Assembly: GCA_027490995.1 (NCBI GenBank)
Contig: JAIXWY010000011.1
Span: 1,302,001-1,366,000, forward strand
Reading direction: 5' to 3'
Length of the DNA: 64,000 nucleotides
Source of the DNA: Opitutaceae bacterium
GTDB lineage: Bacteria; Verrucomicrobiota; Verrucomicrobiia; Opitutales; Opitutaceae
Under the pieces are notes generated by a model that saw only the letters and a program-made list of their open reading frames with translations, did no database searches and was not told the DNA's origin. A program made the position numbers and the translations under genes. Below, in pieces: positions 1 through 64,000 of this stretch. Numbering within the stretch: position 1 is the first letter of the stretch; each line of letters opens with the position of its first letter.

Positions 1-98
1 ACTACGCCGGACGCACGGTCGCCGTGCTCGGCGCAGCCCGCGCCCTGCCCGGCACGAAGGACTTCGTCATCATCGTCGAGAGCCTTCAGCTCCGCTGA
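1..98 (+). CDS. 3' end of an unidentified protein (5' truncated)
   Basis: The window opens inside a reading frame (codons starting at base 3) that stays open to a TGA at 96-98. It encodes about 31 residues, ending in a hydrophobic beta-strand-like stretch (DFVIIVESLQLR). The tail is too short to assign a family. It lies 21 bp upstream of folD on the same strand, so it may be co-transcribed. Real coding is plausible from the codon pattern but not proven. Confidence 0.5.
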   Translation, partial: YAGRTVAVLGAARALPGTKDFVIIVESLQLR

Positions 99-119
99 TT
101 CAGCACGCGTGTTTTCACC

Positions 120-998
120 ATGGCTTTGATCGACGGCAACCAAGTCGCAGAAACCATCATCGCTGAGCTCAAGGCTCACGTCGCCAGCCTGCCGGGGCGC
201 AAGCCGTGCCTCGCCTTGGTGCGCGTTGGCGACGATCCCGCATCGGTTTCCTACGTTCGAAAAAAGGAAAAGACCGCCGCCGAGATCGGGGTGGAGAGCC
301 GGATCATCCTCCCGCCGGCCACCATTTCCCAAGGGGAGCTAGAGGCATTGATCGACGGGTTGAATGCCGATCCAACGGTCGACGGGATCCTGGTTCAGTC
401 CCCCCTCCCGCGGCCGCTGAACGAGCTCGCAATTTTCCGTCGGGTTTCGCCGGACAAGGATGTGGATGGTTTCCACACCGTAAATCTGGGAAAGCTCGCC
501 CAAGATGATGACTCCGGCTTTGTCTCCTGCACGCCTGCGGGAATCATGGAGCTGCTCGCTCGCAGCCACGTCGATCTCGCCGGCAAGCATGTGGTGGTTC
601 TCGGGCGATCCCTGATCGTCGGCAAGCCAGTCGCCCTGCTCGCCTTGCAGAAGCGAGCCGGCGCCAATGGCACAGTCACCGTCTGCCACTCTGGCACCCG
701 GGACCTGCCGGCAATTACGCGCCAAGCCGATGTCCTCATCGCCGCAATCGGTCGGCCGGAGTTTGTCACCGGCGAAATGGTCAAGCCGGGGGCCGTCGTC
801 ATTGATGTCGGCATCAACCGCGTGATGGACCCCTCGCGGAAGACCGGCTACCGGCTCACCGGGGATGTCCATTTTTCCTCCGTTGAAGCCAAGGCGGCTC
901 TGATCACTCCCGTACCGGGAGGGGTCGGGCCAATGACGGTAGCGATGCTGATGCGCAATACCGTGAAGGCGCATTCCCTCGCGCACCCGAAGCGCTGA
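120..998 (+). CDS. folD: Bifunctional methylenetetrahydrofolate dehydrogenase / methenyltetrahydrofolate cyclohydrolase
   Basis: Cytosolic one-carbon enzyme that interconverts 5,10-methylene-THF, 5,10-methenyl-THF and 10-formyl-THF using NADP. The 292-residue length is typical. Visible FolD signatures are the catalytic YVxxK (Y45, K49), KDVDGFH at 113-119, the nucleotide-loop motif GRSLIVGKP at 162-170 (usually GRSxIVGxP) and [10 protein letters not shown] at 264-273. The ATG start places the conserved beta strand at the expected distance from the N-terminus. No Shine-Dalgarno sequence precedes it; the upstream bases are pyrimidine-rich. It is the first complete gene of a + strand run. Identification is secure. 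Confidence 0.97.
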
Positions 999-1077
999 TA
1001 CGAGTACGCGTAACTGCGGCCCCCGCGTACTCGCCGCGACCTTGCTCAGGATCGACTTTCCCCTTCTGCTACCGCGC

Positions 1078-2196
1078 ATGGGACCCGCCACGATTCTCGT
1101 CGTCGACGACCAGCCGGTGAACGTCCAGATCCTGCGAAAACGACTGGAACGCGAGAATTTGGCCGTGATCGCCGCTCACTCTGGTGAGGCGGCCATCGCC
1201 GCCGTCCGGGACCATCGGCCAGACCTCATCCTGCTCGACGTGGTAATGCCCGAGTTGGACGGCATTGAGGTCTGTCGCCGCCTCCAGTCGGTGGAAGAAA
1301 ATCGGTCCACTCCCATCATCTTCATCACCGCCCGCGATTCGAAGGAGGGCAAGATCGAGGGCCTCGGCGTCGGCGCGATCGACTACATCACCCGGCCCAT
1401 CGACCTCGATGAGACGACCGCCCGCGTTCTCAGCCACCTCCGCTTCGCGACGATCAACCGTCAACTGGTCGAGCTGCAGCACCGGCTCGCCGAGTCTCGC
1501 CGTGTCGCCACCATCGGAGCGGTCACGCAGGGCATCGCACACAACCTCAATAACCTGCTCGGTATCGTGATCGGCTACCTCGATCTGATCCAAGCGCAGC
1601 CGGACGACAAGGAAAGCGTTCGCCGCAACGCCGACCAAGTTGAGCATGCCGTCCAACGCATCGTCGCGATCATCAAGCAGCTCAGCTCGCTGGCCGTGAG
1701 CACGCAATTCCCCACCAGCCGCCGCGCCTTCGGCCCGCTGGTCGAGGGTGCCATCGCCCGATTTCGCGCAGACTATCCCTCTTCCGCGATCATCGACTGG
1801 GAAGATACCATGCCCGGACTTGTGATCGACACGCACGTGGAGGTCTTCGAGGACGCCCTGACGAAGATCATGATGAATGCGCTGGAAGCTTACGACGGGC
1901 TTCCAGACATTCCGCGGACGATCCGCATCCGGGCGACGCGACTGAACGACACCGCCAAGCCCCGGATCGTCCTCCGTATCGAGGACCAAGGCCGGGGCAT
2001 CCATCCAGAGATTCGCGACCAGATGTTCGAGCCATTCGTCAGTTCCAAGCAGACGGTGGGAGTGGGCATGGGCCTCACCGTGGCGCGGCATGCTCTGCGC
2101 AGCCTGAGGGGGGATGTCGTGCTCTTTGATCGTGACGGCGGCGGGACCGTGGCCGAGATTCACCATCCGATCGAGCCCCTTCCGTCCGCGGTTTAA
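1078..2196 (+). CDS. Response regulator receiver - histidine kinase hybrid
   Basis: A 372-residue soluble two-component protein with no membrane segment. Residues 1-120 form a receiver domain (acidic pair D10/D11, phospho-acceptor D54 in LILLDVVMPE). Residues about 135-205 form a dimerisation helix pair with the likely phospho-acceptor H155 (GIAHNLNNLL). The C-terminal half is an HATPase domain with an N box (MMNALEAYD), a G1 box (EDQGRGI) and a G2 box (GVGMGLTVA). The receiver position normally occupied by the conserved Lys before Pro is Arg (ITRPID, R106). A TTG 36 bp upstream is in frame, but the ATG at 1078 starts directly before the first receiver strand and is preferred. Input signal and targets are unknown. 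Confidence 0.9.
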   Translation: MGPATILVVDDQPVNVQILRKRLERENLAVIAAHSGEAAIAAVRDHRPDLILLDVVMPELDGIEVCRRLQSVEENRSTPIIFITARDSKEGKIEGLGVGAIDYITRPIDLDETTARVLSHLRFATINRQLVELQHRLAESRRVATIGAVTQGIAHNLNNLLGIVIGYLDLIQAQPDDKESVRRNADQVEHAVQRIVAIIKQLSSLAVSTQFPTSRRAFGPLVEGAIARFRADYPSSAIIDWEDTMPGLVIDTHVEVFEDALTKIMMNALEAYDGLPDIPRTIRIRATRLNDTAKPRIVLRIEDQGRGIHPEIRDQMFEPFVSSKQTVGVGMGLTVARHALRSLRGDVVLFDRDGGGTVAEIHHPIEPLPSAV

Positions 2197-2207
2197 CTCC
2201 ATTTCCC

Positions 2208-3014
2208 ATGCCTAGCCTTTCCTTCATCGGTGCTGGACGAATGGCCTCAGCCATAGTGGACGGCCTGCTGGCTCAAGGCGTGTGTAAGCCCGATGAGATC
2301 CGTTGCATCGGCGGCAGCGGCGGATCGGCCCGAACGCTCGCTCAGCGCACGGGCATCCGCCATGCATCCGACCTAACCGAGGCGCTCGCAGGGGCCGATG
2401 TCGTGGTGCTGGCCTTCAAACCGCAGCACCTTGCGGCGGCAGACCCCCGCCTGGCAGAACTCACGGCGGGAAAGATCGTGGTGTCCGTCCTCGCCGCCAA
2501 GACGCTGGCCCGTCTTCACACCGTGTTTCCCCGAGCCCGGGCGCTGGTACGGAGCATGCCCAACACGCCCGCCGCCATCGGAGCGGGCGTTACCGGCTGG
2601 TGCTCCCTTGCTCCCCTCGCTACGGAAGATCGGGCGCTCATTGTGACGCTGCTGGGCGCAATCGGTCGCGAAATCGAGCTTCCGGAGGCCCAGATCGACG
2701 CCCTCATGGCGGTAAGCGGCTGCGGACCGGCCTTTGTTTTTGAGTTCACTGCCGCCCTACGCGACGCCGGCGTCGCCGCCGGGCTTTCGCGAGAACAGTC
2801 CCAGTTACTGGCTCTGGAAACGGTCCTCGGGGCCGCGCGGTTGATGGCACGAACCCAAGCCGAACCCGAGGACCTGCGCAATCAAGTCACCTCGCCCAAC
2901 GGCACCACCTTCGCCGGACTGCAGCGTATGGCCGCCCGCGATTTCCGCGGCATGATGCGGGAAACCGTCTTGGCCGCCAAGGCGCGCTCGGAGGAACTCA
3001 GTCGGGACGGCTGA
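2208..3014 (+). CDS. proC: Pyrroline-5-carboxylate reductase
   Basis: Catalyses the last step of proline synthesis, reducing 1-pyrroline-5-carboxylate with NAD(P)H in the cytosol. The 268-residue protein has the N-terminal Rossmann motif (FIGAGRMASAI, residues 6-16), the KPQ nucleotide loop, MPNTPAAIGAG, the conserved CGPAFVFEF and a C-terminal VTSPNGTTFAGL, where most relatives have SPGGTT. The gene begins 11 bp after the upstream kinase stop, which suggests a shared transcript. A pyrimidine-rich stretch rather than a ribosome-binding sequence precedes the ATG. Confidence 0.96.
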   Translation: MPSLSFIGAGRMASAIVDGLLAQGVCKPDEIRCIGGSGGSARTLAQRTGIRHASDLTEALAGADVVVLAFKPQHLAAADPRLAELTAGKIVVSVLAAKTLARLHTVFPRARALVRSMPNTPAAIGAGVTGWCSLAPLATEDRALIVTLLGAIGREIELPEAQIDALMAVSGCGPAFVFEFTAALRDAGVAAGLSREQSQLLALETVLGAARLMARTQAEPEDLRNQVTSPNGTTFAGLQRMAARDFRGMMRETVLAAKARSEELSRDG

Positions 3015-3058
3015 TCGGGCTGTTCCCCGGCCCCGGAATCCCTCATGCTCCTCCGGTC

Positions 3059-4057
3059 ATGAGTCCTCTTTCCGGACGAATCCTAGTCACCGGCGGTGCC
3101 GGCTTTATCGGGAGCGCCCTCGTTTGGGCGCTCAACCGCCGCGGTCTCACGAACATCGTGATCACCGACCTGCTCGGCAGTGACGAAAAGTGGCGGAATC
3201 TGACCCCACTGCGCTTCGCCGACTACCTCGAGGCGGGAGAGTTCCGGCGACGACTCCGCGAGAACCCGACCAGCCTCGGCACGTTCTCCTGCGTGTTTCA
3301 CCTTGGGGCGTGCTCCGCGACCACCGAGCGCAACGCCTCGTACCTCGTCGACAATAACTTTGAGTACACCAAGGAACTCGCGCGCTGGGCCGTGAGTACC
3401 GGGGCGCGGTTCATCTATGCCTCCTCCGCAGCCACGTATGGCGACGGATCCCGGGGAATGGATGACCGACTCGCCGATCTGGGCCAACTCCGGCCGCTGA
3501 ACATGTACGGTTACTCCAAGCACCTCTTCGACATCTGGGCCGATCGCGAGGGTCTCCTGAACCGAATCGTGGGCGTGAAGTACTTCAACGTCTTCGGTCC
3601 CAACGAGGACCACAAGGGCGAGATGCGCTCGCTGGTCCACAAGGCCTTCCAGCAGATCCAGTCCGCCGGCGTCGTGCAGCTTTTCCGGAGCCATCGTCCC
3701 GACTTCCGCGACGGGGAACAGCAACGCGATTTCCTCTACGTAAAGGATGCCGTCGAAATGACCCTGCACTTCGCTGACCGGGCTCCTGACGTCGGTGGAC
3801 TCTTCAATTTGGGATCCGGCGAAGCGAATACGTGGCTCACCTTGGCGCGCGCGCTCTTTGCCGCCCTGCAGCGTGAACCTCGAATCGAATTCATCGACAT
3901 GCCAGAGGTCCTGCGGGGCAAGTATCAGTACTTCACCCTCGCCGACATCGGCAAGTTACGCGCTAGCGGCTACGCCCGGGAGATGACACCTCTCTCCGAG
4001 GCCGTGCGCGACTACGTCCAAGGTCATCTCGTGACCCAGCGACGTCTCGGCGAGTAG
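3059..4057 (+). CDS. hldD: ADP-L-glycero-D-manno-heptose 6-epimerase
   Basis: Extended short-chain dehydrogenase that inverts C6 of ADP-D-glycero-D-manno-heptose, supplying heptose for the lipopolysaccharide inner core. It has TGGAGFIG at residues 11-18, the HLGACSATTE segment typical of HldD/RfaD, the catalytic Y150-x3-K154 (YGYSK) and the family stretches KYFNVFGPNE and GEQQRDFLYVKD. The length of 332 residues is normal. It implies an LPS-bearing outer membrane. It is the last gene of the + strand run; the next genes lie on the opposite strand, with a GC hairpin between. Confidence 0.95.
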   Translation: MSPLSGRILVTGGAGFIGSALVWALNRRGLTNIVITDLLGSDEKWRNLTPLRFADYLEAGEFRRRLRENPTSLGTFSCVFHLGACSATTERNASYLVDNNFEYTKELARWAVSTGARFIYASSAATYGDGSRGMDDRLADLGQLRPLNMYGYSKHLFDIWADREGLLNRIVGVKYFNVFGPNEDHKGEMRSLVHKAFQQIQSAGVVQLFRSHRPDFRDGEQQRDFLYVKDAVEMTLHFADRAPDVGGLFNLGSGEANTWLTLARALFAALQREPRIEFIDMPEVLRGKYQYFTLADIGKLRASGYAREMTPLSEAVRDYVQGHLVTQRRLGE

Positions 4058-4059
4058 TG

Positions 4060-4082
4060 CCCCACCCATTCTGGGAGTGGGG
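4060..4082. terminator. Possible bidirectional terminator hairpin between hldD and ccoP-like gene
   Basis: CCCCAC at 4060-4065 pairs with GTGGGG at 4077-4082, with inner CCA/TGG pairing. It lies between two convergent transcription units. There is no T tract on either strand, so termination activity is inferred from position only. Confidence 0.35.
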
Positions 4083-4130
4083 TCGCAAGCGGACGGACGA
4101 GGGAGCTAAACCGCTCCCCCAGTCCAGCGT

Positions 4131-4802
4131 TTACGGAACCGCCTCGAGTTCGACGGCCGTCCAAGGCTTCGTCCGGCCCGCCGTGGCTTGGGTGCGGATC
4201 GCGGTCACCTTGGCGACATCTACGGCCGGAGCCGCATTGCCCCATTCGCTGCGGATGTAGGTCAGGACATGGGCCACCCTCTCGTCCGACCAATTGAAAC
4301 CACTGCCAAGCCCGAACCCTGGCATTGCGCCATTGTACGTGTTGCCCTTGACCTTGATTTCGCCGACGAGGCCGTGAAGGACAAGCCGGATGAGACGCTC
4401 GTCAGAACCCGAGACCCACTCGCTGGCTGCGAGCGGCGGGAAGACACCGGCTACGCCCTGGCCGTTAACCTGATGGCAGGTGGCGCAAGCGCCCGGCTGA
4501 TTGTACAGGCGCTTTCCGGCGGCAATCGGATCGACCGTTGCAACCGTGGCCGACTTAGCGGCGGTCTTCGGGTCGAAGCGTTCGTCATAGACCAACGGAT
4601 CAACGCCGCCCCGGTAGTGCACGAAATAGATCGAGCCCACGAAAATCACCGCTGAAAGCAGGCCCAGGAGGAAGAGCGGCAACATCGAGTACCCATCCTT
4701 CGGCTCCGGCTTATTGGCCGTGAGATCGGCGTGGACACTCTGGAGGCTCGCATCGGAGCCGTCGCCCAACGGGCGAGTGGATTCCTGATCGTGGCTGCTC
4801 AT
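4131..4802 (-). CDS. ccoP: cbb3-type oxidase cytochrome c subunit III-like, monoheme
   Basis: Membrane-anchored periplasmic cytochrome c of 223 residues. A hydrophobic helix at about 38-60 is followed by a linker (VHYRGGVDPLVYDERF) resembling the CcoP anchor region, then one cytochrome c domain with heme motif CATCH at 106-110. Canonical CcoP proteins carry two heme domains, so this is a short form. The start codon overlaps the ccoO-like stop by four bases (ATGA) and has a clear AGAAGGAG Shine-Dalgarno sequence, unusual for this window, indicating translational coupling. It is the last gene of the respiratory operon. It probably delivers electrons within the Cco-like complex or from ActE. Confidence 0.85.
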   Translation of the reverse strand: MSSHDQESTRPLGDGSDASLQSVHADLTANKPEPKDGYSMLPLFLLGLLSAVIFVGSIYFVHYRGGVDPLVYDERFDPKTAAKSATVATVDPIAAGKRLYNQPGACATCHQVNGQGVAGVFPPLAASEWVSGSDERLIRLVLHGLVGEIKVKGNTYNGAMPGFGLGSGFNWSDERVAHVLTYIRSEWGNAAPAVDVAKVTAIRTQATAGRTKPWTAVELEAVP

Positions 4803-5494
4803 TTTTTCGCTCCTTCTGCGGCGGCGCCGCCCTGGGTCTCGGACTTGGCAACGTACACGTTGGCCGCCTCCGGATAAGCGTAACTGTCCTTCAGGCTCAA
4901 CAAATAGGAAACAAGCCGCTCGGCCCGAACCGTCGGGACGATCTCATAACCCGCGGGGGGCTGGGAAGACGCGGGAAGGAGCCCTTGGATCGCCTTCGGG
5001 GAAGGCTCACCCACGATCTTCCGGGTCTCGAAGAGGAACCGGAACGACGGCATGACGGATCCTGGCGAGGTCAGCTGCGGATCGTAAAGATGACGATAGT
5101 GCCACTCGCGTCCATCACGCCCCTCTTGGCCGTCCTTGCGCTGGCCCACGTTGCGAAGATCTGGTCCGATGCGGTGGGAGCCGATCAACACACGGGGCTC
5201 GAGAATGTAATCGCGTGCGACGCTGTGGCGGTCACCCCAGCCGCGTTTGTCGTCGATGCCGAACCCTGGCCGGCGAACTTGCTGGGTGTGACATGCGGCA
5301 CAGCCCAGATCTTGGTACACGAGGTGACCCTGCTCAGCCAAGCCGGGCATCGGCTGCGGGAAGGCCAAGCCTTCGTTGGCGTCCACCACACGAGCGAGAC
5401 GACCGACGGAGCCTTGGTTCACCAAGATCACGCCCGTCCAAGAGGCGGCCAGCGCGGCGAAGAGTCCGAGAAACAGGAGAGCGATGCGGTTCAT
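4799..5494 (-). CDS. ccoO: cbb3-type oxidase cytochrome c subunit II-like (CcoO)
   Basis: 231-residue monoheme cytochrome with an N-terminal membrane anchor (residues 4-25) and heme motif CAACH at 65-69, followed by CcoO hallmarks: a Gln-Gln-Val-Arg segment after the heme, a DxxxWGDR region, GSHRIGPDLRNVG and MPSFRFLFE, which likely carries the Met ligand. It would sit in the cytoplasmic membrane with the heme in the periplasm and relay electrons towards subunit I. It starts 12 bp after the ccoN-like gene. The family call is good, but electron partners are inferred because the subunit I homologue is atypical. Confidence 0.88.
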   Translation of the reverse strand: MNRIALLFLGLFAALAASWTGVILVNQGSVGRLARVVDANEGLAFPQPMPGLAEQGHLVYQDLGCAACHTQQVRRPGFGIDDKRGWGDRHSVARDYILEPRVLIGSHRIGPDLRNVGQRKDGQEGRDGREWHYRHLYDPQLTSPGSVMPSFRFLFETRKIVGEPSPKAIQGLLPASSQPPAGYEIVPTVRAERLVSYLLSLKDSYAYPEAANVYVAKSETQGGAAAEGAKK

Positions 5495-5506
5495 CGTGCA
5501 GGGGCC

Positions 5507-6967
5507 TCAGGCGGCTTTGGAGGCGTTCGGGAGAGAAGATGGCGCGGGCAAGCAGGACGAGCAGCATCCCGCCGCCATCCAGCCGAGATTCACCAGGAAA
5601 GCCACATGACCCGCGACGAGTAGAACCATCGCCGAAGTCTGGGTAAAGAGATAGGGCTGAATGCTCTGCAAGACGTCGATCAAGGGCGTCGGAACCGCAC
5701 CGTCACCCATGGGCAAGCGATTCAAACCCACACCCTGCTTGTAGCCCGCAATCGAGAGGGCCACCACGCTCGCCAGACAGCCGAGCAAGGAGCTCCAAAA
5801 ATGAAAACCCACCAAGCTCGGAACCGGCCAGGACCGACCCGTGATCCGGGGAACCATCACGTAGAGGGTACCGAAAGCGACCATGCTGAAGAAACCGTAG
5901 TGGTTCAGCTGGGTCAGCGCGGACTGGACGAACGTAAACTGGAGCAATTCAGCGACTCCGCGAAACGATAGAAGAACCGACGCGACCTGAGCGACGAGCA
6001 AGGCCACGACGCCCACGGCTACGAAACGGTACGAGGCCTCTTGCCGCACCACGGCGGCCGCGCGGGCCAGCGTGGGTACAAGATTGAAGGCCCAGACGCA
6101 CACCACGACCAAGAGGACCATGGACATCGCGATACCCAACGAGACGACCCACGCCGGTACCGGTGCTCCCACCAGACGAGCCGGGCCCGCCCAGGCGCCG
6201 AAAATCACGAGCAGCCAGAAACCCAGAGTGCTGAGGTGGTAGTGAGCGATCGAACGACCCGTCAGCTTCGCCGCCAAGTAATACAGCGCGGCCACGCCGA
6301 CGCCGCCGAACCAGAAAAGGAAGAGACTGTGAGCGTACCAGGTCTGCACCAGCGGCTGCATCACGCCCTTCACCGGATCCACCACGAGGAGCAGGTGGGC
6401 CAACGAGAAGACCCAAGGGAACCACAGCAGCGCAAGCACGAGGTACCACTGCGAAATGAACACATGCGGAGAACGGCGTGCGCGAAACGTCAGCAGCGCC
6501 CAGATCGCGATCCATGCATACGCAGCGAACAAAATCACATTCACGTAGGCCGGGAATTCCAGACCCTCCACGGCTGTTCCATGCCCGCCCAGAATTCCCA
6601 CCGAGCCCAAGAGGACTCCCAGGTTCCAGAAAACGCCTGATACGACCAATGTGACCGGACGGCGGACCTCGGCCTGCGCGAGTCGCGCCATCAGCCAGAT
6701 CACGATCGCGAAGGCCGCGTTGAAGCCCCATCCATAGGTCAGTACGGCCGACTCCGCGGCGCGCACACGGCCATAAGTCAGCCACTCGCAGTCGGCCAGA
6801 AACGCCGGGGAGTGCAGCTTGAATGCGGCGATGACCGACAACGCGGTGCCCACCACAAGCCAGACCGCGGCAGCGGCGGCAAAATACAGCCCGGGGAGCC
6901 GGACGGATGCGTCAACCGACGCACCCTCCACGCCCACCGAACTGGTCTGAGAGGAAGGGGAGGCCAT
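5507..6967 (-). CDS. ccoN: Divergent cbb3-type oxidase subunit I (CcoN-like), apparent loss of heme/CuB ligands
   Basis: 486-residue polytopic membrane protein with about 12 hydrophobic segments. Recognisable CcoN landmarks are YGRVRAAESAVLTYGW (65-80), WYAH (210-213, one CuB-type His kept), WAGPARLVG (259-267) and LNHYGFFSMVAFGTLY (354-369). Against remembered canonical CcoN sequences, the low-spin heme His near residue 72 is Glu, the WAGPHH pair of CuB ligands is Ala-Arg, and only one His remains of the HxH that binds the two hemes. It may be a non-oxygen-reducing relative or a scaffold. Its position between ActF and CcoO/CcoP-like genes supports membership in the same electron-transfer assembly. 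The C-terminus has CCSSC, of unknown meaning. Confidence 0.8.
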   Translation of the reverse strand: MASPSSQTSSVGVEGASVDASVRLPGLYFAAAAAVWLVVGTALSVIAAFKLHSPAFLADCEWLTYGRVRAAESAVLTYGWGFNAAFAIVIWLMARLAQAEVRRPVTLVVSGVFWNLGVLLGSVGILGGHGTAVEGLEFPAYVNVILFAAYAWIAIWALLTFRARRSPHVFISQWYLVLALLWFPWVFSLAHLLLVVDPVKGVMQPLVQTWYAHSLFLFWFGGVGVAALYYLAAKLTGRSIAHYHLSTLGFWLLVIFGAWAGPARLVGAPVPAWVVSLGIAMSMVLLVVVCVWAFNLVPTLARAAAVVRQEASYRFVAVGVVALLVAQVASVLLSFRGVAELLQFTFVQSALTQLNHYGFFSMVAFGTLYVMVPRITGRSWPVPSLVGFHFWSSLLGCLASVVALSIAGYKQGVGLNRLPMGDGAVPTPLIDVLQSIQPYLFTQTSAMVLLVAGHVAFLVNLGWMAAGCCSSCLPAPSSLPNASKAA

Positions 6968-6981
6968 TCGAAGAGGAAAGC

Positions 6982-7332
6982 TTAGGGAGACTTCGGGCGG
7001 CCTGCGGCCGCCTTAGAATTGAGATCGCGGATCGTGAGCTCAACCGCGCGGTCGATCGGGAGACGAACCAAGCCGGCCTGCTGATCGACCCAGCCGTAGG
7101 ACGTCGCCGCCGCCGTTTCTTTAGCACGCAATTCGCTAAGGCGAGCTGCGCGACCCTCGGAAGAAAACTTCCACGCCTCCTCGGCGGGAGCGCCAACCGA
7201 GGCAGGTGTAGTCACCGCGGGACGCCGCGCCACCACGTAAACGACGATGAAGATGCCGAGCACCACCGCCGCACCCAAGGCGGCCAGCACGGAAAACCGA
7301 CCGGAGCCGGACTTAGTCTGCGGAAGACTCAT
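6982..7332 (-). CDS. Small single-span membrane protein of the complex III/oxidase cluster
   Basis: 116 residues with one transmembrane helix at about 14-34, then a soluble segment containing YGWVDQQAGLVRLPIDRAVEL. From memory, a W-D-x-x-A-G-x-V-R-x-P-I-x-R-A motif recurs in small proteins beside complex III and oxidase genes in many bacteria, so it is likely an assembly or accessory factor; its function has not been established from this sequence. The start lies within the last bases of actF (stop at 7313), giving a 20 bp overlap, and the gene is 15 bp before ccoN. Confidence 0.8.
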   Translation of the reverse strand: MSLPQTKSGSGRFSVLAALGAAVVLGIFIVVYVVARRPAVTTPASVGAPAEEAWKFSSEGRAARLSELRAKETAAATSYGWVDQQAGLVRLPIDRAVELTIRDLNSKAAAGRPKSP

Positions 7333-8611
7333 GGTAAGTAAGGGATTCGCCGATGCGGGGATCGCGGATCGGAATCAGCTTGGTGGTGGGGAAGCTGCGG
7401 AGGTAGGCCCAGACGCAAATGCCACCCACGCCAATCACGGCAGTCACGGTCCACACCTGATGCAACTGCAGGAAGGGTAACGCGTCGCCATTCCCGTCCT
7501 TTTTGGACGGCCAGATATTATAGATCAGGTCGAGCAGGAAGATGGCCGCAATCCACAGCGCCACCCACGGCATCTGTGTACGGCTCAACTTACGCTTGTA
7601 GCTCAGCAGAAGGAAGAAGGGCACAAAGAAGTGGCCGAATAGCAGGAGCATGCCAACCCACTTCCACTGGTTCGCAAACCCCGTGGCGCTGTTCATCTCG
7701 CGGAGATTATACCAGAACGTTTCCTCGGGGATGTTCGCATTCCAAATCAGGAAGTACTGGGAGAACGTGACGTACGCCCAGAAGACGGTGAAGGCGAACA
7801 TGAGCTGTCCGATGCTATGGAAGTGGTTCGCGTTCAGGACGCCTCGGTAATCACCGCGCACCCAGAGCCACACCATGATCAGCACACCCATCGACAACGC
7901 CGCCCGGACGCAGCCGGCGAAGTACCAGACACCGTACATTGTCGAGAACCAGTGGTAATCGAGCGACTTCACCCACAGCACGATCGCGAGCGTGAGCGTC
8001 ACCGCCGCGAGGGGCAAACCGAAGGCCGCCGTCACACGATTACGGTACGTCCATTTGAGATCGCCATCCGCGTCCTGAGCGAACGAGGCCGCACGCAGCC
8101 GGGCGGAGAGCCAGATCCAGATGCCGAAGGACAGCACGGTGATCACCACGAAGGCGGTGGGATTGAGTAGAGCCGCCTTTTTCGCCCAAAGAACGTCTTC
8201 ACCCACGGTCCCGCTTCCGCCCACCTGTGCGAGGTCGTAGGCGGGATTCATCCACTTCCACACCGCACCCGGCGCGAAGTAAACGCTCGCGACCAAGGGC
8301 AAGAATAGCAGGGCCAGCCACTTGAAGGAGGCCAGACCATGTTCGAACTGCCGGCGGATCACGACGGACCACGACGCGTCGAAAATGTGATGGATCATCA
8401 CAAGGAACAACATGCCCAAGGCAATGCCGCCCCAGAAGGTCAGCGCGACCAACCAGGAGAAAGCGACCTTGGCGCCACCGGAGACGAGGAGGCCTAGCGC
8501 TGTTAGCGCAATGCCGGCCAGTCCGATCACGAGGGCCCGACCGGCCGCCGGAGCGCCGGCGGCCATCGAGGTCGCCAAACCAGGAGAGAGGGTTGCCGCG
8601 CGAGTGCTCAT
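7313..8611 (-). CDS. actF: Alternative complex III integral membrane subunit ActF
   Basis: 432-residue polytopic membrane protein with about ten helices, of the ActF family (NrfD/PsrC-related quinol:cytochrome c oxidoreductase subunit). The chosen ATG at 8611 overlaps the actE stop (ATGA). A longer frame reaching 8707 would add a basic, non-hydrophobic extension that lies inside actE and is rejected. Helical segments include FWGGIALGMLFLVMIHHIF and FVVITVLSFGIWIWLSARL. Together with ActC it should form the membrane scaffold of the complex. Family membership is also supported by its place in the conserved ABCDEF order. Confidence 0.93.
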   Translation of the reverse strand: MSTRAATLSPGLATSMAAGAPAAGRALVIGLAGIALTALGLLVSGGAKVAFSWLVALTFWGGIALGMLFLVMIHHIFDASWSVVIRRQFEHGLASFKWLALLFLPLVASVYFAPGAVWKWMNPAYDLAQVGGSGTVGEDVLWAKKAALLNPTAFVVITVLSFGIWIWLSARLRAASFAQDADGDLKWTYRNRVTAAFGLPLAAVTLTLAIVLWVKSLDYHWFSTMYGVWYFAGCVRAALSMGVLIMVWLWVRGDYRGVLNANHFHSIGQLMFAFTVFWAYVTFSQYFLIWNANIPEETFWYNLREMNSATGFANQWKWVGMLLLFGHFFVPFFLLLSYKRKLSRTQMPWVALWIAAIFLLDLIYNIWPSKKDGNGDALPFLQLHQVWTVTAVIGVGGICVWAYLRSFPTTKLIPIRDPRIGESLTYHESSAD

Positions 8612-9228
8612 TGAATACCAAGCTCCGCTTTGTGCGCCGCCGGCACATCCGCCACCGAACCGTGCTGAGCGCGCTGTAAGGCCCGGACGTAGGCGACGAT
8701 CGCCCAACGGTCTTCGGGGACCACCTTGTCGGCATAGCCCATCATGGTGCCCTTGCCGTTGGTGATCGTGTTGAAAAGTTCGCCCTCCGCCATCGAGCGG
8801 ATGCGGTCGTCGTGGAAAGTCGGAGTTGCTCCCATGCCATACGCCTTCGTGATGCCATTGCCGTCACCCAGCGCTCCGTGGCACGGCGCGCAACTGATGG
8901 CATAGCGCTCACGTCCGCGCTGAAGAAAACGCGCGTCAACCGTCAACGCTGCCGGAATGCTGCGGGTCCACTCACCCGCTCCGGACCGTCCCTGGTAAAG
9001 AGCAGCATCGGCCCGAAGATCACCCCGGGCGACCACGCCAGCGGGAAGCGGACGCTCCGCGCGGCCATCGGCGAAGAATGCGGAGGACTCTTGGGGCCGC
9101 AGTTTCGGCTGCCGATCCATGTCCGGGAAAACCTCCAGCGGCGGCCGCGAGGAGATGCTCCCGCGGAAGCCGAGGATACCCACGGTCAAAACCACGACAA
9201 AAAAAGTGGCGAGATAGACGTAGCGCAT
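8608..9228 (-). CDS. actE: Alternative complex III monoheme cytochrome c subunit ActE
   Basis: 206-residue protein with an N-terminal hydrophobic anchor (about 3-20) and one cytochrome c domain, heme motif CAPCH at 113-117, followed by GALGDGNG. A Met in GTMMGYADKV is the likely sixth heme ligand. It shows no lipobox Cys, so it is probably held by the uncleaved helix. In complex III it would accept electrons from ActA and hand them to the oxidase or a soluble cytochrome. It follows actD by 2 bp and overlaps actF. Confidence 0.94.
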   Translation of the reverse strand: MRYVYLATFFVVVLTVGILGFRGSISSRPPLEVFPDMDRQPKLRPQESSAFFADGRAERPLPAGVVARGDLRADAALYQGRSGAGEWTRSIPAALTVDARFLQRGRERYAISCAPCHGALGDGNGITKAYGMGATPTFHDDRIRSMAEGELFNTITNGKGTMMGYADKVVPEDRWAIVAYVRALQRAQHGSVADVPAAHKAELGIQ

Positions 9229-9230
9229 GA

Positions 9231-9764
9231 TCAGGCCTCCAACTCAGTGATCTCGCGACCTCCCGCCTTCTCCAGCAGGGCGCGGGTCGCGGCGAGGTTG
9301 AACTTCGGGTCACGTGCCTCGATCACGACGAGGAACTTGTCGTCGAGCCCGCGCACGATGTGGTCCGACTTCAGCACCGGATGGTAGTGCATCGGCAGAC
9401 GATTGAGCAGAAACATGCCTCCGATCGTGGCGAACGCCGTGAAGAGGATGGTCAACTCGTAGGAAACGGGGAACGCGAACATCGGGCTGAAATACGGCTT
9501 GCCACCCACGAGGAGGGGATAGTCGTAAGCACTCGTAAACCAGATCATCGACATGCCCGTGGTGAAGCCGAGCACGCCTCCGACGAGGGAGATCCGCGGA
9601 ACCTTGGAGCGACGTAGCCCCATTGCGCGGTCGAGGCCGTGGATCGGGAACGGCGTGATGCAGTCCCAGCACTTGTAGCCGGCGTCGCGCACCGTTTCCG
9701 CCGCGTGATACACCGCCGGAGCGGTGTCGAACACGGCGACGAGACCATAGGGTTGAGCAGCCAT
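9231..9764 (-). CDS. actD: Alternative complex III subunit ActD (DUF3341)
   Basis: 177-residue protein with an N-terminal soluble part (YGLVAVFDTAPAVYHAAETV; DCITPFPIHGLDRAMGLRRSKVP, quoted in part) that is the standard DUF3341/ActD signature, then two transmembrane helices at about 60-80 and 95-117. ActD binds no cofactor and stabilises the membrane module. It is positioned between actC and actE as in the conserved cluster. The start has no Shine-Dalgarno sequence. Confidence 0.95.
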   Translation of the reverse strand: MAAQPYGLVAVFDTAPAVYHAAETVRDAGYKCWDCITPFPIHGLDRAMGLRRSKVPRISLVGGVLGFTTGMSMIWFTSAYDYPLLVGGKPYFSPMFAFPVSYELTILFTAFATIGGMFLLNRLPMHYHPVLKSDHIVRGLDDKFLVVIEARDPKFNLAATRALLEKAGGREITELEA

Positions 9765-9806
9765 CGGAGAAGGGTCGTTGAACGTGGGAGTGAGGGCGCG
9801 CAGGGC

Positions 9807-11261
9807 TTAGTGGGAACGGCCAGATGCACCGTGACCGGCATCGCCGGAACCATGGGGATCCGCCTGCGGCATGACCGCCTTCAACTCCGCCATCGGCATC
9901 ACCGGGAGGAAACGGATGAACAGAAGGAAGAGGACGCTGAACACGCCGAAGGTACCGAAGAACGTGAAGATCTCCACGATCGACGGGCTGTAGTAGCCCC
10001 AGCTCGAGGGCAGGAAGTCACGCGCGAGCGACGTGACGATGATCACGAAACGCTCGAACCACATGCCGACGTTGACGAAGATCGAGAGCACCCAGACCAG
10101 CGTCGTATTCTCACGCACCTTCTTAAACCAGAAGAACTGCGGAGTGATCACGTTGCAGGAGATCATGATCCAATACGCCCACGCATAGTGACCAAAGGCG
10201 CGGTTGATAAAGGCGAAGCCCTCGTAGGGGTTCGCACCGTACCACGCGATGAAGAACTCCATGCCGTAGGCGTAGCCGACGATCGTGCCGGTCGCCAACG
10301 TGATCTTACACATGCAGTCGATGTGGTACTGCGTGATCAAATCCTCGAGGCGGTAAATCGCTCGAAGCGGCAGCATCAGGGTGAGCACCATGCCGAAGCC
10401 CGAGAAAATGGCGCCCGCCACGAAGTACGGTGGGAAGATTGTGGTGTGCCATCCTGGGATCAGGGACACCGCGAAGTCGAAGGACACGATGGTGTGAACC
10501 GAGAGCACCAGGGGCGTCGAGATACCCGCGAGGATCAGGTAGGCCATCTCGTAGTTGCTCCAGTGACGATTGGAGCCACGCCAGCCCATCGCAAAGAAGC
10601 CGTAGAGCCACCCGCGCAGACGATTGCCGGCCGCGGTGAAGCGGTCGCGCAGGATCGCAAGGTCAGGAAGGAGACCCACATACCAGAAAAGCACCGACAC
10701 CGTACCGTACGTCGAGACGGCAAACACGTCCCACTCGAGCGGCGACCGGAAGTTCTGCCAGATGTAGTTCGAGTTCGGAATCGGGAAGAGGTACCAGGCG
10801 AACCACACACGACCCACGTGGAAGACCGGGAAGAGCGCGGCGCACACCACCGCGAAGATCGTCATCGCCTCAGCCGCACGATTGATCGACGTACGCCACT
10901 TCTGCCGGAGCAGACACAGGATCGCGGAGATCAGGGTGCCGGCGTGACCAATGCCGATCCAGAACACGAAGTTGACGATGTCCCAGGCCCAGTTGACCGG
11001 GTTCGCATGACCCCACACACCGACGCCAGTCGCCACCAAGTAGGTGAGGCCGGCTACGGTGAACGAGGCGACAAAGCAGGCGACCACGAAGCAGACCCAC
11101 CACCACGTGGGGGTCTTGCCTTCGATGATCCCGCAGATCTTGTCGGTGATCCAACCGAAGCTTCGGTTGTTTTCGACGAGCGTGGCGCGCGGCAGCGGGG
11201 TCGGGTTGACCTCCCTGAGGATGGACGGCGCGTCGTGAGCGGATTCAGCAGCGTGAGACAT
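9807..11261 (-). CDS. actC: Alternative complex III NrfD/PsrC-like membrane subunit ActC
   Basis: 484-residue polytopic protein of the NrfD/PsrC family with about ten helices; the [19 protein letters not shown] segment is characteristic. It is the likely quinol-binding membrane subunit, and in the known structure a possible proton path runs through this fold. The ATG overlaps the final base of the actB stop and is preceded by GGGAGG nine bases upstream, one of the few convincing Shine-Dalgarno sequences in the window, consistent with translational coupling. Confidence 0.96.
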
Positions 11262-14200
11262 TAGCTCAAACCTCCCGTCAGCTTGGAGACTTCACCCACG
11301 GCCGAGTGGCTGTGCCCATGGCTATGGCCATGGCTATGGCCATGGTCGCCGGTTGCGGGGTGATTCTTGGTGTCATATTCCTTCCGGCTGAACGGCTTTT
11401 CCGTGCCACCAGGCATCTCCGGGTTCGGATTGCGCAGCTTGCCGAGGTACGTGGTGCGCGGGCGGACGTTTAGGTAGCCAAGGACCGCATAGTCCTGCTC
11501 CCGCGCCTTGGCCTGCGAAACGGCACTCTTCGGGTCGGAAACGTCACCGAAGACGATCGCCTCAACCGGGCACACCTGCTGGCACGCGGTCTTCACCGCA
11601 CCGTCGGGAACCTGCACTTGGTTCGAAGCGCCCGCCTTCACTTTCTGCGCGATCTTGGCCTGCTGGATACGTTGCACGCAGTACGTGCACTTCTCCATCA
11701 CGCCGCGCATGCGCACAGTGACTTCCGGGTTCTTCACCATCTGCACCAGTTCGGGCATCCCTGCTGGCGCCAGCGGGCCGAGGTAAACGCGATCGATTTG
11801 GCGCTTGTTCCAATCGAAGAAGTTGAAGCGCCGGACCTTGTAAGGACAGTTGTTCGCGCAGTAACGGGTGCCGATGCAGCGATTGTACGCCATCGTGTTC
11901 AACCCATCGTCGTCGTGGACCGTCGCGTTGACGGGGCATACGACCTCGCACGGAGCGAGTTCGCAGTGCTGACACGCCATCGGCTGGAGCGAAACTTGCG
12001 GATCCTCCGGGATCTCTTTGTTACCCTCTCCACCGAAGGCCGCCGCATCGGCATTGCCATCGGAATAGTAGCGATCGAGGCGGATCCAGTGCATCTCGCG
12101 ACCGCGGAGGACCTGATCCTTACCGACGATCGGAATGTTATTCTCAGCCTGACACGCGACGACGCAGGCGTTGCAGCCCATGCACGTGTTCAGGTCGATC
12201 GACATGCCCCACTGATTAACGCCGGTCAGATCCGGCGTCTCATACAGGGAATTTCCGCGCGGCGTGGTCTTGGCCACGAAGGCCGGATCCTTGCCGGCAT
12301 CCCGGCCGAGGATCGGCGGGGAATGCGACTCGGTGCCGAAAGAATCGACCCAACCCGGATTGGCGACCGCCTCGCTCAGGTTGGCTTCGCGCACGATGTC
12401 GCGGCCTTCCATCGACCAATGCTCCTGAGTGTTGGCCAACGCGTAGCGCTCCGAGGTGACGGAGATGCGGGCGCCCACGGCAATATCCGCACCGCTTGAG
12501 GTGCGGAGCGGGAAAAAGTCGTGCCCCGTGCCTTGGCCGATCCGCCCCGACGTGCGGCGACCATAACCCAGAGGGAGGACGATCGTATAGTTGGACAGAC
12601 CCGGCTGGATGTGCAGCGGGCCGCGCACCGTACGCCCGTCCAAGGTAACCTCGCCGATGAACGCCATCTCGCGTCCCTGATCGAAGGTCGCCGTCTCCTT
12701 GCGCGCCACCTGGAGCAAGGATCCAGCCGGCGTGATGCCGAGTTCTTTGCCCAAACGCGGACTCACTAGGATCGCATTGTCCCACGCGAGCTTGGTCATC
12801 GGCTCAGGACACTCCTGCAGCCAGCCGTTGTTGGCAAAGCGACCATCGTCGACCTTAGAGTCAGCCACGAAGCGGACTTCAAGGTTGTCCTTGGAGAGCG
12901 CCACCGGAGCCCCAGCGGTATTGATGGCCGCGCGCACGCCGGCGTTGTTCAGGGTAACCCGTGCCACCGGATAAGCCGAGCCGGCGAGCAGACCATCGTG
13001 CAGAAAACGACGGAAAGCCTCCGCGCCACCACCCGAAATCCGGGCGATTGTCTGCGACACCAAGGCATACGGATCCGTCACGTCCTCGCCCGCGATCCGG
13101 GCCAACACTTCGAGCTCCGTCAGACCAACGAACAGCGGCAAGATCTGCGGCTGCACGGGAACCACCGTACCATCGGCAGTACGCGCATCGCCCCACGACT
13201 CGAGGAAGTGGGCGGCGGCGAGATTCGCCGAGGCGAGAGCAGAGGTCTCGTCCGGGTAGTAACCCAGACGTACGACGTCGGCGACACCCCGGATGGCACC
13301 GGCAAAATCGAGGTCCGCCGGAGCATTGTAGGCGGGATTGCCGCCGAGGATGACCAAGGTCTTGACCGCGCCAGACTTCGCAGCGGCGACCACATCGCCG
13401 ATCGAGGCTGCGGAGTGATCCGGCAAGGAGACGAAATCGACGGTCGCACCGACGTTCCCGAGGGCCACGTTCAGCGCGTAAACGAGCGCGTGGACCGGGG
13501 CCGGGAGGTGGTTACCCGCGACGACCAGCGAGGCGCCGCGATGAGCCTTGAGATCGGCGGCTGCAGCCGCGAGCCACTGCGCCTTGTCTTTGAAGTCCAG
13601 TCCACCCGCCAGCGAGGCCAAGGAGCCATCGCCGGTGACCTCCGCGGTCAAGGCGGCGGCGAATGCGAGCATGTGGCTGCTCGCAAGGCGGAGACGATGG
13701 TCCGCCATGGAACCCGTGAGCGAGAACGTGCTCTCGACCGAGTACAGGCGATTCATCGGGTCGGTCTGGCGAGTCACCCGGCGGCCCTTGGCGAAATCGC
13801 GCGCATACGCGAGCGCATGCGAGTCGCGGCTCAGAAAATCGGCGTCGATCGCCACAATCCGCTTCGCCTTGGCGAAGTGATAGACGGGCTTGACGCGGGC
13901 ACCGAAGGCGGCCTGCGCGGCCCCAACCGGAGCCTCGTCGCGAACCGCCTCGTACTCTGCCCAAATCGCCTTCGGGAACTTGGCCCGGAGGCGCTGGACC
14001 AACGCCGCCCGAGTAGGCGAGCTCGACTGGTCAGCCAAGAAGGCCAGACCGGCACCTCCCGCAGCAGCGGCAGCCTTGCCAATCCCTGCGAGCAAATCCT
14101 GCACGGCGGGGGCGGAAGCCACCGCGCCCTTGATCGTGTGCGAGGTAGCACGATCCGGATCGTAAAGGTCCAGCAACGCGGCTTGGGCCACGAGATTCGT

Positions 14201-14611
14201 CGCACCACCGTAAGGGGTGTAGGACGGATTGCCCTCCAGCTTCGTCGGTCGGCCCGAGCGCGTCTCGGCCAACAACGGAATGGCGCCACCGCGGATCGGC
14301 ATCGACGTCGCGAAGAACAGCGGGACGCCGGGAATCACTCCCTCGACAGACTTGCCGTAAGCGAGAATCTTCTCCTCCGGACGCCGGCAACCGGAAGCGA
14401 GGCCCACGCCACCGAGGGCGAAGGACGCCGCCATGATGCGGAAGAAGTGGCGCCGGTCGACGCCATCGATCTCGGAGGCACCCTCCGGAAATTCACGAGC
14501 GACCTGCTCGCGGAAGCCAGGCGTGGCCGCCAGTTCATCGAGGCTGCGCCAGTAACGGCGGCCGCGCGCTTCACCTTCCGAAGGTTCGGGATGCTGAAAT
14601 TTGCGTTTCAT
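11261..14611 (-). CDS. actB: Alternative complex III molybdopterin-fold / iron-sulfur subunit ActB
   Basis: 1116-residue fusion of a molybdopterin-oxidoreductase-like domain (no Mo cofactor expected in this family) and a ferredoxin-type domain. An internal twin-arginine motif RRHFF (53-57) and a following LASGC lipobox (C75) suggest Tat export and possible lipidation. The C-terminal third has four Cys clusters: [37 protein letters not shown] and CTYC with a later CQQVC, as expected for up to four Fe-S clusters. The last 30 residues hold a His-Gly-Ser-rich tail ([14 protein letters not shown]). It carries electrons between the quinol site and ActA. Confidence 0.96.
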
Positions 14612-15264
14612 CGATGGCAGCCAGAGCAGCTTTGCGGAGGTTTGACGTTCCAGTCGTGGACGAACTTCTTGCCCTGTTCGAGCTGGCCTTCGACCCCACC
14701 CGGGTGCTGCCAGTCGAGCTTGGTCACCAGCTCGGGCGAGCGGATGAACTTCTCGGGTTCACGATGGCAATCCAAGCAGAAGCCCATCGAAAGGGGCTTC
14801 GCGTGTGTCACCACGTCCATCTGGTCAATCCGACCATGACAATCCACGCACGAGACGCCTCGAGCGATGTGCACGGAGTGGTTGAAGTAGGCGTACTCGG
14901 GCAGAACGTGGACATTCACCCAAGGCACGGGGTTGCCCGACTCGTAGCTCGTACGCACCGGCTCAAGCAGCGGGCTGTTCGCCTTGATGATGCTGTGGCA
15001 GTTCATGCACGTCTGGGCGGACGGGATGTTGGCATGACCCGACTTCTCCACATTGCTGTGGCAGTAGCGGCAATCCAGCCCCAGTTCACCGGCGTGCAAC
15101 GTGTGGCTGAACGGCACCGGCTGGACCGGAGCGTAACCCACACGCGTGTACTTGGGCGTTGCGTAGTAATTCGTTGCAGCCGTGACAATTCCGCCCAGAA
15201 CAAACACGTAAATGATGATCTGGAGCGGCAGTCGATTGGCCGACTTGGGAAAGAGCTTCGACAT
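14608..15264 (-). CDS. actA: Alternative complex III pentaheme cytochrome c subunit ActA
   Basis: 218-residue membrane-anchored multiheme cytochrome. One N-terminal helix (about 14-32) is followed by five CxxCH motifs: CRYCH 65-69, CMNCH 86-90, CVDCH 139-143, CLDCH 163-167 and CSGCH 213-217, the normal number for ActA. Extra His residues (for example in FSHTLH, FNHSVHIARG) are probable distal ligands. The stop overlaps the actB start (ATGA). It is the first recognised gene of the operon and would receive electrons from the ActB clusters in the periplasm. Confidence 0.96.
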   Translation of the reverse strand: MSKLFPKSANRLPLQIIIYVFVLGGIVTAATNYYATPKYTRVGYAPVQPVPFSHTLHAGELGLDCRYCHSNVEKSGHANIPSAQTCMNCHSIIKANSPLLEPVRTSYESGNPVPWVNVHVLPEYAYFNHSVHIARGVSCVDCHGRIDQMDVVTHAKPLSMGFCLDCHREPEKFIRSPELVTKLDWQHPGGVEGQLEQGKKFVHDWNVKPPQSCSGCHR

Positions 15265-15301
15265 AGCCGGAAATTACTGAGGGTAAAGCCTTTGAGCCTG
15301 C

Positions 15302-15487
15302 TTAGGCCTGGCCACGGGCGCGAGCGACTGCCCGCTGCTCAGGACGCACGGTAAGCGCGGTTTTGTCCGCCGAAGCGGTTGCCGTTGCCACGGGCTCACG
15401 GGCCGCGAGACGGGATCCGCCCACGGAAACCGCCATCAAGCCGATAAGTTTGGCAAAAAAAGTTTTTCTCGTGGAGAGGGTGCTCAC
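15302..15487 (-). CDS. Small putative exported protein at the head of the act operon
   Basis: 61-residue frame with a GTG start, ending 37 bp before actA. The N-terminus (TRKTFFAKLIGLMAVSVGG) looks like a signal or membrane segment, and the C-terminus is Arg/Ala-rich (RPEQRAVARARG). No family is recognised. Position as leader gene of the respiratory operon and a charged-hydrophobic-polar layout make it plausible. There is no Shine-Dalgarno sequence. It could instead be untranslated leader DNA. Confidence 0.5.
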   Translation of the reverse strand: MSTLSTRKTFFAKLIGLMAVSVGGSRLAAREPVATATASADKTALTVRPEQRAVARARGQA

Positions 15488-15541
15488 GGTCGTAGCGAGT
15501 GCTGAAAATCAGCGGCGAATCGAACGGAGCGCGGTTTCGAA

Positions 15542-15571
15542 AGTAAACCAAAAATTCCCCGAGATGGGCAA
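15542..15571 (-). promoter_or_regulatory. Candidate sigma70-type promoter of the act/cco operon
   Basis: Read on the minus strand, TTGCCC (15571-15566) and TTTACT (15547-15542) are separated by 18 bp, each matching four of six consensus bases. It lies about 55 bp upstream of the small ORF and 280 bp upstream of actA, in the only gap before the operon. Weak evidence. Confidence 0.3.
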
Positions 15572-15650
15572 ATACACCGAGGCATTAGAGCGAACGCAGA
15601 GCGAATGCGCCCCGCTAATCCCGCCCGAGACCCTCGCTTCTGCCTGCTTT

Positions 15651-16373
15651 TCAGGTCACGAACTGCCCGTCCCGCATTGGCAGCGTGTGATCGCAGCGCG
15701 CGGCGAGCTCCGGATTGTGCGTCACCACCACGATCGCCTGGCCGTTCTGGCGTGCCAGCCCAGTGAGTAAATCGAACACCATCGCAGAGTTACGCACGTC
15801 CAGATTGCCCGTCGGCTCATCCGCGAGCAAAATCGATGGCTGGTTCGCCAAGGCGCGCGCGATGGCCACACGCTGCTGTTCGCCGCCGGAGAGCTGATTG
15901 CCAAGGCGATGCGTTTTGGCTCCGAGGCCGACCGAGGTGAGGAGGCTGTGGGCCCGATCTTGCATCTCGGACAGGCTCCACCGCCCCAGCTTGCGCATGG
16001 GCAGCATGACGTTCTCAAGCGCCGAGAACTCGAGAAGGAGAAAATGGAACTGGAAGACGAAGCCCAAATGACGGCCGCGGGCCGCGGTGCGCGCGGCGTC
16101 GTCATCCCGCGGCATCAACTGTCCATCGATCCAGATCTCACCGCGATCCGGCACGTCCAGAAGGCCAAGCAGGTAAAGAAGGGTAGATTTGCCGCAACCT
16201 GAGGGTCCAACCATCGCATAGACCTCGCCACGCCGCGCCGCGAACGACACCCCCCGCAGCACGTGGACCTGTCCCTCGCCCTGCCCCAGCGACCGGTGCA
16301 GGCCCTCGCACCGCAGCACCGCATCATCCGCAAAGGGCGTAACCCCGGAAGGCATGGTGGCGGGTATCTTCAT
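15651..16373 (-). CDS. ABC transporter ATP-binding protein, LolD/MacB type
   Basis: 240-residue cytosolic ATPase with Walker A GPSGCGKST (56-64), Q-loop FVFQFHF, signature LSGGEQQRVAIARAL (161-175), Walker B ILLADEP (181-187) and switch H219. The ATG at 16373 overlaps the permease stop (ATGA), so the frame extending to 16631 is rejected. It pairs with the FtsX-type permease, adaptor and TolC-like genes upstream to form a tripartite exporter. LolD (lipoprotein sorting) is the nearest annotated type, but the operon partners favour efflux or envelope-lipid export. Confidence 0.93.
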   Translation of the reverse strand: MKIPATMPSGVTPFADDAVLRCEGLHRSLGQGEGQVHVLRGVSFAARRGEVYAMVGPSGCGKSTLLYLLGLLDVPDRGEIWIDGQLMPRDDDAARTAARGRHLGFVFQFHFLLLEFSALENVMLPMRKLGRWSLSEMQDRAHSLLTSVGLGAKTHRLGNQLSGGEQQRVAIARALANQPSILLADEPTGNLDVRNSAMVFDLLTGLARQNGQAIVVVTHNPELAARCDHTLPMRDGQFVT

Positions 16374-17620
16374 TGTGCCGTCCCTCGAATGACGTCGCCC
16401 GGCTCTAGGCGCGCCGCCCGCCGCGCCGGAATCAGGCTCGCGGCCATCACCATCACGACCGAAATCGCGACCGCGGAAAGATAGTGCCACCCCGACCACG
16501 CCACGATGAAATGGTCGGCGGTGAAGATGCCGCGAATCCGGATCTTCATCAGGGATACGCCGTACGTCACCGCTGCCCCAAGTCCACAGCCCAGAAGCGC
16601 ACCCACCGCGAGCACCATCGCAGCCTGCCAAAGGAAAATCCGCGTCACATCACGCCGCGTATATCCCATGGACCGCAGAATCGCGATGTCCTTGGTCTTC
16701 TCCATGACGACCAGCGCGAGCGTGTTGTACATGGCGATACCCGCAATGAGCGTGAAGACCGAGACGGTAATGCTCGTCGAAAGGCGCAGGGCACGAAAGA
16801 CATCCAGCCACGTGCGCTCCCTCTCCTGCCAGGAGGAGGCGCTGTGGCCGAGCACCGCCTCCATGTGCGCCGCATCCTGCGTCGCCCGGTCCCGGTCAAT
16901 CACGTTAACCTGGATAAAGGAGGCACCCGTCGGCCGCCGGAGCAGCGACCGCGCCTCACCGAGGTGCAGGAACACACGATCCTTATCGATGTCGCCAATT
17001 CCCGTCTCGAAGATCGCCGAGACGCGGTACCGACGCACTTCCCCGCCGACCTGCAGCTGAAACGAATCCCCGACCTCCAGCTGGAGGCGCTCGGCGAGCT
17101 TGATCCCGACCAAGGTCCCCGCCGGGGTCTGCCGAAAGTCTGCCAGGTATCCCCGCACGATCTGTCGCGCCAGATCGGAAACCTGCAGGTGGTCGTCCAG
17201 TTGAATCCCGTACACCCGCGCCGCTTCGTTCTTGAAGCTCGAACGGATCTCGGCCGCGCCGTAGAGGACTTCGGAGGTTCCCGCGACGTTGGCAAACCGA
17301 CGCACCGCCTCGATCAAGAGGGCAGGATCCTGGATTCCTTGGATGTATTTTCTCCCCTCCTTGACCTCAACCACGAAGCCGGACGCATCGTTGCCCCGCT
17401 CGGCCTCCATCGTCCGTAATGTTTCCTGAATCCGGTCTTCGATGCGGATCGCGCCGTTGGTCCCCACGATCGTCTTGATGAAGAATCGTTCGAAGCCCGT
17501 CGTTGTCGCCTGAGTGACCACGAACAGCCCCACACCGAGCGTAATGCACGCCAGACTCATCACCATGGCCCGTCGTCGGGCGGTGAGAAACCGAAGAGCG
17601 ATCCGCAAGTTGGTCGACAC
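16370..17620 (-). CDS. ABC transporter permease, FtsX/LolC/MacB type
   Basis: 416 residues with one N-terminal helix (about 18-38), a large periplasmic domain (about 45-275) and three C-terminal helices, the FtsX/LolE topology. The typical LRSMGYTRRDVTRIFLWQA coupling segment precedes helix 3. The start codon is GTG. It is coupled to the ATPase gene by a 4 bp overlap and lies 32 bp after the adaptor gene. Substrate unknown. Together with HlyD- and TolC-like proteins it resembles a MacAB-TolC machine with the ATPase on a separate chain. Confidence 0.9.
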   Translation of the reverse strand: MSTNLRIALRFLTARRRAMVMSLACITLGVGLFVVTQATTTGFERFFIKTIVGTNGAIRIEDRIQETLRTMEAERGNDASGFVVEVKEGRKYIQGIQDPALLIEAVRRFANVAGTSEVLYGAAEIRSSFKNEAARVYGIQLDDHLQVSDLARQIVRGYLADFRQTPAGTLVGIKLAERLQLEVGDSFQLQVGGEVRRYRVSAIFETGIGDIDKDRVFLHLGEARSLLRRPTGASFIQVNVIDRDRATQDAAHMEAVLGHSASSWQERERTWLDVFRALRLSTSITVSVFTLIAGIAMYNTLALVVMEKTKDIAILRSMGYTRRDVTRIFLWQAAMVLAVGALLGCGLGAAVTYGVSLMKIRIRGIFTADHFIVAWSGWHYLSAVAISVVMVMAASLIPARRAARLEPGDVIRGTAQ

Positions 17621-17652
17621 AGCGCGAAAAGTGGGAGACGGCGGCAGTACCC

Positions 17653-18780
17653 TCAGGGCGAGCCCGTGGCCAAGCGTACCCGATCACCGGCACGCACCTG
17701 ATCAAGATTCTCCACCAAGACCCGCTCCCCTTCCGCCAAGCCATCAAGCGACTCAACCTCGTTTAGGCTCACGAATCCGGTGCGAACGGTCCGCAGTTCC
17801 ACACGGCCGTCACGGACCACGTAAACTTTGCCATCAAACAGCGCCCGCCGCGGGAAGATAAGCGCCTGCGGACGTTCCCCGATGACCACGCTGACTTCAC
17901 CCGTGAGGCCCGGCAGGAGTCGCTCCGCGGGCACGTCAACTTCGAGAAACGCCACATAGCGCTGCGTCGCGGCATCGGCCGTCGGCAGCAGCTTCGATAC
18001 CTGCGCCCCGAAACGCTCATCACCGTACCCGAGAAACCGCACTGAGGCACGCTGGCCGATGCGAACACCGGAGAAATTCTCCTCACTGATCTTCGCCTCC
18101 ACCGTGCGCCGCGTCGAGATCAGCGTCGCGATCGGTGAGTCCGCCCCAATCAAGTCGCCCGGACGCGCAAACACCTCGGAAATTACGCCGTCCGCCGGCG
18201 CAATCACCGTCATCTTCTCCCTTTGGCGACGCCTCACGGCGAGCGCGTTCTCAAGTTGCGCGATCGCCGCCTCGTTGGCCAGGGTCTCCAGCGCGAGGCG
18301 CTGCTCAATCGCCTTCACGTTGCGGCGCGATCGATCCAAGTCGACAGACGACGCCGTTCCCATAGCCACCGCGCGTTCCAAATTACCCAGATCGACGCGC
18401 GCGTTTTCCAATTCGATCCGCGTCACCGAGCCCACCTCCACGCGGCGTCGCGCCGTCTGCAGGGCCTCCTCCGTCGACGAGATCTCCAGCGCCAAGTCTA
18501 CGGTGTCCAACTGCACCAAGAAATCCCCCGCCTTCACCGCCGATCCAACCTCCAATGCCGTTTGCGTGATCCGGCCGGGAACCGAGGCGCGTACCGTCGC
18601 CACGAACTCCGCCGCCACCGTCACGCTGCCCGTGACCGCGTTCACGGCCTTGCCTCGCCGCACCGGCTCCGTGCGCACCTCCGGACCCGAACGCGCCCAG
18701 ACCGCATAGCTGATCCCCGCAATCAGCAGAGCCAGCACAACCAGACCGACGGCGCGAGAGGAAGGAAAACGCGGGTTCAT
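17653..18780 (-). CDS. Efflux periplasmic adaptor (HlyD/RND-MFP family)
   Basis: 375-residue adaptor with an N-terminal anchor (about 10-28), a lipoyl half-motif (ALEVGSAVKAGDFLVQLD), a coiled-coil hairpin at about 100-200 (EEALQTARRRVEVGS; IAQLENALAVRRRQREK), the second lipoyl half (VIAPADGVISEVFARPGDLIG) and beta-barrel domains ending in LDGLAEGERVLVENLDQV. It bridges the permease and the outer-membrane channel. The start overlaps the TolC-like stop (ATGA). Membership is secure; substrate unknown. Confidence 0.92.
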   Translation of the reverse strand: MNPRFPSSRAVGLVVLALLIAGISYAVWARSGPEVRTEPVRRGKAVNAVTGSVTVAAEFVATVRASVPGRITQTALEVGSAVKAGDFLVQLDTVDLALEISSTEEALQTARRRVEVGSVTRIELENARVDLGNLERAVAMGTASSVDLDRSRRNVKAIEQRLALETLANEAAIAQLENALAVRRRQREKMTVIAPADGVISEVFARPGDLIGADSPIATLISTRRTVEAKISEENFSGVRIGQRASVRFLGYGDERFGAQVSKLLPTADAATQRYVAFLEVDVPAERLLPGLTGEVSVVIGERPQALIFPRRALFDGKVYVVRDGRVELRTVRTGFVSLNEVESLDGLAEGERVLVENLDQVRAGDRVRLATGSP

Positions 18781-20168
18781 GGACGGGGTTCAGAAAGTCG
18801 GGCCAGCATCGGATCGCGGCCAATAACAGACAGGAACTCGGCCAGTCGGCCAAGGTACTCAACGCGATACGCGAAGGTCCGCACCAGGACGTCGTCCCGC
18901 GAAAGTGCCACGGACGCCGCGTCGCGGCGGGAGAGGTTACCGCGCGCCACTTCCTCCTGCTGAAAGCGCACCAAGCCATCGAGCTGCGACAGGCGACCCT
19001 CACCCACCGCAGTCTGGCGCTGCGCGATCTCGAGTAGCCGCGCCTGATTGCGCGCCCGCTCCACGACTTCAGCCCGGCGCGTGTCCCGCTCGCCCTCAAT
19101 CTGCCGCGCTCGCAACAGCGACGCCTTGCGCTGAGCGCGCGTCGCGTAGCCATCGAAAACAGTCCACGTGAGATTGATTCCGGCGTAGAAAGACTGGATG
19201 CGCGCCCGGTCCGACGGACTGCCCGTGTAACTCACTTCGTCCTGCATGGCCCCCGTCACCACGTTGAACTTCGGCCGGAGGTTTACGTCGGTGATCCGAA
19301 AATTGAGGCGCTCCTGCTCAAGTTGGAGGGTAAGCGCCCCGAGCCGAAAATCACCGCCGGCGTCGCGATCCGCCACGAAACGCTCCAGCAAGGGCCCAGG
19401 GCCACCGGTCAGCGGCGGGAGCGGCGGGATCGTGTCGGGAATATCCTCCATCGCAAGCGGGGGAATGCCCGCCAGCCGCTCCAGCGCGCTCCGATTGTAA
19501 CGCAGCGCCTCCATGCCGCGCTCCCACTCCAATCGCGCCTCCTCGACCCGCAGTTGAGCGCCGAAAAGCTCCGCCTTGGGGGCTGCACCTGACTCGATCC
19601 GCGACTCGAGCGCACGCAAATCTTCCTCAGCAAGCTTCACCATCGCCTCCATGCGCTTAAGGCCCGCCTTCTCCACCACCAAGCGCAGAAAAACCTGCCG
19701 CAAATCCAGAACGAGGACCCGCATCGCCTCCGCTTGGTTCTTCTCCGCGATCAGCGACGAGATCTGCGCCACCCGGACGCCATCCCGCAACGCTCCCCAG
19801 TGATACAGGGGCTGCGTCAGACCAAAACTGTAGGTGAGCTTCTCGGCCGGATAGGCGCCGGATCGATCAAGCCGCCGCTCCTGAGCCGCGCTGTAAGTGC
19901 CACTACCACCCACGTAGGGCCGCAGCCGGGCGCGCGCGACCTCCTCCATCTGCTCCGCGATCAGCGAGTCGGCCGAAGCCCGGATTGCATGGGGCGACTG
20001 CCGCAGCGCCGCTGCGAGCACGCGCTCCAGCGTCGGAAAGAGCTGCTCCGGCAACACAATCCCATCGGCCACGGGCGCGCGCGGCTCGGCCCGAGCCGAC
20101 GAGACGGAGCCCAAGGCTCCGGCGACGCTCACAATGAGCACAAGGAGGATCTTTGAGGAGGAAATCAC
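18777..20168 (-). CDS. TolC-like outer-membrane efflux protein
   Basis: Outer-membrane channel of the tripartite exporter, with two outer-membrane-efflux repeats of long helices. The GTG at 20168 is preferred (463 aa) because it gives a proper signal peptide (SSKILLVLIVSVAGALG followed by an ARAEP cleavage region). An upstream GTG at 20267 in the same frame, 7 bp past the preceding gene's stop, would add 33 residues before the signal. The internal repeat is visible as RVAQISSLIAEKNQAEAMRV and RARQIEGERDTRRAEVVERA. It leads the four-gene export operon. Confidence 0.88.
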   Translation of the reverse strand: MISSSKILLVLIVSVAGALGSVSSARAEPRAPVADGIVLPEQLFPTLERVLAAALRQSPHAIRASADSLIAEQMEEVARARLRPYVGGSGTYSAAQERRLDRSGAYPAEKLTYSFGLTQPLYHWGALRDGVRVAQISSLIAEKNQAEAMRVLVLDLRQVFLRLVVEKAGLKRMEAMVKLAEEDLRALESRIESGAAPKAELFGAQLRVEEARLEWERGMEALRYNRSALERLAGIPPLAMEDIPDTIPPLPPLTGGPGPLLERFVADRDAGGDFRLGALTLQLEQERLNFRITDVNLRPKFNVVTGAMQDEVSYTGSPSDRARIQSFYAGINLTWTVFDGYATRAQRKASLLRARQIEGERDTRRAEVVERARNQARLLEIAQRQTAVGEGRLSQLDGLVRFQQEEVARGNLSRRDAASVALSRDDVLVRTFAYRVEYLGRLAEFLSVIGRDPMLARLSEPRP

Positions 20169-20273
20169 CGTCAAAACGAGAGGGCGAACAGCCCGCAGCC
20201 CGTTGCAGGGAACGCGGGTTTGCAACACAGAAAGCGCCCCCACTACCCCGGACAAGCCCGCCGCCACACTGCG

Positions 20274-21866
20274 TCAAGGTCCGCCTCCTGCGGGGGGGGC
20301 GGGCTCGACGACCAGATCATACAGCGCGAGCGAAAGCTGCCGTGCATCGCCCATGCCGGGCAACCGCGGCGGCGACGTTGCCGCGAACTCCCAGGTCGCC
20401 CGCGCGCCCGCCTCCACCGTCAGGACCGACGTCACGAAGGGAACGCGCTTCACGCCCAAGTCACCGCGCCAGTGCTCCACTCCCTCCACGCGGAGGACAA
20501 GCGCCCCCTGTCCCATGCCGCGCGCCTCCCCGCGGATGCGGACGGTGACCGCCCGGTCACTGGGATTCTCCACCCGCAGGGTCCCCGCTGCAGCGGTCCA
20601 GCGCCAAGTCCGTCCCTCACCCGCTTCCGCAGGATACCAACCGTCGCCACGCACGACATGGACGGTCGCGGTCTCCACGCGAAGAAACTCTCCTGGCGGG
20701 GAAGCCAACTGACTTAACCCCAGCGGCAGCCCGAGGTTGCCCGCAAGGAGCAGCGGCAACCACCGCACGCCGCGCGGCACCAGCACGTTGAAGGCCAGCG
20801 CCAGCGGCAGCAGCACCCGCGGATAGGCTCCTGGAAACCCTTCCCAGACGGGCTGCGAAACAAACATCAGCAAAACCGCAAACGGCACCGCTGCCCGCCA
20901 CCACGCGGATCGAGGCTGCCACCAAAGGGCAAGAAACAGGAACTGCACCACGGTTCCCAGCAGTGCCGCCAAGCCCAAGATCTCCGGCGGACGAAGGCCG
21001 TAAGCACGCGCTCCCTGCACCAGCTCCACCCCCTTGCCGACCAGCCCAGCGAGGGGCCACGAGAAATTGCCGTCGCCGGCATCGCCAACGGGGCCGAAGC
21101 GATGGGCGACGTAGAGCATCCACAGCGCGAGCGGCACCACCACCCACAGGCCTCGCATCGCCACGCTCACCCACTGCCGCAGGCGCTGCGGCCATGCCTC
21201 CACGAGGACCGCCGCCGACAGCACGCTGGTCTCCTTCGTCAAAGCCGCCAGCGCCAGCCAGATCACGCCGCGACGCGACCAGCCGCATTCCACGGCCCGC
21301 ACCGCCAGCGCCGTAAGGAGGAGAGCCGGAGCATCGAGGAGCGCGTGGCGGACGCTAAGACAGACACCGGCTGAAAAGAGAAAGCCCGCCCATCGCAGAA
21401 AGTTCTGCCACCCATCCGCCGGGAACCACGCGAGCAGCAACCAAGCGAATCCCAACCAGCACACACCGTTCATCACCGCGTAAGCCTGCAAAACCCACCA
21501 TGGCTCACCCGCTCCGGTCAGCCACGCCAGCCACGGCACCAGTACACGGCGCGCGCGGTAGTGCGGGTTATCCAGCGCGACGTCCAGGGTGGGTTCCCGC
21601 AGCAAAGGATGGAGCGCAATCTGCGCGTAGTACGTGCCGTCGTACCCAAACGAGTCCTCGTGCACGTAGTGGGGCGTCGCGCGCAACGCCGGCACGGTCG
21701 CCGGGGCCACCCGATCTCCCACCGAGATCAAACGCGTGAAGCCCAGCTCCGGCACATGGAAACGCGAGAAAGCGAAAAGAAAGGCCGCGACGCACGCGAG
21801 GTACAGTACCCGCCACGCCCATCGCTCACTCGAGTTCACGCTCTGCTGCTGTTCCCGGGTCGACAT
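20274..21866 (-). CDS. Polytopic membrane protein, GT-C-like, with C-terminal beta-rich domain
   Basis: 530 residues, about 10-11 hydrophobic segments from residue 18 to about 390, then a soluble 140-residue C-terminal domain rich in beta-type sequence (TLRVENPSDRAVTVRIRGEA). The first periplasmic loop contains DSFGYDGTYYAQIALHP, like the acidic loop of GT-C lipid-linked sugar transferases. ATG 21866 overlaps the stop of the preceding gene by one base. No specific family is recognised. Its pairing with a second GT-C-like protein and a dolichyl-phosphate-mannose-type GT2 suggests glycan transfer to a periplasmic acceptor. Confidence 0.75.
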   Translation of the reverse strand: MSTREQQQSVNSSERWAWRVLYLACVAAFLFAFSRFHVPELGFTRLISVGDRVAPATVPALRATPHYVHEDSFGYDGTYYAQIALHPLLREPTLDVALDNPHYRARRVLVPWLAWLTGAGEPWWVLQAYAVMNGVCWLGFAWLLLAWFPADGWQNFLRWAGFLFSAGVCLSVRHALLDAPALLLTALAVRAVECGWSRRGVIWLALAALTKETSVLSAAVLVEAWPQRLRQWVSVAMRGLWVVVPLALWMLYVAHRFGPVGDAGDGNFSWPLAGLVGKGVELVQGARAYGLRPPEILGLAALLGTVVQFLFLALWWQPRSAWWRAAVPFAVLLMFVSQPVWEGFPGAYPRVLLPLALAFNVLVPRGVRWLPLLLAGNLGLPLGLSQLASPPGEFLRVETATVHVVRGDGWYPAEAGEGRTWRWTAAAGTLRVENPSDRAVTVRIRGEARGMGQGALVLRVEGVEHWRGDLGVKRVPFVTSVLTVEAGARATWEFAATSPPRLPGMGDARQLSLALYDLVVEPAPPAGGGP

Positions 21867-23413
21867 CACCACTCAGATTCCAGCCGCCAGAGCCGAAGTC
21901 CACCAAACGTCTGCACGGGTTCCCAGCGGACCCCGCGAAGGCGCTCCTGCGCCTGCGGACGCTCTGCCTCAAACACCAGCGCAAACACGGGCCGGCCCGC
22001 CGCGTGGAGGCGGCGCAGGAGGTCAGGGCCAGAGTCGGGCCGGAGGTCGTCGAATCGGAGGGTGGCCACGGAAGAGTAGTAGTAGAGCGCGCCAGAAGTC
22101 GCGAAGCTGGAGACGACCGCGTCCGGGGGAAGGTTTCCTGCGACCCAACGTCCAGCCTCACGGTACACTCGCTCCGACGGGCCGATCGCGGTGAGATGCA
22201 TTCGCGGCAACCACAGCCAAGCGAGCACTCCCGCCCAAACCACCAGCACCGCCGCCCCGAGGGAGCACCACCTGGGCGAACGGGGGCCACCCCAGCGCTC
22301 CGCCATCACCTGCCATGTCAGCACCGCTGCCAACACCCACGCCGGGAAGGCGGGTAGGACAAAACGCAAACACCACCAGACTTCATGCGTCACGGGATAG
22401 GTCGCATAGAAGCCGCCCAACGCGACGATCCACATCCCCAAGCCGACCATCTGTCGCCGCCGCTCCGCCTCGCGAAACAGGAAGCCCCCGGCCAACGGCA
22501 GCACCAGCACGATTCCCGGCAGGACCCGCGGCAGCCACTCGGCATAGAACCGCAGTGTGACCGAGACCCACTCGGCCCCCAGCGCCCCAAAGATGTTGCC
22601 GTAACCGCTCGCGAGGGGGTGGCCGTACAGGGCAAACTGGTAGACTCCCAGGAACAGCGCGCCCGGCAAGCCACCCAGCGCCGCGGCCGCCCAGCGCCGC
22701 CAGCCGCCCAAGCTCACCACCAGTGCCGGAATAATCAACGCACTGGTCGGCCGCACCGCCACCGCCACCGCCACGGCCACACCGCAGGCCACCGACCATC
22801 GCATCGATGTTCCACTCGCCTGCTCGCGCGAACGCCCCGCCCGCAACGACGCCACCCACGCCGCGAGGCTCCATACCGCCGCCGGGAGGTCGCTCAAGGG
22901 CTGCAACGCACCAAAGAGTGTGACCGGGCTGACCATGAGCACCGCCGCACCCGCCCAGGCCAGGAGCGGCGACACGCCGAGCTCGCGCGCTGCACTCACC
23001 ATTAGCAGCGGAAACGCGGCCGCGAGCACCACGCCTACGACGAGCGGGCCCCAATCCCATCCGAAGAGGACGCCCGCCAGCGCAAACTGCAGAGGCAAGC
23101 CCGGGGGATACGTCGGAACCGCCTCACCGTCGCGCCCACCCAGCGTGAAGCCGAGCGGCATGAATTCGTTCGGTTGCGCCACCGATCGCAGTTCCTCCGG
23201 TAGACGCAACGCCGTCGACCATCGACCCTCGGCGAACAAACGCGCACTATTCAGGTATCCCGACGAGTCGGCACCTCCCGCCACCACTTCAAAGCGACTC
23301 CCGATCGCCCAGACCCAGAACGCCCAAAGGAGCAGGAACGCGACGGTCCCCGCCGCTCTCGCCCACCGGCTCCACCCTCCTGCCGGCCCCCACGCTCCCT
23401 TGAAGAACATCAC
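21866..23413 (-). CDS. Polytopic GT-C-like (PMT/ArnT-type) membrane protein
   Basis: 515 residues with about 11 membrane helices. The N-terminal loop contains ADSSGYLNSARLFAEGRW and later PTYPPGLPLQFALAG, resembling the acidic Asp loop and YPPG motif of ArnT/PMT-type glycosyltransferases that take sugar from a polyprenyl-phosphate donor. The C-terminal 130 residues form a periplasmic domain (EAGRWVAGNLPPDAVVSS), also usual in this group. It starts 24 bp after the GT2 gene, which could make the polyprenyl-phosphate sugar donor. Acceptor unknown. Confidence 0.8.
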   Translation of the reverse strand: MMFFKGAWGPAGGWSRWARAAGTVAFLLLWAFWVWAIGSRFEVVAGGADSSGYLNSARLFAEGRWSTALRLPEELRSVAQPNEFMPLGFTLGGRDGEAVPTYPPGLPLQFALAGVLFGWDWGPLVVGVVLAAAFPLLMVSAARELGVSPLLAWAGAAVLMVSPVTLFGALQPLSDLPAAVWSLAAWVASLRAGRSREQASGTSMRWSVACGVAVAVAVAVRPTSALIIPALVVSLGGWRRWAAAALGGLPGALFLGVYQFALYGHPLASGYGNIFGALGAEWVSVTLRFYAEWLPRVLPGIVLVLPLAGGFLFREAERRRQMVGLGMWIVALGGFYATYPVTHEVWWCLRFVLPAFPAWVLAAVLTWQVMAERWGGPRSPRWCSLGAAVLVVWAGVLAWLWLPRMHLTAIGPSERVYREAGRWVAGNLPPDAVVSSFATSGALYYYSSVATLRFDDLRPDSGPDLLRRLHAAGRPVFALVFEAERPQAQERLRGVRWEPVQTFGGLRLWRLESEW

Positions 23414-23437
23414 AGCAACGGCGGTGCCACCCCTCGG

Positions 23438-24127
23438 TCACCGGAAGAAGTTGTACTTCACGATCGCGTACAGAGCCCGCACGCCATCCTTCCAACCGAT
23501 CTTCTTTCCCTCGGCATAGGTGCGTCCGTAGTAGCTGATACCAACCTCGTAGATGGCGCAGCCCAGCTTGGCGACTTTCGCGGTGATCTCCGGCTCAAAA
23601 CCAAAACGGTCTTCCTCCAGCGTGATCTGCTGTAGGATCTCCCGGCGGAAGACCTTGTAGCAGGTCTCCATGTCAGTGAGGTTCAGATTGGTCGCCATGT
23701 TCGAGACCAAGGTCAGGAACTTGTTTCCCACCATGTGCCAGAAATAGACCACTCGATGGGCGTCTCCCCCGGCGAAACGCGAGCCAAACACCACGTCCGC
23801 CCGGCCTTCCAAGATCGGACGTAAGAGCCGGGGGTACTCGGACGGGTCATACTCCAGATCGGCATCCTGCACGATGACGACGTCGCCCGTCGCGTGCGCG
23901 AATCCGGTCCGCAAAGCCGCCCCCTTGCCGCGGTTGAAAGAGTGGTACAGCACGCGGTCCACGAGCGGCGCGATCTCCGCGCGCAGCAACGCCTGCGTTC
24001 CGTCGGTGGAGCAGTCGTCGACGATGATGATCTCTTTGCACTCGATCGGTGCGGCTCGCACGCGATCGACCACCGCACGCAGAGTGGCCACCTCATTGTA
24101 GCAGGGGATCACGATGCTGAGTTTCAT
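23438..24127 (-). CDS. Glycosyltransferase family 2, dolichyl/undecaprenyl-phosphate sugar synthase type
   Basis: 229-residue GT-A enzyme: N-terminal [10 protein letters not shown] (3-12), [13 protein letters not shown] (32-44), [12 protein letters not shown] (65-76) and metal-binding QDADLEYDP (87-95), the profile of DPM1-like enzymes. It has no C-terminal membrane helices, so it is soluble or peripheral. It would transfer a sugar from a nucleotide donor to polyprenyl phosphate, feeding the two GT-C-like proteins encoded downstream in the same direction. Operon membership is inferred from 24 bp spacing. Confidence 0.9.
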
Positions 24128-24258
24128 GAGCGGTAAAGCAGGGCGACGTTGGCAACCGACTAGGCCGGGGGCGAGCCTCTTCCCGCGGATGACACCAGTC
24201 CACGTGCCGCCGGAGAAACCGGTTGCGCCAGTGGCGAACTTTTCCGCATCCTCAGGCT

Positions 24259-25191
24259 ATGAGCGTGCTTGAGGCCCTATTGCGGCGTTTCCGCTTCGTG
24301 CGCCGTCTCGAACGCCGTGCGGAGGCCGCGGAGCGTGCCCTCGCCGAGGCGGGCGTGGCCTTCCCCCCCGGGCACTTCTACTCGCCGCTCCCGTCGCGCG
24401 CCGAGGTCGAGCGGGCGTTCGCCGAGGCCCCCAGCGAGCCCCCATTCCCGGCCATCGATCTACACGCGACCGAGCAAGAAGCGCTGCTGGAACGCTTCGC
24501 AGGCTTCTACGCCGAGCAACCGTTCCCCGAGCAACCGCGCGAGGGCTGGCGCTTCCATCTCCGCAACCCATCCTACGGCTGCTTCGACGCCATCATGCTC
24601 TGGTCGATGCTGCGCACGCTCGACACGCGACGGGTCATCGAGGTCGGCTCCGGCTTCAGCTCAGCCGCCATGCTCGACCTCAACGAGCATGTCTTCAGGC
24701 GCCGGATGGAACTCACCTTCATCGATCCGGACATGGCCCGGCTGCGTCCGCTGCTGAAACCCGAGGATCTGAGCGGGGTCACGCTGCGGGAGCAACGGGT
24801 ACAGGAGGTGCCTCTCGAGGTGTTCGACGCGCTGCGCGCGGGCGATGTGCTCTTCATCGATTCCTCACACGTGAGCAAGATTGGCAGCGACGTGAACCAC
24901 CTGTTCTTCCGGGTCCTGCCGCGCCTCGCTCCAGGCGTGCGGGTGCACGTGCACGATGTAGCAGGCAACCTGGATTATCCGCGCGAGTGGCTCGACGAGG
25001 GCCGCGCGTGGAACGAGCAGTACCTGCTCCGCGCGTTCCTCATGTACAACCGCGCTTTTGCGGTCGAGCTCTTCACTGGCTGGCTCTTCAACCGACGCCA
25101 CGCCTTCCTCCGCGAGCACCTGCCCCTCTGCGCCGAGGGCGGCGGGGGGCAGATCTGGCTTCAGCGGACGAACGAAACGCCGACCGACTAG
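24259..25191 (+). CDS. Putative SAM-dependent methyltransferase
   Basis: 310 residues. A short helical N-terminus (RRFRFVRRLERRAEAAERAL) precedes a Rossmann domain with motif I EVGSGFSSA (128-136), LTFIDPD (152-158) and VLFIDSSHVSKIGSDVN (197-213), as in class I methyltransferases that act on glycans (a CmcI-like or FkbM-adjacent type). The ATG at 24259 is chosen over an in-frame codon 36 bp upstream. Its 3' end overlaps the convergent DUF1080 gene through a shared CTAG. Substrate unknown; the divergent GT genes suggest a glycan. Confidence 0.75.
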   Translation: MSVLEALLRRFRFVRRLERRAEAAERALAEAGVAFPPGHFYSPLPSRAEVERAFAEAPSEPPFPAIDLHATEQEALLERFAGFYAEQPFPEQPREGWRFHLRNPSYGCFDAIMLWSMLRTLDTRRVIEVGSGFSSAAMLDLNEHVFRRRMELTFIDPDMARLRPLLKPEDLSGVTLREQRVQEVPLEVFDALRAGDVLFIDSSHVSKIGSDVNHLFFRVLPRLAPGVRVHVHDVAGNLDYPREWLDEGRAWNEQYLLRAFLMYNRAFAVELFTGWLFNRRHAFLREHLPLCAEGGGGQIWLQRTNETPTD

Positions 25192-25847
25192 GGCAGCAGG
25201 CGGATCCGGATGTTCCGGTAGTGAATCTGGCTTTCGGGGTCGTGCCCTTGGAGCGCGATCGTACCGGAGTCGATCAGACGGCCCTTATAAGAGCCTTCAC
25301 GCACCGGGTTTTCCTCTTCCGTGTAGTCCGTGATCAGGCGGTCATTCACCCAGGTACGGACGCGCTTGCCCTCGACTTTCACCCGCAGCGCAAACCACTC
25401 GTTGTCCTGCGCGACGGCCGCGAAGTTATCCTTGATGCCGTAAAGTCCTGCGGTGCGCTTGGGATCTTTGTGCGAGTTGTTGACCTGTACCTCGTAACCC
25501 TTGGTCGGCCAGCCGGTCTGCTGAAAAACCGTGTGGAAGTACACGCCGGAGTTGCCCTTGGGGAAGGTCTTCACATCGAGCTTCAGCTCGAAATTGCGGA
25601 AGTTGTGACCGCCCACGGCGCCTTCGTAGAACAGGTGCGCCCGAGGGCCGAGAATGACGATGCATCCGTCCTTCACGGAAAACGTCGCCGGCGCTTCGCT
25701 CGCCCGCCAGCCATCGAGCGTTTTACCGTCAAAGAGGAGTTTCCAGCCCTCCGCGGCTTCCGCCGAGGTCAGCTGATTCTGGGCCGAGCTCACCGACAAA
25801 AGACCCGCCGAAAGGAGCAGGCCAACGAGGAAGGGGAATCGTTTCAT
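25188..25847 (-). CDS. Secreted DUF1080 (3-keto-disaccharide hydrolase family) protein
   Basis: 219 residues with a Sec signal peptide (MKRFPFLVGLLLSAGLLSVS, cleavage near SSAQ) and a DUF1080 jelly-roll domain: GWKLLFDGKTLDGWRA, FELKLDVKTFPKGNSGVYF, KGYEVQVNNSHKDP and IALQGHDPESQIHYRNIRIR. Proteins of this family are abundant in Verrucomicrobia and Planctomycetes, and some hydrolyse 3-keto-glycosides. It is expected in the periplasm, possibly working with the Tat-exported Gfo/Idh enzyme at 49216-50652. No catalytic residue can be assigned here by eye. Confidence 0.9.
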   Translation of the reverse strand: MKRFPFLVGLLLSAGLLSVSSAQNQLTSAEAAEGWKLLFDGKTLDGWRASEAPATFSVKDGCIVILGPRAHLFYEGAVGGHNFRNFELKLDVKTFPKGNSGVYFHTVFQQTGWPTKGYEVQVNNSHKDPKRTAGLYGIKDNFAAVAQDNEWFALRVKVEGKRVRTWVNDRLITDYTEEENPVREGSYKGRLIDSGTIALQGHDPESQIHYRNIRIRLLP

Positions 25848-26015
25848 GCGCCCTCAAGCTTGACGCGCTCACGCAAGCCCGGCGAGCCAATTGAGGCTCC
25901 GGTCGTCGCAGGGCGGGAATTCCAAAACATCCTCGGCCTGCGCCGTCCTCACGTCCGTCACCAGGCCATTCTCCGCCGGCGCGATCGGGCAACCTCGCAC
26001 GCCCACCACGGTGCG

Positions 26016-26927
26016 TCACTCGACGCGCAGGCCTTCGTTGTCGGCCGTCAACACCCGCGCCTCCGACGCCAACCCAGCCTGAGTGAACGCGGCGGCCATC
26101 GCGGCCGACACCGGTGCCACCTCGCTGCGCCGAGATACACACAGCACACTCGAACCGCTGCCGCTGAGCCAGCCCGTCAGCGCACCCGCGGCACACCCCG
26201 CGTCGATCGCCGCTCTGGCTCCCGGGATCGAGGGCAACCGGTACGGTTCATGCATGAAATCGGACACCGCATGGCGCAGGCGCTCGAATTGGCCGGTGGC
26301 GAAGGCCGCGACGAGGTAACTCGCGCTGTTGATGCTCCGGACGGCATCGAAGTACGGCAGCGATGCCGGCAAGACCCCACGCGCCGCCTTCGTGAGCATC
26401 TCCGACTCCGGCGAAACGACCACAAACACGAGGTCGGACGGAATCACGACACGGATGGTATCCAGGTAGGCACCCGTTCTAGGGTCGCAGCGCGACACGC
26501 AGAATCCGCCGAGAATGCCCGCCGAGGCGTTGTCCGGATGCCCCTCGAGTTCGGTCGCCAAGGCCACCAAGCGTTCCCGGGAGAGCCCAGCACCGCGAAG
26601 GACATTCAGTCCGGCCAGTACACCCGCAATCACGGTGACGCTGGACCCCAGCCCGCGCGCAGGTGGAACCTCGCCGTCGATGCGGAACGAAAATCCCTCA
26701 GGAGCGAGTCCTGTCGCCGCAAGGAAGGTCGACGTGGTTTGAGCCACCATGTCGGCGGCCCGCGCGTCCGCCGTCCGCTCCGGCCGCAGTCCGACGCCCG
26801 GGCTCCGGGTGAGCGTCACCCGGTTGTACACCGAGAGCGCGAGGCCCAAGGTATCGAAGCCGGCACCGCAATTGGAGGTACTGCCCGGAACGCGAACGGT
26901 GACGGAGGCGAGGGGTGACGCAGTCAT
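26016..26927 (-). CDS. thrB: Homoserine kinase (GHMP family)
   Basis: 303-residue GHMP kinase that phosphorylates L-homoserine for threonine synthesis. It has the N-terminal PGSTSNCGAGFDTLGLAL (14-31), the ATP-binding loop PPARGLGSSVT (88-98) and a C-terminal GGLS-like GALTGWLSGSGSSVLC. The start codon overlaps the smpB stop by one base (TGATG), indicating coupling. The frame continues open for 51 codons after the TGA stop, with no recognised domain there. Confidence 0.94.
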   Translation of the reverse strand: MTASPLASVTVRVPGSTSNCGAGFDTLGLALSVYNRVTLTRSPGVGLRPERTADARAADMVAQTTSTFLAATGLAPEGFSFRIDGEVPPARGLGSSVTVIAGVLAGLNVLRGAGLSRERLVALATELEGHPDNASAGILGGFCVSRCDPRTGAYLDTIRVVIPSDLVFVVVSPESEMLTKAARGVLPASLPYFDAVRSINSASYLVAAFATGQFERLRHAVSDFMHEPYRLPSIPGARAAIDAGCAAGALTGWLSGSGSSVLCVSRRSEVAPVSAAMAAAFTQAGLASEARVLTADNEGLRVE

Positions 26928-27403
26928 CAGCGGCGCAGTTTGAACGCCTTCTTGATCTCGAGCGCATCTTCCCGCGCACGCAAGTCGTCACGTTTGTCGT
27001 GCAGCTTCTTTCCCGTGCACAGCCCAAGCTCCACCTTGACGAGTGCTTCCTTGAAATACATCCGCAGCGGGACGAGCGCGCGACCGCCGGTGCTGAGTGC
27101 CTGCGCGATTTTGCGGATCTGGTGGCGGTGCAAAAGGAGCTTACGAATGCGGCGGGCGTCGTGGTTGAGCCGGTTTCCGAACGCGTACTCCTCGATGTAG
27201 GCGTTGTGCAGCCACAACTCGCCCCGCTCGAAACGGCCGAAGGCGTCGTTGATCTGCGCTCGCCCCGCCCGCACGGACTTCACCTCGGTCCCCTTCAGCT
27301 CAATGCCCGCTTCGAAACGCTCGTCGACGGTGAAGTCACGCAGCGCCTTGGCATTCCGGATCTCCGTGACCCGGGGAGCTTGGTCTTTCTTACTGGCGGC
27401 CAT
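26927..27403 (-). CDS. smpB: SsrA-binding protein SmpB
   Basis: 158-residue tmRNA partner for ribosome rescue. Family signatures are ELKGTEVKSVRAGRAQINDAF, YIEEYAFGNRLNHDARRIRKLLL (quoted in part), ALSTGGRALVPLRMYFKE and a basic C-terminal tail (KKAFKLRR) that acts in the ribosomal A site. No tmRNA gene is visible nearby. It starts after a T-rich, Shine-Dalgarno-free leader and overlaps thrB at its 3' end. Confidence 0.96.
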   Translation of the reverse strand: MAASKKDQAPRVTEIRNAKALRDFTVDERFEAGIELKGTEVKSVRAGRAQINDAFGRFERGELWLHNAYIEEYAFGNRLNHDARRIRKLLLHRHQIRKIAQALSTGGRALVPLRMYFKEALVKVELGLCTGKKLHDKRDDLRAREDALEIKKAFKLRR

Positions 27404-27499
27404 CGCGGGAAAAAATCAAGGAGAGGACCGGAGTCGACCCGCCGCGCGACCTTGGAACACCGCGCGACCGTTCAACCGGCCAACGCGTTTTTCAAAGGG

Positions 27500-27709
27500 T
27501 TAGGCCGACTTCGCCGTCCCCAGCTCGTAACTGATCTTGCCCTCAATGACCTCGCGCAACGCGATGTCCTCCGGGGCCAGCTTCTCAAGCGACTCCACTA
27601 GCGGACGGTTGCCACGCTTGAGTTGCTTCACGCGACGCGACACGACATTGATCAGGATGTTCGGGTCGGGAATCGTCTTGAGCGCTTCCTTAATATAATC
27701 GTCTCTCAT
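27500..27709 (-). CDS. rpoZ: RNA polymerase omega subunit
   Basis: 69-residue protein beginning MRDDYIKEALKTIPDPNILI, with the RRVKQLKRGNRPLVE segment and an acidic EDIALREVIEGKISYE helix typical of omega in non-proteobacteria. It aids assembly and stability of the beta-prime subunit. The ATG at 27709 is chosen; a frame reaching 27841 adds a sequence without homology. Upstream of smpB on the same strand with a 96 bp gap. Confidence 0.88.
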   Translation of the reverse strand: MRDDYIKEALKTIPDPNILINVVSRRVKQLKRGNRPLVESLEKLAPEDIALREVIEGKISYELGTAKSA

Positions 27710-27871
27710 GGGCAGGCGGAACGGGGGCGTGGAAAACCTCCCACTACGAGGGGCTCTCTCCGCCCCGTCAAGGCGGATTTCCCCTGAGTCCCGGCAACAC
27801 CCCCACCTCAAGAGGGCGCTTTCCTGCAAACGGCTGCCCATGATAAGGAAGTGTACCTACGATGATTTACT

Positions 27872-27885
27872 AACGCAAATGCGTT
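27872..27885. promoter_or_regulatory. Short perfect inverted repeat upstream of the DUF4412 gene
   Basis: AACGCA (27872-27877) and TGCGTT (27880-27885) are separated by AA, between the divergent rpoZ and DUF4412 genes and 36 bp before the latter's ATG. It has the size of an operator half-site pair. Chance occurrence cannot be excluded. Confidence 0.25.
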
Positions 27886-27920
27886 GCCCCATCGGATGTT
27901 CTGTGGTGAAACGCTCGCCG

Positions 27921-28622
27921 ATGAAACCCCGCGTCTCGCCTCTGCGCCTCGTGCGCCTGCTTTGCTTCGTCGTCGGCTTCGGTACGACTACCGCCGCCAT
28001 CGCGTCCCCGACGTTTGAAGGTCGTATCCAAATGAAAATTACGAGTGGTCGCGAAACCACCGCGATGACCTACGCGATCAAGGGCTCCAAAATGCGCATC
28101 GAGACGGGCACCGCCGATGAGCGGATGGCGAGCATTATCGACATGAAAGCGATGCAGATGCTGATGCTCATCGAGTCAGAGAAAATGTACATGACGATGA
28201 AGATGCCGGAGGTGCCGCAGGCAAAGTCAGAGAAGGAGGAGGGCTCGATCGAGAAGACCTCCGAGACCGCGGTGATCGCTGGCTACACCGCGACCAAGTA
28301 CCTTGTCCGTAGCAAGGATGCCAAGGAGCCGATCGAGGTCTGGGCGACCGAGGAACTGGGAACGTTCTTCAACCCGGAGTCCTTCGGCGGGCCGTTCGGC
28401 GGCAAGTCGAAGACGCCCGTCTGGGAAGAGCTCCTGCGGAGTAGAGGCTTTTTTCCACTCCGCACCATCGTCCGTGAGAGGCGGAACGAGACTCGAATGG
28501 AAGTGGTCTCCGTCGAAAAAACCACGCTGCCGGACTCGCTCTTCACGCCGCCGGCCGACTACAAGCGCATGGACATGCCCGGAATGGGGGGAATGCTCCC
28601 CGGCCTGCTCGGCAGGCCATAA
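27921..28622 (+). CDS. Secreted Met-rich DUF4412-type protein
   Basis: 233 residues with a Sec signal (RLVRLLCFVVGFGTTTAAIA, cleavage near ASP) and a lipoprotein-carrier-like beta domain: FEGRIQMKITSGRET, AIKGSKMRIETG, a Met-rich stretch (DMKAMQMLMLIESEKMYMTM), GYTATKYLV and LPDSLFTPPADYKRMDMPG. This order matches DUF4412 proteins. The Met-rich parts could bind copper or hydrophobic ligands, but no function is established. The ATG at 27921 gives the signal peptide; upstream in-frame codons lack one. Confidence 0.8.
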   Translation: MKPRVSPLRLVRLLCFVVGFGTTTAAIASPTFEGRIQMKITSGRETTAMTYAIKGSKMRIETGTADERMASIIDMKAMQMLMLIESEKMYMTMKMPEVPQAKSEKEEGSIEKTSETAVIAGYTATKYLVRSKDAKEPIEVWATEELGTFFNPESFGGPFGGKSKTPVWEELLRSRGFFPLRTIVRERRNETRMEVVSVEKTTLPDSLFTPPADYKRMDMPGMGGMLPGLLGRP

Positions 28623-28640
28623 GCACCGAGCGCGCCGGCG

Positions 28641-30170
28641 TCAGGGCAGAACGTACACTTCGATCAGTCCTTCCCCGATCGTCCTCCCCACCCCAGAGAG
28701 GTGCACCGTGTAGGAGGCCCCGGCATCGACCTCCACCTCCACCGCCGCATCGCGACTTCCTGGCGCGAGCGCAAACGCTCCGACCTGTGCGAAGCGCTCT
28801 GCGAGTGCCGACGGCCAGTTATCGTTTGCAACTAAGGAGGTCGTGCCGCGGAACACGGCGACCTGCGGATCGCTGAGCGCATCCGCGACCCCGAAGGGCG
28901 TCAGGCCCGGTCCGATGCCCCGGATCAGCAAGCGTAACGAACCGGACCCGCCGACCACGAATCCAGCGATCAGGATGTCATCACCCACCCCGACGCGATG
29001 TCGGGCGGAAAAATTGCGCCATGGCCGCGCGAGGTCACCCGCGGCCGCATAGGTTTCTAGGAGGACTGTCCCTCTTGCTGAGCCACCGGTCACCTGCGCG
29101 GTCACTCCCCCGCGGACATCGCCGAGCAACGCCGCATCCCGGCTTCCGGATGCCCAGGCAAAGGCGCCGAGGCGCGCGAACTCCGGCGCCAGCGAGGTCG
29201 CCCAGTTGTCGTTCCCATCGATCGGCACAGTCTGGCCGGCCGGGACGAGCGCGAGCGCGGGGTCAGGTGCGCCGACCAAACCGAATGCCGCGAGCGCTGG
29301 CCCAGCCGCGCGAAAGAGGAACCGCTTGCCGCCGCCCGCCACCGTCGTGCCCGCGATCAGCGTCTGCCCGGGCGAAAGGCCGGCCCGCACGGACAGATTC
29401 GTGAGCCTCGCTGAGGCCACTTCCACAGGCGTGAACGCCACCTCCAGACGAGTGTAGTAGAGAGTGCTGGTGCCCTCGAAACCAGAATCAGTCCCGAAGG
29501 TGAGCCACAACGCACCCGAATCGTCGGTCGTGACCCACTCACCTTCGGCCGACGAGGTAAGCACGACCCGCTGGTACCCGCTCGTCCCGGGCGGCGTCGC
29601 CACCGTCCCGAGGACCGGTAGGTCAAGTCCGCTGACGGACTGGTTCGCCTTGTCCAGATTGAGGCGCCACCAGCCATCCTTGTCTTCCACTCTCCGCGGC
29701 TCCGCCACCGTCGCACCCGCCTTCACGAACACGCTGTCGGCCGGCGAACCGCCGATCCCCACCGATCCAGACGGAGCGTCCGACGCGAACTCGAGCACCA
29801 ATCGCGTGCGATACGTCGCGCGGGGTTGAAGCCCTGTCACCCGGCGGGTCCAGTACATGAAAAGATCATCACTGCGGTTGCTCCCCGAGATCATCAACGC
29901 GGGTGCGCCTCCTAGGTTCGTCGGGCGTGGGGAGTGGCCGCTCCGGAGGTCGTAGAGCCCGGGGCTCGCGTCCTTCGGGAGATCCACGAAGTCGGCGACG
30001 AATCCATGCGTGGACTCGGCGAAGTCATACACGAGACGCACCTCTCCCGCCGAAGGACTGGTGGCCCGCCCGAACGGAGCCACGGCAAAGAACAGTGCGC
30101 TCCCAACGAGGAGCACCCCGCTCGATCCCGCCAGTGAGCGCACCCAACCCCAGAGAGTGGTTCGATTCAT
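28641..30170 (-). CDS. Secreted tandem-repeat protein of verrucomicrobial type
   Basis: 509 residues. A signal/anchor helix (about 11-33) is followed by a 200-residue beta-rich domain (about 45-245) that looks like a carbohydrate-binding or concanavalin-type fold, then two tandem 110-125-residue repeats (about 255-375 and 385-509). Each repeat carries R-x-x-G-P-x-L-x-x-F-G-V/L, a DP-x-x-x-V/L segment, NDNW (residues 320-323 and 449-452), x-GAFA, GSRDAA and a closing E-Y/V-Y. From memory such repeats are frequent in Opitutaceae secreted proteins, with unknown function. The ATG at 30170 provides the signal; the longer frame to 30476 does not. Confidence 0.75.
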   Translation of the reverse strand: MNRTTLWGWVRSLAGSSGVLLVGSALFFAVAPFGRATSPSAGEVRLVYDFAESTHGFVADFVDLPKDASPGLYDLRSGHSPRPTNLGGAPALMISGSNRSDDLFMYWTRRVTGLQPRATYRTRLVLEFASDAPSGSVGIGGSPADSVFVKAGATVAEPRRVEDKDGWWRLNLDKANQSVSGLDLPVLGTVATPPGTSGYQRVVLTSSAEGEWVTTDDSGALWLTFGTDSGFEGTSTLYYTRLEVAFTPVEVASARLTNLSVRAGLSPGQTLIAGTTVAGGGKRFLFRAAGPALAAFGLVGAPDPALALVPAGQTVPIDGNDNWATSLAPEFARLGAFAWASGSRDAALLGDVRGGVTAQVTGGSARGTVLLETYAAAGDLARPWRNFSARHRVGVGDDILIAGFVVGGSGSLRLLIRGIGPGLTPFGVADALSDPQVAVFRGTTSLVANDNWPSALAERFAQVGAFALAPGSRDAAVEVEVDAGASYTVHLSGVGRTIGEGLIEVYVLP

Positions 30171-30345
30171 CGACGTAGGTTCAAACGAGTCCACCTCCGA
30201 CGGCGAGTCAACCTCCCTCCAAGACCAGCTGCAGCGGATACATCTCCCGGGTGACAGGGAGTCAGCGATCGCGTCCCGATCTCCGCATGGTGGCGCGGTC
30301 TCACCGAGGCTTGCGCGGTCATCCACAACCGATTGGCTCTCTGCA

Positions 30346-30921
30346 ATGTCCTCCGCTCCCCGCATCCTCGCCTTCTCCGGTAGTTCCCGTGTGGGCTCGC
30401 TGAATCTCCGCTTGCTCACCGAGGCCGCCGCCGCCTGCCGGGCCGCGGGGACCGAGGTTACCGTCGTGAGGCTCACCGACTTTCCGCTCCCGATTTACGA
30501 TGGCGACCTCGAAGATGCCCACGGCGTGCCGGAGAATGCCCAGCGCCTCGCCGCACTCATCACCGAGTATCCCGCCCTGCTCATCGCGACCCCCGAGTAC
30601 AACGCGACCTTCCCTCCCGCCTTGGCCAACGCGATCACGTGGGCCACTCGTGTCGGCCATAACCCGTTTAGCGGGAAGGTCGCCGCCCTGCTCGGCGCAT
30701 CGCCGGGCGTCTTCGGGGGGCTGCGGGCCGTGGCCGCACTACGCGCAGTGCTCACGCATCTTGGCGTCCACGTGATCCCGCAACAGGTCCTGCTACCAGC
30801 GGCCGATCAGGCCTTCGACGCCGCGGGACAACTGATTCAAGAGCGAACTCGGACATCGCTGCGCGGGCTCGCCGAGGCGTTGGTCACAACCACTTCCCGA
30901 CTGCGCGACCCTCGCACGTGA
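30346..30921 (+). CDS. NADPH-dependent FMN reductase family protein
   Basis: 191-residue flavodoxin-fold oxidoreductase with the FMN-phosphate loop GSSRVGSLNLRLL (residues 11-23) and the family motif TPEYNATFPPALANAITW (about 83-100). Relatives reduce quinones, chromate or azo dyes with NAD(P)H. It is cytosolic and divergent from the repeat protein gene. The ATG at 30346 precedes the first strand; the longer upstream frame is non-homologous. Confidence 0.9.
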   Translation: MSSAPRILAFSGSSRVGSLNLRLLTEAAAACRAAGTEVTVVRLTDFPLPIYDGDLEDAHGVPENAQRLAALITEYPALLIATPEYNATFPPALANAITWATRVGHNPFSGKVAALLGASPGVFGGLRAVAALRAVLTHLGVHVIPQQVLLPAADQAFDAAGQLIQERTRTSLRGLAEALVTTTSRLRDPRT

Positions 30922-31000
30922 GTGAGTCGGTCGACGCCCGCACCGATCGTTCCGTATCGCTTCACCGGGCACCGGCGCGGACGACCACGTCATTACGGAT

Positions 31001-31029
31001 TTGACAAGAGCGCGGTCGCAAGGCTTCGT
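31001..31029 (+). promoter_or_regulatory. Candidate promoter for the attenuator leader
   Basis: A perfect -35 hexamer TTGACA lies at 31001-31006. At 17 bp spacing the -10 position reads CTTCGT, which is poor, so only the -35 element is convincing. It lies 35 bp before the leader ATG, which would leave a very short untranslated leader. Confidence 0.35.
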
Positions 31030-31041
31030 CCCTCCTCTCTC

Positions 31042-31164
31042 ATGTCCCTCAGCGGAACGACAATCTCGGCAGGCCTTTCCGTCCACGGTTACTCCGTGGT
31101 CGCCTCCGTCATTGCCTCCATTTCCGTCGCCGTCGTCGTTACGCGCGCGCCGCAGGGGGTCTGA
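31042..31164 (+). CDS. Probable ilv-type leader peptide (40 aa)
   Basis: Forty codons, ATG to TGA, of which nine are Val, three Ile and two Leu, concentrated at the 3' end (VASVIASISVAVVVTRAP, residues 20-37). The cluster of Val codons at 31132-31140 sits 14 nt before a G-rich segment that can form an antiterminator, exactly where a stalled ribosome would need to be. The layout and the VVVTRAP stretch resemble leader peptides of ilvB-type operons. Pyrimidine-rich DNA, not a Shine-Dalgarno sequence, precedes the ATG. It is a regulatory peptide, not expected to have a function of its own. Confidence 0.7.
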   Translation: MSLSGTTISAGLSVHGYSVVASVIASISVAVVVTRAPQGV

Positions 31165-31196
31165 CGTCACTCTCAATGACTCGCCCCCTCCGGTGC
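31147..31196 (+). promoter_or_regulatory. Antiterminator of a ribosome-mediated attenuator
   Basis: Bases 31147-31160 can pair with 31183-31196: 13 pairs including two G-U, one C-C mismatch, core AGGGGG (31154-31159) with CCCCCT (31184-31189). The 3' partner is the same sequence that forms the 5' arm of the terminator, so the two structures exclude each other. The 5' partner lies inside the last codons of the leader peptide and would be masked by a ribosome that reaches the TGA. Confidence 0.7.
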
Positions 31197-31219
31197 CGCC
31201 GGAGGGGGTTTTTTGTTTT
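31184..31219 (+). terminator. Intrinsic terminator of the attenuator
   Basis: CCCCCTCCGG (31184-31193) pairs perfectly over 10 bp with CCGGAGGGGG (31199-31208) around a five-base loop, followed at once by TTTTTTGTTTT. This is a strong rho-independent terminator. It lies 20 bp after the leader-peptide stop. Confidence 0.92.
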
Positions 31220-31277
31220 CCCCACCTGGCGCAGTCACCGCGGGGGGTGGTTCACCCAAAACCACCACCACCCAGCC

Positions 31278-31532
31278 ATGATCATGAATGCCAGGCCTCA
31301 CCCGCAACCGCGTACATCGACGCAACCGCCCGTGCCCCGTTGGAGCCAGACGGCGGCGCTTCTCCGCCCGGACCCATCGCCGTCAGCCGAGGTTCCGCCT
31401 CCGCAGGATAGCCGCGACCGTGAATGCGGCAGGATCATGACGCACGACTTCCTCCTGGCCAATCTGCACCCGGAGTTCGTGCGCGACGCCATCGCGGCCG
31501 AGGAACGAAGGCTTTGCGCCATCGACCTCTAG
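31278..31532 (+). CDS. Possible small ORF downstream of the attenuator
   Basis: ATG-initiated frame of 84 codons, the only + strand frame of note between the attenuator and the convergent isomerase gene. The first half is Pro/Arg-rich and low in complexity; the last 31 residues, from a second in-frame ATG at 31437, look more protein-like (MTHDFLLANLHPEFVRDAIA). No family is recognised, and it does not resemble any branched-chain amino acid enzyme. The remaining bases of 31220-31563 show nothing else. It may be a decayed or non-coding segment. Confidence 0.25.
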   Translation: MIMNARPHPQPRTSTQPPVPRWSQTAALLRPDPSPSAEVPPPQDSRDRECGRIMTHDFLLANLHPEFVRDAIAAEERRLCAIDL

Positions 31533-31563
31533 CCAACGAGGCGCCGAAAACAACCGATCGGAA

Positions 31564-32766
31564 TCAGGCGAAGCTTCCCGCCTTGGCCATACCCAACTCG
31601 CGCCGCCGCCGTGAACGATCGCGCGCCGCGGCTTTCTCGTATCCGCTCTTGCGATGTGCTGCGAGCGGATCGGCGGCCAGGCCATTCGCTCGACGCCAGG
31701 CCTGGAGCGCGGGATTGACGTCGGTGAAGAACGCCTTGCGCAACTCCAGTTCCGCCGCAACGACGTCGTGGCGATCCTGCGCACGGCGCAGCGCCTTGTG
31801 GTCGACGAGGGCCGCCTTCGCGTACAGTTCCTGCGCCATCATGACCGTCTGGATGGTCGCCTCGATCTTGGGCTTCTCGTTGTGACACTGGTCGATCATG
31901 TAGGCGATCTTCGGCGCCCGGCCGCGCTCCGCGGCGAAGCTGTGGATCTCGTGGAAGATCCGGAAGACCTGATAGGGATCGATCGAGCCGAGCGTGAGGT
32001 CGTCATCGGCGTAGCGACGGTCGTTGAAGTGGAACCCGCCCAGCATGTCCTCATCGAGGAGGAAGGCCACGATCTGCTCGATGTTCTGCCCGGCGTAATG
32101 GTGGCCGGTGTCCACCAGCACCTTGGCCCGCGGTCCGGCTTTGCGCGCAAGCACATAGGCCATGCCCCAATCCGCGATATCCGTGGCATAAAAGGCCGGC
32201 TCGAAAGGCTTGTACTCGACAAGCATTGTCTGCCGCGGCCCGAGGCGACGGTGCAGCGTGGTCAGCGCCTCCTCAAAGCGGGCCTTGCGCGCCCGGAGAC
32301 TCTCCTGGCCCGGGTAATTGGTGCCGTCGGCAAACCACAGCGAGACGTACTCGCTCCCCAGCGCCTTGCCGATCGCGACGGAATCGAAGCAGTGCTGCAG
32401 GGCACGGCGGCGCACCGCGGGGTCCGCATGGCCGAAAGATCCCCACTTGTACTCCTGATCCTGGAAAAGATTGGGGTTGATCGCACCGATCCGCACGCCG
32501 TGGCTGCGCGCAAGGCGGGCTACCGCCTTCGGATCTTGGCCGGGCGCGAAATCCCACAGCACATGGACCGCCACCGTCGGGCAGCACCCCGTCAGTGCAT
32601 GCACGTGGCCGGCGTCTGCCAGCTTGTCACCGAGGTCGATCGCCGCGGCATCTTGGAAGAACTTGCCGAAACGGGTACCGGTGTCGGCGAATCCCCAGGA
32701 GGGGGTCTCGACGGCGAAACCGTCGAGCACGGGAAACAGGCGGGAAGCAAGGGAAGCGGAGGGCAT
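31564..32766 (-). CDS. rhaI: L-rhamnose isomerase-like sugar isomerase (RhaI type)
   Basis: 400-residue TIM-barrel isomerase of the RhaI group, converting L-rhamnose to L-rhamnulose in the cytosol. Motifs include ETPSWGFADTGTRFGKF, GAINPNLFQDQEYKWGSFGH, LVEYKPFEPAFYATDIADWG (likely metal-binding Glu), VDTGHHYAGQNIEQI and GFHFNDRRYADDDL. The ATG at 32766 is used; the longer frame adds 16 unlikely residues. No rhamnulokinase or aldolase gene is in the window. Related isomerases can be promiscuous, so the sugar is not certain. Confidence 0.85.
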   Translation of the reverse strand: MPSASLASRLFPVLDGFAVETPSWGFADTGTRFGKFFQDAAAIDLGDKLADAGHVHALTGCCPTVAVHVLWDFAPGQDPKAVARLARSHGVRIGAINPNLFQDQEYKWGSFGHADPAVRRRALQHCFDSVAIGKALGSEYVSLWFADGTNYPGQESLRARKARFEEALTTLHRRLGPRQTMLVEYKPFEPAFYATDIADWGMAYVLARKAGPRAKVLVDTGHHYAGQNIEQIVAFLLDEDMLGGFHFNDRRYADDDLTLGSIDPYQVFRIFHEIHSFAAERGRAPKIAYMIDQCHNEKPKIEATIQTVMMAQELYAKAALVDHKALRRAQDRHDVVAAELELRKAFFTDVNPALQAWRRANGLAADPLAAHRKSGYEKAAARDRSRRRRELGMAKAGSFA

Positions 32767-32802
32767 CGGAGAAAAGTGGGAAAAGAGGAAGGAGTCAGCG
32801 AG

Positions 32803-32865
32803 GCCTCGCCGCAAAGCGAGGCACCCCCGGACCGCATTTTAGCCTAACGGCGCATTGGGTGTTGA
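32803..32865 (-). promoter_or_regulatory. Candidate promoter and leader hairpin of the isomerase gene
   Basis: On the minus strand TCAACA (32865-32860) and TAAAAT (32841-32836) are 18 bp apart, a fair sigma70-type pair. Just downstream, GCCTCGC (32803-32809) and GCGAGGC (32816-32822) form a 7 bp hairpin with a six-base loop inside the presumed leader. It could instead help terminate lnt transcription, but no T tract follows. Confidence 0.35.
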
Positions 32866-32907
32866 GGAGTCGAAAAACCGCCGGACAGGCAAGGATGCAA
32901 AACAGTC

Positions 32908-34572
32908 TTAAAGCGACTCGGCAGCGGCCGCCGGCGTCTCCGGCGGCGGGGCAAAGCGCAGCATCAGCCAGGCAAAGAGTACGAGCAGCGCGCACGCCAT
33001 CACGAACCACTCACCGTAACGGACATAGAAACTTTGCTGGCCGATCCACCGGAAGTCGCGGGTGACCTCTACCGCACGAGCCCCGCGGAAATAGATTCCG
33101 CGCTCGGGGTCGGTCACGACCGCACGCGTCGCACCGAACTCATCGATCCAGCCGCTCCAGCCGCCATTGCCCGCCCGCAGGACCGGGCGTCGTGTCTCAA
33201 CGGCCCGGAGCACGCTGTGCGCCGCATGCTGATAGGCAGCACCGCCCTCACCGAACCAGGCATTGTTCGTTAGCACCACCAGCGCATCGGCACCCGCCCG
33301 TACACTGCTCCGCGCCAAACCCGGGAAAATGTCCTCGAAGCAGATCAGCGGTGCCATGGTCACCGGGACATCCTTCATCAGGAAAACGATCGGTGCGGGA
33401 TCCGATCCCGGCGTGAAATCACCCCCGATCGGCACCACCTTTTCCAGCCAACCGAGAATGGGACGCAGCGGCACGTACTCGCCAAACGGGACCAAATGCC
33501 GCTTGGCGTACGTATCCGGGCGGAGGCCGGACTGGGGATCGACGAGGAACGCGCCATTGATCCAGCGCTCGTCGGACTGGCCGAGGTTTTCGACGCCGAC
33601 CGAGCCCAACAACAACGGCGCTTTAGCCCGTGACACCAGATCTTCCGTCCATCCCCGCACGGAGTCATCCCCCCGCAGCGCCCAAGGAGTGGAAGCCTCA
33701 GGCCAAAGAATCAGGTCCGGCCGAAGGGAGGCGGCCCGCAAGGTTTGTTTCTCGAGGATCTCGAGAATACCCGGTCCCCGTGCTGGGTCCCACTTCACGT
33801 CCTGAGGAATGTAGGGCTGGACAAACGCGATCTTGCCGAGCCCTACCGCATAAAGGCCGCGATTGAAGGTCTCCTGGACATGGATGCTCAGGCACACCAC
33901 CAAGAGAAACATGGCGGCGAGGAACTCCTGACTGCGACGCTGCAGCCCGCGACGACCCTCCAACAGAAGCCGGTGCGCATACGCGGCGAAACCAAGGTTC
34001 ATCGCGATCAGCACGAACGACACGCCCCACGCTCCCGTGTAGGCTGAAATCTGCAGAACGCTCAGCCGCTGCCATTGGCTGGCCGATAGCGGCAGCCAAG
34101 GGAACCCGGACAGCACCCACGTGCGAAGCCACTCGTTCAGCACCCAAAGTGCCGCGAGCCCGAAAACGAGCGTGATCCGGGTAAGCACGGGTCTACCCAG
34201 CAACTGCGGCAGCACCGCGCGCACGGCGAGGAACCACAGGCCCACCCAGGCTCCAATGAACGGGCCGAGCAGCAGAAGGCCGAGCCACGTCACATGGTGC
34301 AGCCAGCCGAGGATCACGGTCCATGCCACCGCCTGCGCGCTCAGCACCACCGCGGCAAATCGACGGAACGGCGGGCGGCGATAGGCCCAGAACGCTGCCG
34401 GTGCCGCAAACACGTACGCCGCCTCGGGCAATCCGTAGGGCGGGAACGAGATCACCGTCAGCCCCACCGTCGCGACGAAGACCGCGGCCGCGATGAGCAC
34501 ATCCGCGTGCCGCCGCCACCACGGGGGAGGACCGTCGTACGGACGCGTCGCGAGCAACTCCGCGTTATTCAT
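32908..34572 (-). CDS. lnt: Apolipoprotein N-acyltransferase
   Basis: 554-residue inner-membrane enzyme that N-acylates the terminal Cys of lipoproteins. Six or so N-terminal helices (about 27-240) precede a nitrilase-type periplasmic domain with the full catalytic triad: E292 (LILWPEAS), K357 (YAKRHLVPFGEYVPLR) and C411 (MAPLICFEDIFP). A last helix lies near the C-terminus (WFVMACALLVLFAWLMLRF). The ATG at 34572 is preferred to the frame reaching 34626. It lies 13 bp downstream of secA, a likely co-transcript. It confirms a diderm envelope with triacylated lipoproteins. Confidence 0.95.
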   Translation of the reverse strand: MNNAELLATRPYDGPPPWWRRHADVLIAAAVFVATVGLTVISFPPYGLPEAAYVFAAPAAFWAYRRPPFRRFAAVVLSAQAVAWTVILGWLHHVTWLGLLLLGPFIGAWVGLWFLAVRAVLPQLLGRPVLTRITLVFGLAALWVLNEWLRTWVLSGFPWLPLSASQWQRLSVLQISAYTGAWGVSFVLIAMNLGFAAYAHRLLLEGRRGLQRRSQEFLAAMFLLVVCLSIHVQETFNRGLYAVGLGKIAFVQPYIPQDVKWDPARGPGILEILEKQTLRAASLRPDLILWPEASTPWALRGDDSVRGWTEDLVSRAKAPLLLGSVGVENLGQSDERWINGAFLVDPQSGLRPDTYAKRHLVPFGEYVPLRPILGWLEKVVPIGGDFTPGSDPAPIVFLMKDVPVTMAPLICFEDIFPGLARSSVRAGADALVVLTNNAWFGEGGAAYQHAAHSVLRAVETRRPVLRAGNGGWSGWIDEFGATRAVVTDPERGIYFRGARAVEVTRDFRWIGQQSFYVRYGEWFVMACALLVLFAWLMLRFAPPPETPAAAAESL

Positions 34573-34585
34573 CGCCGACCACCGC

Positions 34586-37549
34586 CTACTGACCGTGACA
34601 AGACTTGTACTTCTTGCCACTGCCACAGGGGCAGGGATCGTTGCGCCCCACCTTCGGGGCCTCGCGACGGACCGTCACCTTCGGCAGTTGCACCTCGGAC
34701 TCGGCCGCCGCCTGCGGCTGGGTGGCAGCAACCGGGGCCGCCGCGGCCGGCGCCGGCGATGCTGGCCCGACCGCCTTCGCGTTGCGGCTCAAGATCGCGA
34801 GCATGTTCTCGAACGCGTTGAGATTGGAAGCGCTGCGGAAAAGGCCGGTACAGATCTGCAGACGCACGTTCTGCATCAGTTCCTCAAAGTACTTGTAGGC
34901 CTCTCCCTTGTACTCGACCAAAGGATCCTTTTGCCCGTAACTCCGCAGGCCGATTGAACGCCGCAGTTCCTCCATCTCGGTCAAATGCTCCTGCCAGTGA
35001 TGGTCGATCGCATTGATGACCACGTAACGCTCAAGCGAGCCCAGCGCCTCGGGAATCTCGACCGACTCCTTCACGGCGTACGCGTCGCGGATCCGCGCCA
35101 CGATGCCCGCGGTGAGTTCACCTAGGTCCGTTGAGCTCAGGTCTTCCAGCTTCAGGCCGATCGGGAAAGTCGCATTCACCCAGCCCACGAAGCCCTCCAG
35201 CGCGGTCTGCGTGGCACCACCCTTCTCGCCGATGCCGGCGTTCCCGAGGCGCGTTGCGATCTCCTCCTCGACCTGCTCAAAAATGATATCCTTCGGGCGC
35301 TCGGCGTGAATCGCTCCGTTGCGAATCCCGTAAACGACCTCGCGCTGCTGGTTGAGCACGTCGTCGTACTGTAGCAGTCGCTTCCGTTGCGAGTAATTCT
35401 GCTGCTCGACCTTCTTCTGCGCGCTTTCGATCGAGCGGTTCAGCCACGGGTGCTCGAGTTCCTCACCCTCCTTCATCGAACCCTCCATCAGCCGCGAGGC
35501 CAAGTTCCCTTGGAGGAACAGGCGCATCAGGTCGTCCTCGAGCGAAAGGAAGAATTTTGTCAGGCCAGGGTCACCCTGCCGGGAGCAACGGCCGCGGAGC
35601 TGGCGGTCAATGCGGCGTGATTCGTGCCGCTCGGTACCAATCACGAAGAGGCCGCCCAGCTCGCGCACGCCCTCGCCGAGTTTGATGTCGGTGCCGCGGC
35701 CCGCCATGTTCGTGGCAATGGTCACCGCGCCCCGCTGGCCGGCGCGGGATACGATCTCGGCCTCCTGCTCGTGATACTTGGCGTTGAGCACGGCATGGAT
35801 GATGCCGGCACGCTTAAGCATGCGCGACAGCACCTCGGAGGATTCGACAGACACGGTGCCAACAAGGACCGGCTGGCCGCGCTTGTTCGCCTCCTCGATC
35901 TCGCGCACCGCCGCCGCGTATTTGTCGCGGCGCGTCTTGAAAATGGAGTCGTTCCGGTCGACGCGGATGCAGGGCTTGTTCGTCGGGATGACTTGGACGG
36001 CGAGCCGGTAAATGTCGTTGAACTCGGTCGCCTCGGTCTCCGCCGTGCCAGTCATGCCCGCGAGCTTCTCGTAGAGACGGAAGTAATTCTGGATGGTGAT
36101 GGTCGCGTAGGTCCGCGTCTCACGCTCGATCGTCACACCCTCCTTCGCCTCCACCGCCTGATGCAGGCCGTCGGACCAGCGGCGGCCGGGCATGACGCGC
36201 CCGGTGTTCTCGTCGACGATCAGGACCTTGCCGTCTTGCACGACGTATTCAACGTCCCGCTCATAGAGCGAATACGCGCGAAGGAGCTGCGAAATGGTGT
36301 GGATTTCCTCCGAGACATCGCCGTAGCGCTGCTGGGCGGCGAGCTTACGTTCCTCGCGCTGCTCGGGCGTGATCTGGGCGTTGCGATCGATCTCACTGAA
36401 CTCCGTCGCGAGGTCGGGGAGGACGAACGCGTCAGGGCTATCCGGCCGCAAGCGGCGACGGCCCAGTTCACTGAGGTCAGCCTGGTGCTGGCGTTCGTCG
36501 ATTGAGTAATAGAGCTCTTCCTTCAGGCGATAGAGCTCCTCCTTCTGCATGTCCGAATTGAGCTCGGTCTCCACCTTATCGAGCAGCTTGCGCCACTCCG
36601 GCGTTTCCTGCAGGCGGAGCAGGCGCTTGTTCTTGGGATGGCCCACCTTGACCTGCAGCATGCGCCGCGCGGCGGCCTGCTTGTCCTCGGTGGTGACGTC
36701 CGGTTTGCCCAGCAGTGCCTCCGCCTCCGCCACGAAGCGATTGCACAGACGGAGTTGCTCGGAGACCAGACGCTCGATCGGGGGCTTGATCCGCGTAAAC
36801 GGCTGCTCGCGCTCGATCGGAGCCGGACCGGAGATGATCAGCGGGGTCCGGGCCTCGTCGACCAAGATGGAGTCGATCTCATCGACGATGCAGTACCAGT
36901 AGTCGCGCTGCACCTGATCCTCGCGACGCGTGGCCATGCCGTTATCGCGGAGATAATCGAAGCCAAACTCCGACGCGGTTCCGTAGGTGATGTCCCGGCC
37001 GTACATCTCGCGACGCAGCTCCGAGGGCATCTGTTGCTGGATGCAACCCACCGTCAGCCCAAGGTAACTGTAGAGGTGCCCCATCCACTCGGAGTCACGG
37101 CGCGCGAGATAGTCATTCACCGTTACCAACTGCGTATTGCGACCCGTGAGGGCGTTAAGGTACAGCGGCAGGGTCGCCACGAGCGTCTTGCCCTCACCCG
37201 TCGCCATCTCGGAAATGCGTCCTTGGTGCAGCGCGATGCCGCCAATCAGCTGTACGTCAAAGTGAACCATGTCCCAGCTGAGCTCGTGGTCGCACACCAT
37301 GACCTTGCGGCCGCAGAGGCGGCGGGCGGCGTTCTTTACCGTCGCGAAGGCCTCAGGAAGCAGGCTGTTCAGGGTCTCCCCAGCCTTGAGCCGTGCCCGG
37401 AACTCGTCCGTCTTCGCCCGCAGCTGTTCCTCGGTCAGGCTCTGGTAGCTGCGCTCCACCTCATTGATTTTCGCGACCAGCGGGCGCGCGGACTCGAGGA
37501 ACTTCCGATAATGGCGGCCGGCGAAACGCTTGAGAAGAAACGAGAGCAT
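34586..37549 (-). CDS. secA: Preprotein translocase ATPase SecA
   Basis: 987-residue motor driving Sec export. It has Walker A ATGEGKT (116-122), [20 protein letters not shown] (223-242), the long cross-linking and scaffold regions, [10 protein letters not shown] of the second RecA fold, and a C-terminal zinc finger [13 protein letters not shown] (C973, C975, C984, H985) for SecB or ribosome binding. An Ala/Pro-rich linker precedes the finger. Start: ATG at 37549 ([16 protein letters not shown]), typical for verrucomicrobial SecA. The length exceeds the E. coli protein by about 85 residues because of insertions within the nucleotide-binding and scaffold regions. Confidence 0.98.
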
Positions 37550-37626
37550 GGAGGGCCGCAAACCCTAGGCGGAAGGCCGCCCATGGCAAACGACAAATCG
37601 ATCGGCCCCGCCGGTCGGTCCCGGGA

Positions 37627-38553
37627 TCAAATCTGGGTTCGGAAGTAGGCGATCGTACGTTGGAGGCCTTCCTCCAACGCCACCCGGGGTTCCCAGCCGA
37701 GCACGCGGCGCGCCACGGAAATGTCGGGACGGCGCTGGCGAGGGTCGTCCGCCGGCAGGGGGCGGTGCACAATCCGCGACTTTCCGCCCACCAGCTTCAG
37801 GGTGAGCTCCGCGAGCTCCAGCATGGTGAACTCGCCCGGGTTGCCGATGTTCACCGGCCCCACGGTTTCCGTCTGATTCATCAGCCGCAGACAGCCTTCG
37901 ATGAGATCGTCGACGTAGCAAAACGAGCGGGTCTGAGTGCCGTCGCCATAGACCGTCAAGTCCTGGCCCCGCAGGGCCTGCACCACGAAATTAGATACGA
38001 CGCGACCGTCGTCGGGGTGCATGCGCGGGCCGTAGGTGTTAAAGATCCGCACGACCCGGATATCGACGCGGTTCTCGCGGTGGTAATCGAAGAAGAGGGT
38101 CTCGGCGCAGCGTTTGCCTTCGTCGTAGCAGGACCGCTTGCCGATTGGGTTTACATTGCCCCAGTACGTTTCGGGCTGCGGGTGTACGTGCGGATCGCCG
38201 TACACCTCGCTCGTGCTGGCCTGAAACACCCGGGCTTTCACCCGCTTGGCCAGTCCTAAGCAGTTAATCGCACCCATCACCGACGTCTTCGTCGTCTTGA
38301 TCGGGTTAAACTGATAATGCGGCGGCGACGCGGGGCAGGCGAAATTGTAGATCTGATCGACCTCGAACTTAAACGGGTCAATCACGTCATGCCGCACCCA
38401 CTCGAAGTTGGGGTGCCCATGGAGGTGAGCAATGTTCGCCTTCCGGCCGGTGAAAAAGTTGTCGAGGCAGATGACCTCATGGCCCTCGCCCAACAGACGG
38501 TCGCACAGATGCGAGCCAAGGAAACCCGCTCCTCCAGTGATCAGGATGCGCAT
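37627..38553 (-). CDS. UDP-glucuronate decarboxylase (UDP-xylose synthase) family epimerase
   Basis: 308-residue extended SDR enzyme: GGAGFLGSH (7-15), [10 protein letters not shown], the [13 protein letters not shown] stretch specific for UXS proteins, catalytic Y143-x3-K147 (SCYDEGK), and [21 protein letters not shown]. It converts UDP-glucuronate to UDP-xylose with internal NAD cycling, for surface polysaccharide. The ATG at 38553 directly precedes the Rossmann strand. It is 77 bp upstream of secA on the same strand. Confidence 0.92.
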
Positions 38554-38627
38554 GAGACCGACATCGTTGCCGAAAGGTCGCCGTCTTGGCCAGCAAAACG
38601 CACCGCGCTCACTGAAGCCGGCCGCGT

Positions 38628-39767
38628 CTACGACCGCGCGGCCTCGCCGGCCTCGTAACGCTCGATCCAGCTGCGGCTCCACGTTGCAAAGTCGCCGGTC
38701 TCAAGGTGAGCCCGCGCCTGCGCCATGAGGTCGAGATAAAAGTGCAGATTGTGGATCGTCAGCAGCGTCCCCGCCAGCATCTCGCCAGCAAGCTGGAGGT
38801 GTCGTAGGTACGCGCGCGAGAAACCCGCGGTGTAGTTGTCGAGGCCTTCAACGAGGGGTCGCGGGTCGGTCCGGAACCGCTCGTTGCGGACGTTCATTGG
38901 CCCGTCTGGCGTGAAGGCGAGGCCGTTGCGGGCCACGCGGGTCGGCATCACGCAGTCAAACATGTCCACGCCGAGGGCAATCATCTTCAGCAGTTGCGGC
39001 GGGGTGCCCAGTCCCATCGCGTAGCGGGGACGGTCCGCAGGGAGGTAGGGCGTGGTCGCACCCACCTGCTTGAGCATCTCGGGCTCCGGCTCGCCGACGC
39101 TCACCCCGCCCACCGCATACCCTGGGAAGTTCAGCGCCACCAGCGACTCCGCGGCCTCGCGTCTCAAGTCGTCGAAGGTCGACCCTTGCACGATGGGAAA
39201 CACGTGGTGCCCCGCCGCAAGGAAGCCACTGTCCTCGGCCTCCCTCAGGCACTGCTCAGCCCAGCGCCGACTACGCGCCACCGCCCGCGCACAGGCGTCG
39301 CGCTCGCAGGGCCAGGGCGGACATTCATCCAGCACCATGGCAATATCGCTCCCGAGATTACGCTGGATCGCCATCACCTCACGCGGCCCCAGAAACAACC
39401 GCGCCCCGTCGAGGTGGGATTGAAAAGCCACGCCGTCCTCACGCACGTCGCGCAGTTTCGCGAGCGAGAAGACCTGAAAGCCTCCGCTATCGGTCAGGAT
39501 CGGCCCGTCCCACCCCATAAACCGATGCAGCCCACCGAGGTCACGGACCAGCTCACTGCCCGGCCGGAGGTTCAGGTGGTAGGTATTCCCGAGAATAATC
39601 TGGGCACCGATCTCCCGCAGGTGTCGCGGGGTCACGGCCTTCACGGTACCCTGCGTGCCCACGGGCATGAAGATCGGCGTCTCGATCACGCCGTGACGCG
39701 TCCGCAGGCGTCCGCGACGGGCCGCCGTGGTGCGATCGGTGAGCAGGAGGTCGAAGTGCTGGGACAT
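38628..39767 (-). CDS. tgt: tRNA-guanine transglycosylase, zinc cysteines absent
   Basis: 379-residue TIM-barrel enzyme that exchanges guanine-34 for preQ1 in GUN-anticodon tRNAs. Conserved parts: [41 protein letters not shown] (92-102, with the general-base Asp), GGVSVGEP and [12 protein letters not shown] (nucleophile D271). The usual zinc motif CxCxxC before SRAYLRHL reads LDNYTA (309-314), so all three Cys are replaced, while the fourth ligand His (H339 in TIHN) remains. The VQGG motif is VQGS. The enzyme is probably active or a variant that does not bind zinc. The ATG at 39767 is chosen. Confidence 0.93.
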
Positions 39768-39832
39768 GCGGCGGTCCGGGAACCCTACCCGCACGCTTGA
39801 CCCCCCTGTCAATCCACCGGTTTACTCATTCC

Positions 39833-40399
39833 GTGCTGCTGGTCATCGATAACTTCGATTCCTTCACCTACAACCTCGTCCAGTACTTCGGTCAACTGGG
39901 GGTGGCGCAGCGCGTCTTCCGCAACGACGAGATCACTCCCGAGCAGGCCGTCGCGCTGAATCCAGACCGGGTACTGATCTCGCCCGGCCCTTGCTCGCCG
40001 ACCGAGGCCGGTGTCTCACTCGAGGTGATCCGGGCCTTCGCTGGGCGCAAACCGCTCTTCGGGGTGTGTCTCGGACATCAGTCCATCGGCCATGCCTACG
40101 GGGGCAAGGTTGTGCGCGCCGACCGCCTGATGCATGGCAAGACGTCACCGATCCTGCATCGGAACACCGACCTCTTCCGCGGCCTGCCGCAGGGATTTCG
40201 CGCCACCCGCTACCACTCGCTCGTGGTCGAACGTGCCTCGTTCCCCAGCGAGCTCGAGATCACCGCGGAAACCGCCGAGGGCGAGGTCATGGGCCTACGC
40301 CACCGCTCCCTTCCCATTTGGGGCGTCCAGTTCCATCCCGAAAGCATCGCCACCGAGGGGGGAATGCAGATCCTCCGCAATTTCCTCGAACTCGGCTGA
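39833..40399 (+). CDS. trpG: Anthranilate / aminodeoxychorismate synthase glutamine amidotransferase
   Basis: 188-residue class I glutamine amidotransferase: [16 protein letters not shown] at the N-terminus, oxyanion strand [12 protein letters not shown], nucleophile Cys in [16 protein letters not shown] and the His/Glu pair in [13 protein letters not shown]. It supplies ammonia to TrpE or PabB; the partner is not in the window, so trpG and pabA cannot be separated. GTG at 39833 is the best start, immediately before the first strand; a TTG 36 bp upstream is also in frame. Confidence 0.93.
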
Positions 40400-40420
40400 C
40401 CCGGAGCGGTCTCACGCACC

Positions 40421-40897
40421 ATGCGCTGCCCGAAATGCACCTCGATTGAGGACAAGGTGATCGACTCTCGAATCGGCCGGGAGGGATCCACCATCCGCCG
40501 CCGGCGGGAATGCCTCGAATGCGGCCATCGCTACACCACCACCGAGACGCACGTGCGCGACGGGATTGTGGTGCTCAAGCGCGACGGCCGCCGCGAGGAC
40601 TTTGACCGCGACAAGCTGGTCCGCGCCGTCCGCGCCGCCTGCCACAAGCGCCCCGTCGACGCCGAACAAATCACGATGCTGATCGAAGATGTCCTCGACG
40701 CCCTTGAGGCACGCTTCGACTCCGAAATTCCCTCTCAGGCGATCGGCGATGGAGTCATGCAGCGCCTGCGCAAGATCGATCAGGTGGCCTACGTTCGCTT
40801 CGCGAGCGTGTACAAGGAGTTCCGGGATGTGACGGAATTCGTCGACGAGATCAGCACACTCCGCCCTCCCGCTTCCGAGGCGTCCGAGTCTTCCTGA
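40421..40897 (+). CDS. nrdR: Transcriptional repressor NrdR
   Basis: 158-residue regulator of ribonucleotide reductase genes. The N-terminal zinc ribbon has CPKC (3-6) and CLECGHRYTTTE (31-42), followed by an ATP-cone domain (VLKRDGRREDFDRDKLVRAV). It senses ATP/dATP and binds NrdR boxes. It lies 21 bp after trpG. No NrdR box or nrd gene is evident nearby. Confidence 0.97.
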   Translation: MRCPKCTSIEDKVIDSRIGREGSTIRRRRECLECGHRYTTTETHVRDGIVVLKRDGRREDFDRDKLVRAVRAACHKRPVDAEQITMLIEDVLDALEARFDSEIPSQAIGDGVMQRLRKIDQVAYVRFASVYKEFRDVTEFVDEISTLRPPASEASESS

Positions 40898-40928
40898 GGC
40901 GGCCGCGAACCGCGCCCACGTCGCCACC

Positions 40929-41438
40929 ATGCCGAAGCCTTCGCGCGCCGAGTCCCGCCGGCTCCAGCTGATCCACTCGCTCTTCGCTCCACTTACGGGA
41001 AGCGATCTCTACCTCGCCCAGCAGATCAAGGAGGCCATCCGCTTTCGCCTCGCTGATCTCGCGGAAGAGGCTGCCGGCGGCGATGCACGGCACGAACTGG
41101 CCTACGACCAAGCATTCAACGCCGCCGCCGCCGATCTTCTCGCCCGACTCTTCCGCGACCGCCCGCGACACGGATTCTACCATTGGGACGCGTCGCTCGG
41201 CGCGGTGGCCGCGACGCCGTTGTTCACCCGCGCGGAGATTCTGCAAGGGCTGCGGCACCTTGCGGGGTTTCGCGACTCCACGCTCCTGATCACGAACCTT
41301 CGCTCCGCCCTGATCCCGCCGGGTCGACGCGCCAGCCCGCGCCGCCAGCGGGACTACGAGGAATCCCTCACGTTCATCCGCGAGCTCGCTGCCACGCGGG
41401 TCCCGCGCTCAACCTCACTCAATCTCCTTCTTCTCTAA
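40929..41438 (+). CDS. Uncharacterised helical protein
   Basis: 169 residues, soluble, largely helical, no signal or membrane segment. Notable stretches are LIHSLFAPLTGSDLYLAQQI, DRPRHGFYHWDASLGAV and EILQGLRHLAGFRDSTLLIT. No family is recognised. It follows nrdR by 31 bp and precedes the HIT gene by 27 bp, all on one strand with coding-like composition, so it is a probable operon gene. No function can be proposed. Confidence 0.75.
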   Translation: MPKPSRAESRRLQLIHSLFAPLTGSDLYLAQQIKEAIRFRLADLAEEAAGGDARHELAYDQAFNAAAADLLARLFRDRPRHGFYHWDASLGAVAATPLFTRAEILQGLRHLAGFRDSTLLITNLRSALIPPGRRASPRRQRDYEESLTFIRELAATRVPRSTSLNLLLL

Positions 41439-41465
41439 CTCCGTCGCCCGAAGCCTCGCTCCGCC

Positions 41466-41810
41466 ATGTCCTCCCCTTCTCTTTTCGAACGCATCATCGC
41501 CCGGGAGATTCCCGCCCGGATCGAGCACGAGGACGACCAGTGCATCGCCATCCACGACATCAATCCCCAAGCTCCGGTGCACGTGCTCGTGATTCCCAAG
41601 CGGCGCATCGACCGGCTCGGAATGGCTCTGCCCGCTGACCAAGCCCTCCTCGGTCACCTACTCCTCACCGCAGCACAGCTCGCCTCCCGGCTCCACCTGA
41701 CGCAGGGTTTCCGCATCGTGATCAATCATGGTCCCCACGGAGGCGAAAGCGTTCCCCACCTGCACGTGCACGTTCTCGGCGGCCGCGCCCTGGCGTGGCC
41801 CCCCGGCTGA
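41466..41810 (+). CDS. HIT family (HINT-type) nucleotide hydrolase
   Basis: 114-residue histidine-triad protein: SLFERIIAREIPARI at the N-terminus, HVLVIPKRRIDRL, RIVINHGPHGGESVPH and the triad HLHVHVLGGR near the C-terminus. HINT proteins hydrolyse nucleoside phosphoramidates such as AMP-lysine. Length and motifs are standard. The following 236 bp (41811-42046) contain no gene that I can support. Confidence 0.95.
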   Translation: MSSPSLFERIIAREIPARIEHEDDQCIAIHDINPQAPVHVLVIPKRRIDRLGMALPADQALLGHLLLTAAQLASRLHLTQGFRIVINHGPHGGESVPHLHVHVLGGRALAWPPG

Positions 41811-42046
41811 GTCCGCGCTTGCTTCCGCCGGAATCGCCCCGACGCAGACCGGGCGTCCGTCGCTCCGCCCAAGCATCCGCCGAGGATCGGGCCAGGTTTC
41901 ACCGATGGGCCCGAGGATGGGCGCGCAGCGGCCGCAAATCGTCGCTTCCGAAAACTCGGGGTTGCCGACCTGCCCGCGATCCGTTGGCGTACGGTGCCCC
42001 TTCACCCACCCCACCTCGAGCACCGTAGTCCGCCAACCTCTCCTTC

Positions 42047-43282
42047 ATGAACTCCTCCATCCGTAACCGGCTTTTTCTGATGATGCTGCTGGAAATCGCC
42101 ATCTGGGGCGCCTGGCAGATCAAGATCTTCCCATACATGGGCATGCTCGGCTTCAGCGCCGGTGAGCAGGCGTGGATCGGCAGCGTGTTCGGCATCGCCT
42201 CAGTGGTCGGTCTCTTCTTCAGCAACCAGTTCGCCGACCGCAATTTCGCGGCGGAGCGCTTCCTGGCCTTTAGCCACCTCGTCGGCGGCATCGCACTGAT
42301 CGCGACTGCTTACACCACGTCGTTCGCGACGTTCTTCACGTTGTTCCTCATCTACGGCCTGCTCTACGTGCCGACCCTGTCGGTCACCAATTCCCTCGCT
42401 TTCGCGCACCTGCGCGATCCGGCGCGCGACTTCGGCTTCGTGCGCATGGGCGGCACCGTCGGCTGGATCGTCGTCAGCTGGCCCTTCATCTTCCTCCTTG
42501 GCGACAAGGCCGATGCCGCCGACACGCGCTGGGTCTTCATCGTCGCGGGTCTCATCTCGTTCGTCCTGGCCGCCTACAGTCTCACTCTCCCCCACACCCC
42601 TCCCCGCCGCGATGCCCAGGGCCTGGACCGGTTCGCCTGGATGCGCGCCGCCAAGCTGCTCCGCCAGCCGTTCGTGGCCATCCTGTTCCTCGTTACGTTT
42701 CTCGACTCGGTCATCCACAACGGCTACTTCGTCATCATCGACGGCTTCCTCACCCACGTGGGCATCTCCGCCAAAATGACGATGGTGGTGAGCAGCATCG
42801 GGCAGGTCGCGGAGATCGTCACGATGCTCGTGCTCGGCACGGTCCTGATCCGACTCGGTTGGAAGTGGACGATGATCTGCGGCATCCTCGGCCACGCCAT
42901 TCGCTACGGTGTCTTCGCCGCCTTTGCTGACTCCAACCAGACGTGGCTGATCATCGCCGTGCAGGTGTTGCACGGGGTCTGCTACGCGTTCTTCTTCGCC
43001 ACCGTTTACATCTTCGTGGATGCCGTTTTCCCGAAGGATGTGCGAGCCAGCGCCCAAGGGGCCGCCAACCTGCTCATCCTCGGCCTCGGCATGGTCGTCG
43101 CCAGCCAGCTATTCCCGCGCCTCGTGGCGACCTTCACGTCCGCCGGAGGCGAGATCGACTACCAGCAGCTCTTCCTCGTCCCGACGGTCATCGCCATCGC
43201 CGGCATCGCGCTGCTGCTCTTTTTCTTCCGTCCCCCGACCCACGGTCCCGCTGCTGCCGGAACCGCGAACACTCCTCACTAA
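42047..43282 (+). CDS. MFS transporter, nucleoside:H+ symporter-like
   Basis: 411-residue protein with 12 predicted helices in two bundles, of the NupG/XapB-like branch (RLFLMMLLEIAIWGAWQIKI at the N-terminus; ATVYIFVDAVFPKDVRASAQ in the second half). Proteins of this branch next to Gfo/Idh genes in Bacteroidetes and Verrucomicrobia are thought to import sugars or nucleosides. It lies 42 bp before a Gfo/Idh gene on the same strand, so a catabolic pair is likely. The substrate is not deducible. Confidence 0.87.
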   Translation: MNSSIRNRLFLMMLLEIAIWGAWQIKIFPYMGMLGFSAGEQAWIGSVFGIASVVGLFFSNQFADRNFAAERFLAFSHLVGGIALIATAYTTSFATFFTLFLIYGLLYVPTLSVTNSLAFAHLRDPARDFGFVRMGGTVGWIVVSWPFIFLLGDKADAADTRWVFIVAGLISFVLAAYSLTLPHTPPRRDAQGLDRFAWMRAAKLLRQPFVAILFLVTFLDSVIHNGYFVIIDGFLTHVGISAKMTMVVSSIGQVAEIVTMLVLGTVLIRLGWKWTMICGILGHAIRYGVFAAFADSNQTWLIIAVQVLHGVCYAFFFATVYIFVDAVFPKDVRASAQGAANLLILGLGMVVASQLFPRLVATFTSAGGEIDYQQLFLVPTVIAIAGIALLLFFFRPPTHGPAAAGTANTPH

Positions 43283-43324
43283 ACGGACGCCCCGCCGCGC
43301 TGCGCCGCCTTCCCCCGTCTCTCC

Positions 43325-44404
43325 ATGCCTTCCCGTCTTCGCGTCCTCGTCGCTGGCTGCGGCCACATGGGCACCTCTCACGCGCTCGCCTACCAAGCGC
43401 TCGCCCAAGACTTCGAAATCGTCGGTCTGGTCAGCCGCGGAGCCGACTCCCGTGGAGCCCTCAATCAAAAGCTCGGGGGCGGAATCGCTGAGTTTTCTGA
43501 CTATGCCGCGGCGCTCGCCGCCACGCGACCAGATGTGGTCTGCATCAGCACCTATCCCGACACGCATGCCGCCTACGCCATCGCCGCGATGGAAGCCGGG
43601 GCCCACGTCTTCCTCGAAAAGCCCGTCGCCGAAACGGTCGCGGAGTGCGAGCGCGTGGTCGCCACCGCGCACCGCCTAAAGCGCAAGCTGGTCGTGGGCT
43701 ACATCCTGCAGGTCCATCCGTCGTGGCTGCGCTTTGTCGAGCTCGCTCAGACGCTCGGCAAGCCGCTGGTGATGCGCATGAATCTCAACCAGCAGAGCTC
43801 CGGGGCCAACTGGCAGACTCACCGCAACCTGCTCTCCTCCCTCTCCCCGATTGTCGACTGCGGCGTCCACTACATCGAGGTGATGTGCCGTATGACCCAA
43901 GCGCGCCCGATCCGGGTCAGCGGGCTCCGCGCACGCCTGACTGATGACCTTCCCGCCGGTCGCGTGAACTACGGTCATCTGCAGGTAGCCTTCGACGATG
44001 GTTCCGTCGGCTGGTACGAGGCGGGCTGGGGTCCGATGATGAGCGAAACCGCGTTTTTCGTGAAGGACGTGGTCGGCCCGAAGGGTTGCGTGAGCATCAT
44101 GGCCCGCAAGGCCGCCAGCGCTGGAAAGTCCGCCGACGTGGGCTCGCACAGCGCGACCGAGTCACTGCTGCGTCACCACTCCGACCTCGCGGCCAATGGC
44201 ACATTTTCCCGCGCCGACGAATGGATCGACGTTTCGGACGAGCCATCCCACGACGAGCTCTGCCGCCGCGAGCAGGAGGTTTTCCTGCGCGCGATCCGCG
44301 AAGACCTTGATCTCACCGCGCACCTCCAAAGCGCCATCGATAGCCTCCGCGTCGTGATCGCGGCCGATCAATCGTCGATTGAGGGTCGTACGATCGACCT
44401 CTGA
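43325..44404 (+). CDS. Gfo/Idh/MocA family oxidoreductase (cytosolic)
   Basis: 359 residues. Rossmann motif VAGCGHMGTSHALAY (near residue 10), the signature EKPVAETV at about 98-105 with its catalytic Lys, and the active-site IVDCGVHYIEVMCRM with His. No signal peptide, so it is cytosolic, unlike the Tat-exported paralogue at 49216-50652. Likely oxidises or reduces a sugar or cyclitol imported by the adjacent MFS protein. Substrate unknown. Confidence 0.9.
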   Translation: MPSRLRVLVAGCGHMGTSHALAYQALAQDFEIVGLVSRGADSRGALNQKLGGGIAEFSDYAAALAATRPDVVCISTYPDTHAAYAIAAMEAGAHVFLEKPVAETVAECERVVATAHRLKRKLVVGYILQVHPSWLRFVELAQTLGKPLVMRMNLNQQSSGANWQTHRNLLSSLSPIVDCGVHYIEVMCRMTQARPIRVSGLRARLTDDLPAGRVNYGHLQVAFDDGSVGWYEAGWGPMMSETAFFVKDVVGPKGCVSIMARKAASAGKSADVGSHSATESLLRHHSDLAANGTFSRADEWIDVSDEPSHDELCRREQEVFLRAIREDLDLTAHLQSAIDSLRVVIAADQSSIEGRTIDL

Positions 44405-44451
44405 CGTTCGGTCGCCGCGGTGACGTCATCCGAGCGGCCGCCCCGCGATAC

Positions 44452-44472
44452 GCCGAGCCCTGAGGGCTCGGC
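44452..44472. terminator. GC hairpin between convergent genes
   Basis: GCCGAGCCC (44452-44460) and GGGCTCGGC (44464-44472) form a perfect 9 bp stem with a TGA loop between the Gfo/Idh gene (+) and the PIG-L gene (-). There is no T tract on either side; it probably works as a bidirectional terminator or mRNA 3' stabiliser. Confidence 0.5.
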
Positions 44473-44493
44473 GGGGGCAGCGTGCATCGTAGG

Positions 44494-45348
44494 TCAGGCA
44501 AAGCGCCGTAGCCGTTCCTGCACGTCGCGCCGGAACTGGTCGATTTGCGCGAGGGTGAAGCTCTCCAGACTCGGTCCTCCCTCGGCGAGCACAGGGGTGA
44601 GATCCCAGGCCCACGTGATTCCCGCCAGCTGGTCCGCCGCGCGCGGCGTGCTGTAGGTCGCGTTGGCCATGCGGCGCCCTTGCGACGCGAGGTCGTAGCG
44701 TTTGCCCCCTGTCACCTGCGAGTCAAACACCTGCACGAGTTCCAAGGCGAGTTCCGGCCGACGACCGGCATCGAGCGCAACCTTCACGGTGTCGTCCAGC
44801 CAGTCGAGGTCGCGCCACACTTCCACGCCAAGCACACGCCGCGGGCGACGCTCCGCTGGCAGACTACGCAGCGCCTCAAGGCAGCGGTGCAGCACCGCGA
44901 TGTGGGTGTCATGCTTGTCCGCTGGGTTGTGCAGGTACACCACCTCGGGCGAGCAACCAGCAAAGATCGTGGTGAGATCCGCGACCACCTGCGCCTGGCG
45001 CGGTTGCTTCACACGTGCACTCGGGTGAGCCAGCTGAACTTGGATCCGGTAACGCCCGAGCTCTGCGGCCCGCCGCTGCTCTTGGCGCCGCACTCCCTTC
45101 ATTTCCTCGTCCGTGAGGTGCGCGTAGGGCCCAGTCCGAGGAGAACCCGCTCCATCGGTGACCACAACCCCACCGAACGCACGGCGGTCCGGGGCATCGA
45201 GGCAGTCACAAATGCCATCGTGCGCCATGATCTCGATATCATCCTGGTGGGCCGCGACGCACAGGTGGGTCACTTGGCGCAGCGCCTCCACCGGCGTTAG
45301 GACGCCAGCAGGTACAAACACATCGGCCATCGGATCGGAAAAGCGCAT
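44494..45348 (-). CDS. PIG-L family deacetylase with intact metal site
   Basis: 284-residue PIG-L/LmbE-fold N-deacetylase. The first metal motif is AHQDDIE (H34, D36, D37; usually AHPDDE), and the second is DKHDTH (H149). These are the ligands expected for a Zn-dependent deacetylase of N-acetyl sugars or pseudo-disaccharides. No signal peptide is seen; it is presumably cytosolic. It lies 66 bp after the NagB-PIG-L fusion gene, whose own PIG-L part appears inactive, so this enzyme may supply the missing activity. An alternative ATG six codons downstream exists. Confidence 0.88.
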   Translation of the reverse strand: MRFSDPMADVFVPAGVLTPVEALRQVTHLCVAAHQDDIEIMAHDGICDCLDAPDRRAFGGVVVTDGAGSPRTGPYAHLTDEEMKGVRRQEQRRAAELGRYRIQVQLAHPSARVKQPRQAQVVADLTTIFAGCSPEVVYLHNPADKHDTHIAVLHRCLEALRSLPAERRPRRVLGVEVWRDLDWLDDTVKVALDAGRRPELALELVQVFDSQVTGGKRYDLASQGRRMANATYSTPRAADQLAGITWAWDLTPVLAEGGPSLESFTLAQIDQFRRDVQERLRRFA

Positions 45349-45414
45349 CGGGAAGAGGAGGAAGGGATAACGCGGGGCGGAAACGAAGAATCGCCGGAAA
45401 GAAGCCGATCCACG

Positions 45415-47334
45415 TCACGCCGAAGCCGGGCGCCACCGCTGGAACGCCTCGATCGCCTCGTAGTTCGCGAGACCCAACGCGTCGTACACGGTGGCTAGTC
45501 CGCGGTTGTGCTGCTCGGCCTGCTGCCAGGGTTCGCGCAACCCGGCCGACACCGGAGTCTGACTGCGCTGGCTCTGATGATGAAAGATCGCCTGCGTCTT
45601 CTGCTCGAGCTCACGCGGGCTGAACGGCACCGCCATGTCGATCTCCGCGGCATCCCAGGCCGTCTCCACCCCGCGGTAGAGCCAGACCCGGCACTCCGCA
45701 AACCACTCCTCGCTGCGCAACTCAGCGCACGCGCGGCGAATGAGGTCGAAGCACACCGCAGTGATCGAGGACGGATCATCACGGTCACCCGTGGCGAAAA
45801 TCTGGTGCGGACGGATCTCTCGTAAGACCGACACCAGCGCGGCGGCGTCGGCAGCATCCGGGCGGAACTGACGGTAACGCCCGCGCTCGTAGAACGCGAG
45901 GTCGGCAAACCGCACACGCTCCCGGTCCAGCCCGCACGCGGCGAGCGCCGCGCGCTCCTCACAGCGGCGGACGAGCCCCTTCAGGCGACGGATCTCCACC
46001 GTGTCGCCGGCAAATGCCGCCTTCGCCCGCAGTTGTCGACCCGCCTCAGCAGCAAAGCCGGCCGCTGGGCCACCGCCCAATTCAAAGGCCGTCGACAGCT
46101 CACTCACTAGATCTACCGCCAGCAGCGCCTCCTCATCCGGCAGAGCCAGGCTGCCCGAAGTCTGGCAGATCACGGTGACGTCATGCCCTTGATCGACGAG
46201 ACGGCGCAGCGTGCCACCCATGCCGAGAACGGCGTGCGATGGCTCCGGACTAAAAACCACCACGCGTTTGGGGTGCGGGGAAGCCCGCTCAGGCCGATGG
46301 GAATCATCCGCATTGGGTTTACCGCCCGGCCAGCCGGTGATCGTGTGCTGCAGTTCATTGAACACGTGAATGTTCAATCCATACGCTGGGCCGCGCTCCG
46401 TCAGGAGGTCCGCCATGCCGTGCTCACTGTAGTCCTCGTCGAGCAGCTTGAGCACCGGCTTGCTGACATGCTGCGAGAGCCAAACCACCGACTGCCGCAC
46501 GCGGGAGGGAGTCCATTCAATGGAACCCACAAGCCAAGGATAGCGCTCGCGCGTCAGCGCCGAGGCCGCGGCGCGGTCGATGAGGAAGCGAGCCCGCGGG
46601 TGACCTTGTAGAAAACTGGCCGGGAGGGCCTCGGTCGGCGGGTGTTCGACCGCCTGCGCGACGATCGCAGCCTTCGCTTCACCCCACGCTAGCAGCACGA
46701 TCGAACGGGCATCGAGGATCGTCCCTACGCCCATCGTGATCGCGTGCCGCGGGACATTCGCCTCGCCAAGAAAATCACGTGCGGCATCGCGCCGCGTGAG
46801 TCCGTCCAGTGTCACCAAGCGAGTGCGCGACTCCCGCGTCGAGCCGGGTTCGTTGAACCCGATGTGGCCAGTACGGCCGATGCCCAGAATCTGGAGGTCG
46901 AGCCCACCCGCCGCTCGGATGCGGTCCTCATAGCCACGGCACCACCCAAAGACCTCGCTGCGCGAGACCAAGCCGTCCGGGACGTTGACGTTCTCCGCCG
47001 GGATATCGAGGTGCGCGAAGAGTTGCTCGTGCATGAACCGCCAGTAACTCTCTGGGTGCGTCCGCGGCACGCCGTAATACTCATCGAGGTTGAAGGTGAT
47101 GACGCGCTTGAAGCTCAGGCCGGTTTCGCGGTGTAGGCGGATCAGTTCGCGGTAGAGCCGCACAGGAGTCGACCCCGTCGCGAGTCCCAGCACGGTGTTA
47201 CGACCCGCCTCCTGATTGCGGCGGATCAGCTCGGCGATCTCGGCGGCCAACTGGGTACAGGCCTCGTCGGCATTCGCGCAGACGGTGGTCGGAATGCGTT
47301 CGCGCTGTTGGGACTCAAGCGAGGGTGCGTTCAT
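45415..47334 (-). CDS. Glucosamine-6-phosphate deaminase-like protein fused to a degenerate PIG-L domain
   Basis: 639 residues. The N-terminal half (about 15-330) is a NagB-type isomerase/deaminase: LGLATGSTPVRLYRELI, FNLDEYYG (D84), GIGRTGHIGFNEP (H157, E162) and the LLDEDYSEHG region. The E. coli catalytic Asp141 position is Thr155. The C-terminal half (about 355-639) aligns with the PIG-L domain of known NagB-PIG-L fusions, but HPDD is replaced by EPSH (364-367) and the DPHGTH motif by DPSSIT (520-525). The deaminase would convert GlcN-6-P to fructose-6-P and ammonia. The second half may be structural. Confidence 0.88.
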   Translation of the reverse strand: MNAPSLESQQRERIPTTVCANADEACTQLAAEIAELIRRNQEAGRNTVLGLATGSTPVRLYRELIRLHRETGLSFKRVITFNLDEYYGVPRTHPESYWRFMHEQLFAHLDIPAENVNVPDGLVSRSEVFGWCRGYEDRIRAAGGLDLQILGIGRTGHIGFNEPGSTRESRTRLVTLDGLTRRDAARDFLGEANVPRHAITMGVGTILDARSIVLLAWGEAKAAIVAQAVEHPPTEALPASFLQGHPRARFLIDRAAASALTRERYPWLVGSIEWTPSRVRQSVVWLSQHVSKPVLKLLDEDYSEHGMADLLTERGPAYGLNIHVFNELQHTITGWPGGKPNADDSHRPERASPHPKRVVVFSPEPSHAVLGMGGTLRRLVDQGHDVTVICQTSGSLALPDEEALLAVDLVSELSTAFELGGGPAAGFAAEAGRQLRAKAAFAGDTVEIRRLKGLVRRCEERAALAACGLDRERVRFADLAFYERGRYRQFRPDAADAAALVSVLREIRPHQIFATGDRDDPSSITAVCFDLIRRACAELRSEEWFAECRVWLYRGVETAWDAAEIDMAVPFSPRELEQKTQAIFHHQSQRSQTPVSAGLREPWQQAEQHNRGLATVYDALGLANYEAIEAFQRWRPASA

Positions 47335-47403
47335 GCGGGAAAGGACCGTAGCAGCATCCGCCCCGCTGCCAATCCCTCTTCGCAGGTCCCTTTCCGACCG
47401 AAC

Positions 47404-48297
47404 TCACGCCTCGGCCAGGCGCGTCGGGTACTCGCCGGCCGCAACCAGACTGCGCAAGGCCGCCTCGACCCGCGGTCGATCCTCGCGATAAGTGACGCCG
47501 AACCAAGAGGAGGTTGTTTCCAACACGTCAACGACCGCTTCTCCCTCCGCCACCATTCCCGAAACGGCCTCCGGGAGGTAGAACTCCGCCTTGAGGTCCG
47601 CCCCGCGCTCGGCGAGGAAGGTGCGCAGCCGCCGATCCAGCAGGGGTAACACCGCCGGGGTGAAGCCCCAGCAGTTCATCGAAACCACCTCCGCGCCGGA
47701 GTACCTTCGGCCCGCACCCACGTCAGCCGCAGCGATACCAGTATGCTCCGTGACCCGCTGAAGGCGACGGCCGGTGAGTTCACACACGCCGCGCGAGACG
47801 GTGCCGTGGTCCGAGAGCGTGTTCGCAAGGCGAAATCCCACCATCGCACATCGCGCCGCGTTACGACCGAGATCATCCTGTCCGTCCGCAAGAAATCGGG
47901 CCAGTCGTTCAAACGAGTTCCGGCCGTAAAAATCATCCGCATTGATGACCGCGAACGGACCAGCGAGTCGCGCCCGCGCGCACCAGAGTGCGTGGCCCGT
48001 TCCCCACGGGCGCACCCGCTCCGGCGGAGGCACTCGTCCCTCCGGGAGGTCGGTCACCGCTTGGAAGGCGTAGTCGACTTCAAGCACTCCGGCATAACGG
48101 GCACCCACCTGCGTCCGGAACTGTTCCTCAAAGTCACGCCGAATCACGAAGAGGACGCGCGTGAACCCCGCCCGCCGGGCATCAAACACCGCATAGTCCA
48201 GGACCGTCTCTCCGGACGGTCCCACCCCATCGAGTTGTTTCAGTCCACCGTAGCGACTGCCCATGCCCGCCGCGAGGATCACCAAGGTCAGGTGCAT
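47404..48297 (-). CDS. Sugar-phosphate nucleotidyltransferase-like protein
   Basis: 297 residues, GT-A-type nucleotidyltransferase: LAAGMGSRYGGLKQLDGVGP near the N-terminus (nucleotide-binding loop), FAVINADDFYG (metal-binding Asp) and a C-terminal region without hexapeptide repeats. The ATG at 48297 directly precedes the first strand; a frame to 48423 adds nothing conserved. It sits 17 bp after the TIM-barrel gene and 69 bp before the NagB fusion, suggesting activation of a phosphorylated sugar in the same pathway. Nucleotide and sugar are unknown. Confidence 0.85.
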   Translation of the reverse strand: MHLTLVILAAGMGSRYGGLKQLDGVGPSGETVLDYAVFDARRAGFTRVLFVIRRDFEEQFRTQVGARYAGVLEVDYAFQAVTDLPEGRVPPPERVRPWGTGHALWCARARLAGPFAVINADDFYGRNSFERLARFLADGQDDLGRNAARCAMVGFRLANTLSDHGTVSRGVCELTGRRLQRVTEHTGIAAADVGAGRRYSGAEVVSMNCWGFTPAVLPLLDRRLRTFLAERGADLKAEFYLPEAVSGMVAEGEAVVDVLETTSSWFGVTYREDRPRVEAALRSLVAAGEYPTRLAEA

Positions 48298-48314
48298 CGG
48301 CAAAACGACGTTGC

Positions 48315-49142
48315 TCAGCGAGCCACCTTGGATGCGAAGAAGGCCTTCGCCTCCGCCACCAAACGGTTGGGATCCGCCGCGAACGCCTTGCTGTCGGTCT
48401 CGATCGCCATGACGCCAGACCATCCGGAGCGCCGAATCTCGGCAAAGAGTCCATCGTAGTTTGAATGCCCACGCCCGATCTCCGTATCCAAGGCCACCAC
48501 CTTCCCGTCGACCACTTCGCGGGTCTTATCTTTGAAGTGAATGTCGAAGACTCGGCCGTCGTAACTCCGGAAAACGTCAGCGGCATCGAAGCCCGCCGCC
48601 GTGATCCAACCGACATCCAGACACACACCGATGCGCTGGTCCCGCGCGGCCAAAACTCGGCGAACCGTCGCCGGATCGCCGTAGACGGTGCCGGCACCGT
48701 GATTGTGAATCGCCAGACGAATATCGTACTCCTTCACCAACTGCTCGAGGTTGTCCCATTCAGCCAGATCGCGCGGTTCCACGACGATCAGCTTGATTCC
48801 GACCAGCCGCGCGAACTCGAAGAGTCGTCGGTTCTTTTCCTTGTCGAGCGAGGTGGCCGCGACGCCGAAGGTGTAGACCACAAGCCCATGCTGATCGAGG
48901 ATCGCCTTCTTGCGCAGGGTCTCCTCGCGAGGCGCCAGCGGATCCATGTGGGCCGCGATCATCTGCAGGTTGCGGATGCCGTGTTTCACGGCGAAGCGCA
49001 CGACTTCGTCGAAACTCATGTTGCGACAGGTCCAAGTCTGCAGCCCAAGCGTTGGCCCGACGGGCGCAGCCGCCGCAGCGCCGCGAGCGCACCAGGGGAG
49101 CAGGCTGAGGGCGAGGACAAGGGAAAGCAGGGATCGGATCAT
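48315..49142 (-). CDS. Secreted sugar phosphate isomerase/epimerase-like TIM-barrel protein
   Basis: 275 residues with a Sec signal (MIRSLLSLVLALSLLPWCA, then ARGAAAAAP) and an AP-endonuclease-2/xylose-isomerase-like barrel: LGLQTWTCRNMSFDEVV, KLIVVEPRDL, RLAIHNHGAG, IGVCLDVGW, DIHFKD and VMAIETD, which provide the usual Glu/His/Asp metal ligands. Export implies action on a periplasmic sugar, probably with the Tat-exported Gfo/Idh enzyme encoded 73 bp upstream. The ATG at 49142 is the only start that yields a signal peptide. Confidence 0.88.
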   Translation of the reverse strand: MIRSLLSLVLALSLLPWCARGAAAAAPVGPTLGLQTWTCRNMSFDEVVRFAVKHGIRNLQMIAAHMDPLAPREETLRKKAILDQHGLVVYTFGVAATSLDKEKNRRLFEFARLVGIKLIVVEPRDLAEWDNLEQLVKEYDIRLAIHNHGAGTVYGDPATVRRVLAARDQRIGVCLDVGWITAAGFDAADVFRSYDGRVFDIHFKDKTREVVDGKVVALDTEIGRGHSNYDGLFAEIRRSGWSGVMAIETDSKAFAADPNRLVAEAKAFFASKVAR

Positions 49143-49215
49143 ACGGAGAGGGGATCGCCCGGAGAATCGCGCGCGCCGTCCGCGCTGTCCACCCCGTTTC
49201 CGACGGGCGGGTCCG

Positions 49216-50652
49216 CTAGCCCTGCGGAAACTCCCAGCCCGCCCGATACGGCCGGCCCAAGAGCGCGTTGGCCGCTTCGTCACCGACGACTCGCTCGCGG
49301 CTGCCATCCCACTCGAGGCTGCGACCACAACGCAGCGAGACCATACCCAGCAGCGCCAAGTTGCTGGAGACATGCAGGTCCGCAAGATCGCAGACCGGCT
49401 TCCGTCCAGTCCTGATCGCCTCCAGAAAGTCGGTCCAGAGTTCACGGATGTTCTGGCCGTCGGGCTGACCCAATTGCGCCACCTCCCGGATGACCGCCGC
49501 CTTGGGGTCGTTCGGGTAGAACACCCAGCCATCCCGCCAACCCAGGTGGAGGACGCCTTTGGTCCCATGAAAGTGGCAGCCAACACTCTCCCCCTGAAAG
49601 GCACCGTTGCCGCCGAAGCGGCGATGCTCCCACGTCACCGTGAAGCGCGGGAAGCGGTAGGTCGCGACCTGGTGATCCGGCGCGTCAGGAGTCTGCGCTT
49701 CCGGCGTAAGCACGGCAGGTCCAGCGATCGGCCGACCGCCGGTCGAGAAGATCTGGTCAGGCTGATCCTCGCCGGTGATCCAGCGCACCTGATCCAGCCA
49801 GTGGATACCCCAGTCACCGAGCGTCCCATTGGCGTAGTCGAGGTAGTTGCGGAATCCGCGCGGATGGATGGCCCCGGACCAAGCGCCGCGCGGCTCACGC
49901 GGATCGCCGCCGTTGTACGGCCGCAGCGGCGCCGGGCCGCACCAGAAGTCCCAGTCAAGCTCAGGTGGGATGTCCCGCGTCGGCAGGAGCCGATCGGCTC
50001 CCCCGCCCGAATTCACGAAACAGCGCACCGAGCCGAGGTCGCCAATGCCCCCCCGGCGAATGAAGTCGCGCGCGCTCAGATTGTGGGGCGAGATGCGACG
50101 GTGCGTGCCCACCTGGACGACACGGCCCGCGGCCTCCGCCGCACGCACCATCGCACGACCTTCCCGCACGGTATGGGCGATGGGCTTTTCCACATACACG
50201 TGCGCACCCGCCCTCACCGCGGCGATGGTCGGCAGCGCATGCCAGTGGTCCGGCGTCGCCACGATCGCGATGTCCGGCTTGGTCTCCGCCAGAAGCGCAC
50301 GGTAATCCTTGTAAAGCCGGGGCGCATCCCCGGTGCCCTCCTGCACCCGCTGGAGGGTCGCGGGAAACTGCCGCGCGTCGACGTCACACAGACCGACAAT
50401 CTCACAGGCGCGACTCGCCATCGCTTCCCGCAAGATGTTTCCACCCCACCATCCGCAGCCGATCAGGACCGTGCGGAAGCGGCGGGCCGTCGGCTCGCTC
50501 GCGTGCAGGCGCGCCGGGAGAGCGGCCCAGGCGCCAACGGCCAGCGAGGCCTGCAAAAAGGCCCGACGCCCGCGGTCAAGCCCTGCCAGGGGTGCCGCGG
50601 CTCCCGGGATGACACGCTGGGACTGAGACGAGGAGGAGCGATACGATTTCAT
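49216..50652 (-). CDS. Tat-exported Gfo/Idh/MocA oxidoreductase
   Basis: 478 residues. An N-terminal Tat signal (DRGRRAFLQASLAVGAWAAL, about 26-45) is followed by a Rossmann domain (LIGCGWWGGNILREAM), VEKPIAHTVREGR with the catalytic Lys, and GDWGIHWLDQV with the His. Relatives export with bound NAD(P) and oxidise sugars or glycosides in the periplasm. The start codon overlaps the stop of the DevB-like gene by four bases (ATGA), an unexpected coupling of an exporter to a redox enzyme. Substrate unknown. Confidence 0.92.
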   Translation of the reverse strand: MKSYRSSSSQSQRVIPGAAAPLAGLDRGRRAFLQASLAVGAWAALPARLHASEPTARRFRTVLIGCGWWGGNILREAMASRACEIVGLCDVDARQFPATLQRVQEGTGDAPRLYKDYRALLAETKPDIAIVATPDHWHALPTIAAVRAGAHVYVEKPIAHTVREGRAMVRAAEAAGRVVQVGTHRRISPHNLSARDFIRRGGIGDLGSVRCFVNSGGGADRLLPTRDIPPELDWDFWCGPAPLRPYNGGDPREPRGAWSGAIHPRGFRNYLDYANGTLGDWGIHWLDQVRWITGEDQPDQIFSTGGRPIAGPAVLTPEAQTPDAPDHQVATYRFPRFTVTWEHRRFGGNGAFQGESVGCHFHGTKGVLHLGWRDGWVFYPNDPKAAVIREVAQLGQPDGQNIRELWTDFLEAIRTGRKPVCDLADLHVSSNLALLGMVSLRCGRSLEWDGSRERVVGDEAANALLGRPYRAGWEFPQG

Positions 50653-51584
50653 TCTTCGATGTAGAGATCGAGTTGCTGGCCCACGTAGACGGTCCGGTCC
50701 GGGGCCTTCGGGAAGCGATAGATCACTTGCAACACACGAGTATCCACCCGCTCCGTGCTGGCACCCGTGAGCGAGCGCTTCGGCACGACGTAGGGTTCGA
50801 TTCGGACAAACGCCATGGGAATCGACCCGCTGGTATCGCCCTTCAGGTAGCCCACCGCACGCGCACCTGTTCGCACGCGCGGTGCGACTTGCTCGTCAAC
50901 GTCGGCGCGGACCTGAATCTCATCGATGTCGCCCAGGACCACCGGCGGCGTCGCCGAGCCGGCCGCGACAAACTCTCCGGCCCGCACATTGACCTGCAGG
51001 ACCGTCCCCTCAATCGGTGCGCGGATCACCAACCGCTCCAGCAGGGTCTCCGTCTGCCCGACGGCAGCGCGCGCCGCCTCGCGCTGGGCTTCAGCAGTCG
51101 TCAGTTGAGCCTGAACGACGGCGAACTCGTTGCGCGCGGTCTCAAGCGCCTCGGCTGAGGCCACGCTTCCTTCCCGCAGTCGCTCCACACGGTTCAGGGT
51201 GTCCCGCACACGTTGGAGGGATGCCCGCGCAGTCCCCACCTGGGCCTCGGCTACCGTCACTTGGGCGCGATGAGCGGCCAGAGCCGCCCGGGCCTCCCGG
51301 TCATCGAGCTCAAGCAATGCCGCACCTGCCGCGACGCGCTCCCACACCGCAACGCGCACGGCTTTGACCACCCCGGGGAGCGGCACACCGACAAGGGTGT
51401 TTTCCCGGCGCGCCTCCACGAGGCCGCTCGCTCCGATGGCCCGCGGAAACGGTTTGGCCGCCGGCGGCAACGGGGGCGGCGGGATCGGCACGTTCGACGT
51501 GGCCCGCAACCGCAGGACAAAGGTGGCAATGCCGATCGCTCCGAGGATCGCTAGGTACACCGAGACTTTGCGCAAGAGGATCAT
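50649..51584 (-). CDS. DevB-like periplasmic adaptor (HlyD family)
   Basis: 311 residues: an N-terminal anchor (about 8-26), a first lipoyl half (GVPLPGVVKAVRVAVWERVAAGAAL), a coiled-coil hairpin at about 85-170 and a second half (VIRAPIEGTVLQVNVRAGEFV). The ending EVIYRFPKAPDRTVYVGQQLDLYIEE type is characteristic of DevB in heterocyst glycolipid-exporter-like systems. Read after DevC- and DevA-like genes on the same strand and overlapping the next gene. Confidence 0.9.
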   Translation of the reverse strand: MILLRKVSVYLAILGAIGIATFVLRLRATSNVPIPPPPLPPAAKPFPRAIGASGLVEARRENTLVGVPLPGVVKAVRVAVWERVAAGAALLELDDREARAALAAHRAQVTVAEAQVGTARASLQRVRDTLNRVERLREGSVASAEALETARNEFAVVQAQLTTAEAQREAARAAVGQTETLLERLVIRAPIEGTVLQVNVRAGEFVAAGSATPPVVLGDIDEIQVRADVDEQVAPRVRTGARAVGYLKGDTSGSIPMAFVRIEPYVVPKRSLTGASTERVDTRVLQVIYRFPKAPDRTVYVGQQLDLYIEE

Positions 51585-51632
51585 GACGGAGAAAGAAGGG
51601 AACAGCGACGCCGGAAGGGATTGGGAGACGAT

Positions 51633-52376
51633 TTAGAGTTTCTCCGTATGCGCGGCGCCGATCTCCGCCGGCGTCTGCAAGACCCGCAGGATCCGGCCAT
51701 CCTCCATCTCGCTCATGCGATCGGCGAAAGGATACGTCCGCGGATCGTGGGTCACGACCACCACGCATCGGCGGGGATCGCGCGCGACATCGCGAAGCAA
51801 CGCCATCACCCGCTGGCCATTCTCGCGGTCAAGCGACGCCGTCGGCTCATCACAGATAATCACGCGGGGTTCATGCACCAACGCACGCGCAATCGCAACG
51901 CGCTGCTGTTGTCCGCCGGACAAACGCCCCGGATACTCCCGGGCCTTTTCCGGGATGCCTACCCGGGCCAGCGATTCTTGCGCCCGGGCCAGCGCCGTCC
52001 GCATCGGAGCCCCCTGGATGAGCAGCGGCACGGCCACGTTCTCCTGCACCGTCAGGGTCGGGATCAGGTTGAACTGCTGAAAGACGAATCCCACGTGCCG
52101 GGCCCGGAACGCGGTTACCTCGGCACGCGTAAGCCGCGGCAGCGACTGTCCCAGCACGTCGATCTCACCCGCATCACCCGCCAGCGTGCCCGCGATAATC
52201 GAGAGCAAGGTGGTCTTGCCGCAGCCCGAGGGACCCACGAGGAACATCATTTCACCCTCGCAGGCCGAGAAATCCACCCGCTTCAAGACGTCGATGCGCG
52301 CGTCCCCCTCGCCAAAGGACTTATCCAGTTGGCGCACCGTGATGGCAGGCCGGGAAGGGAGAGGTGAATCCGACAT
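51633..52376 (-). CDS. DevA-like ABC transporter ATPase
   Basis: 247 residues: Walker A GPSGCGKTT (48-56), FVFQQFNLIPTLT, LSGGQQQRVAIARAL, Walker B VIICDEP and switch THDP. It powers the DevC permease. The ATG at 52376 is chosen; an in-frame TTG four codons upstream overlaps the DevC stop and cannot be excluded. A TolC partner is not encoded here; the TolC-like protein at 18777-20168 or another could serve. Confidence 0.92.
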   Translation of the reverse strand: MSDSPLPSRPAITVRQLDKSFGEGDARIDVLKRVDFSACEGEMMFLVGPSGCGKTTLLSIIAGTLAGDAGEIDVLGQSLPRLTRAEVTAFRARHVGFVFQQFNLIPTLTVQENVAVPLLIQGAPMRTALARAQESLARVGIPEKAREYPGRLSGGQQQRVAIARALVHEPRVIICDEPTASLDRENGQRVMALLRDVARDPRRCVVVVTHDPRTYPFADRMSEMEDGRILRVLQTPAEIGAAHTEKL

Positions 52377-52384
52377 CGACGCGT

Positions 52385-53539
52385 TCAACGAAACACGATC
52401 GCCGGCTCAGTGCGCGTGACGCGAATGATGCCAAGAATGGCAGAGAAGCCACTGATCAGGATAACGACCCCCAGCACGGCGACCGGCAACTGCCACGGGG
52501 TGTAGACGCCCACCTTACCGAGCCGCACGAAGAAACGCAGAACCACCGAGGCCACCCCCGCGCCGATCCCGTAGCCGATCAGTCCCGTGGTGAGGGACTG
52601 GACAGCCAGCATCGCCGTCAGGCGTCCGTTACTCGCCCCCATCGCCTTTAGCGCGGCGAAGTTACGGAGATTTTCGAGCACAAACGCGTGAAAGGTCTGC
52701 GCAGCGATCAGCATCCCCACGATCGCGCCAATCAAAACGATGGAACCGATCGCGAAGGGGATGCCGGTGTTGCGCACGTACCACCAGATGGTGGACCACC
52801 GGAACTCCTCTTCGGTGAGCGCCCGCAACCCGGTCTCGGCAGCGATGCGCCGGCACACCTCCTCGTCGGTCAGTCCCGGCTCTCCGGCCGCCAAAATGAA
52901 GGTGAGCATCTTCCGCTGCTGCGGCGCATAGAGCACCGCACGGTCATAGGTGGTGAAGACAAAGGGCCCTCCGGTGAAACTGCGACGGGTCTTGGCAACG
53001 CCGACGATGCGGGCCTCTCGGTCGTTGATCTCGATGATGTCGCCGATCCCGATCCGCCGCGGTGAACCGTCCGGATTTTGCTGCCCTTCGGAGAAGCGAT
53101 CCAGACCGAACTCGTCGGTGATGATGGTGTTCGGCAATCGCAGTTCATCCAGACTGCCCTGCAGTAGGAGGGCCGGTGCACCCGCCAGCGTGCTGGCATC
53201 GAGGCCGACGAGGGTGACCAGCTTGAAGTTTCCATCTGGCATCCGCGCCTGCAAAGTGCCCTGAAAATAGGGCGCCGCCCACGCCACGCCCGCCACCGAA
53301 CGCACCCGGTTCACGTCGGTGTCGCGCAGGGGCTTGCTATCGAGCGACTGTTCCGCCTTCGGGTCCATCACCCACAGGTGCGCCCGCGAATTAAACATGT
53401 TTGCGTAGGTCCACGTCATGAGCCCGCAAAACACGCTCGGAAACTGCGTCATGAGCAGCGTCGAAAAGGTCAGTCCGCTGACCAGCAACAGGTATTTGCC
53501 GCGGTCACCGAAGAGCATCTTGAGCGCAAGTCGGATCAT
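52385..53539 (-). CDS. DevC-like ABC transporter permease
   Basis: 384 residues with FtsX topology: one N-terminal helix (about 14-34), a periplasmic domain of about 220 residues and three C-terminal helices. The MLFGDRGKYLLLVSGLTFST start and LENLRNFAALKAMGASNGRL coupling helix are typical of DevC proteins. ATG at 53539 preferred to a start six codons upstream. First gene of the DevCAB run; it lies 27 bp after the MFS gene on the same strand. Confidence 0.92.
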   Translation of the reverse strand: MIRLALKMLFGDRGKYLLLVSGLTFSTLLMTQFPSVFCGLMTWTYANMFNSRAHLWVMDPKAEQSLDSKPLRDTDVNRVRSVAGVAWAAPYFQGTLQARMPDGNFKLVTLVGLDASTLAGAPALLLQGSLDELRLPNTIITDEFGLDRFSEGQQNPDGSPRRIGIGDIIEINDREARIVGVAKTRRSFTGGPFVFTTYDRAVLYAPQQRKMLTFILAAGEPGLTDEEVCRRIAAETGLRALTEEEFRWSTIWWYVRNTGIPFAIGSIVLIGAIVGMLIAAQTFHAFVLENLRNFAALKAMGASNGRLTAMLAVQSLTTGLIGYGIGAGVASVVLRFFVRLGKVGVYTPWQLPVAVLGVVILISGFSAILGIIRVTRTEPAIVFR

Positions 53540-53566
53540 GGAGACGGCACGCCGCAAGAGCGCGAA

Positions 53567-54817
53567 CTAGGCCGGCGCGCCGGCACGCGGTAAGCGGAGC
53601 GCCAACACCACTCCGAGGCCGGCGAGGAAGAAGCCGCCGTTCACCAGCACCGCAACGCGGAAGCCGTGCGCGGTCGCAAGCTCGCCCATGACCAGGGGAC
53701 CGATCACGCCCCCGAGGCGCGCAAAGAGGCCCCAAAAACCGAAGAACTCGCCCGATCGGCCCGTCGGCGTCAGCGCTGCCACCACCGCCCGACTGGCCGA
53801 CTGGATGGAGCCGATCCCTAAGCCGGCCACAGCCCCGATCACAAAAAACTCCGTCTTGGTCCGGCAATAGGCTGCCCAGATGCAAACGAGCACCCACAAC
53901 ACCAACGAAGCCACCAGCGCGGGCTTCGCCCCGATCCGGTCTTGCAGGAAACCAAACGCGAGCGCGCCGAGGGCGCTCGAAATCTGCAGGCCCGCGAAGA
54001 GGACGAGGTTCTCGGTCGCGGTCAGCCGGAGGACCTCCGCGCCGAAGAGGGACGCGAAGGTGATGATGGCCATCAGGCCCGACAGGAAGAGGGTGAACGC
54101 AACGAAGAAGACGGCGAGCGTGCGATGCTGCGGCAACTCCCGCGCGGTGCGACAGAGAGTCCGCCAACCCGCCAGCGCAAAACTCTCCCCCGGCGGCAGG
54201 GCGCGGGGCTCCGCCCGCTCGCGCAAGAAGAGGAGCGTCGGGAGCGTCGCCGCGATGAAGAACACGCCGGTCATCAGGAAGGTCCAGCGCGCCGACGCCC
54301 CCAAGCCCACGATCAACCCCAGCGCGAGCGCCAGGCTGAGTAAACCGCCCATGTAGCCAAAACTCCACCCGTACGCGGAAATGCGTCCCACGTTGGCCGG
54401 CGTGCTGATCTCGGGCAGGAAGCTGGCGCAGGCGGACTCGCTGAGGCAGAAGGCCACATTGGCCAAGGCGACGAGGGTGACCGCCAGCAGAATGTCTCCC
54501 GGCCCGGTCAGGCTCAACGCGGCGGTGGCCACGGAGCACATCAACGCAGAAGTGAGCAGCAGCCGTTTCTTCCGCGCCGTGAAATCCGCCATCGCGCCAA
54601 GCCAGGGCGCGAGCACGATCACGGCCGCCTGAGACGTCGCCAGGGTCCGCCCCCACCACCCCGCCGCCTCCGCGGCACCTCCCGCGATCACGTCCTTGAA
54701 GTAGACCGCATAAACAACGGTCACGATGATCGTTGTGAACGCCGAATTCGCGAAATCGAAGCAACACCAGCCGAAGATCTCTCGCCTCGTGACCGGCGAT
54801 GTCTGCGGAGAACTCAT
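53567..54817 (-). CDS. MFS transporter, UMF1 family
   Basis: 416 residues, about 12 helices. The N-terminus EIFGWCCFDFANSAFTTIIV is the hallmark of UMF1/Atg22-like proteins, and the WGRTLATSQAAVIVLAPWLGAM loop fits. ATG at 54817 chosen; a TTG two codons upstream is in frame. Substrate unknown; Atg22 in yeast exports amino acids from the vacuole. It is divergent from the desaturase gene with a 148 bp gap. Confidence 0.9.
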   Translation of the reverse strand: MSSPQTSPVTRREIFGWCCFDFANSAFTTIIVTVVYAVYFKDVIAGGAAEAAGWWGRTLATSQAAVIVLAPWLGAMADFTARKKRLLLTSALMCSVATAALSLTGPGDILLAVTLVALANVAFCLSESACASFLPEISTPANVGRISAYGWSFGYMGGLLSLALALGLIVGLGASARWTFLMTGVFFIAATLPTLLFLRERAEPRALPPGESFALAGWRTLCRTARELPQHRTLAVFFVAFTLFLSGLMAIITFASLFGAEVLRLTATENLVLFAGLQISSALGALAFGFLQDRIGAKPALVASLVLWVLVCIWAAYCRTKTEFFVIGAVAGLGIGSIQSASRAVVAALTPTGRSGEFFGFWGLFARLGGVIGPLVMGELATAHGFRVAVLVNGGFFLAGLGVVLALRLPRAGAPA

Positions 54818-54965
54818 GCCCAAGCGTCGGCTCAGCTCGTCACCAACGCAAGCGAACAGCGGCTAACCCACGAACCACGCTGATTGAAGGAGATCCAAAC
54901 GATCACCCAGGTCCTCCAAAAACACCGCTTGCCTCGCTTCGATTCCGGGAGAACGTTGTTCGCTG

Positions 54966-56180
54966 ATGCCCGCGTCCGTACCGTCCGCCGTCCCGCCTTC
55001 TCTGCCGCAGCGCATGACCCGCGCCCTGATTCAGTGGATCGACTCCGACTACTGTCCGGAGGGTGCCGCTCGCCTGCGTGAGCAACCCGACCGGGTTGAC
55101 TGGCTCCGCGTGCTGCCGTTCATTTTCCTTCATGCGGGATGCCTCGGCGTGATCTGGGTCGGTTGGAGTCCGGTCGCCGTCTGGGCCGCGGTCGCCCTTT
55201 ACTTTATCCGCATGTTCGCGGTGACCGGCATCCATCACCGTTACTTCTCACACAAGACCTACAGCACGTCGCGCTTCGGCCAGTTCCTGCTCGCGGTGTT
55301 CGCGGCGACCACGGTCCAGCGCGGCTCGCTCTGGTGGGCCTACCACCACCGCCACCACCATCAGCATTCGGATCAGGCGGAAGACGCGCATTCCCCGCAC
55401 GTGCACGGTTTCCTGTGGTCGCACATCGGCTGGATCACCAGCCGCCGGAACTTTCCCACAGACTACTCGAAGATCCGCGACCTCGCGCGCTTCCCTGAGC
55501 TGGTGTGGCTGAATCGTTTCGACTTGGTTGTGCCCACCCTCTTCGCCGTCGCTCTGTTCGGCGTGGGTGCGCTGCTGGAGCGCGTCGCCCCAGGCCTCGG
55601 TACCACGGGCCCCCAGATGCTAGTCTGGGCCTTCTTCATCAGCACCACGGTCCTTTTCCACGGCACCGCGTGTATCAACTCCATGGCGCATCTCATGGGG
55701 CGTCGGCGGTTCCGCACCGAGGACGACTCACGCAACAGCTTCATCCTCGCGATCATCACGCTCGGTGAAGGCTGGCACAACAACCACCACCGCTACCAGT
55801 CGTCGACCCGCAATGGCTTCTACTGGTGGGAGGTCGATCCGACTTACTACGGCTTGAAGCTCCTGTCGTGGACCGGCTTCATCTGGGGCCTCAAGCCCGT
55901 ACCCCAGGCGGTCCTCGACGAGGGCGCGCGCGCCGAGCATGCCGCCTCCGTGGCCGCGGCGGAATCCGCCGCCCAGGCCCGCCGGGAGCACGGTAGTTCC
56001 CCTCTCAAGCAGGTCATTCCGGCCGCCGCTGCGATCGCAGTGGCTACAGTCCAAGCCGCCAACAGCGAGGCGCCGCGCAAGACGGAGTCACCCGCCGTGC
56101 ACAAGGACGTGAGCGAACTCGCCCACGAGCTCCGGTCAGGACAGACGTCTTCCCAGACTCCCCCCACCCCCGGCGCCTAA
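54966..56180 (+). CDS. Membrane acyl-CoA/acyl-lipid delta-9-type fatty acid desaturase
   Basis: 404-residue di-iron desaturase with the three histidine boxes: HHRYFSH (90-96), HHRHHHQHS (127-135) and EGWHNNHHRYQ (about 260-270), plus four membrane helices between them. It inserts a double bond in saturated acyl chains. The C-terminal 70 residues form an Ala-rich, low-complexity extension absent from short relatives. It lies 26 bp before an FAD amine-oxidase-type gene, a pairing often seen in bacterial lipid-modification clusters. Confidence 0.93.
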   Translation: MPASVPSAVPPSLPQRMTRALIQWIDSDYCPEGAARLREQPDRVDWLRVLPFIFLHAGCLGVIWVGWSPVAVWAAVALYFIRMFAVTGIHHRYFSHKTYSTSRFGQFLLAVFAATTVQRGSLWWAYHHRHHHQHSDQAEDAHSPHVHGFLWSHIGWITSRRNFPTDYSKIRDLARFPELVWLNRFDLVVPTLFAVALFGVGALLERVAPGLGTTGPQMLVWAFFISTTVLFHGTACINSMAHLMGRRRFRTEDDSRNSFILAIITLGEGWHNNHHRYQSSTRNGFYWWEVDPTYYGLKLLSWTGFIWGLKPVPQAVLDEGARAEHAASVAAAESAAQARREHGSSPLKQVIPAAAAIAVATVQAANSEAPRKTESPAVHKDVSELAHELRSGQTSSQTPPTPGA

Positions 56181-56206
56181 CGCCCGAGGGACGTTCGTTC
56201 GCCGCC

Positions 56207-57535
56207 ATGGCCCGCATCGCGATCATCGGCACCGGCATCGCCGGTCTTGGCTGCGCGCATTTCCTCCAGCGCCACCACGAGCTCACGCTGTTCGAGCGTA
56301 ACCGCCACGTCGGCGGCCACACTCACACCGTCGAGATCAACGAGCCCGAATCCGCCTTGGGGCCCGCGCGTATCCGCCCGGTCGACACCGGTTTCATGGT
56401 CTATAACGAGGTCACGTACCCGCTGCTGACCCGACTCTTTCGCGAACTCGCAGTGCCCACCAAGCCGACCGACATGTCGTTTTCGGTGAAGCACACTGTC
56501 GAGAACATCGAGTTCTCCGGATCATCCCTCAATCACCTCTTCGCCCAGCGCCGCAACCTCCTGCGCCCCCGGTTCGTCCGGATGCTGCTCCAAATTCACC
56601 GCTTCAACCAGGAGGCCGTAGCCGCGCTGAACCAACCGGACACCGCCGCTCTGACGCTGGGCGACTACGTGCGCGCCCGCAACTACGGCGACGACTTCTT
56701 CAATCTCTATCTGGCCCCCATGAGCTCGGCGGTGTGGAGCACACCGCCGGAGCTCATGATGACGTTCCCGGCCGCCACGCTACTGCGCTTCTTCCACAAT
56801 CACGGATTCCTCGGGCTGAGCACCCAGCATCCGTGGCGTACCGTCGAGGGCGGCGCACGGGAATATGTCCGTCGACTGACCGCGCCGTGGCGCGAACGGA
56901 TCATCGTCGGCGACGCCGCCGCGCGGATCCAGCGAGCACCCGGCCGGGTGACGGTGGAGACAAGGTCCGGCGCCACCCACGCCTTCGACCGGGTCATTGT
57001 CGCGACGCATGCCGACGAGGCTCTCGCCCTTCTCGGCGACGCAACCGCCAGCGAGCGCGAGGTCCTGCAGGAGTTTCGCTACCAGCCCAACACCGCGACG
57101 TTGCACACGGACGCCCGCGTCATGCCGAAAACCCGGCTGGCTTGGTCTTCGTGGAACTACGAGCTCACGTCGCGAAAGGGAGGCCCCGGCACGACAGCGA
57201 CCCATTATTGGATGAACCGGCTCCAAGGGGTCAGCGACCGCGAGAACTACTTTGTCACCATTGGCCGCCCGGAGTCCATCGACCCTGCGCGCGTCCTGCA
57301 GAAAATTGAAACGTCGCACCCCCTCTTCAGTCTGGGAGCCATTCAGGCCCAGGCGGCGCTTCCGGGTCTTAACGCGGCAGCCCGCGGCAGCACGGAAACC
57401 TATTTCTGCGGAAGCTACTTCCGCTACGGCTTCCACGAAGATGCGCTATTGAGCGCATTTCGGCTGAGCGAACTGCTCCTTGGCGGAGATCCGTGGGCGT
57501 CGGTCGCCGCCGCTCCACTTGCGCCCGCGCGCTGA
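56207..57535 (+). CDS. FAD-dependent amine-oxidase-like / NAD(P)-binding flavoprotein
   Basis: 442 residues: N-terminal dinucleotide-binding IIGTGIAGLGCAHFL (5-19) with E34 in LTLFERNRHVGGHTHTVE, PVDTGFMVYNEVTYPLLTRL and a C-terminal FCGSYFRYGFHEDALLSA substrate/FAD segment. It belongs to the group found beside cyclopropane-fatty-acid synthase and DUF1365 genes, but here beside a desaturase. It probably acts in modified-lipid synthesis. Reaction unproven. Confidence 0.87.
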   Translation: MARIAIIGTGIAGLGCAHFLQRHHELTLFERNRHVGGHTHTVEINEPESALGPARIRPVDTGFMVYNEVTYPLLTRLFRELAVPTKPTDMSFSVKHTVENIEFSGSSLNHLFAQRRNLLRPRFVRMLLQIHRFNQEAVAALNQPDTAALTLGDYVRARNYGDDFFNLYLAPMSSAVWSTPPELMMTFPAATLLRFFHNHGFLGLSTQHPWRTVEGGAREYVRRLTAPWRERIIVGDAAARIQRAPGRVTVETRSGATHAFDRVIVATHADEALALLGDATASEREVLQEFRYQPNTATLHTDARVMPKTRLAWSSWNYELTSRKGGPGTTATHYWMNRLQGVSDRENYFVTIGRPESIDPARVLQKIETSHPLFSLGAIQAQAALPGLNAAARGSTETYFCGSYFRYGFHEDALLSAFRLSELLLGGDPWASVAAAPLAPAR

Positions 57536-57604
57536 TTCGGCAGTGTAAGGCTCCCGCCGCTTCACCGAAGCGGTACCCTACCCCTGCTGAAGACTCGCTG
57601 TACC

Positions 57605-58387
57605 ATGCGCGCCCTCTCGTCTGATTCCACGTCAGCACTCGCGGCAGCGGAGCGCTCTCCAGAGCTCAGCGTCGTGATTCCATTCTACAATGAGTCGCCC
57701 AACATTCCGCCGCTGCTGGCGGAGCTGCGCGAGACGCTGGAACGCCTCAACCTGCACGCCGAGGTGATTGTCGTCGATGACGGCAGCACGGACGACTCAC
57801 GTGCCGTGCTGGCGGCTGCGGCAGCGAAGTGGCCCGCGCTGCAGCTGGTGGTCCTTCCGAGAAACCGGGGGCAGGCGGTGGCGCTCTGGCGCGGCTTCGA
57901 ACGCGTGCGTTCACCGTGGATCGCCACCCTGGATGGCGACGGCCAGAACCCTCCGTCCGAACTCGCCCGGCTGTGGGAGCGACGCGAAGAGGCCGATCTG
58001 CTCGTCGGACGCCGCGTGGGAAGGCAAGATTCGCTGGCCCGAAAGATCATGTCACGGATCGCCAATCACGTCCGCCGCGCCCTGCTGCGCGATGGCGTCA
58101 GCGACAGCGGTTGCGCACTGCGCCTCTTCCGCCGCGAAGTGCGCGCGTCCCTTCCCCCGTTTCGCACGCTCTATTCCTTCATGCCCGCCTGCGCGGCCTC
58201 CGGCGGCTGGCGCGTCATGGAGGTCCCCGTCGCCCACCGCCCACGCATCGCTGGCACCGCGAACTACACGTTCCGCAAAATGGCCATCTTTCCATTCCTC
58301 GATACCCTCGCCTTCGCTTGGGTGCTACGCCGGATGCTGGATCTGAGTCCACGCGCGGATCAGCCTGGGGCCAAAATCAGGAAGTAG
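57605..58387 (+). CDS. Glycosyltransferase family 2, DPM1-like
   Basis: 260 residues: LSVVIPFYNESPNIPPLLAEL (quoted in part), VIVVDDGSTDDS, LPRNRGQAVALWRGF and ATLDGDGQNPPSE with the metal-binding DxD; then LARKIMSRIANHVRRALLRDGVSDSGCALRLF, typical of polyprenyl-phosphate sugar synthases. A C-terminal hydrophobic segment (MAIFPFLDTLAFAWVLRRML) may anchor it. It lies 69 bp after the flavoprotein gene. Confidence 0.9.
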   Translation: MRALSSDSTSALAAAERSPELSVVIPFYNESPNIPPLLAELRETLERLNLHAEVIVVDDGSTDDSRAVLAAAAAKWPALQLVVLPRNRGQAVALWRGFERVRSPWIATLDGDGQNPPSELARLWERREEADLLVGRRVGRQDSLARKIMSRIANHVRRALLRDGVSDSGCALRLFRREVRASLPPFRTLYSFMPACAASGGWRVMEVPVAHRPRIAGTANYTFRKMAIFPFLDTLAFAWVLRRMLDLSPRADQPGAKIRK

Positions 58388-58465
58388 TTTAGTTCATAAC
58401 CGGACTGCAGATTCGCGTTGGTTTTACGGGAGCACGCAGTCCACTTCAGAGGTAACTTGGCCGTC

Positions 58466-58489
58466 GCGGACCCATTAGGTCCGCTTTTT
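58466..58489 (+). terminator. Rho-independent terminator after the GT2 gene
   Basis: GCGGACC (58466-58472) and GGTCCGC (58478-58484) form a perfect 7 bp stem with loop CATTA, followed by TTTTT. It separates the GT2 unit from the pyrophosphatase gene. Confidence 0.8.
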
Positions 58490-58598
58490 GACCCCTGACA
58501 CGGGACGCCCAAACTGCTCGCTCAGAGCGGCCTCGGCTGGAAATTGGCTGGCGATACCGGAGGGGCCGAGACAACAGTCCGCCAACCCCGAACCCCGT

Positions 58599-61058
58599 AT
58601 GATTCTGAAACCTTGGCAAAGCTTGGCCGCCGCCGCTGCATTGGCTGCGTCCTTTACCTCATCGGTCCGCGCAGGCGAGGCCGACATCAAGATCCCCGAT
58701 CTCGGGCAGATCTCTTTTCTCGACGGAGCCCTCAGCGGCTATCAGGTGCTGTACATCGGACTCGCCGTCTGCGTGGTCGGCATCCTCTTCGGTTGGTGGC
58801 AGTATCAGCAGACCAAGGCCCTCCCGGTTCACCGGTCGATGGCAGCGGTCTCGAACGTCATCTGGGAGACCTGCAAGACCTACCTTGCGCAGCAAGGGAA
58901 GTTCCTGATCGGGCTATGGGGCCTGATCGCGGTGTGCATGGCCTACTACTTCGGCGGCCTCGTGCAGGAGTCCGTCGGTGCCGTCGCGATCATCCTGGCT
59001 TCCTCCGTCCTCGGCATTCTCGGCAGCTACGGTGTGGCGTGGTTCGGTATCCGCATCAACACGGTGGCTAACTCCCGCGCCGCGTTCTCCGCGCTGCGCG
59101 GCAACCCACTCGCCACTCTGGCCATTCCGCTGCGCTCCGGCATGAGCGTCGGTCTGCTCCTCGTGTCGATCGAACTGCTGTTCATGATCGCGATCCTCGC
59201 GTTCTTGCCCAGCAACCTCGCCGGTCCGTGCTTCGTCGGGTTCGCCATCGGTGAATCCCTCGGCGCCTCGGCACTGCGCATCTGCGGCGGCATCTTTACC
59301 AAGATCGCCGACATCGGTGCAGACTTGATGAAGATCGTCTTCAACCTGCCGGAAGACGACCCGCGCAACCCTGGCGTGATCGCCGACTGCACCGGCGACA
59401 ATGCCGGCGACTCCGTCGGCCCGACCGCCGATGGCTTTGAGACCTACGGCGTCACGGGCGTCGCCCTGATTGCCTTCCTCGCCCTCGCCCTCGCCGCCAG
59501 CCCGGTCCTCTGCGGAACGCTCATCATCTGGCTGTTCGCCATGCGCATTCTCATGGTGGTGACGTCGCTCGTCAGCTACCTGATGAACGAATCCATGAGC
59601 AAGCTGCTCTACGGCGGCTCGCGCGACTTCAACCTCGAGCAGCCGCTGACCAACCTGGTCTGGCTCACGTCCGTCGTTTCGATCATCGTCACCTACGTCG
59701 CCAGCTGGTTCCTGCTCGGGCACCTCGACGGCCACCCGGGGCTCTGGTGGGTACTCTCGACGATCATCTCGCTGGGCACCGTCGCGGGAGCAATCATCCC
59801 GGAGTTCACGAAGGTCTTTACGTCCACCGAGAGCCGCCACGTGAAGGAGGTCGTTACGTCCTCCCGACAGGGCGGCGCTTCGCTGAACATTCTCAGTGGC
59901 TTCGTTGCCGGCAACTTCTCCGCCTTCTGGCAGGGCGTGACGATCCTCGCCCTGATGGCCGGCGCTGCCTATTTCGCCGGACATCCGAGCGTCACAGGAA
60001 TGATCCCGGAAAGCATCGGTTTCGCCGCCCCTATCTTCGCCTTCGGCCTCGTGGCCTTCGGCTTCCTCGGCATGGGTCCAGTCACGATCGCGGTCGACAG
60101 TTTCGGTCCGGTGACCGACAACGCACAATCCGTCTACGAGCTGTCGCAGATTGAGTCCAAGAAGGAGACGGCGGCCGAGATCGAGCGGGACTTCAAGTTC
60201 AAGCCCGACTTCGAGAACGCCAAGTACCAACTCGAGAAGGGCGATGGCGCCGGCAACACGTTCAAAGCCACCGCCAAGCCCGTGCTCATCGGCACCGCCG
60301 TCGTGGGCGCCACGACCATGGTGTTCGGGATCATCCTGATGCTCCAGCAGATCTACCCCGACACGATCGGCCGGCTCTCGCTGGTCCATCCCGAGGCCCT
60401 CCTCGGTCTGCTCATGGGCGGCAGTGTGATCTATTGGTTCACCGGCGCGTCCACGCAGGCCGTCGTCACCGGTGCCTACCGGGCGGTCGTCTACATCAAG
60501 AAGAACATGCGCCTCGATGCCGCCACGGCCTCGACCGAGGCATCCAAGGAGGTCGTACGAATCTGCACGCAGTACGCGCAGCGCGGCATGGTGAACATCT
60601 TCGTGGTGATCTTCTGCTTCGCCCTCGCGCTGCCGTTCTTCGATCCGTTCTTCTTCATCGGGTACCTCATCGGCATGGCCTTCTTCGGTCTCTTCCAGGC
60701 GATCTTCATGGCCAACGCCGGCGGCGCGTGGGACAACGCCAAGAAGATCGTCGAGGTCGAGCTCCGGCAGAAGCACACGCCTCTCCACGCCGCGACCGTC
60801 GTGGGCGACACGGTGGGCGACCCTTTCAAGGATACGTCGTCCGTCTCCCTGAACCCGGTGATCAAGTTCACCACGCTCTTCGGCCTCCTCGCCGTCGAAA
60901 TCGCGGTGAAGATGAAAGACGAGAGCACCAAGCAGATCTTCGGCTGGGTGATCCTCCTCGTCGGCTTGGTCTTCGTCTACCGAAGCTTCTACCACATGCG
61001 CATTCCGGACGACCCCAGCGACGAGGCCGCCGCCGATGCGACGCTGAAGAGCAACTGA
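58599..61058 (+). CDS. hppA: Membrane-bound ion-translocating pyrophosphatase
   Basis: 819-residue polytopic enzyme that couples PPi hydrolysis to H+ and/or Na+ transport across the cytoplasmic membrane. A signal-like N-terminus (SLAAAAALAASFTSSVRA) precedes about 15-16 helices. Active-site motifs: DIGADLMKI, EDDPRNPGVIADCTGDNAGD, VGPTADGFETYG, GNTFKATAKP and GGAWDNAKKIVE with GDTVGDPFKDT. The DCTGDNAGDSVGPTADG variant recalls the Na+,H+ dual-specificity group as remembered from Bacteroides. Lys in GNTFKA occupies the position that, when Lys, usually marks K+ independence, though that group may differ. The ATG at 58599 is chosen over the longer frame. Confidence 0.96.
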   Translation: MILKPWQSLAAAAALAASFTSSVRAGEADIKIPDLGQISFLDGALSGYQVLYIGLAVCVVGILFGWWQYQQTKALPVHRSMAAVSNVIWETCKTYLAQQGKFLIGLWGLIAVCMAYYFGGLVQESVGAVAIILASSVLGILGSYGVAWFGIRINTVANSRAAFSALRGNPLATLAIPLRSGMSVGLLLVSIELLFMIAILAFLPSNLAGPCFVGFAIGESLGASALRICGGIFTKIADIGADLMKIVFNLPEDDPRNPGVIADCTGDNAGDSVGPTADGFETYGVTGVALIAFLALALAASPVLCGTLIIWLFAMRILMVVTSLVSYLMNESMSKLLYGGSRDFNLEQPLTNLVWLTSVVSIIVTYVASWFLLGHLDGHPGLWWVLSTIISLGTVAGAIIPEFTKVFTSTESRHVKEVVTSSRQGGASLNILSGFVAGNFSAFWQGVTILALMAGAAYFAGHPSVTGMIPESIGFAAPIFAFGLVAFGFLGMGPVTIAVDSFGPVTDNAQSVYELSQIESKKETAAEIERDFKFKPDFENAKYQLEKGDGAGNTFKATAKPVLIGTAVVGATTMVFGIILMLQQIYPDTIGRLSLVHPEALLGLLMGGSVIYWFTGASTQAVVTGAYRAVVYIKKNMRLDAATASTEASKEVVRICTQYAQRGMVNIFVVIFCFALALPFFDPFFFIGYLIGMAFFGLFQAIFMANAGGAWDNAKKIVEVELRQKHTPLHAATVVGDTVGDPFKDTSSVSLNPVIKFTTLFGLLAVEIAVKMKDESTKQIFGWVILLVGLVFVYRSFYHMRIPDDPSDEAAADATLKSN

Positions 61059-61088
61059 GTTCTTTCTCAGCGACCGTTTCACTCCCTA

Positions 61089-61120
61089 GGCACGCGCCCT
61101 CCCGGGCGCGTGCCTTTTTT
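61089..61120 (+). terminator. Rho-independent terminator of hppA
   Basis: GGCACGCGCCC (61089-61099) and GGGCGCGTGCC (61104-61114) form an 11 bp perfect stem with a four-base loop and a following TTTTTT, 30 bp after the hppA stop. A very strong intrinsic terminator. Confidence 0.95.
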
Positions 61121-61168
61121 GTCGCCCGAACCCGCCCAATCTGCCGACTCGACAGTCCTGTCTGCGGT

Positions 61169-61174
61169 CATAAT
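61169..61174 (+). promoter_or_regulatory. Candidate -10 element upstream of the NHL-type gene
   Basis: CATAAT matches five of six bases of TATAAT and lies 54 bp before the ATG in an otherwise GC-rich gap after the hppA terminator. A TCGACA at 61149-61154 is only 14 bp upstream, too close for a standard -35. Confidence 0.3.
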
Positions 61175-61227
61175 CCTCGCGCCGTTGGGACCGCTTTACC
61201 TCCATCTTAGCCTCTCCTTTGTCACGC

Positions 61228-62310
61228 ATGAATCGCCGCTCCTTCCTCCAATCCAGCGCCACTCTCTCCGCCGCCTTCGCCGGCCCGGCCATCCTTCGCG
61301 CCGCCGACCAAGGGCCGGCCAAGAAGGCCATCATCGGCACCGGTGAACACACGTACGAGTGCCATCACTACTGGGGCTCGCTGCCGGACCACATCAAATG
61401 GGGCGAGACGCACGGAGTCACGGTCGACGAGGCCGGATTCATCTACATCCTGAACAATACCGGCGCCTCCTCGGTCCGCCACCAGGATGCCGTCGCCGTC
61501 TTCGACCCCTCGGGCCGTTTTGTCCGCAGCTTCGGCAGCGAGTACAGCGCCTCCAACATCCACACCGTCGGGCACGGCCTCGACCTGCGCAAGGAGGGCA
61601 ACACGGAGTACCTGTACCTGTCGCTGACGTGGGCTAATCTCGTCGTGAAGACCACCCTTAACGGCGAGCTGGTTTGGGCCCAAAGCGTTCCGTGGGAGTC
61701 CGGTGTCTACACCGACCGCAAGCAGTTCATCCCCACCAACGTCGCCTTCCATCCGACCGACGGGAGTCTTTACATCACCAACGGCTACGGCACGCCGTAC
61801 ATCCACCAGTACAGCGCTGACGGTCGCCACGTCCGGACGTTCGGCGGCAAGGGCGGCAAGGACCAGCACGGGAAGTTCACCAACCCTCACGGCTGCTGGG
61901 TCGACAACCGCCCGGGTCGCACGCCGATGCTCGTGGTCTGTGACCGCGGAAACCAGCGCCTGGAGTACTTCACCCTCGAGGGTCAGTACGTCAGCAGCGT
62001 CGAGGGTCTCACCAACCCCGACCATATCGACATCCGCGGCGATGTCCTCCTGATTCCGGATCTGCACGCCCGCGTCACACTTCTCGGCAAGGACAACGAA
62101 GTCATCACCCATCTCGGCTTCGACCAAGCTTGGACCGATCGCGTGCTCAACCGGGGCGGACAGGGAGGTCTGGTCATGCGTACCAAGCCGGAGACCTGGG
62201 AGGACGGACGCTTCATCCATCCGCACGACGCCTGCTTTGATCGCGACGGCAACATCTTCGTGGTTGAGTGGGTGCGCGGCGGGCGCGTGACCAAGCTGCG
62301 CAAGGTCTAG
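61228..62310 (+). CDS. Tat-exported NHL/SMP-30-type beta-propeller protein
   Basis: 360 residues. The Tat signal MNRRSFLQSSATLSAAFAGP is followed by a six-bladed-propeller-like series: HGVTVDEAGFIYILNNTG, VAVFDPSGRFVRSFGSE, VAFHPTDGSLYITNGYG, ADGRHVRTFGGKGGKD, FTLEGQYVSSVEGLTNPDHI and HDACFDRDGNIFVVEWVRGGRVTKL. Homologues are common in Planctomycetes/Verrucomicrobia as secreted '6-bladed beta-propeller' proteins; some relatives are lactonases or lyases. Activity cannot be told. ATG at 61228 is preferred over an upstream TTG. Confidence 0.87.
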   Translation: MNRRSFLQSSATLSAAFAGPAILRAADQGPAKKAIIGTGEHTYECHHYWGSLPDHIKWGETHGVTVDEAGFIYILNNTGASSVRHQDAVAVFDPSGRFVRSFGSEYSASNIHTVGHGLDLRKEGNTEYLYLSLTWANLVVKTTLNGELVWAQSVPWESGVYTDRKQFIPTNVAFHPTDGSLYITNGYGTPYIHQYSADGRHVRTFGGKGGKDQHGKFTNPHGCWVDNRPGRTPMLVVCDRGNQRLEYFTLEGQYVSSVEGLTNPDHIDIRGDVLLIPDLHARVTLLGKDNEVITHLGFDQAWTDRVLNRGGQGGLVMRTKPETWEDGRFIHPHDACFDRDGNIFVVEWVRGGRVTKLRKV

Positions 62311-62396
62311 TCGAGGGAGCGGAACGGAATTCGACCGAAGCACGCTCGCGTCTCACGCAGTTTGCGGTTTGCATGAAGGGAGTCCCCGCTCCCGCC

Positions 62397-64000
62397 ATGC
62401 GTCACCCGCTCCTCTTTGTCGCCGTTGTCCGCCGCGTCGTCAGCGCGCGGACTGCAGCCCAACTCCTGGCGATCGGGCTGGTCTTTTCCAGCCCCGCCAA
62501 CGTCCTGCTCGCCCAGCGCGCGCCGTTCGAGGCTCCCAAGGGCGTGGTCGTCTCCGCCAGTCTCACGGCCTCGGAGATCGGCGCCGACATCCTCCGCCGC
62601 GGCGGCACCGCCGTCGATGCCGCCGTCGCTACGGGGCTTGCCCTCACGGTGACCTACCCACGGGCCGGCAACATCGGCGGCGGGGGATTCCTCCTGCTCC
62701 GACTTGAGGACGGCAGGACCACCGCGATCGACTTCCGGGAGAGAGCGCCGGCCGCCGCCACGGCCGACATGTACCTCGATGCAGCGGGACAGGTGGTGCC
62801 GGGACGCTCCACGCTCGGACACCTCGCCGCCGGCGTGCCGGGCACGGTGGCCGGGCTCGCCCTCGCTCTCGAACGCTACGGATCGGGCAAGTTCTCGTGG
62901 TCGGACTTGGTCGAACCCGCTCGCCAGCTCGCCGCCGACGGAATCACCGTGACTCCAGGTCTCGCCCGCGACCTGGTAGCCGGCGAGGGAATCTTCGAAC
63001 GTTTCCCGGAGTCTCGACGCGTCTTCCAACGCAACGGGCAGTTCTACCAAGCCGGGGAGCGCTGGATCCAACCCGAGCTCGGTCGCACCTTCGCACGCCT
63101 GCAGGAGCACGGCCCCCGCGAGTTTTACGAGGGCGAAACGGCCGCGCTGCTCGCCGACGACATGGCTCGCAATGGAGGACTGATCACCCGCGATGACCTT
63201 CGCGCGTACCGCCCAGTCGAGCGCGCCGTACTCCGCGGCTCGTACCGAGGGCACGAGATCCTCACCATGCCTCCGCCCAGCTCCGGCGGCATCGCGCTGC
63301 TACAAATGCTCGCCATGCTTGAGCCGCACGCTCTCGGCGATCTCGGCCACAACTCAACCGCACGCATCCACTTGGTCACCGAAGTGATGCGCCGCGCTTT
63401 TCGGGATCGCGCCGAATACCTTGGAGACCCGGACTTCGTCCGCGTCCCGGTCGCTGGCCTCATCGATCCTTCGTATGCACGCGGCCTCATGACACACTTT
63501 TCGCCGGACCGGGCCACACCCAGCGCTGGCCTTGCCGCCGGCACGCCGTTCGGACTCGAGCCAAATCCCGCTCCCGCCGTCAGCCGCGAGTCCTCCGAGA
63601 CCACCCACTACTCCATCGTCGATGCCGCCGGCAACGCGGTGAGCGTCACGTACACACTCAACGGACTCTTCGGATGCGGGGTCACCGTCCCCGGTGCGGG
63701 CTTCTTACTGAATAATGAAATGGACGACTTCACGTCCAAGGTCGGGGTGCGAAACATGTTCGGTCTCCTGCAGGGCGCGGCCAATGCCATCGCCCCCGGC
63801 AAGCGCCCACTGTCATCGATGACGCCGACGATCGTACTGCGCGATGGGCGCTTGTTTATGGTTACCGGGAGCCCGGGGGGACCGACGATCATCACGACCA
63901 CGCTGCACGTGATCACGCACGTCATCGACGATGCCATGAGCCTCACCCAAGCCGTGGATGCGCCGCGCTTCCACCATCAATGGATGCCCGACATTATCCG
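62397..64000 (+). CDS. ggt: Gamma-glutamyltransferase (3' truncated by the window edge)
   Basis: The frame opens at ATG 62397 and has no stop before the window ends; 534 codons are visible. A secretory N-terminus (LLAIGLVFSSPANVLLAQ) leads to KGVVVSASLTASEIGADIL, GNIGGGGFLLLR, the catalytic N-terminal nucleophile Thr402 in ETTHYSIVDAAGNAV, LSSMTPTIVLRDG and the GSPGG oxyanion loop. The proenzyme is exported and self-cleaves before the Thr to give two subunits, cleaving glutathione and other gamma-glutamyl compounds. Only about the last 40-50 residues are missing by comparison with family length. Confidence 0.95.
   Translation, partial: MRHPLLFVAVVRRVVSARTAAQLLAIGLVFSSPANVLLAQRAPFEAPKGVVVSASLTASEIGADILRRGGTAVDAAVATGLALTVTYPRAGNIGGGGFLLLRLEDGRTTAIDFRERAPAAATADMYLDAAGQVVPGRSTLGHLAAGVPGTVAGLALALERYGSGKFSWSDLVEPARQLAADGITVTPGLARDLVAGEGIFERFPESRRVFQRNGQFYQAGERWIQPELGRTFARLQEHGPREFYEGETAALLADDMARNGGLITRDDLRAYRPVERAVLRGSYRGHEILTMPPPSSGGIALLQMLAMLEPHALGDLGHNSTARIHLVTEVMRRAFRDRAEYLGDPDFVRVPVAGLIDPSYARGLMTHFSPDRATPSAGLAAGTPFGLEPNPAPAVSRESSETTHYSIVDAAGNAVSVTYTLNGLFGCGVTVPGAGFLLNNEMDDFTSKVGVRNMFGLLQGAANAIAPGKRPLSSMTPTIVLRDGRLFMVTGSPGGPTIITTTLHVITHVIDDAMSLTQAVDAPRFHHQWMPDII

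Follow-up and report, generated by a model that had tools for sequence, protein, structure and literature searches.

The 64,000-nucleotide stretch of an Opitutaceae genome analysed here (the window) carries a Val-rich leader ORF followed by two alternative RNA stems, and this element probably acts as a ribosome-mediated transcription attenuator, with valyl-tRNA (and perhaps isoleucyl-tRNA) as its signal and the gene of a microprotein behind it as its target (Table 1). By mechanism the element belongs to a known kind of attenuator, and what is unusual is its target; comparison of homologous loci indicates a maintained regulator whose object is most likely the microprotein gene. From the anatomy of the locus and the comparative evidence, we strongly infer both valine sensing and switching of the microprotein.

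Anatomy of the leader and its alternative stems

A sequence-only reading had described the element as an ilv-type attenuator, and its account of the parts agrees with ours. Translation reproduces the 40-codon leader with its 9 Val, 3 Ile and 2 Leu codons, a short ORF rich in control codons, the candidates being Val19-20, Val23, Val29 and Val31-33. Upstream lies a probable −35 box behind which no clear −10 candidate is found, and among the 114 loci that have TTGAC it stands 40-42 nt 5' of the leader ATG in 73, with the leader start taken as the furthest upstream ATG, which may be wrong in some loci. Since, in addition, a Shine-Dalgarno-like sequence precedes none of 150 leaders and is likewise lacking in the window, the leader transcript is suggested to have a very short 5' UTR or none at all. 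Transcription from the promoter at 31001, ribosome stalling and the response to valine are what we infer from this arrangement. Within the leader ORF, a CCAC..GTGG hairpin, perhaps a polymerase pause site, recurs in 53 of 86 small-ORF-type leaders versus 1 of 35 ilvB-type ones.

Table 1. Features of the attenuator locus in the window
Feature	Positions	Strand	Basis
Probable −35 box, TTGACA	31001-31006	+	41 nt 5' of the leader ATG; sequence and recurrence in homologues
Val-rich leader peptide ORF, 40 codons	31042-31164	+	Translation MSLSGTTISAGLSVHGYSVVASVIASISVAVVVTRAPQGV, then stop
6-bp hairpin CCACGG-TTACT-CCGTGG in the leader ORF, candidate pause hairpin	31083-31099	+	Sequence; recurrence in homologues
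Antiterminator 5' arm, last five leader codons	31147-31160	+	Pairs with 31183-31196; kept in nearly all 30 homologues
Intrinsic terminator: 10-bp stem 31184-31193/31199-31208, loop 31194-31198, T6 31209-31214	31184-31214	+	MFE fold; compensatory changes
HDFLV-family microprotein gene, 84 aa, motif HDFLLANLHPEF at residues 56-67; probable attenuator target	31278-31532	+	Motif; dN/dS

The terminator proposed in the sequence-only reading lies 3' of the leader and its stem appears in the MFE fold of the window sequence (−25.9 kcal/mol), the segment 31040-31220 as a whole folding with z = −3.4 (equally stable shuffles, 0/200), and an alignment of homologues reveals compensatory changes at 6 of 11 consensus terminator pairs. 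The alternative stem was likewise borne out, as a duplex of 13 pairs with one mismatch and a stability of −26.2 kcal/mol that shuffled arms seldom equal (p = 0.002); the two structures are mutually exclusive and balanced in strength. A check of relatives for leader codons and stems gave a mean of 6.9-8.0 Val per homologous leader together with the conserved pairing listed in Table 1, and in the divergent homologues G020, G022 and G027 the antiterminator arm fits the terminator arm of its own locus better than those of the others. No ribosome-free protector stem (1:2) could be established for the attenuator, and Rfam held no family matching the element at the gathering threshold (best E 3.3).

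These features are consistent with a simple switch. With ample valine, the ribosome would reach the leader stop codon, where by codon positions it should cover and thereby mask the antiterminator 5' arm; the terminator would then form and transcription would stop near 31214. When valine is scarce, the ribosome would stall at about Val29-Val32, its 3' edge predicted from the codon positions to coincide with the first position of the arm (31147) or fall slightly within it; the arm would be left free, the antiterminator would form and RNA polymerase would continue into the microprotein gene.

Spread of the element and the genes behind it

A DNA search of 57 relatives, followed by a covariance model built from 30 homologues, places the element in 171 of 252 Opitutaceae genomes and 43 of 49 genera, a recurrence far above chance, and both stems are conserved in the 30 homologues; the ilv-type reading is well supported. 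Scanning the GTDB species collection for the pattern returned 43 stretches, all but two of them labelled Opitutaceae, Opitutus, Opitutae, Opitutia or Verrucomicrobia. We read 150 loci (30 at first, then 120), many of them from draft genomes; because they were picked by model score, the following type counts describe a non-random sample: 36 with ilvB directly behind the leader, 85 with a microprotein ORF and no aminotransferase, 17 with a microprotein ORF and an aminotransferase, 7 with other genes and 5 ending with the contig. An ilv gene thus does follow the same leader in relatives, as the sequence-only reading had suggested looking for, and at these 36 loci it is the second ilvB of the genome; in the relatives searched for IlvB, copies above the cut-off generally number one in microprotein-type genomes and two in ilvB-type ones.

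At 10 loci from six other families of the order, ilvB again stands behind the leader; it is therefore probably the ancestral target of the attenuator, and its recurrence behind the leader, inside and outside the family, indicates which pathway is sensed. A leader-ilvB unit would then be the most likely ancestor, its ilvB copy having shrunk to, or given way to, the microprotein ORF. Both locus types occur within one genus in six genera, and four genomes (G002, G127, G134 and G164) have two loci, one of each type, the HDFLV motif being degenerate in G127. Neighbours common to ilvB-type and microprotein-type loci were sought and none was convincing, which leaves replacement of ilvB in place unproven.

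Several loci depart from these main types. Among the 7 with other genes, L044 (G013) has, immediately 3' of the leader, the gene of a small protein that looks ACT-domain-like and resembles IlvN, the AHAS small subunit. In the same group, model matches at L202 (G014), L193 (G240), L200 (G243) and L207 (G247) directly precede an MFS transporter resembling fosmidomycin-resistance proteins, at least three of the four with a short Val-containing leader, and possibly represent a separate attenuated exporter. At L220 (G282) all that follows the match is a stretch similar to residues 431-556 of IlvB, its C-terminal quarter, which may be a truncated copy. L221 (G303), from another family of the order, has a version of the microprotein with GHDFLVVNPRPDL, HDFLVVNPRPDL and C-terminal FGIDYP. 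Weak order-level matches (E about 1e-4) in G289, G056, G380 and G232 proved on inspection to be plain terminators or unrelated sequence.

The HDFLV microprotein family and its possible origin

Behind 102 of the 150 loci, distributed over 23 genera and including the window, stands an ORF of 58-111 aa with the motif HDFLVxNxRPDL; we define the family by an HD[FLM]L motif in an ORF of this length directly behind the attenuator, and the window ORF, whose start may be ATG 31278 or 31284, belongs to it. Of the 109 non-ilvB loci whose length allowed a judgement, 102 have the motif, against 0/109 of their 3-mer shuffles and, at the same score, none of their reverse strands, which rules out a chance motif. 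Its D and L are invariant while third codon positions vary freely (GAC 52, GAT 50); the conservation is therefore of the protein, and an RNA-level explanation such as a hairpin is ruled out. Comparison of 20 close pairs gives a dN/dS of 0.10 for the 13-codon core, 0.42 for the fast-evolving N-terminal part and 0.32 for the ORF as a whole, which is under protein-level purifying selection. Pfam and NCBIfam contain no family matching the microprotein, and its AlphaFold model (pLDDT 70, pTM 0.27) shows a C-terminal helix and otherwise no fold.

The gene 3' of the microprotein ORF differs between loci and in many of them is convergent, so that the target they share is the ORF itself. The sequence-only reading had left three options, namely loss of an ilv operon, control of the small ORF or production of a trans-acting RNA, and the second is the best supported, since in 23 genera the attenuator is followed by this ORF, whose protein family is conserved and under selection. 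The third has a precedent in the Sinorhizobium meliloti trpL attenuator, whose leader products, among them the peptide peTrpL, act in trans (PMC7298713). By analogy with rnTrpL/peTrpL, the terminated leader RNA or the leader peptide of the window would be the active product and the microprotein secondary. The leader does stand alone with a strong terminator, and both attenuators have an output other than a biosynthetic enzyme; however, a purely trans-acting RNA would leave unexplained the consistent, selected ORF that the window, unlike trpL, carries as a separate gene behind the terminator, and we regard this reading as improbable.

Returning to the microprotein as the target, we note that the N-termini of several genera's microproteins align without gaps to that of IlvB, as for G067 (MNTTTALQRNLLLTQHDIRLPAGFPGG versus MKITGANLLRTLLERQGIRTLAGIPGG). 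By a custom ungapped scoring of our own, G025 and G067 reach z = 6.9 and z = 6.6, and 27% of microproteins score at p<0.05 versus 3% of reversed sequences; the same scoring detects no IlvB-like N-terminus in the window's own microprotein. Aligning the IlvB-like subset to IlvB with hhalign gave P = 5e-4. The IlvB-like N-terminus kept by several members suggests that the microprotein may descend from a truncated leader-ilvB unit. Derivation of HDFLV itself from the IlvB sequence KHNFLV was suggestive and not significant (P = 0.05). Our foremost guess at what the HDFLV microprotein does, bolder and rather unlikely, is that of a truncated and refunctioned acetolactate synthase fragment, induced by valine starvation and regulating branched-chain amino acid metabolism, with IlvB or IlvN as conceivable binding partners; if so, a biosynthetic gene would have become a starvation-induced peptide regulator while retaining its own attenuator.

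Maintenance of the attenuator and relation to known systems

In the window the attenuator is followed by the small ORF and then a convergent isomerase, so that, as first described, no branched-chain biosynthetic gene lies directly behind the leader. Six g1 relatives have, 3' of the microprotein, an aminotransferase related to 2-aminoadipate and multi-substrate aminotransferases, followed in most of them by the same convergent isomerase. In the genomes of the window and its two closest relatives (G000, G003 and G004), this aminotransferase is missing at the locus and genome-wide, no match elsewhere pointing to relocation. The window's genome still has two ilvE-type (Aminotran_4) genes, and its single main ilvB (C14:518423-520211) is distant from the locus and without such a leader. 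These losses could be read as those of a relict attenuator, deprived first of ilvB and then of the aminotransferase and now decaying, a reading that we consider still less probable than action in trans and reject on the conservation of the attenuator core. Among the three genomes this core is 97-99% identical, whereas the upstream flank has fallen to 45-79% and the small-ORF region to 58-79% (97.2%, 45.5% and 58.3%, respectively, between the window and G003); an element that remains near-unchanged while its flanks diverge is no leftover. Moreover, leader and microprotein occur without the aminotransferase at 85 loci, and the core of the microprotein survives the loss of that gene. Of the operon loss originally proposed, there stand the probable ancestral role of ilvB and the additional loss of the aminotransferase in this lineage; the implied decay of the attenuator does not. 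Least probable of all is that the small ORF is a mere translated spacer or a second regulatory ORF coupling translation to a downstream aminotransferase, whose start it overlaps by 4 nt in several loci, given that this gene is missing behind 85 of the 102 ORFs and that the conserved block, with its low core dN/dS, lies inside the ORF, away from the junction.

In the enterobacterial ivbL-ilvBN and ilvL-ilvGMEDA systems, stalling at Val, Leu or Ile codons chooses between terminator and antiterminator, and the targets are biosynthetic operons. The same choice is proposed for the window element, which differs in having a leader without a Shine-Dalgarno sequence and putative control of a single small ORF. 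A leader ORF with attenuator hairpins also lies 5' of ilvB in Corynebacterium ilvBNC (PMC10272879, PMC11857589), and amino acid leaders have been described in actinobacteria (PMC1262725). The ilvB-type loci resemble these in layout; the Corynebacterium target is the AHAS gene, whereas the window and most of its relatives have the microprotein instead. The supposition that such attenuators are little described in Verrucomicrobia agrees with our literature search: it turned up no paper on them in that group.

To our knowledge, almost all amino acid attenuators described so far switch biosynthetic operons. In the present case a predicted attenuator is conserved across one bacterial family mainly 5' of an undescribed microprotein, and in relatives the same element precedes ilvB, an aminotransferase operon, an IlvN-like protein and possibly a transporter, which offers a handle on how a sensor persists while its target changes. 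A small protein absent from the searched family libraries thereby gains a predicted inducer, valine starvation, which makes its function testable.
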